Source of the DNA: a virus
Strand: one strand, 5' to 3'
IMG/VR virus record: IMGVR_UViG_3300025316_001046
Span: 1 to 20,124 of that record
DNA length: 20,124 bases
The notes beneath the pieces are model-generated. The model saw only the letters and a list, made by a program, of their open reading frames with translations, was not told where the DNA came from and did no database searches. The position numbers and the translations under genes were made by a program. Below, piece by piece: positions 1 through 20,124 of the stretch (its first letter is position 1; each line of letters starts with the position of its first letter).

Positions 1-252
1 GCAACTGTAGCCGCTCCCGTCAATGCGGTGCCGGACGGCTTCGACGTAATAGACGCCGGAGAATTTCCGTCCCACCCCGCGCATTTCGATATTCTGTTTG
101 GCCTGCATGGACGGTAGGCCGATAGTCGTCGCCTCTGCCGTGACATGGCCGAGTTCCCCGGTGACGAACGCATGCTCAGCGGCAGGCTGGGTCTTCGCTG
201 TTCCCGCTGCTGGCGTGATCTTCCCCGCGCGTTGTCCTCCAGGTTGACTCAT
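1..252 (-). CDS. C-terminal piece of late control D-type tail hub protein (partial)
   Basis: This is the downstream part of a P2 gpD-like tail/baseplate hub protein and it runs off the left edge. Near the visible end it reads GLPSMQAKQNIEMRGVGRKF followed by SGVYYVEAVRHRIDGSGY, which matches the conserved C-terminal strand region of the late control D family (G-G-R-F-G-Y-V-H pattern). It is in the same frame as the upstream gene at 265-1140, separated only by a TAA stop and two codons. Two ATGs are possible (258 and 252). I chose 252 because the AAGGGG overlapping the upstream stop lies 8 bases before it, good spacing for reinitiation. The first 40 or so residues are a Gln/Ala/Thr-rich linker. 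Either a genuine second cistron or the severed end of a broken gene; see findings. Confidence 0.6.
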   Translation of the reverse strand, partial: MSQPGGQRAGKITPAAGTAKTQPAAEHAFVTGELGHVTAEATTIGLPSMQAKQNIEMRGVGRKFSGVYYVEAVRHRIDGSGYSC

Positions 253-264
253 GCTCATGTCCCC

Positions 265-1140
265 TTACCGGCGCTTCCCGGAATTCGCATCGATGACCAC
301 CGGTTTGGCTGGCGATCCCTGCGTCAGCGCGGATTTGTTCCCGAGCACCGGACGATCCGGGGTCGAGGCGTTATCCGCATGTACCGCTGTCGACGCTTTG
401 GCTTTCGGATCGACGCCGACCGCTTTCGCCGATTGCCCGCTGGCGGCATTCCCCTGTGTATTGGTCTGCGGACGAAATGACCGCAGTATCCCTGTGCGAC
501 TGGTGAAGTACTCCAACGCCAGCGCCGGGGGCTTCTCCAAGCCACGCGGATGGAAGTGCAGCTCCTCACCTTCGACATAGAACACATAGCCGGTCGTCCC
601 CTTGCCGTCCGACGCTCGCGCGGTCTTCGCCAGATGCGCCAGCCATTGGGCATCCGACAGTTTGCTTTGATGCAGTCGGGGGAGCCGGTCGATACTCGGC
701 GTGACCACCGGCGTCAGCCCATGCTCGTTGGCAATGGTCTCCGCGATGTCACTTGCTCGCATCCCGCCCGGCTTTTCCCACACCCGCTGCACCTGCTCGG
801 CGGACAACTTACAGCCTTTGTCATAGGCCTTGATGGTGATGGTCGGCGCTCCCGATTCCGGGAAGTCGTAGCCGATTTCCTTGATCACCGCCACCTTGGT
901 GGGCGATAAGTTGTCCGCATAGCCGAAGCGTGCACGGATTTCGTTCCCTTCCTGTAAGACCGGATCATCGATGAACTGCAGGTAGGGATCTGCCAGCGTC
1001 ACTTCCAGCAAATCCATTTCCTTCTCATGATCTTCATACGTGAAGGAAATCAGGCGATCCGTGATCTCCTTCGCGAGACGCTTTCCCGCGATCTCCAACA
1101 GCACACACGGCGCGTCAGCGCTCCGGTCAGGCATTGACAT
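265..1140 (-). CDS. Late control D-type tail hub protein, N-terminal part
   Basis: A 291-aa protein of the phage late control D family (P2 gpD; structurally like T4 gp27/VgrG hub). In contractile phages it forms the hub ring connecting tube and spike. The first 205 or so residues show the family pattern: LISFTYEDHEKEMDLLEVTL, then GNEIRARFGYAD, YDFPESGAPTITIKAYDKG, an ADIAETIANEHGL helix and HQSKLSDAQWLAHLA. The final 80 residues are a low-complexity Ala/Ser/Lys linker. The usual C-terminal strand domain is absent here and lies in the next ORF, beyond an in-frame TAA at 265-267. The start at 1140 is supported by GAGGG seven bases upstream, and the promoter-like element at 1141-1193 abuts the start codon. 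It is the only tail gene in view and is probably the first of a leftward tail operon. Confidence 0.75.
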   Translation of the reverse strand: MSMPDRSADAPCVLLEIAGKRLAKEITDRLISFTYEDHEKEMDLLEVTLADPYLQFIDDPVLQEGNEIRARFGYADNLSPTKVAVIKEIGYDFPESGAPTITIKAYDKGCKLSAEQVQRVWEKPGGMRASDIAETIANEHGLTPVVTPSIDRLPRLHQSKLSDAQWLAHLAKTARASDGKGTTGYVFYVEGEELHFHPRGLEKPPALALEYFTSRTGILRSFRPQTNTQGNAASGQSAKAVGVDPKAKASTAVHADNASTPDRPVLGNKSALTQGSPAKPVVIDANSGKRR

Positions 1141-1193
1141 TGACGGTCCCTCAATAAGTTACATAAACGGCAGCACGCCAAAGTGACGAGTCA
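1141..1193 (-). promoter_or_regulatory. Phage-specific promoter-like element, copy A (tail hub)
   Basis: Read on the minus strand it has TGACTCGTCACTTT, nine bases, CCGTTTATGTAACT, then TTATTGAGGGACCGTCA running straight into the tail-hub ATG. A -35-like CGTCAC (1183-1188) and a -10-like TATGTA (1160-1165) are separated by exactly 17 bp. It matches copy C at 50 of 53 positions, in inverted orientation, and shares its core with copy B. A start site about seven bases past the -10 would give a leader of only some 13 nt that still contains the GAGGG ribosome site. Promoter function is inferred from repetition, position and spacing. Confidence 0.7.
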
Positions 1194-1208
1194 AAAGGAA
1201 GAATTTTC

Positions 1209-1230
1209 GAAAAAAACCACGCGGTGTTTC
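1209..1230 (-). terminator. Possible intrinsic terminator after the primase gene
   Basis: On the minus strand, just past the primase stop (1236-1238), a short weak hairpin (CAC-CGC-GTG with flanking A-T pairs) is followed by a run of seven T (1210-1216). This would separate the replication operon from the tail-hub promoter at 1141-1193. The stem is short, so efficiency is doubtful. Confidence 0.3.
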
Positions 1231-1235
1231 GACAC

Positions 1236-4200
1236 TCAGGCGTCGAATAGCTCATGACCGCTGCCATAGCGGTCCAGCAGTGCCTCGAGTTTTCGCGCGT
1301 CAACCCGCCAGGCCCATTCGGGACGTGCCGTGCGCCCACCGCCGGGGATGCGCACGCGGCGGATCATCGACGCGTTGGCGGTATCCTCAGCGAGTAACAT
1401 GCCCTCTTCCGTGAGCTGCTTGCCGATGGCGGTCGTGCTGAAATAGAGTGGCTCGTCTTCTCCACGTTTATAGGCGTCACGCACCGCGCCCATGGCAAGG
1501 CGGGTGAGCAGATAAATCACCGTGCGATCCTTCGCGTAGTAGCCGATGATGGGGATGCCGTGCTCTTTGTGATCCTCGATGTAATGGTCCTTGATGCGCA
1601 CTCGATCCGCCGTCAATAATTGCGCCAGCGTGGTCAGGAAGCTTTCGCCGGGCCGCGCGTCATTCACCGACGCGATCATGCGACGCAGGATGTCCCGCAA
1701 CACGCCGGTATGCTCCACCAGTAAGTCCTGTCCGGTAATGGCCACCGGGTCACAGCCGATGGCGTAGGCAAAGTCGAGAAACGCCTCCATGCCAATGAGG
1801 GAGAGCGCGGCGTTGGAAGCCAGGCGCCGGCTATTATCCGACTGCAGCCCTTCCGCGCGCATAAAGCCCATGAAGTCCTTTTCCGCGCTGCGCAACCGCC
1901 CATGCCAGTAGGCGGGATCTTGCCGCTGCCACCAGGCGATAAAGGCGGCGGGCACTTTCCGGTAGTCCTGATGCCGTTGCAAGCAGGCCAGGTACTGTGG
2001 GTGCGTTTGCGGATCGCTCTCGAATTCGACCACCAACGAACGCGCCAGTGCCGCCGTTTCGTTAAAGGGAAGATCTTCCCCGGTGATGAGCAGCATCGCT
2101 TGAATCACCGCGCCGGAGATGACCTTGGCGCCGGGCGTCGCGCGTTTGCGCGCCTGCAAGTCGGCATAGTCCGTCAATAAGCGCAGCGCATTCGTCCATT
2201 GCATGTGGCCGATTTTCTGACGCTTGAAGTCATCGATCAGCCACAGCCCCCCGCGACAGCGCGCGGCTTCCTGTCGGTTGATCTCCGGTGTCGAGCCCCA
2301 GCCCGCCAGCTTATCCTTGGTCGTAAAATCGCCCCACAGACACTGCGCAAAGCGGGCGGTTTCCGTTTTTCCCTTGCCGGACGACCCGGCGATGAAGAGG
2401 ATGAACGGCGAATATTCCTTGACGAAATCGTGGCTGAACAGGATCGGGCCCAAAAACGCTTGCGCCAGAATCGGCAGCGTGACCGCATAGGGTTGCAGCC
2501 GCAGGAAATCCGTCAGCAGGTGTTGCACCAGGTCACGCACCTCCTCCGTGGGCGCCGCCAGCAAGTCGAGATTGCGCGCCTTGTTATAGTCGGCATGCAC
2601 ATCCACGCTGGCGTGCGTGCTTTCGGTGGCGACGATCTCCCCGTTGCGGATGACGACCGACGGCGTGACGAATCCCGCACTCGGATGCTGACCGAAAATG
2701 GTATAGACCAGCTCTTCAGTGGCTTCCGTTGACACCTGGGTGGTGATGAGACGAATGTCATCGAGATTGCGTGTCGAGAACACCGCGCGCTGTCGCGCTA
2801 CGGAGGTAATTTTTCGAGCGAGGTCGGCATTCGACCCCCAATCCGCTCCGCTGATCTGAAACGGTTTTCGCCAGGTGGGGCCGATGATCTCCCCATGCAT
2901 CGCATTGTCGGCAATCGTCGAGCCATCCTCATGGATATCGCCGTCATCGGAGAGCACTTCACGGTCGATCTTGATGTGAAAATTCGTCAGTAACTCCGGC
3001 GGCGAGACCATCGGGCCTTGCGGCGTCTCCCGCACCGTTTCACGCACGATGCCTTGATCGACCAGGTAGTAGCGCAGGCGTCCGGTGGTGAAGACGGGCC
3101 CGCCCCGTTCCTCGTTGGCGTGTTGGGCCTGCGACTCACGACTGGCCGCCTGTCTCGCCTGCTGACAGTCTTTCAAGCGCCCGCGCAATGCCACCAATCG
3201 ATAGGCGTTCCCCAGACGCTCTTGCAACGCTTTGAGCAAGCGGTCATGCTCCAGGTTCGGTTGCCGCGCGATATGCCCCAGGATATCGTCGATGAGCGTG
3301 ATGCGCTCAGTGGAGGGCGCATCGGCGGGAAAGGCATCAATCGCATACTCGACGCTGCTTTTCGCGGCTTGCACCACACATTGAAATTCCCCAACACTAT
3401 GGCCATGCACGAAGAAGCTGCAGATGTCGACCTTGGCGATGTCCAATAGTTGAAGCGCCGCCACCCGCTCGCTCTCGGGACGATCCGCGAGGTGGCTCTG
3501 CACGGAGCGCTGCCCGGCGGCGCCGGTGATCCCAAAGCGGTCACGCAGTGCGACGCGCGCCTCCTCCTGCGCGGGATCGAGCGGCAATTGCGCGATGCGG
3601 CAGGTGATGTCCGCACTCTCCAGGTGTTGGGCCGTGGTCAGTGCCCCGAGCCATCCCGCTTCCGACACCTCGTTATCCTGGCAAATCACCACTTCCTTCA
3701 CGCCGCGCAGCTTGGGCAGCACGCGTTGCCAATCGTCCTGACGGATACGCGTCGTCACCGGACTGACGCAGGGAAAGCCTTTTGCGATCAGCGTGATGCA
3801 ATCCGTAATCCCCTCGGTAATGATGACTTGACGCGGGCGACTGAGCAGACAGTCCTCGTTGAAGAGCTGCGTGTTTTCGATCCCTTCCGCCACCCAGGGA
3901 CGCTTGTCCGGGTCATAGGTCAGCAATTTCTTATACTTGCCGCTCTCCCATTTGTCGTCGGGCGTTCGCGGGCATTTACGCCCGATGAAGTAGGTGACCT
4001 GCCCCCGGCTGCGGTACGGAAACATCACCCGCTGGTTGAAGAACGGCAGCACCTTAGCTTCATCGCCGGTTTCATTGGGGCGGAAGAGTCCGCTGGACAG
4101 CAGTTCCTCGGTGGAAAAGCCTAGCGCATACAGGTGATCACGCAGCCCCTGAATATCCGCGAATCCGATGGTATGCGCCTTCAGCGTCTCGTCGGTAAAG

Positions 4201-4697
4201 GCATACTGCAGGCGCAGCCAGGCCTTCACCTCGTCGTTCGCCATCAGCCGCACGTGATACCACTCGGCGGCGGCGGTCAACACCGCTCGCGCACGCTGGA
4301 GGGTCACTTCCCGACGCTCGATCTCGGCGATGTCCGCCTCCGAGAGTCCCAGGTGAGCCAGCTTGGGCAGTCCGGCTTTCTCGGCCAGCCAATCGCGCGC
4401 GTCGCGGTGAGACTCGGTCATTACTCCGGCGATGCCCATCGTCACGATCCCATGCCGCGCGAACTCCACCAGGTGCAGCACGTCGCCGCTGATGCCACAT
4501 CCCCAGCAGCGCCAGAGTTGCTTCTCCACTTCCACGTGTAGCGATTTTCCGCTGGTGGAGGGATGTCCCGGACAGTCGATGTGGATGACGGTGCCGTGAT
4601 CCTCGGTAATGCGCGCCCCGAGCAGTTCTCGGGCCACGTCGCCGATGTTCACCGAAGTGATTTGGCGATAATATTCTTTGATGTCATGCGATTGCAT
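1236..4697 (-). CDS. Phage DnaG-type primase fused to AAA+ helicase
   Basis: A 1153-aa replication protein. The N-terminus is a CHC2-type zinc-binding primase domain, with C42, H45, C64 and C67 in CPGHPSTSGK and WRCWGCGISGDVLHLVEFA. A TOPRIM catalytic core follows, with the acidic residue in VIITEGITD (about 295) and the second acidic patch in VVICQDNE (about 341). The C-terminal half is a P-loop ATPase with Walker A AGSSGKGKT (about 770-778), Walker B GLWLIDDF (about 817-824) and a sensor-like LLITGEDLP. The last 100 residues look like a winged-helix end. Such fusions lay primers and unwind DNA at phage forks (compare T7 gp4 or P4 alpha in logic, not in close sequence). The start at 4697 is preferred over an upstream ATG because AAAGGAG lies six bases before it. 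It overlaps the preceding gene by 14 bases and is the last gene of the operon. Confidence 0.9.
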   Translation of the reverse strand: MQSHDIKEYYRQITSVNIGDVARELLGARITEDHGTVIHIDCPGHPSTSGKSLHVEVEKQLWRCWGCGISGDVLHLVEFARHGIVTMGIAGVMTESHRDARDWLAEKAGLPKLAHLGLSEADIAEIERREVTLQRARAVLTAAAEWYHVRLMANDEVKAWLRLQYAFTDETLKAHTIGFADIQGLRDHLYALGFSTEELLSSGLFRPNETGDEAKVLPFFNQRVMFPYRSRGQVTYFIGRKCPRTPDDKWESGKYKKLLTYDPDKRPWVAEGIENTQLFNEDCLLSRPRQVIITEGITDCITLIAKGFPCVSPVTTRIRQDDWQRVLPKLRGVKEVVICQDNEVSEAGWLGALTTAQHLESADITCRIAQLPLDPAQEEARVALRDRFGITGAAGQRSVQSHLADRPESERVAALQLLDIAKVDICSFFVHGHSVGEFQCVVQAAKSSVEYAIDAFPADAPSTERITLIDDILGHIARQPNLEHDRLLKALQERLGNAYRLVALRGRLKDCQQARQAASRESQAQHANEERGGPVFTTGRLRYYLVDQGIVRETVRETPQGPMVSPPELLTNFHIKIDREVLSDDGDIHEDGSTIADNAMHGEIIGPTWRKPFQISGADWGSNADLARKITSVARQRAVFSTRNLDDIRLITTQVSTEATEELVYTIFGQHPSAGFVTPSVVIRNGEIVATESTHASVDVHADYNKARNLDLLAAPTEEVRDLVQHLLTDFLRLQPYAVTLPILAQAFLGPILFSHDFVKEYSPFILFIAGSSGKGKTETARFAQCLWGDFTTKDKLAGWGSTPEINRQEAARCRGGLWLIDDFKRQKIGHMQWTNALRLLTDYADLQARKRATPGAKVISGAVIQAMLLITGEDLPFNETAALARSLVVEFESDPQTHPQYLACLQRHQDYRKVPAAFIAWWQRQDPAYWHGRLRSAEKDFMGFMRAEGLQSDNSRRLASNAALSLIGMEAFLDFAYAIGCDPVAITGQDLLVEHTGVLRDILRRMIASVNDARPGESFLTTLAQLLTADRVRIKDHYIEDHKEHGIPIIGYYAKDRTVIYLLTRLAMGAVRDAYKRGEDEPLYFSTTAIGKQLTEEGMLLAEDTANASMIRRVRIPGGGRTARPEWAWRVDARKLEALLDRYGSGHELFDA

Positions 4698-5088
4698 GGG
4701 CGGCTCCTTTGCGTAATGATCGAGTGGTAGATGTTTTCTTCGGCGACCGGTCAAGCAGCGCCGTCACCGATGGCGCCACCACGGGCGGCGGCCAGGGCAC
4801 TGCCGCCTGGGTATGGCGACCGTTATAGAGGGCCAGTTGTGATTGACTGATCGGAATGATTTCAAGGCGCACCGGTGACTGGCCATGCACGCCTGTCAGG
4901 TAGGTGGCGAGCCCGGCGAACGCCGCCAAACGCGGATGCGCGCGGCAGGTGTCACGGATGGCGGTTTCCGCCACGGCGTGCGTGGGATACGGCCCGGCGA
5001 GGAGATCGATGCCCGCCTCGATGACTACGTGTCCGCGTTCCCGGATGTCATGATCGACGATAAACGCCAGATAAAATACCGTGGTCAT
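4684..5088 (-). CDS. Uncharacterised phage protein (134 aa)
   Basis: Not recognised. It begins MTTVFYLAFIVDHDIRERGH and has a mixed alpha/beta look, with a Pro/Ser/Thr-rich basic C-terminal tail (SPKKTSTTRSLRKGAAHAIA). No membrane segment or catalytic motif is evident. It is accepted as real because it is tightly packed: its ATG overlaps the helicase stop in an ATGA arrangement, and its end overlaps the primase start by 14 bases. That points to translational coupling between helicase and primase-helicase, so a replication accessory role is plausible but unproven. The C-terminal part shares bases with the primase ribosome binding site. Confidence 0.65.
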   Translation of the reverse strand: MTTVFYLAFIVDHDIRERGHVVIEAGIDLLAGPYPTHAVAETAIRDTCRAHPRLAAFAGLATYLTGVHGQSPVRLEIIPISQSQLALYNGRHTQAAVPWPPPVVAPSVTALLDRSPKKTSTTRSLRKGAAHAIA

Positions 5089-7322
5089 ACGACGCCTCCC
5101 TTCATCACGTCCGCCGGATCGACCAGCGCAAGAAACGTCCGGCGCGCATCCACGTCACGCCGGTCAATCGCCCGCCGGATGCCGACGGCGTCGCCCAGCA
5201 CAATGGCCGACCGCTGTGCACGCGTGACGGCGGTGTAGAGCAGATTGCGGTTGAGCATGAACGCCTGGGTGCGATGCACCACGGCGATGATGACCGGGAA
5301 CTCCGATCCCTGGCTTTTATGCACGGTCGAGGCATAGGCCAGCATCAAATCATCAGCCTCCTCCGCTTGCCGGGCGATATGCACCTGTCGCCCATCGAAA
5401 TCCAACACCAGCACTTCGACCGGGCGTTTCGTTTTTTCATCTTCCTCCTGTACGATGTCACGCACCACGCCGATGGCACCATTCATCAGCTCGAGGCCAT
5501 AGTTGTTGCGCACCTGCATGACTTTGTCGCCGATGAAGAATTCGGGACGCCGATGCTCCGGGACGGGTGGCACTTGCACGCCGAAGCGTTGCGCCTGCAC
5601 CAGGCGCTGGAGCAGGATATTGAGGGCGCGCGTACCGAGCGGCCCTTTATTGGTGGGCGTCAGCACCTGGAGATCGCGCACCGGGTCCAACCCCAGGCGC
5701 GGCACCACATCGCGCACGATGTGCTCGAGGGCGTCCAATACCGCCTGTTCTCCCCGGCAATCATCGATGAGATACCAGGGACGCAGCACGCCGTTCTCCC
5801 CCTCGGCGGTGTCCCGCACGTCGCCACGCAGGATGGCGGTACAATTCTCTTTCAGGATGCCGGCTTGCCGCACCACCTGATCCAACACGGTGATGGGGAG
5901 CATCCGGCGCGCGAGGAGATCACGCAGCACGTTCCCCGGGCCAACCGGCGGCAACTGATTCGGGTCGCCCACCAGGATAAGACGCGTCGTGTCGAAATCA
6001 ATGGCATCCAGTAAGCGCCACATCAAATGGACGTCGGCCATGCTGACTTCATCAATGATGACCACCTGCTCCGTGATCGGATTGTCATGGCTCCGTCCCC
6101 AGGTGACGGTGTTGTACTCCAGCAAGCGATGGATCGTTTTCGCTTCGACCCCACACAAGGTTTCCAACCGTTTAGCGGCCTTCCCCGTGGGCGCCGCCAG
6201 CGCCACCGCCTCTTCGCCAACGAGTCGCACGAAGGCACGGTAAATCGCCGCGATGGTGAAGGACTTGCCCGACCCCGCCGCGCCGGCGATAAGCGAAAGC
6301 ACATGTTGAATCACCATCAATGCCGCCTGTCGCTGACTGGGATTCAACTCAGCCGCTTCCTCATCGAGCAACTCGAGCCAGCACTCCGGCGGTTCCTGCT
6401 GTATGCCGCCATGCATGACGACCGAACGCAGGATATCCCACTCCCGCTGGGCGAGCGCGGGCAGCGCGATGACCAGGCGACCACCGCCGTCATAGCGGAA
6501 GAGCCGCCCCGCCGCGACTTCCCGGTCCAGCAGTTCCGCGATGAGCCGATGGGCATGGAGTGAATCCAGGCACAGCAGCTTGAACGCCTCCTGTTCCACG
6601 GCCTGCTCTTCTTGCCAGCAATGGCCGTCGTGTTCGGCTTTCAGCAGCAGGTGCCGAAACGCGGCGGCGATGCGCTCGGGGTGCTCTTTCTCGACACCGA
6701 GTTTTTGCGCGATCTCGTCGACGCGGCTAAAGCCAAAACCGGGCAGGATTCGGCACAGTTCATACGGGTTATCCGTGAGCAGGGCTTTGGCGTTGTGCCC
6801 CAGGTGCTCCACCATCCGGGTGATCTGCCGGTGGGTCAGCCCGAAGCTCCCGAGCCAACTACTCAACGCGTTCACTTCCGCACGCTTGAGCCATTCCGTG
6901 CGCAGGGTGTTCAACGTCTCTTTTGAGAGACGGGCGACCTGGGCGACTTTCTGTGGTTCTTCGCGAATGACGAAATCGAACGTATCGCCAAAGGCGTCGG
7001 CGATTTTGCGCGCCTTGGCCTCGCCGATTTGAAAGAAGGCTGGTTCACTCGCCAGGTAGTGCGCCAGGCCCTCGGCGTCAATCGGCAATTCCTGTTTCAG
7101 CCCGCTGGCCGCGAATTGCCGCCCATACTGCGGGTGGGTGGCCCAATGGCCGACCAGGGAAATGTCATCTCCTTCCGCGACCATGAACTTGCCGTTGAAG
7201 CGCACCTGGCCTTCGCCGGCATGCTTCAACACCCCGGCGGTAAATGCCGGCGATTGATAAAACAAGTGGACGACGTGTCCACGTAAGGTCATCTCTTCCG
7301 TTGCGGGCGCCAAACTTGGCAT
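5085..7322 (-). CDS. RecD2-like SF1B DNA helicase
   Basis: A 745-aa 5'-3' helicase of the RecD2/TraA superfamily 1B type, with a length typical for RecD2. The N-terminal region contains helix-hairpin-helix-like segments (FFQIGEAKARKIADAFG near 96-112 and ILPGFGFSRVDEIAQKLG near 192-209). The motor has Walker A GAAGSGKS (347-354), the APTGKAAKRL motif (377-386), Walker B VIIDEVSM (421-428), GDPNQLPPVGPG (452-463) and the C-terminal STVHKSQGSEFP and YTAVTRAQ motifs (about 665-703). It acts on DNA ends and forks. In this operon it probably supports replication or recombination with the neighbouring nucleases and Sak4-like protein. The start follows GGGAGG, with one base between it and the previous stop. 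Its stop overlaps the next ATG by four bases. Confidence 0.92.
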   Translation of the reverse strand: MPSLAPATEEMTLRGHVVHLFYQSPAFTAGVLKHAGEGQVRFNGKFMVAEGDDISLVGHWATHPQYGRQFAASGLKQELPIDAEGLAHYLASEPAFFQIGEAKARKIADAFGDTFDFVIREEPQKVAQVARLSKETLNTLRTEWLKRAEVNALSSWLGSFGLTHRQITRMVEHLGHNAKALLTDNPYELCRILPGFGFSRVDEIAQKLGVEKEHPERIAAAFRHLLLKAEHDGHCWQEEQAVEQEAFKLLCLDSLHAHRLIAELLDREVAAGRLFRYDGGGRLVIALPALAQREWDILRSVVMHGGIQQEPPECWLELLDEEAAELNPSQRQAALMVIQHVLSLIAGAAGSGKSFTIAAIYRAFVRLVGEEAVALAAPTGKAAKRLETLCGVEAKTIHRLLEYNTVTWGRSHDNPITEQVVIIDEVSMADVHLMWRLLDAIDFDTTRLILVGDPNQLPPVGPGNVLRDLLARRMLPITVLDQVVRQAGILKENCTAILRGDVRDTAEGENGVLRPWYLIDDCRGEQAVLDALEHIVRDVVPRLGLDPVRDLQVLTPTNKGPLGTRALNILLQRLVQAQRFGVQVPPVPEHRRPEFFIGDKVMQVRNNYGLELMNGAIGVVRDIVQEEDEKTKRPVEVLVLDFDGRQVHIARQAEEADDLMLAYASTVHKSQGSEFPVIIAVVHRTQAFMLNRNLLYTAVTRAQRSAIVLGDAVGIRRAIDRRDVDARRTFLALVDPADVMKGGVV

Positions 7323-7323
7323 G

Positions 7324-7779
7324 CTACCTCCCGTTCTGCTGCTGCGCGTGCCAGTGCAGCAGCAGCGCTTCCACCAGCGCGATGGCGCTGGGACGATCCG
7401 AGGCGAAGAGCACCGGAATGCCGTAACGCGTCATCAGCGCCGCCGTCAGTCCCAGCACCGACTGCGGATGCGCTCGTGACGCATAGCGTCCCTGCAGCAC
7501 ATCGTCCAACGTCGCCTCCACGACGATCCAGGCGCGCGGATAAGCGCGGAGCAGACTCAATTCACGCGCGAAACGCTCCTGGGCATGAATCACCGTTTGC
7601 ACGTAGTCGTCGAGCGATTTTCTCTCGATGGCGATCTGCGTTTCGAAGCCTTGCAGCGAATAGTCCCCCGCGGGGAGCGCCGCCTGGACGACACCCCCCA
7701 CGCGTTCTGCATTGAACGTCCAGGGACGCTGCTCCCTCGAGTCGACCACAATGATCGGCTTAGAAGCGCGAGAGTCCAC
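7324..7779 (-). CDS. ERCC4-domain nuclease
   Basis: A 151-aa compact nuclease with the XPF/ERCC4 active-site layout: IIVVDSREQRPW (D13), LPAGDYSLQG (D39) and IAIERKSLDD (E52-R53-K54), followed by a helical VIHAQERFARELSLLRAY. The family cuts branched or flapped DNA. No helix-hairpin-helix tail or helicase domain is attached, as is common for stand-alone phage versions. I chose the GTG at 7779 because GGAGG lies five bases upstream and it leaves only a 20-base overlap with the DUF669 gene. An upstream ATG at 7857 would overlap by almost 100 bases and add a poorly structured basic leader. The stop is one base from the RecD2-like start, so expression is operonic. Likely role: trimming recombination or replication intermediates. 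Confidence 0.88.
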   Translation of the reverse strand: MDSRASKPIIVVDSREQRPWTFNAERVGGVVQAALPAGDYSLQGFETQIAIERKSLDDYVQTVIHAQERFARELSLLRAYPRAWIVVEATLDDVLQGRYASRAHPQSVLGLTAALMTRYGIPVLFASDRPSAIALVEALLLHWHAQQQNGR

Positions 7780-8272
7780 GGCTCCCTCCTGACTTGGCGG
7801 ACGTAGGCGATGATGGCGGTAGTGTCGCCTCGGACCCGCCGCCCTCGGTGCGCTCAACGCGTTTGTTGAGGTAGACGTTCGTGAAAGCCTGATCGCCCGT
7901 GCCCTTCACGGAGACGGTCACATCGAGCAGCACGCCGAGGAGCGGCTCCAGTTGCAGCGGCAGGTCGGACAGCTTCCGCAACGTGACACCGGCGGTCTGC
8001 AAGTCGGCTTTCAGCCAGCGCAGGTTATCCGGCGTTTCCACCATGTTGTTGCGGAACAAGCGTCGGCCCTTCAACTCGCCGACGGCAATCACCAGTTCCC
8101 ATTTCAGCAGCAGGCGGCGGCTGGTTTTCGCGCGGTCGAGATAGGCGCGGTCGACGAACGCCTGATAATGACCCGGCGGGACATCGTCGAGTTCTTTGCG
8201 CTCAGCCGGTTCCACCTCGGTGTAGACCTCATCCAGTTGGGCGAGGTCAGCGGTGTAATCTGGGGTACTCAT
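7760..8272 (-). CDS. DUF669-type ssDNA-binding-like phage protein
   Basis: A 170-aa protein with the typical DUF669 pattern: VPPGHYQAFVDRAYLDRAKT, RRLLLKWELVI, LKGRRLFRNNMVETPDNLRW and VYLNKRV. Members are widespread beside phage RecA-fold annealing ATPases and have been proposed to act as ssDNA-binding partners. The last 30 residues are a flexible Gly/Ser/Pro tail ending in a basic GLSRF, unlike the acidic tip of cellular SSB. GGAG lies eight bases before the ATG. It follows the Sak4-like gene with a short gap and overlaps the ERCC4 nuclease start. The pairing with a Sak4-like ATPase supports a recombination/replication role. The family call comes from recalled sequence pattern, not a search. 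Confidence 0.8.
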   Translation of the reverse strand: MSTPDYTADLAQLDEVYTEVEPAERKELDDVPPGHYQAFVDRAYLDRAKTSRRLLLKWELVIAVGELKGRRLFRNNMVETPDNLRWLKADLQTAGVTLRKLSDLPLQLEPLLGVLLDVTVSVKGTGDQAFTNVYLNKRVERTEGGGSEATLPPSSPTSAKSGGSRGLSRF

Positions 8273-8301
8273 GGGTTGTTCTCCTTGTCATGGGTCATCG
8301 G

Positions 8302-9012
8302 TTATTGGTCGCGAAACGGGTCGTTGGTGAAGGCCTCGATGAAGACCTGGTAGTCGAGCGGGAGTGTGTCCGGTAAGCGACCGGTGCGGTCACCCGCTTC
8401 ATAGGTGGTTGTCGGCTTCGTGCGGATCACACGGCGATATTGCGTATCGCCGTGTTCGTCGCGCATCGGCTCAAGGTCGAGATACAAAATCAGGTCGACC
8501 AAACCGAGCACGATTTTGCGGGCTTTCTCCGGCAACGTCGGCACGGTGCGGATGAGAGTGCCGGTTCGGGTTTCCACCGATTCCTGTTTAGCGTGCGAGA
8601 CGATGTAGAGCCCGTAGGGCAGCAGCGACAGCTTGGTCAGGACGCGGGTGAATTCATTGGCGATCATCCCGTAGGCTCGTCCGTATGGCGCCTCACTCTC
8701 GTGTGTGATGCTAAGCTGCCGACAGACATACTCCACGCAATAGCGATAGGCATTATCGATGGTATCGATGATGACGGTGCGGAACGGATGCTCACCTTTG
8801 GCGATTTCGGCGCAGGCGTTCAGTAAATCATCCCAGGAGGCGATGGGCACTTGGTAGGTGTCGAGATGGTTGAGCCCGGCCTCAGTGGCCAGGAACAGCG
8901 CGCCGTCGGCGTGCGAGCACCAGGTACTCTTCCCAAGCTTCGGCTGGGAATACAGCAAGACGCTGATATCCGCCATGTCCGTTTTTGGGGGTGTCTTCGC
9001 GGTTGGCAACAT
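8302..9012 (-). CDS. Sak4-like RecA-fold ATPase (single-strand annealing/recombinase)
   Basis: A 236-aa single-domain P-loop ATPase. It has Walker A YSQPKLGKSTW (22-30 core), an early acidic strand LFLATEAGL, Walker B RTVIIDTID (about 78-86) and a sensor-like LYIVSHAKQE (about 136-143). This compact RecA-core layout matches phage Sak4-type proteins, which promote strand annealing together with a phage SSB. The next gene is DUF669, the usual companion. I chose the ATG at 9012 because AGGAG lies just upstream. A longer start at 9081 would run into the end of the HNH gene (stop at 9032) and encode a featureless leader. Expected role: homology-directed repair and recombination of phage DNA. Confidence 0.85.
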   Translation of the reverse strand: MLPTAKTPPKTDMADISVLLYSQPKLGKSTWCSHADGALFLATEAGLNHLDTYQVPIASWDDLLNACAEIAKGEHPFRTVIIDTIDNAYRYCVEYVCRQLSITHESEAPYGRAYGMIANEFTRVLTKLSLLPYGLYIVSHAKQESVETRTGTLIRTVPTLPEKARKIVLGLVDLILYLDLEPMRDEHGDTQYRRVIRTKPTTTYEAGDRTGRLPDTLPLDYQVFIEAFTNDPFRDQ

Positions 9013-9031
9013 GATTGTTCTCCTCTCGGTG

Positions 9032-9727
9032 TTATTGGGCATATGCTGCGTCGGTGGTGGGACATGTCGAGGATGTCCCACGACGCGGTGTTGTGATAGC
9101 GTCTTCCGCTGGCCAATCTAAACGACGGATGCGGTAGAGAATCGTGCTGTAGGAAACAGGGCACCGCGGGTCACGCGCCCACGCGGACACGCAACGTGAT
9201 TCTCCGAAGGCAGCGATCTGTACGTTGTCAGAGCGGTTGCCATTGTTTCGCTGGCAACTGATCCAGCGGCAATTGTCCGGGGCATATCCGCCGTCGTTGT
9301 CGATGCGGTCCAATTGCAAACCGGGACGATACCTGTGCGTGAGCGCCCACTCTCGGAAAGCCAGGTAGTCATGCACCCATTCCGGGCACACCGTAATACC
9401 GCGTGCGATATACCGATGGCTGTTATGGCGTGTCGTATTGGTGCAGCGGTTCCGCATGGCGCACCAGACGTAATACAGGCGCGATTTCGAATCACCGTGG
9501 CGCCAGTTGAGCGTCAGTAGCAAGGACTTCCGCAGACATCCGCACGTTTGTGTTTTTCGCAGTGCGGTGTTGCTCACCAGCACCTCCATCCCGCAACGAC
9601 AGCGGCAGGGATAGACGTAGCGTTTAGGCTTTCCCGGCTGTTCGATGACCCGGCGCTCACCGGTTATAGTCAAGTCATGAAACTGTGTCCCGATTGGGAA
9701 TCCAGGACGATGCCATCCTCTCGCCAT
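9032..9727 (-). CDS. HNH-type homing-like endonuclease
   Basis: A 231-aa free-standing endonuclease. It has an N-terminal Cys cluster (CRCRCG and TCGCL, about 41-64) resembling a zinc ribbon, then the conserved YYVWCAMRNRCTN and GITVCPEWV segments. The HNH-like core is LQLDRIDNDGGYAPDNCRW (about 138-156). A C-terminal modular DNA-binding end follows (AFGESRCVSAWARD to LDWPAEDAITTP), of the type seen in NUMOD-like specificity modules. GAAAGGAGG sits before the ATG at 9727. It is wedged between a small phage gene and the Sak4-like gene, the position expected for a selfish intergenic endonuclease. A DNA processing role for the phage cannot be excluded. Its target is unknown. Confidence 0.85.
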   Translation of the reverse strand: MARGWHRPGFPIGTQFHDLTITGERRVIEQPGKPKRYVYPCRCRCGMEVLVSNTALRKTQTCGCLRKSLLLTLNWRHGDSKSRLYYVWCAMRNRCTNTTRHNSHRYIARGITVCPEWVHDYLAFREWALTHRYRPGLQLDRIDNDGGYAPDNCRWISCQRNNGNRSDNVQIAAFGESRCVSAWARDPRCPVSYSTILYRIRRLDWPAEDAITTPRRGTSSTCPTTDAAYAQ

Positions 9728-9755
9728 GTCGTCCTCCTTTCGTCTGAAAAATTGA

Positions 9756-9986
9756 TTAGGGTACGAGCGTCTCTTGCGGGTCGTCGATGACTTGCACGAC
9801 ATCGCCGAAGGCGCCGATCAGCGCGGAAGCAATCCGCAAGGTGCCCGACGCCGACGGATTGCCGCGACGTATGGTCACGGTATGCTCGCCGTTGGCCGGC
9901 ACGCCGCCACGGCGCAGGGTGTCCTCGACGATATGTCGCGGTCCGACATATTCGAGCACGCGTAAGACACGGATGATCTCGGTCAT
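9756..9986 (-). CDS. Small conserved-looking phage protein (76 aa)
   Basis: It begins MTEIIRVLRVLEYVGPRHIVEDTLRR and has a central basic strand (HTVTIRRGN) and LRIASALIGAFGDVVQV. This arrangement, VLRVLEY-GPR at the start and a hydrophobic IASALIG near the end, recalls small unannotated proteins in phage replication operons, but I know of no established function. AAAGG sits about nine bases before the ATG. It lies 17 bases after the Fe-S nuclease stop and 28 bases before the HNH ATG, consistent with a cotranscribed gene. Confidence 0.65.
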   Translation of the reverse strand: MTEIIRVLRVLEYVGPRHIVEDTLRRGGVPANGEHTVTIRRGNPSASGTLRIASALIGAFGDVVQVIDDPQETLVP

Positions 9987-10003
9987 GGGAAGGTTCCTTT
10001 CGG

Positions 10004-11017
10004 TTAAAAGACGGGGGCGTCATCGGGCGTCGCAATCAACTCTTCATGCGGCGGACGGCGCTCATACAGGTTGTCGATCACGTGCTCGGCGCCATTGGCC
10101 CGGCACAGCGGGTAATAGGCGCACGGCGCGCCGTAGTGAAAGCAATAGGCGGTGTTGCGCAGAAACCAGCGCTGCTTGCGAGCTTCCAGGAACTGTTGCG
10201 TCAACTGCCAGAGTTCCGCCTCGACTTCAGCCAGTTGGTCGCGGGAGAAATACAGCACTTCCCGGTGGAACATGTCGGGGTCGGCGTATTTCGCGCGCAG
10301 CCGTGCCTGGAAATCGGCATCCGCTTCGGGCAATTTGCGCGTGGCGGTGGTTTTGCCGGTCTTGTTCTTGGCAGCCAGTTCCGCCGCGCGCTGCTGGAAT
10401 TCCAGCGCCGTTTCTCCCTGTCCCTGGCGCAGTTTCGCCTTGACCAGGATGTTGTAGATCGCGCCGGCCACCCGGATGCCGTCATAGCGCTCCAGCGCAT
10501 AGGCGTAGAGCAGCAACTGGAAATCCATCCAGAGTTTCTCCAGATACTCGCCATCCAGGCAGCCGGTCGTTTTGTGCTCCAGCAGGAACACCTCGCCATC
10601 CACCTCGACCAGGCCATCGATCTTGCCCGCCAGCAGGAAGGTGCGGGACGGTTTCCCGCTGGCCGGGTTAATGATGGGACCGGAGAAAATGCGCTCGACA
10701 TCGGTGATCGTGAACGTTTCCTCGCGATAGCGCATGGCATAGCCCAGCATCATGGCGGATGCCAGATGCCACGCCTGTTGCACGTCAGGGTATTGCGCGC
10801 GTTGGGCGCAGGCCTGGTCGATGATCTCCTGCACGGCGCCGATATCCCGCTGGATGTGCCAGTGCTCCAGGCACCGATGGATGAGCGAGCCAAAGCGCAA
10901 GTTCGTGCTCCGACCCTGCGGCACCAGCTCGTGGAGATAGCGCCAAGCGCAGGCTCGCGGGCAATTCCGATAGGTGTTCCAGAATGTGTAGGTTGTCAGT
11001 AGACGAGTGTCTTGCAT
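10004..11017 (-). CDS. PD-(D/E)XK nuclease with Fe-S cysteines (Cas4/RecB-like)
   Basis: A 337-aa RecB-family nuclease. An N-terminal Cys pair lies in TYRNCPRACAWRYLHE (C19, C23), with a conserved His in RFGSLIHRCLE (47). The catalytic core is KIDGLVEVDGEVFLLEHKTT (D134, E147, K149), followed by a DFQLLLYAYAL helix with Q167 and Y171. Three Cys near the C-terminus (C292, C299, C305 in AYCFHYGAPCAYYPLC) complete a Cas4/AddB-style 4Fe-4S site. It likely resects DNA ends to give 3' single strands for the Sak4-like annealer. I chose the start at 11017. A longer ATG at 11056 would sit at or above the predicted transcription start of the promoter-like element 11059-11095, and GGAGAGG precedes 11017. 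First gene of the replication operon. Confidence 0.87.
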   Translation of the reverse strand: MQDTRLLTTYTFWNTYRNCPRACAWRYLHELVPQGRSTNLRFGSLIHRCLEHWHIQRDIGAVQEIIDQACAQRAQYPDVQQAWHLASAMMLGYAMRYREETFTITDVERIFSGPIINPASGKPSRTFLLAGKIDGLVEVDGEVFLLEHKTTGCLDGEYLEKLWMDFQLLLYAYALERYDGIRVAGAIYNILVKAKLRQGQGETALEFQQRAAELAAKNKTGKTTATRKLPEADADFQARLRAKYADPDMFHREVLYFSRDQLAEVEAELWQLTQQFLEARKQRWFLRNTAYCFHYGAPCAYYPLCRANGAEHVIDNLYERRPPHEELIATPDDAPVF

Positions 11018-11058
11018 CACGCATCCTCTCCGGGGGTGAGAAAAAGGTCTCCCCACTC

Positions 11059-11095
11059 AGTTACATAAACGGGACAGGTCAAAAGTGACGAGTCA
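11059..11095 (-). promoter_or_regulatory. Phage-specific promoter-like element, copy B (replication operon)
   Basis: On the minus strand it has TGACTCGTCACTTT, nine bases, CCGTTTATGTAACT. The -35-like CGTCAC (11085-11090) and -10-like TATGTA (11062-11067) are 17 bp apart, the same as copies A and C. The middle nine bases and the downstream leader differ from A and C, so the conserved blocks stand out as the constrained parts. The -35 side lies inside the last codons of the sigma-like gene (stop 11079-11081). The leader to the nuclease ATG at 11017 would be about 37 nt and contains an imperfect GGGGAGA/TCTCACCCC inverted repeat. Confidence 0.7.
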
Positions 11096-11687
11096 TTTTT
11101 AAAGAAAAGTCGAATCCCCCCGCGATAAACGCTTGGTGGATCTGGTCCACGTAGTAATAGAGCGAGGTGCGTCGCATCCCCAGCAGATGGGCCACGTCTG
11201 TCAGCGTGTGCCCGCGCATGATCAAGGCGCAGATCTGTTGCTGCAGTGGCGGAAGGGAAGCCAGCAGCATCTCGATATCCAGGCGAAGGTCCACCAACTC
11301 GGTCCAGGCGCCGGGATCATCCGCATGCATGCCAAAAGGCAGTCCGCCGGTTTCTCCCCCAATGCCCGTCACGAAGGTGGTTGACCAGTGTTCGTTATCC
11401 TCATCCGGCACAGGCGCGCACTTTACGGCAAAGCGTAAGTCCACCCGGCGGTTCCGCAAGAAGGTGGCGATACCGCTCCTGACAATCCGGTCAATGAACG
11501 TGGTCCATTGCGCGCGGGTCGGATCGAATTTGCCCATCTGCTGCAGGACGTGGAGATACAGTTCCTGGCGCAAGTCGTCCCGGTCATCGGGAGTCAGGCG
11601 GTGGGTGACGCTGAGCGTGCGCATCTTCATGCTGATGACCTGCTCGATGTAGGGATCAAAGTCGTACTGTGATGTGTTGGTAGCCAT
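11079..11687 (-). CDS. Phage-encoded sigma-70-like factor
   Basis: A 202-aa sigma-like protein. Residues 30-85 resemble sigma region 2: LTPDDRDDLRQELYLHVLQQ, KFDPTRAQWTTFIDRIVRSG and IATFLRNRRVD. Residues 136-190 resemble region 4: DIEMLLASLPPLQQQICALI, then a helix-turn-helix GHTLTDVAHLLGMRRTSLYY. The roughly 50-residue linker between them is Gly/Asp/Pro-rich and there is no region 1 or 3, as in ECF-like or phage late sigma factors. It should redirect host RNA polymerase to phage promoters, and the three repeated promoter-like elements here are the natural targets. The start has GAGGAGG six bases upstream. The C-terminus ends MTRHF, encoded by the -35 block of copy B. A non-sigma activator with sigma-like folds (ArpU/RinA style) is the main alternative. 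Confidence 0.78.
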   Translation of the reverse strand: MATNTSQYDFDPYIEQVISMKMRTLSVTHRLTPDDRDDLRQELYLHVLQQMGKFDPTRAQWTTFIDRIVRSGIATFLRNRRVDLRFAVKCAPVPDEDNEHWSTTFVTGIGGETGGLPFGMHADDPGAWTELVDLRLDIEMLLASLPPLQQQICALIMRGHTLTDVAHLLGMRRTSLYYYVDQIHQAFIAGGFDFSLKMTRHF

Positions 11688-11738
11688 GGTCGGCCTCCTC
11701 GGGTAGTGATGAGGCCGACGTCACCGCGATGGCTTTCG

Positions 11739-11766
11739 GGAAGTGAGTGCGCGACCTCTCACTTCC
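11739..11766 (-). promoter_or_regulatory. Stem-loop in the sigma gene leader
   Basis: GGAAGTGAG (11739-11747) and CTCACTTCC (11758-11766) form a perfect 9-bp stem with a 10-base loop, about 50 bases upstream of the sigma ATG on the minus strand. There is no T-run, so it is more likely an operator or an RNA control hairpin than a simple terminator. Confidence 0.4.
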
Positions 11767-11772
11767 TACTGG

Positions 11773-11787
11773 TGGAATTCCAGCCAA
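11773..11787. promoter_or_regulatory. Partial copy of the operator-like palindrome
   Basis: TGGAATTCCAGCCAA is identical to the core and right arm of the palindrome at 11898-11921, but its left arm has diverged. The following bases (ACGG against CGG) are also nearly shared. Two related copies 110-130 bases apart upstream of the sigma gene suggest a weak and a strong binding site for one dimeric regulator. Confidence 0.45.
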
Positions 11788-11897
11788 ACGGCGATATGCG
11801 GGCTAGATGAGCGGTCGCCGACACGGCTATGCGGTGGGCTGTTGAGCGTGAAATGGATGAAAAGCCGGGGCGAAAATAGTTCAAAACTTTTTTGAGG

Positions 11898-11921
11898 CGT
11901 TGGCTGGAATTCCAGCCAACG
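11898..11921. promoter_or_regulatory. Perfect 24-bp palindrome, candidate operator
   Basis: Each half reads CGTTGGCTGGAA inward with no loop, so it is a perfect palindrome centred on GAATTC. Zero-spacer symmetry fits a homodimeric repressor site better than a transcript hairpin. It lies about 210 bases upstream of the sigma start and about 175 bases before the copy C -35, so it could control either direction. No repressor gene is in the window. Confidence 0.55.
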
Positions 11922-12045
11922 GTGTTTTTGACAAGGAATAGGGCTAAGCGCAATGGTCAGACAGCCATGTGTCGCTGTGTTGAGCGAGGTATCGATGGGG
12001 TGGGCGGATAGCGGCTTCTCGTTATCTCGGGGTATCGCTGAGCGC

Positions 12046-12073
12046 ATCTCCGGAGATCTATTTTCAAAAATAG
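12046..12073. promoter_or_regulatory. Two adjoining short palindromes before promoter copy C
   Basis: ATCTCCGGAGAT (12046-12057, perfect) directly abuts CTATTTTCAAAAATAG (12058-12073, 7-bp arms, 2-base centre). They end about 23 bases before the -35-like box of copy C, a position suited to an activator or repressor of the head-side promoter. Function is inferred from position only. Confidence 0.35.
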
Positions 12074-12091
12074 TTGGCCGGCTCCCGGAAA

Positions 12092-12144
12092 TGACTCGTC
12101 ACTTTTCCCTGCTGCCGTTTATGTAACTTATTGAGGGACCGTCA
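12092..12144 (+). promoter_or_regulatory. Phage-specific promoter-like element, copy C (head side)
   Basis: Plus-strand copy, nearly identical to copy A over the full 53 bases (three differences, all in the spacer). CGTCAC is at 12097-12102, TATGTA at 12120-12125, spacer 17. It points toward the head-gene block. It retains the TTATTGAGGGACCGTCA leader that serves as ribosome site in copy A, but the following ATG is missing here (TTTTCC instead), so the next supported start is more than 100 bases on. This suggests that a promoter-leader cassette was copied. Confidence 0.7.
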
Positions 12145-12288
12145 TTTTCCGGCTGAGGCATCAGAGCACAGCCATGGTCCTCTGACTGAAATCTGGAGGT
12201 GTTCCGGTGTCCGAGTAGTTCCTGCTATTACATACGCGCTTATACGCGCCGTTCTACCTTCGTATATACAGCGGGACAGACTCCCGAG

Positions 12289-12369
12289 ATGAAGCGTTCG
12301 TTCTTATTAATTTCCTCTCTCCTCGCGAGCTGTCTGAAGAGAGAAGAAAGAAGAAGACTTAAAGACTGA
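12289..12369 (+). CDS. Possible 26-aa small ORF with lipoprotein-like start
   Basis: It encodes MKRSFLLISSLLASC followed by LKREERRRLKD. This has the look of a tiny lipoprotein signal (basic start, hydrophobic core, LASC lipobox) with a highly charged tail. No convincing Shine-Dalgarno sequence is seen, and at this length chance is a real possibility. It sits in the leader of the head-side transcript. Some phages encode small lipoproteins for lysis or exclusion, but nothing here proves that. Confidence 0.2.
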   Translation: MKRSFLLISSLLASCLKREERRRLKD

Positions 12370-12388
12370 GGAAGCTGAGGTGACTGGG

Positions 12389-12526
12389 ATGACTGAGACG
12401 GATAGCCTGACAGACCCTAGCATTCGTTCACGTCGTGTATATGTATATATACGTGAGGCCCATGGCATGGACACGGAACCGCACCGTCTCGGGAGCGTAA
12501 AACCAGGGAGGCAGCCACATGCCTGA
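12389..12526 (+). CDS. Possible 45-aa leader ORF before the 347-aa gene
   Basis: MTETDSLTDPSIRSRRVYVY and onward; not recognised. GAGGTG lies six bases before the ATG, and the stop overlaps the start of the next gene (ATGCCTGA), an arrangement typical of translational coupling. The short length and lack of motifs keep confidence low. It may serve mainly as a leader peptide. Confidence 0.35.
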   Translation: MTETDSLTDPSIRSRRVYVYIREAHGMDTEPHRLGSVKPGRQPHA

Positions 12527-13562
12527 TGCGACACCCTCCCTGTTTCCACTGGACCAAGCCAGGAACACCCAGCCGAACACGTCCCTCTGGTATGCCACCG
12601 ATCTGTCTCGCTGGGAGGATGCCACCGCGCAAATCACCACTGACCAGGATATGGTGCTGCACGGGAAAGCCTATCGGCGCTTGACGCCTGAGTATTACGC
12701 CTGGCTGCGCTCTCGAATGACGCACGCTCAGGAAAAGCATCGACGCGGCTTGCTGCCGGCAGCGGTCTATGACCAGCTCCGCGCGCGATTCAACGTCATG
12801 CAGGATGATGCGATTCAGCGCTACGGGGAAGCGACGTTGCTGGCAGTGCTGGAATCGCTGGATATGCAGGGCTATGAGCCACCGAGCGCACAGGCCACGT
12901 CCCGTTTGCTGGCATTGCTGCAGGATGCTCAGTTTGTTGAAACAACGTCTTCGGCGCTGCCCGATCCGACCGAACCGCCGAACTTGGCCGTGGGTGTCCC
13001 CGTGCGGATGCTCGGTGGCAGTGAAGGCGTCGTGACGATGATCCATGCGGCGGAAGCGGAGTTGCCTGGCGGATGGGTGGAGTTCACCACGACGGATGGT
13101 CAGCGCGGGCAGGCTGATACACGCTATCTCACTGATCTGTATGGCCGCCGATTCGTGCCGATGACTTATACGCCGTATGAGCAACGGGCCATGCAATTGG
13201 CGGCGGACGAACGCCCAGAGGATTTCGACGACATCCTGCCCGACTTGAATTATCCGCCAACCGGAACGTGGCGATTTACCGAAAAGGTTGATCTGCTCGA
13301 TTACTTCAAGGTCGAGGAAATCAAGGAGACGGCGATGGCATTAGGCTGGTCGCACGCCGATCTGTTTCAGAACCGGGGACGATTCGCCATGCCGTGTGGA
13401 CAGGATTATGGCTTGATCTGTTTTGTGCATGGGCGTGCGCTCGGTGCGGTGACCGCTGAGGCCATCGAGGTATTCCCCGAGAAGGGCAACCGTGACCACT
13501 GCACGCGGTTCCATCGACCACGACGTCAGGAGGTGACGCATGTTAGCGCAACCGCGACATAA
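12519..13562 (+). CDS. Uncharacterised phage protein (347 aa)
   Basis: Not recognised. The first half is helical and charged (EYYAWLRSRMTHAQEKHRRG, AVYDQLRARFNVMQ). A middle segment, VGVPVRMLGGSEGVVTMI to GWVEFTTTDGQRGQ, has the beta-rich look of a small SH3/KOW-like barrel. The C-terminal third is mixed and ends with a Cys/His-containing FMP/CGQDYGLICFVHGRA stretch. There is no signal or membrane segment. GGGAGG lies seven bases before the ATG, and the gene overlaps the next one by 23 bases. As the first sizeable gene after the head-side promoter it could be a regulatory or DNA-contacting early-late protein, but this is guesswork. Confidence 0.7.
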   Translation: MPDATPSLFPLDQARNTQPNTSLWYATDLSRWEDATAQITTDQDMVLHGKAYRRLTPEYYAWLRSRMTHAQEKHRRGLLPAAVYDQLRARFNVMQDDAIQRYGEATLLAVLESLDMQGYEPPSAQATSRLLALLQDAQFVETTSSALPDPTEPPNLAVGVPVRMLGGSEGVVTMIHAAEAELPGGWVEFTTTDGQRGQADTRYLTDLYGRRFVPMTYTPYEQRAMQLAADERPEDFDDILPDLNYPPTGTWRFTEKVDLLDYFKVEEIKETAMALGWSHADLFQNRGRFAMPCGQDYGLICFVHGRALGAVTAEAIEVFPEKGNRDHCTRFHRPRRQEVTHVSATAT

Positions 13563-13821
13563 ACGCTGCGCGAATGCACGGGATGTCCTGCCGGAATCCG
13601 TGCTCAAGCAGGTGCAAGAACACTATACCGGCCATCTCTGGGTGCCGACGCCGATAAATCCCGCGCGGCGTCGGCGTGCTCAGGTGCTGGCGCTCTATAT
13701 GCAGGGGCGGAAACAGGTGGATATCGCCCGCATCGTGAAGCTGACGCCACAGCGAGTCTGGCAGATTATCGACAAAGAACGGCGTCGGGGAGTTTTTAGT
13801 CGTGATTTTCATCGGGGCTGA
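13540..13821 (+). CDS. Mor/CD3324-like helix-turn-helix regulator
   Basis: A 93-aa basic DNA-binding protein. Residues 11-38 (NARDVLPESVLKQVQEHYTG, then HLWVPTP) match the Mor/CD3324 family opening (A-D-LPE-LL--IQ---G--iYIP). Residues 50-78 (QVLALYMQGRKQVDIARIVK, LTPQRVWQII) form a clear helix-turn-helix. Mu Mor activates middle transcription as a dimer. By analogy this protein may control the structural block or feed back on the control region. AGGAGG lies six bases before the ATG, inside the end of the upstream gene. Its own target is unknown; the palindromes at 11.8-12.1 kb are candidates. Confidence 0.7.
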   Translation: MLAQPRHKRCANARDVLPESVLKQVQEHYTGHLWVPTPINPARRRRAQVLALYMQGRKQVDIARIVKLTPQRVWQIIDKERRRGVFSRDFHRG

Positions 13822-13948
13822 TGTGGAGAGAGAACAGGCCGTCGTGCGGTTGGCGAATCGCCTCCTCCCCGCCGTGTCTCTGAAGCTGGCTTTCAGAACT
13901 GAACACCCGATGGATGAATTTGAAGGGCACGGCGACAAGTGCAATTGA
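13802..13948 (+). CDS. Possible 48-aa ORF bridging regulator and small terminase
   Basis: It has a GTG start with GGGGAG nine bases upstream. It encodes VIFIGADVEREQAVVRLANR and a further 28 residues, ending DKCN. It overlaps the regulator end by 20 bases and fills an otherwise empty gap before the small terminase. No family is recognised. The good ribosome site and tiling support it; the short length counts against it. Confidence 0.35.
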   Translation: MIFIGADVEREQAVVRLANRLLPAVSLKLAFRTEHPMDEFEGHGDKCN

Positions 13949-13986
13949 ATAATCGCGAACTGACAGCTCTGGGGAGGTTACAACGC

Positions 13987-14478
13987 GTGACGGGACGGAC
14001 ACCAGGCGGTCGCAGTTCACCGAACTCGGCCAGCCGTATGAACAACATGAAGCATGGGATTTACGCCTCGCGGTTCCTGACGACAGATGAGCAGGAGATC
14101 TTCGAGGCGATGGTTGACCGGTTCCACGAGGAGTATGCGCTGAACGACAGCGCCGACTTCATGCAGTTGGAACTGATTTGCCTGTACTTTACCCAACTCG
14201 GACGGGCCATTGCGCTGGAAGACTGGCAAACGGCGGAACGCCTGGACGCCATGATGCGCCGGCATCTGTCAGATCTGAAGGCGACCAAACGCACCCGCGA
14301 GGGTGAGGCGACGCCGGGCACACAGGGGATGAATGCCACGGACTGGGCGAACCAGCTGCTGCAGCGGGTGAAAGCGCGCAAAGACGAGGTGAATGCCGCC
14401 GAGCGCACGCCCGGCGCGAAGAAAACGCCGGAAACAGTGCAGAGAACACCTGCGGAGTCAGGGGAGGAGCACGCGTGA
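13987..14478 (+). CDS. Putative terminase small subunit
   Basis: A 163-aa protein with GRTPGGRSSPNSASRMNNMK followed by HGIYAS, then a helical region (TTDEQEIFEAMVDRFHEEY, MQLELICLYFTQLGRAI) and a charged disordered tail. The N-terminal basic segment with an N-MKHG motif followed by helices is common in small terminase-like proteins encoded just before TerL, which recognise packaging sites and regulate the motor. I chose the GTG at 13987 because a strong GGGGAGG lies nine bases before it. A GTG at 13939 would add 16 residues with poorer spacing. It is separated from the large subunit by an antisense integrase, which is unusual. Small terminases diverge strongly, so the call rests on pattern and position. 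Confidence 0.55.
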   Translation: MTGRTPGGRSSPNSASRMNNMKHGIYASRFLTTDEQEIFEAMVDRFHEEYALNDSADFMQLELICLYFTQLGRAIALEDWQTAERLDAMMRRHLSDLKATKRTREGEATPGTQGMNATDWANQLLQRVKARKDEVNAAERTPGAKKTPETVQRTPAESGEEHA

Positions 14479-14492
14479 ATCGACGACATTTC

Positions 14493-14562
14493 CCGTGCGG
14501 CATTGCGGAGAAGGTCTGTTCTCCGCAATGCGCCACGGCCCTCCAGGAGTGAAGAGCCGTGG
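14493..14562. repeat. 13-6-13 inverted repeat next to the integrase; candidate recombination site
   Basis: GCATTGCGGAGAA (14500-14512) and TTCTCCGCAATGC (14519-14531) are perfect 13-bp arms around GGTCTG. With two central mismatches the arms extend outward to CCGTG/CACGG (14493-14537). A second pair, CCACGGC (14533-14539) and GCCGTGG (14556-14562), overlaps the end. Arms of 11-13 bp with a 6-8 bp centre are the geometry of tyrosine recombinase core sites (Xer dif 11-6-11, lox 13-8-13), and the integrase stop is 27 bases away. The same sequence could be a bidirectional terminator between convergent genes, but no T-run follows on either side. Confidence 0.5.
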
Positions 14563-14588
14563 TGACAATGCCTGACCGAGATGACTGG

Positions 14589-15473
14589 TTACAGCCGTTC
14601 CAGCGCCTCTTCGAGAGCGCCGTCCACCAGGTGGGTGTAGATCTCGGTGGTGGCGATATTGCGATGGCCGAGCGCCCGCTGGACGACCAGCAAATCGCCG
14701 GTGCGACTATAGAGCCGGGTGGCAAAGGTGTGGCGCAAGCCGTGAGGTGAGATGGCCTTGTCAATCCCGGCTTCCCGCAGCCAGTGTTCAAAGCGGTAGC
14801 CCACCTGCCGAGGTGAGAGGCGTGTGCCCCGCTGGCTGATGAACAACGCTGGGCAGTGTTCACCCTGTTTCCTGCGCCACTGGAGATAGGTGCGCAGGAT
14901 GCCGCGCAGGTGGGTGTTCAGAAACTTGACCTGGGGCTGTCCACCCTTCGCACGGCGGACATGCAGATGCTTGGCGTCGAGATCAACGTCAGCAAGGTCA
15001 AGCGCCACCAGTTCCTGCAGACGGATGCCGGTGGCGAGGAAGGTCTCGATTAACGTCCGGTCACGTTTAGCCAGTAGGCTGGTGCGACCGGTCAAGGCCT
15101 TGAGCAGTCGGCGCACTTCGGTCTCGGTGAGAAACGCCGGTGGCGTGCGTGGCGCCCGCTGCAGGTGGATACCGAGCGAAGGGTTCTCGGTGATGTGTCC
15201 CATATCGAGCGCCCAGGCGAAGAAGGCACGAACGGCGGCACGGCCCCGGTTGAGGGTCGCCGGAGCTTTCGGCGTTCCCGTTGGGCTGGTGATGAGGGTG
15301 GGATCGGACATGACCGTGATGAGTCGCTGGCCCGTGATGCTCGCGACCCCCATGTCATCCAGCCGGGTGAACACCTGGGATAAGTCATGGGCGTAGATCG
15401 CGATGGTCTTTTCCGACCGTCCCTGTGCCCGCTGGTGTGTGCGAAAGGCGTCGAGCGCCTGATCGAGTGTCAT
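14589..15473 (-). CDS. Tyrosine recombinase/integrase (XerC/D-like)
   Basis: A 294-aa recombinase, the length of XerC/D. An N-terminal SAM-like core-binding domain (1-105; DAFRTHQRAQGRSEKTIAIYAHDLSQVF) is followed by a catalytic domain with all expected residues: R151 in ATGIRLQELVAL, K176 in RRAKGGQ, H244 and R247 in SPHGLRHTFAT, H270 in ALGHRNI and nucleophile Y279 in TEIYTHL. It would catalyse integration, excision or dimer resolution. There is no arm-binding domain, so it is closer to Xer-type simple recombinases than to lambda Int. AAGGAGG lies 11 bases before the ATG. It sits between TerS and TerL on the opposite strand and shares a 60-base divergent gap with TerL. Confidence 0.93.
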   Translation of the reverse strand: MTLDQALDAFRTHQRAQGRSEKTIAIYAHDLSQVFTRLDDMGVASITGQRLITVMSDPTLITSPTGTPKAPATLNRGRAAVRAFFAWALDMGHITENPSLGIHLQRAPRTPPAFLTETEVRRLLKALTGRTSLLAKRDRTLIETFLATGIRLQELVALDLADVDLDAKHLHVRRAKGGQPQVKFLNTHLRGILRTYLQWRRKQGEHCPALFISQRGTRLSPRQVGYRFEHWLREAGIDKAISPHGLRHTFATRLYSRTGDLLVVQRALGHRNIATTEIYTHLVDGALEEALERL

Positions 15474-15533
15474 TGTGGTGAATTCCTCCTTCTGTGCAAT
15501 TCATGCGCGAGGAGGCGGAAGGAAGTCAAGTCC

Positions 15534-17111
15534 ATGCCGGAATACGAAGCGCGGTGTACAGAGAGAGATACGGGCATGCCGGTATTGCCGACGAGCGTTC
15601 ACGTCGATGACGTCTTGTTCGATGAGGTGATGCAGGATGCCGCCCAGTGGGGTGAAGCGGTGCTCGTCAGTCGTGATGGCACGCCGCGTCGCTATTGGGA
15701 CCACCAGATGTTCGATCTCCATTGCCCGTCGCGCAACATCATCCACCTGGATGGACGGGACACCGGAAAAAGTGTGGTGCTCTCCACCGATGCGCTGCAC
15801 TTCGCCACCACGACTCAGGGCGGTCAGGGGCTGATCGCCGCGCCGCATCAAGGCCATCTCGATTCGCTGATCGAGGAGATCGATTTTCAAATCGAGACGA
15901 GCGAGATGTTGCGCGCGTTGGTGGCGCTCAACCAGTTCGGCAAGCTAAAAATCATGCGGAAGCCGTATTACCGCATTGAGTTCATCACTGGATCGGTGTT
16001 GTACTTCCGCCCGGCAGGCGTGTATGGCGATGCGTTTCGGTCGTTGCACGTGGAGCGCGTCTGGGTCGATGAAGGAGCCTGGCTGACCGAGGCCGCCTGG
16101 AAAGCGCTGCGCCAGTGCTTGAAATCCGGGGGGCGTTTGCGCATCTACTCGACGCCGAATGGACTGCGGAACTCGACCTACTTTCGTCTGACCTCGTCGA
16201 AGCAGTTCACCGTCTTTCGTTGGCCGTCCTGGCTGAACCCCAACTGGTCGGAACAGCGTGAACGGGAACTGGTGGAATTCTATGGTGGGAAGGATACCGC
16301 CGGCTGGCAGCATGAGGTGGCGGGCGAACACGGCAAACCGAGCTATGGCGCCTTTATCCAGGAACACCTGGACGCCGCCTGTCAGGAGATTGTCGAATAT
16401 CGCACCGTGCGCATCACCGGCGACGATCTCTCCGGCTGCCAGGACAACGAGCAGACCTTCGATCTGCTGGAAGCGCTGCTCGATTTGACCCCGCAAGCCG
16501 GGGTGTTCTGGATCGGCGCGGATCTTGGATATACCAACGACCCCACGGAGATCGTCGTGTTCCAGGATGCCTCCGGAGAAAAGCCGGTGGCCAGTCTGGT
16601 GCTGCGCATCCACTGTGAACACGTGGCGTATCCGATTCTCTCCATGCTCATCGCCTTGCTGGAGCGCTATTACACGCCGGCAGGCATCGGCATCGATAAC
16701 GGCGGGAACGGTGGCGCGGTGGTGCAGGAACTGCTGATGCTGGATGCGTATCGCCCCTTGAATCTCAGCGGTCGCTTGCGCGGGGTCGATTTCGGCGGGG
16801 TCACCGCACTGCCCACTCCGGATGGCGGTGAAGTGCGCAAGCGCACCAAGGAACTGATGACCTCCATCATCAACGGCATGCTCCAGCGCCGGGAGATTCG
16901 TTTCCCGCAAGGCGACCTGGAACTGCAGGATCAATTCACCACGCACACCTACACGATGACCAACAACGCGGTGGTCTACTCGAAGGGCAATGACCACATC
17001 ATCGACGCGGTGCGCTGCGCCGTGCTGGTGCGCGAGTTGGGACGGCTCAACCTTGGCGAGACGCAATCGGTCTGCGTCATGCCGCTACTCACCGCGCCGA
17101 TCTTCTATTAG
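15534..17111 (+). CDS. terL: Terminase large subunit
   Basis: A 525-aa packaging motor. The ATPase has Walker A GRDTGKS (74-80), Walker B HVERVWVDE (ending at 180) and the coupling motif IYSTPNG (205-210). The RNase H-like nuclease has acidic residues in WIGADLGYTN (D330), GIGIDNGG (D388) and NDHIIDAV (D491). It pumps DNA into procapsids and cuts concatemers. The start at 15534 has AAGGAAG eight bases upstream. An earlier in-frame ATG at 15387 lies inside the divergent integrase and encodes a Cys-rich non-terminase leader, so I rejected it. It is followed at 11 bases by the portal gene. If there is no local promoter, its message from the head-side promoter must cross the integrase gene antisense. 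Confidence 0.95.
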   Translation: MPEYEARCTERDTGMPVLPTSVHVDDVLFDEVMQDAAQWGEAVLVSRDGTPRRYWDHQMFDLHCPSRNIIHLDGRDTGKSVVLSTDALHFATTTQGGQGLIAAPHQGHLDSLIEEIDFQIETSEMLRALVALNQFGKLKIMRKPYYRIEFITGSVLYFRPAGVYGDAFRSLHVERVWVDEGAWLTEAAWKALRQCLKSGGRLRIYSTPNGLRNSTYFRLTSSKQFTVFRWPSWLNPNWSEQRERELVEFYGGKDTAGWQHEVAGEHGKPSYGAFIQEHLDAACQEIVEYRTVRITGDDLSGCQDNEQTFDLLEALLDLTPQAGVFWIGADLGYTNDPTEIVVFQDASGEKPVASLVLRIHCEHVAYPILSMLIALLERYYTPAGIGIDNGGNGGAVVQELLMLDAYRPLNLSGRLRGVDFGGVTALPTPDGGEVRKRTKELMTSIINGMLQRREIRFPQGDLELQDQFTTHTYTMTNNAVVYSKGNDHIIDAVRCAVLVRELGRLNLGETQSVCVMPLLTAPIFY

Positions 17112-17122
17112 CGAGGAACTCC

Positions 17123-18616
17123 ATGGCAAAATCAAGACAACGCACTCCGCAGACCACCGGCGCACTGGCGCAGCCGCTCCCGCAGGCGAGCGCTGCCGTC
17201 ATCGATGGCTCAGCGTTCATCAGCGTCACACCCACCGATCCGATCCCGGTCACCTGGGAGGAACGGGCGCGGCGAGCATGGACCTATTACATCGAGGAGC
17301 CGCTGGTAAAGAACTGCGTCAACTCCTGGCGTTGCTTTGCCGTGGGGGACGAGATCAAGCTGGCCAGCGATGACGAGGTGGTGAAAGACGGCGTGTGCGA
17401 ATTACATGATCGGCTGGCGCTCTCCACCTTCGTCAAGGACATGATCCTGCAACTGCTGGTGAAGGGTGATGCGGTCGGCTTCAAACGCTACACCCAGGAT
17501 GGGCGCGATATCGAGGCGATCACTTGCGTTAACCCCACTTCGGTGAAAGTGAAGTATGCGCACGGCACGCTGATGGAGATGCAACAGTATCCCGAGGATG
17601 CCCCTGCCGCCGGGGATGGCCTCTCGCTGCCCATCGAGCAAGTGATTCATCTCCGCTGGGATGCACCGCCGTTCTCGCCACGGGGAAACAGCCTGGTGCT
17701 GCCCGCCTTCCAGTCCATCGAACTGCTGCGCGATTACCGGAAGGCCGAGCAAGCTATCGCCAAGCGGTGGGCGACGCCGTTTCGTCTCATCAAGGTGGGC
17801 GGCGCCTTCAACCAGCGCGTCATCACCCCCGACCAGAAGATGCTGCAAGATATCCGCGACATGGTCAATAAGATGGACATGAAATCTGGGCTGGTAGTGC
17901 CGTTCTATGTTGGGGTGGAAACGCATGGCGCCGAGGGGAGCGTGCTCAATGTCGAGGAGAAGGTGAGGGAAGTCAAGGAAGACATTATCGTCGGGTTGGG
18001 TCTGTCTCGCTCACTCGTCACCGGCGACGGCCCGAACTTCGCCACGGCATCGGTCTCCATGCAGAAGATGCTGGTGATGATTCGTGAGATCAAGCAAATC
18101 GCCCGACAGTTGCTCGCCTGGGTGGTCGATGACTGGCTTACCCTGAGCGGGCATGAGGACGCCACCGTCCAGTATCTCTTCAACGACCTCGACCCCAACG
18201 ATGCCGTCGATCTCAAAAAGCTGCTGCTGGAACTCTACGACCGGAAGCTCATCTCCCGCTCCAGCCTGCAAGTGAAGATGGAACTGGACCCGGATGTTGA
18301 GGCAGCGAATCGAGCGCAGGAGAAGCCGGGCATCGATGTGCTGGACGAGCGGCAGGCCAAACCCATCGTCGATATGGTCACGCTCGGGGTGCTTGATGTC
18401 GATGAAGCGCGGAGTTTCCTGGGGCTGGGCCCGAAGAGCACCACGCCGGCGGCAGCGGCTGCGTTGGCCCTCGGTGGTCCCGCCGCGCGCGCTTACGCCG
18501 AGGATGCCATCTGTGACGAGTGCCGGCAGTTCGAGGAAACGGAGAATCGCTGCGCGGTGCAACGGAATGAGACGACGTTCGAGGCGCGCGCGTGCCGGTT
18601 CTTTGACCGGAAGTAA
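17123..18616 (+). CDS. Phage portal protein
   Basis: A 497-aa portal, the dodecameric ring at the capsid vertex through which DNA enters and leaves. Recognisable parts are WTYYIEEPLVKNCVNSWRCF near 52-71, VKDMILQLLVKGDAVGFKRY, EQVIHLRWDAPPFSPRGNSL, the clip/stem region NVEEKVREVKEDIIVGLGLS, and a helical QLLAWVVDDWLTLSG. It lies between TerL and the Mu F-type head protein, the standard order. The unusual part is a C-terminal Cys-rich tail, CDECRQFEETENRC plus a later C (CRFF), suggestive of a small metal site not part of the normal portal fold. The start follows GCGAGGAAC, with the ATG 11 bases after the TerL stop. Confidence 0.9.
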   Translation: MAKSRQRTPQTTGALAQPLPQASAAVIDGSAFISVTPTDPIPVTWEERARRAWTYYIEEPLVKNCVNSWRCFAVGDEIKLASDDEVVKDGVCELHDRLALSTFVKDMILQLLVKGDAVGFKRYTQDGRDIEAITCVNPTSVKVKYAHGTLMEMQQYPEDAPAAGDGLSLPIEQVIHLRWDAPPFSPRGNSLVLPAFQSIELLRDYRKAEQAIAKRWATPFRLIKVGGAFNQRVITPDQKMLQDIRDMVNKMDMKSGLVVPFYVGVETHGAEGSVLNVEEKVREVKEDIIVGLGLSRSLVTGDGPNFATASVSMQKMLVMIREIKQIARQLLAWVVDDWLTLSGHEDATVQYLFNDLDPNDAVDLKKLLLELYDRKLISRSSLQVKMELDPDVEAANRAQEKPGIDVLDERQAKPIVDMVTLGVLDVDEARSFLGLGPKSTTPAAAAALALGGPAARAYAEDAICDECRQFEETENRCAVQRNETTFEARACRFFDRK

Positions 18617-18627
18617 GGGGTTGCTCC

Positions 18628-20124
18628 ATGCCGGTAGAAGCCATATCACAACATGACCTCATTCGCCAGGCCGTCGCGCGCAGTTTCGACGCGCGGAATC
18701 GCTATGTCGAACAGGTAGTGAATGATCTCACCGATGAGCTGGCGTCCGCGCGTGAGCAAGTCGGCACCGCCATCCTGCGTTACAAATCCCTTGGCTCCCT
18801 GCCGGACAACAAGCTGGCGGGATTGAAGGGACTGGAACGGCTGGATGCCGAGATCAAGTCCATCATGACTGGGCTCAAGCGGACACACACCTTGCGCTGT
18901 CGCACCGAAGCAAAAGCCGCCTTCCGACTCGGGGTCTACCATGGCATCGAGGAATTTGCCACCGCGCAGTTGCCGGTCTACCGCGACCTGACTGCCGAGG
19001 GATTGGACAAGCTCACCACCAAGGCGTTTCAGATCGTCGATAGCGATGCGCTGGATTTCCTGGCCAACTACACCACCACGTTGGCGGGTGACGTGAACCG
19101 GGAGACGACCGACGGCATCATGCGCACCATCCGTGGCGCCATCGCCAGCGGCAAAGGGGTCGATGATATCGTGCGCGATCTCGGCGAGGTGGTGAAGGAC
19201 AAAGAATCCTTCCGGCATGCCGGGACGAAGGTGTTCAGTAAGGCGCAGTACCGCATGGAAGTGATTGCCCGCACCGAGGTGCTGCGCGCGCATAACCTGG
19301 GTAAGCTCAAATTCCACCAGGCGGTCGGTATCCAACGGTTGGAATGGTTCACCATGGATGACGAGCGCGTGTGCCCGGTATGTGGCCCGCGTGATGGCCA
19401 GCAATACCCCATTGATGAGTTTCCCGCGCAACCGGCGCATCCACAGTGCCGATGCGGGCATAACCCGGCCTGGCCGTTGGTTATCTGTGGGCAAGGCTTG
19501 CTGGCATCCAGCGCCGCTCCGAGCACAGGCGACGCCTGTATCCTTCCCCCACAGAGCATCGAGGGCATGTCCGCAGCCCAAGCCGAGGAGCAAAAGACCC
19601 TCAAGGCAGCCTTCGAAGGGGGCGATCCCGCGAAGCTTGGCGCGCTTACCATGAAGCAGGTGCAGACGCTGGCGAAAGGTCAGGGAGTGGCCATCGCGCG
19701 TACCAAGGCCGACTTCCTGAAGCTGCTCGCGAACAAAGGCGTGGATGGCAGCGGGCTGTCTGGTAAATCGTTGGAGGCCACGCTTAAACAGTATGGCATC
19801 GGCGCGCTCCGCAGCAAGGATGAATTGGTCGCGCTGCTGACGCAGAAACAGGCGGCATTCATTCAGGCCCAGCTCCAAGCTCAGCTATTGAAAGAAGCTG
19901 CCAAGTCCGCCACCGGTCTGGAATCGATGACGGTCAAAGATCTCCAGGACCTGGCTGTGCAAAAAAACATCTCGCTCAACATGACCAAGACCGACGTCAT
20001 TGCGCTGCTCGACCAGTTGGAGCCGGGCGTCGATCACAGCGGACTGTCCGGGCAGACGCTCATCGCAGCGAAGAAGCAGTTCCATATCGGCCCGCTGAAA
20101 AACAAGGGACAACTGATTGGCGCC
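18628..20124 (+). CDS. Mu F/SPP1 gp7-type minor head protein with repeat tail (partial)
   Basis: The ORF is open for 499 codons from ATG 18628 to the right edge, with no stop reached. Residues 150-280 hold the phage Mu F-like head morphogenesis domain: IARTEVLRAHNLGKL, EWFTMDDERVCPVCGPRDG (paired Cys) and PAHPQCRCGHNPAW. These proteins sit near the portal and help procapsid assembly or DNA exit. From about residue 338 there are tandem helix-loop-helix units. LTMKQVQTLAKGQGV and GLSGKSLEATLKQYGIGALR are echoed by MTVKDLQDLAVQKNI and GLSGQTLIAAKKQFHIGPLK, a duplication of about 95 residues per period that resembles Rho N-terminal/SAP-like nucleic-acid-binding modules. AAGGGG precedes the ATG. 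A long antisense ORF on the other strand is a shadow. Confidence 0.85.
   Translation, partial: MPVEAISQHDLIRQAVARSFDARNRYVEQVVNDLTDELASAREQVGTAILRYKSLGSLPDNKLAGLKGLERLDAEIKSIMTGLKRTHTLRCRTEAKAAFRLGVYHGIEEFATAQLPVYRDLTAEGLDKLTTKAFQIVDSDALDFLANYTTTLAGDVNRETTDGIMRTIRGAIASGKGVDDIVRDLGEVVKDKESFRHAGTKVFSKAQYRMEVIARTEVLRAHNLGKLKFHQAVGIQRLEWFTMDDERVCPVCGPRDGQQYPIDEFPAQPAHPQCRCGHNPAWPLVICGQGLLASSAAPSTGDACILPPQSIEGMSAAQAEEQKTLKAAFEGGDPAKLGALTMKQVQTLAKGQGVAIARTKADFLKLLANKGVDGSGLSGKSLEATLKQYGIGALRSKDELVALLTQKQAAFIQAQLQAQLLKEAAKSATGLESMTVKDLQDLAVQKNISLNMTKTDVIALLDQLEPGVDHSGLSGQTLIAAKKQFHIGPLKNKGQLIGA

Follow-up and report, generated by a model that had tools for sequence, protein, structure and literature searches.

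An ECF-type phage sigma factor and the CGTCAC-17 bp-TATGTA promoter class that it very likely reads

The phages phiEco32 and 7-11 encode an ECF-like sigma factor that has middle and late promoters of its own (PMC4331800). The sigma factors gp28 of SPO1 and gp55 of T4 are also known to switch the host core polymerase to later gene blocks; they belong to different sigma lineages with different promoter sequences, and the promoters of T4 gp55 have no -35 box. Among bacterial sigma factors, those of the ECF type (group IV) contain under the present definition only the domains sigma2 and sigma4, and residues of both domains match promoter bases (PMC8103513). Phage regulation in Planctomycetota and other uncultured hosts is almost unknown. 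Here we analysed a virus record of 20,124 bp (the window), probably a fragment, which carries a sigma factor gene and a repeated two-box element.

The pattern TGACTCGTCACTTT-N9-CCGTTTATGTAACT has three exact matches in the window, at 1157-1193 (minus strand), 11059-11095 (minus strand) and 12092-12128 (plus strand), referred to below as copies 1, 2 and 3. The 28 fixed bases of this 37-bp element show no mismatch in any of the three copies; no further copy was found in the 20,124 bp when up to 3 mismatches were allowed, and none occurred in 100 dinucleotide-preserving shuffles of the window. In 3 of 3 copies CGTCAC and TATGTA stand 17 bp apart, and each copy lies immediately 5' of a gene block. 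Copies 1 and 3 are 91% alike over 58 bp, a likeness reaching through the ribosome-binding site. Because the window is only a 20-kb fragment, three copies should be regarded as a minimum; a relative, G001, has four. The boxes, their spacing and their positions are shown directly, while the start sites given below are inferred.

The predicted promoter P1 (1160..1188, minus strand) consists of CGTCAC at 1183-1188, a 17-bp spacer and TATGTA at 1160-1165. Its predicted start is near 1153, which would give a 13-nt leader with GAGGGA ahead of the ATG at 1140, and downstream of it lies a tail protein gene (265..1140, minus strand; PHROG tail protein, 7.8e-27). The predicted promoter P2 (11062..11090, minus strand), with a -35-like CGTCAC at 11085-11090, a 17-bp spacer and a -10-like TATGTA at 11062-11067, has a predicted start near 11055 and overlaps the stop codon of the sigma gene; copy 2 covers the last sigma codons (ATGACTCGTCACTTTTGA, MTRHF-stop), the gene ending at 11079. 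P2 is directed at the exonuclease/replication operon, and the first gene after it (10004..11017, minus strand) encodes a PD-(D/E)XK exonuclease (Pfam PDDEXK_1, 5.5e-20; PHROG exonuclease, 8.9e-47) that heads recombination and replication genes running from 11017 down to 1236. The predicted promoter P3 (12097..12125, plus strand), with CGTCAC at 12097-12102, a 17-bp spacer, TATGTA at 12120-12125 and a predicted start near 12132, is directed at the head-side genes. The first long gene after P3 (12519..13562, plus strand) encodes a protein of unknown function without a match in Pfam, PHROG or NCBIfam, and is followed by genes for an HTH protein, terminase, portal and minor head protein. The first-pass annotation had claimed three elements with these boxes and this gap, each facing the first gene of a block (tail, replication and head side), and both claims held. 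Its placing of the sigma gene between two elements held in part, as copy 2 overlaps the 3' end of that gene rather than lying beside it.

The sigma gene (11079..11687, minus strand) encodes 202 amino acids matching Pfam Sigma70_r2 above the cutoff, the PHROG sigma factor family, the NCBIfam sigma70-ECF superfamily below the cutoff and, in PDB profiles, the ECF sigmas RpoE/SigE. The best Foldseek matches of its AlphaFold model (pLDDT 82.5) are ECF sigma structures. In this model, sigma2 comprises helices 12-29, 33-53 and 61-89, followed by a low-confidence, disordered linker at 90-124 (about 35 aa) and by sigma4 with a helix-turn-helix at 125-189, and the ECF criterion of sigma2 and sigma4 only, with a linker under 50 aa, is met. 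The architecture of the model and the profile and fold matches show that the protein is of ECF type under the present definition, sigma2 plus sigma4 only (PMC8103513), which refines its first description as sigma-70-like with regions 2 and 4. The older ECF criterion, AAC at -35 and CGT at -10 (PMC8103513), is not met, the consensus over 49 pairs being CGNC[A/G]N and TANGT[A/G]. The boxes also fit TTGACA/TATAAT poorly, and the claim that they are unlike the standard sigma-70 and ECF consensus held.

No CGTCAC-17-TATGTA site directed at the sigma gene was found in the window or in G001; therefore there is no sign here of positive autoregulation, a common trait of ECF systems. None of the neighbours of the sigma gene was recognised as an anti-sigma factor, no systematic search having been made. 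Upstream of the sigma gene lies a perfect palindrome, TTGGCTGGAATTCCAGCCAA (11900..11919), with a 16/20 copy at 11768-11787, and both copies are retained in G001 (17914 and 18045). This palindrome may possibly be an operator for sigma expression or a terminator on the plus strand.

When IMG/VR was scanned for the motif, a single further contig was found, IMGVR_UViG_3300009175_000061 (G001, 29 kb); it carries copies at three orthologous places, one for each of P1, P2 and P3; the counterpart of P1 lies between the primase and tail genes. Most flanking DNA of G001 is 88-92% identical to the window, while the sigma proteins are 50% identical and the DNA upstream of the sigma gene is about 73% identical or unalignable. 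The boxes are identical in the two phages and the bases between and after them differ, so that the boxes are retained while spacers and surrounding intergenic DNA diverge. The bases after TATGTAAC agree within one phage, being ACTTATTG or ACTGAGTG in the window and ACGGTTAG or ACGGTTGG in G001. A fourth G001 copy at 4038-4066 (minus strand) has CGTCAC-17-TATGTA without the preceding palindromic TGACT half; the large gene after it (L008:455-3988) encodes 1177 aa in which D12 N6-adenine methyltransferase is matched twice, and the protein is extended at its C terminus. Because this copy lacks TGACT, it is CGTCAC and TATGTA that carry the signal and not the palindrome TGACtcGTCA, and the first-pass annotation has to be corrected in this respect: TGACT upstream of CGTCAC is not essential.

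The same data bear on a different reading, in which a phage repressor or activator uses the elements as operators, its dimers binding the near-palindromes TGACTCGTCA and GTTTATGTAAC, transcription being left to the host sigma-70. In its favour, each half-box of the window comes close to a palindrome, and in G001 the symmetry of the second is complete (CCGTT-TATGT-AACGG). Against it, the fourth G001 site has no TGACT half, every site is oriented alike relative to its gene, the palindromes are absent from the relatives, whose consensus has no symmetry and keeps CGNC, 17 bp and TANGTA, and a promoter base covaries with a residue of the sigma factor (see below). We regard operators as very unlikely and promoters as the better reading.

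The region that separates P3 from the head-side genes contains about 320 nt (12195-12520) strongly conserved with G001, from GGAGGTGTTCCGGTGTCCGAGTAG onward, without an apparent long gene; a leader RNA, small ORFs or an origin are all possible. No Rfam families were found in the window.

A tblastn search with the window sigma against 50,697 phage records gave no match, single-protein scans of IMG/VR gave at most G001, and alignments of two and four sigma members again gave only G001. The wider sigma family surfaced only once distant homologues from genomes joined the profile. The family is common among Planctomycetota: when 294 genomes of the phylum of L012 (Phycisphaerales, Planctomycetota) were searched with the profile, 28 proved to contain relatives. 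For the phylum of L011, which is an Acidobacteria genome, the count was 4 out of 297. The syntenic relatives of the window come mostly from Planctomycetota genomes. In about 10 loci, within the limits of their contigs, sigma is followed by an exonuclease and a Sak4-like ATPase; several of them continue with a single-strand-binding-like protein, a nuclease and RecD, and 4 of them have a homologue of 12519-13562 on the opposite side of sigma; such homologues, divergent from sigma, occur in L052, L053, L055 and L073.

The exact motif of the window is absent from these syntenic relatives. A de novo repeat search revealed that L053 and L055 have two-box repeats of their own, at the sigma 3' end and directly 5' of the 12519 homologue, which read CGCCAC-17-TAGGTG and CGCCAA-17-TAGGTA and have the same 17-bp gap as in the window. 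The same layout was found in L073 (CGACAC/CGACGT-17-TAGGTG/TACGTG) and in L052 (CGACGT/CGACGG-17-TATGTA). In all four loci the 12519 homologue has its start codon (ATG or GTG) 6 nt past the end of the -10 box, and a normal start site would therefore give a leaderless mRNA. L140, L141 and L143 resemble the window in having three sites each, one at the sigma 3' end, one about 2.3 kb downstream and one about 3 kb upstream on the other strand. A site of the P2 type is present at the equivalent place in 49 non-redundant sigma phages, and the family consensus over these pairs has a spacer of 17 between its two boxes. Recurrence of the sites in relatives is thus shown. No such repeat was found with the sigma homologues of L011 and L012, and a site above threshold at the sigma 3' end is absent at about a third of the 92 sigma-family loci. 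Some of these loci (L051, L056, L058, L060, L065 and L074) carry a differently shaped repeat, and in the others none was found.

The two-box repeat of L060 (TGACAC ... CTACATGAGTAMTAACC) occurs at 9745-9780 and 12005-12040, with one copy lying at the 3' end of the sigma gene and the other ahead of excisionase/integrase-like genes. As a separate observation, the intergenic region between sigma and the 12519 homologue in planctomycete relatives (L053:6722-7036, L055:6826-7087 and L052 at about 6100-6420) contains many GCGGGATGT / ACATCCCGC repeats, which might be operators or origin iterons.

A degenerate pattern derived from this promoter class, with the 17-bp gap, matched 33 places in IMG/VR, 11 of them within 50 nt of a same-strand sigma-family stop codon (several of the contigs in this count being near copies), and the control with an 18-bp gap matched 4 places, all of them away from sigma genes. 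Three whole genomes, 15.7 Mb in total, contained 6 matches to the 17-bp pattern at up to 1 mismatch, 5 of which are known phage sites; the 18-bp pattern and a reversed-pattern control had no match there. The last IMG/VR scan yielded 73 sigma loci picked irrespective of any motif, which fall into 42 clusters when grouped at 90% identity. Five phages served to train a weight matrix, which was then run over a 160-bp stretch around each sigma stop codon in 78 further loci; with spacer 17 it placed 38 of the 78 sigma 3' ends above the 99th percentile of control windows (expected 0.8). With spacers of 13, 14, 15, 16, 18, 19, 20 and 21 the numbers were 6, 2, 1, 1, 3, 2, 5 and 5 of 78, respectively. 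The best sites start either 2-12 nt past the stop codon of sigma or at most 72 nt ahead of it. A search of each of the 49 non-redundant loci for extra copies of its own site returned 36 with spacer 17, and 5-12 with spacers 14-16 and 18-20.

The repeats could instead have arisen by gene conversion, or be recombination sites, without promoter function. This is supported by the 58 bp that copies 1 and 3 share at 91% and by a tyrosine integrase gene lying nearby. It is opposed by the fixed boxes and distance with variable middles, by the occurrence of sites at orthologous places in phages whose sigmas are 25-50% identical and by the spacing control (33 places at 17 bp versus 4 at 18 bp in IMG/VR), and we consider it highly improbable. 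A second alternative, in which the element at the 3' end of the sigma gene terminates the sigma mRNA or serves as a signal in its 3' UTR, is in our view equally improbable. A weak terminator-like hairpin does overlap copy 2, but copies 1 and 3 do not follow sigma, and in L069 an insertion of about 2.3-2.5 kb parts sigma from the operon while the element stays with the operon. There, the gene for a 764-aa P-loop-like protein lies on the opposite strand (1617-3911) between sigma (3953-4540, minus strand) and the replication operon, and the site, CGACGG-17-TAGGTA, adjoins the operon near 1423 (minus strand), away from sigma; therefore the element belongs to the downstream operon. The inserted gene itself may be a cargo or defence gene.

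It could further be argued that these are ordinary host sigma-70 promoters, repeated by chance, and that the phage sigma acts elsewhere. The 17-bp spacing does match that of sigma-70 promoters. However, CGTCAC and TATGTA are a poor fit to the sigma-70 boxes, no sigma-70-like promoter was found in 10900-12600 (a scan covering P2 and P3, with P1 outside it), and the elements co-occur with the sigma family and vary from phage to phage along with the sigma. This explanation is, in our judgement, very improbable, and a promoter class dedicated to the phage sigma remains the preferred reading.

Normalised mutual information was calculated for all promoter positions against all sigma columns in the 49 non-redundant pairs. 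The top pair was base 21, which lies three bases 5' of TANGTA at about -15, and residue 78 in the numbering of the window sigma: G occurs with Arg in 24 pairs and C with Glu in 16, and the window and G001 both have Arg78 and G21. When the covarying columns were left out of a maximum-likelihood tree, about 8 changes were required on it for each of the R/G and E/C states, and a model of dependent evolution beats independence (LR 25.8, 4 df, p 3e-5, uncorrected for choosing the pair, which was taken from many candidates). In this likelihood comparison residue 78 ranks first of 156 columns and residue 49, which belongs to a different sigma2 helix, comes next. When only strongly supported branches are counted, about 3 independent switches remain, all in the same direction (sign test p 0.25). 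Because these independent contrasts are few, the covariation evidence is strong but not closed. No comparably strong covariation was found between region 4.2 residues and the -35 box. That protein and signal changed together across dozens of related phages is shown by these comparisons; recognition of the signal by the protein is inferred.

Residue 78 sits in helix 61-89 of sigma2 in the AlphaFold model. This is the helix of regions 2.3-2.4, with which sigma factors generally recognise the -10 side, and a preference of Arg side chains for G and of Glu side chains for C is well known. The covariation is the signature expected of direct reading by the sigma, and we consider such reading likely, with no in vitro data at hand. 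A bolder reading is that a single residue has repeatedly re-coded promoter specificity across the family, Arg78 reading G and Glu78 reading C, and that coexisting phages are thereby mutually insulated. We incline to this reading by a narrow margin only; if true, it would mean that dozens of orthogonal sigma-promoter pairs, obeying a simple base-residue code, exist in nature.

Taken as a whole, CGTCAC-17 bp-TATGTA is very likely a dedicated promoter class read by the ECF-like phage sigma, for which no transcript or in vitro data exist. In the mechanism that we propose, the sigma would very probably redirect the host RNA polymerase core to a small private promoter class placed 5' of the replication, tail and head gene blocks. 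It would be made early, from a different promoter of its own, this order and the timing being inferred. Together with the host core it would then open P2, inside the 3' end of its own gene, feeding the recombination and replication genes, and also P1 and P3, tying the structural blocks to the presence of the sigma. The region 2.3-2.4 helix of sigma2 (residue 78, perhaps 85) would read the -10 side and sigma4 presumably CGNCA. A dedicated promoter and sigma for three blocks had been proposed in the first-pass annotation, and comparative evidence supports this, without transcript-start or biochemical data. Of the checks it named, the search for the spaced motif in the phage and its relatives found it confined to operon starts, the relatives having the same or a shifted motif with the 17-bp spacer; relatives that keep the sigma without a clear site do exist, as given above (about a third of the loci). 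The covariation, which points to direct recognition, was not foreseen.

The predicted promoters, operon starts and likely transcription programme of this phage and of dozens of relatives were obtained from sequence alone. For ECF-like sigmas they add a promoter class with non-canonical boxes (CGNCA / TANGTA), a residue-base code that can be tested and a set of sigma-promoter pairs that are candidates for orthogonality. Placing a sigma-specific promoter at the 3' end of the sigma gene is a simple layout, by which the order of sigma first and next operon second would be built into the map.

Compared with the bacterial ECF group IV (PMC8103513), the window sigma shares the sigma2 plus sigma4 architecture with a linker under 50 residues, and the matching of sigma residues to promoter bases; the boxes of its family are CGNCA/TANGTA and not AAC/CGT, with no anti-sigma recognised and no self-promoter found. 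What is proposed here resembles the action of SPO1 gp28 and T4 gp55. By analogy, the closest functional counterpart is the sigma of phiEco32 and 7-11 (PMC4331800), although the window sigma is too unlike it for tblastn to find it in any phage record. These phages share with the window a phage ECF-like sigma and a few well-conserved, low-copy promoters 5' of gene clusters (PMC4331800), and the 7-11 core motif TGATGT resembles the TANGTA of the window family (PMC4331800). The 7-11 motifs are a short -10-type element (PMC4331800), whereas the window has a fixed -35 box, a 17-bp gap and a -10 box, and, unlike in 7-11, one of its sites lies at the 3' end of the sigma gene.
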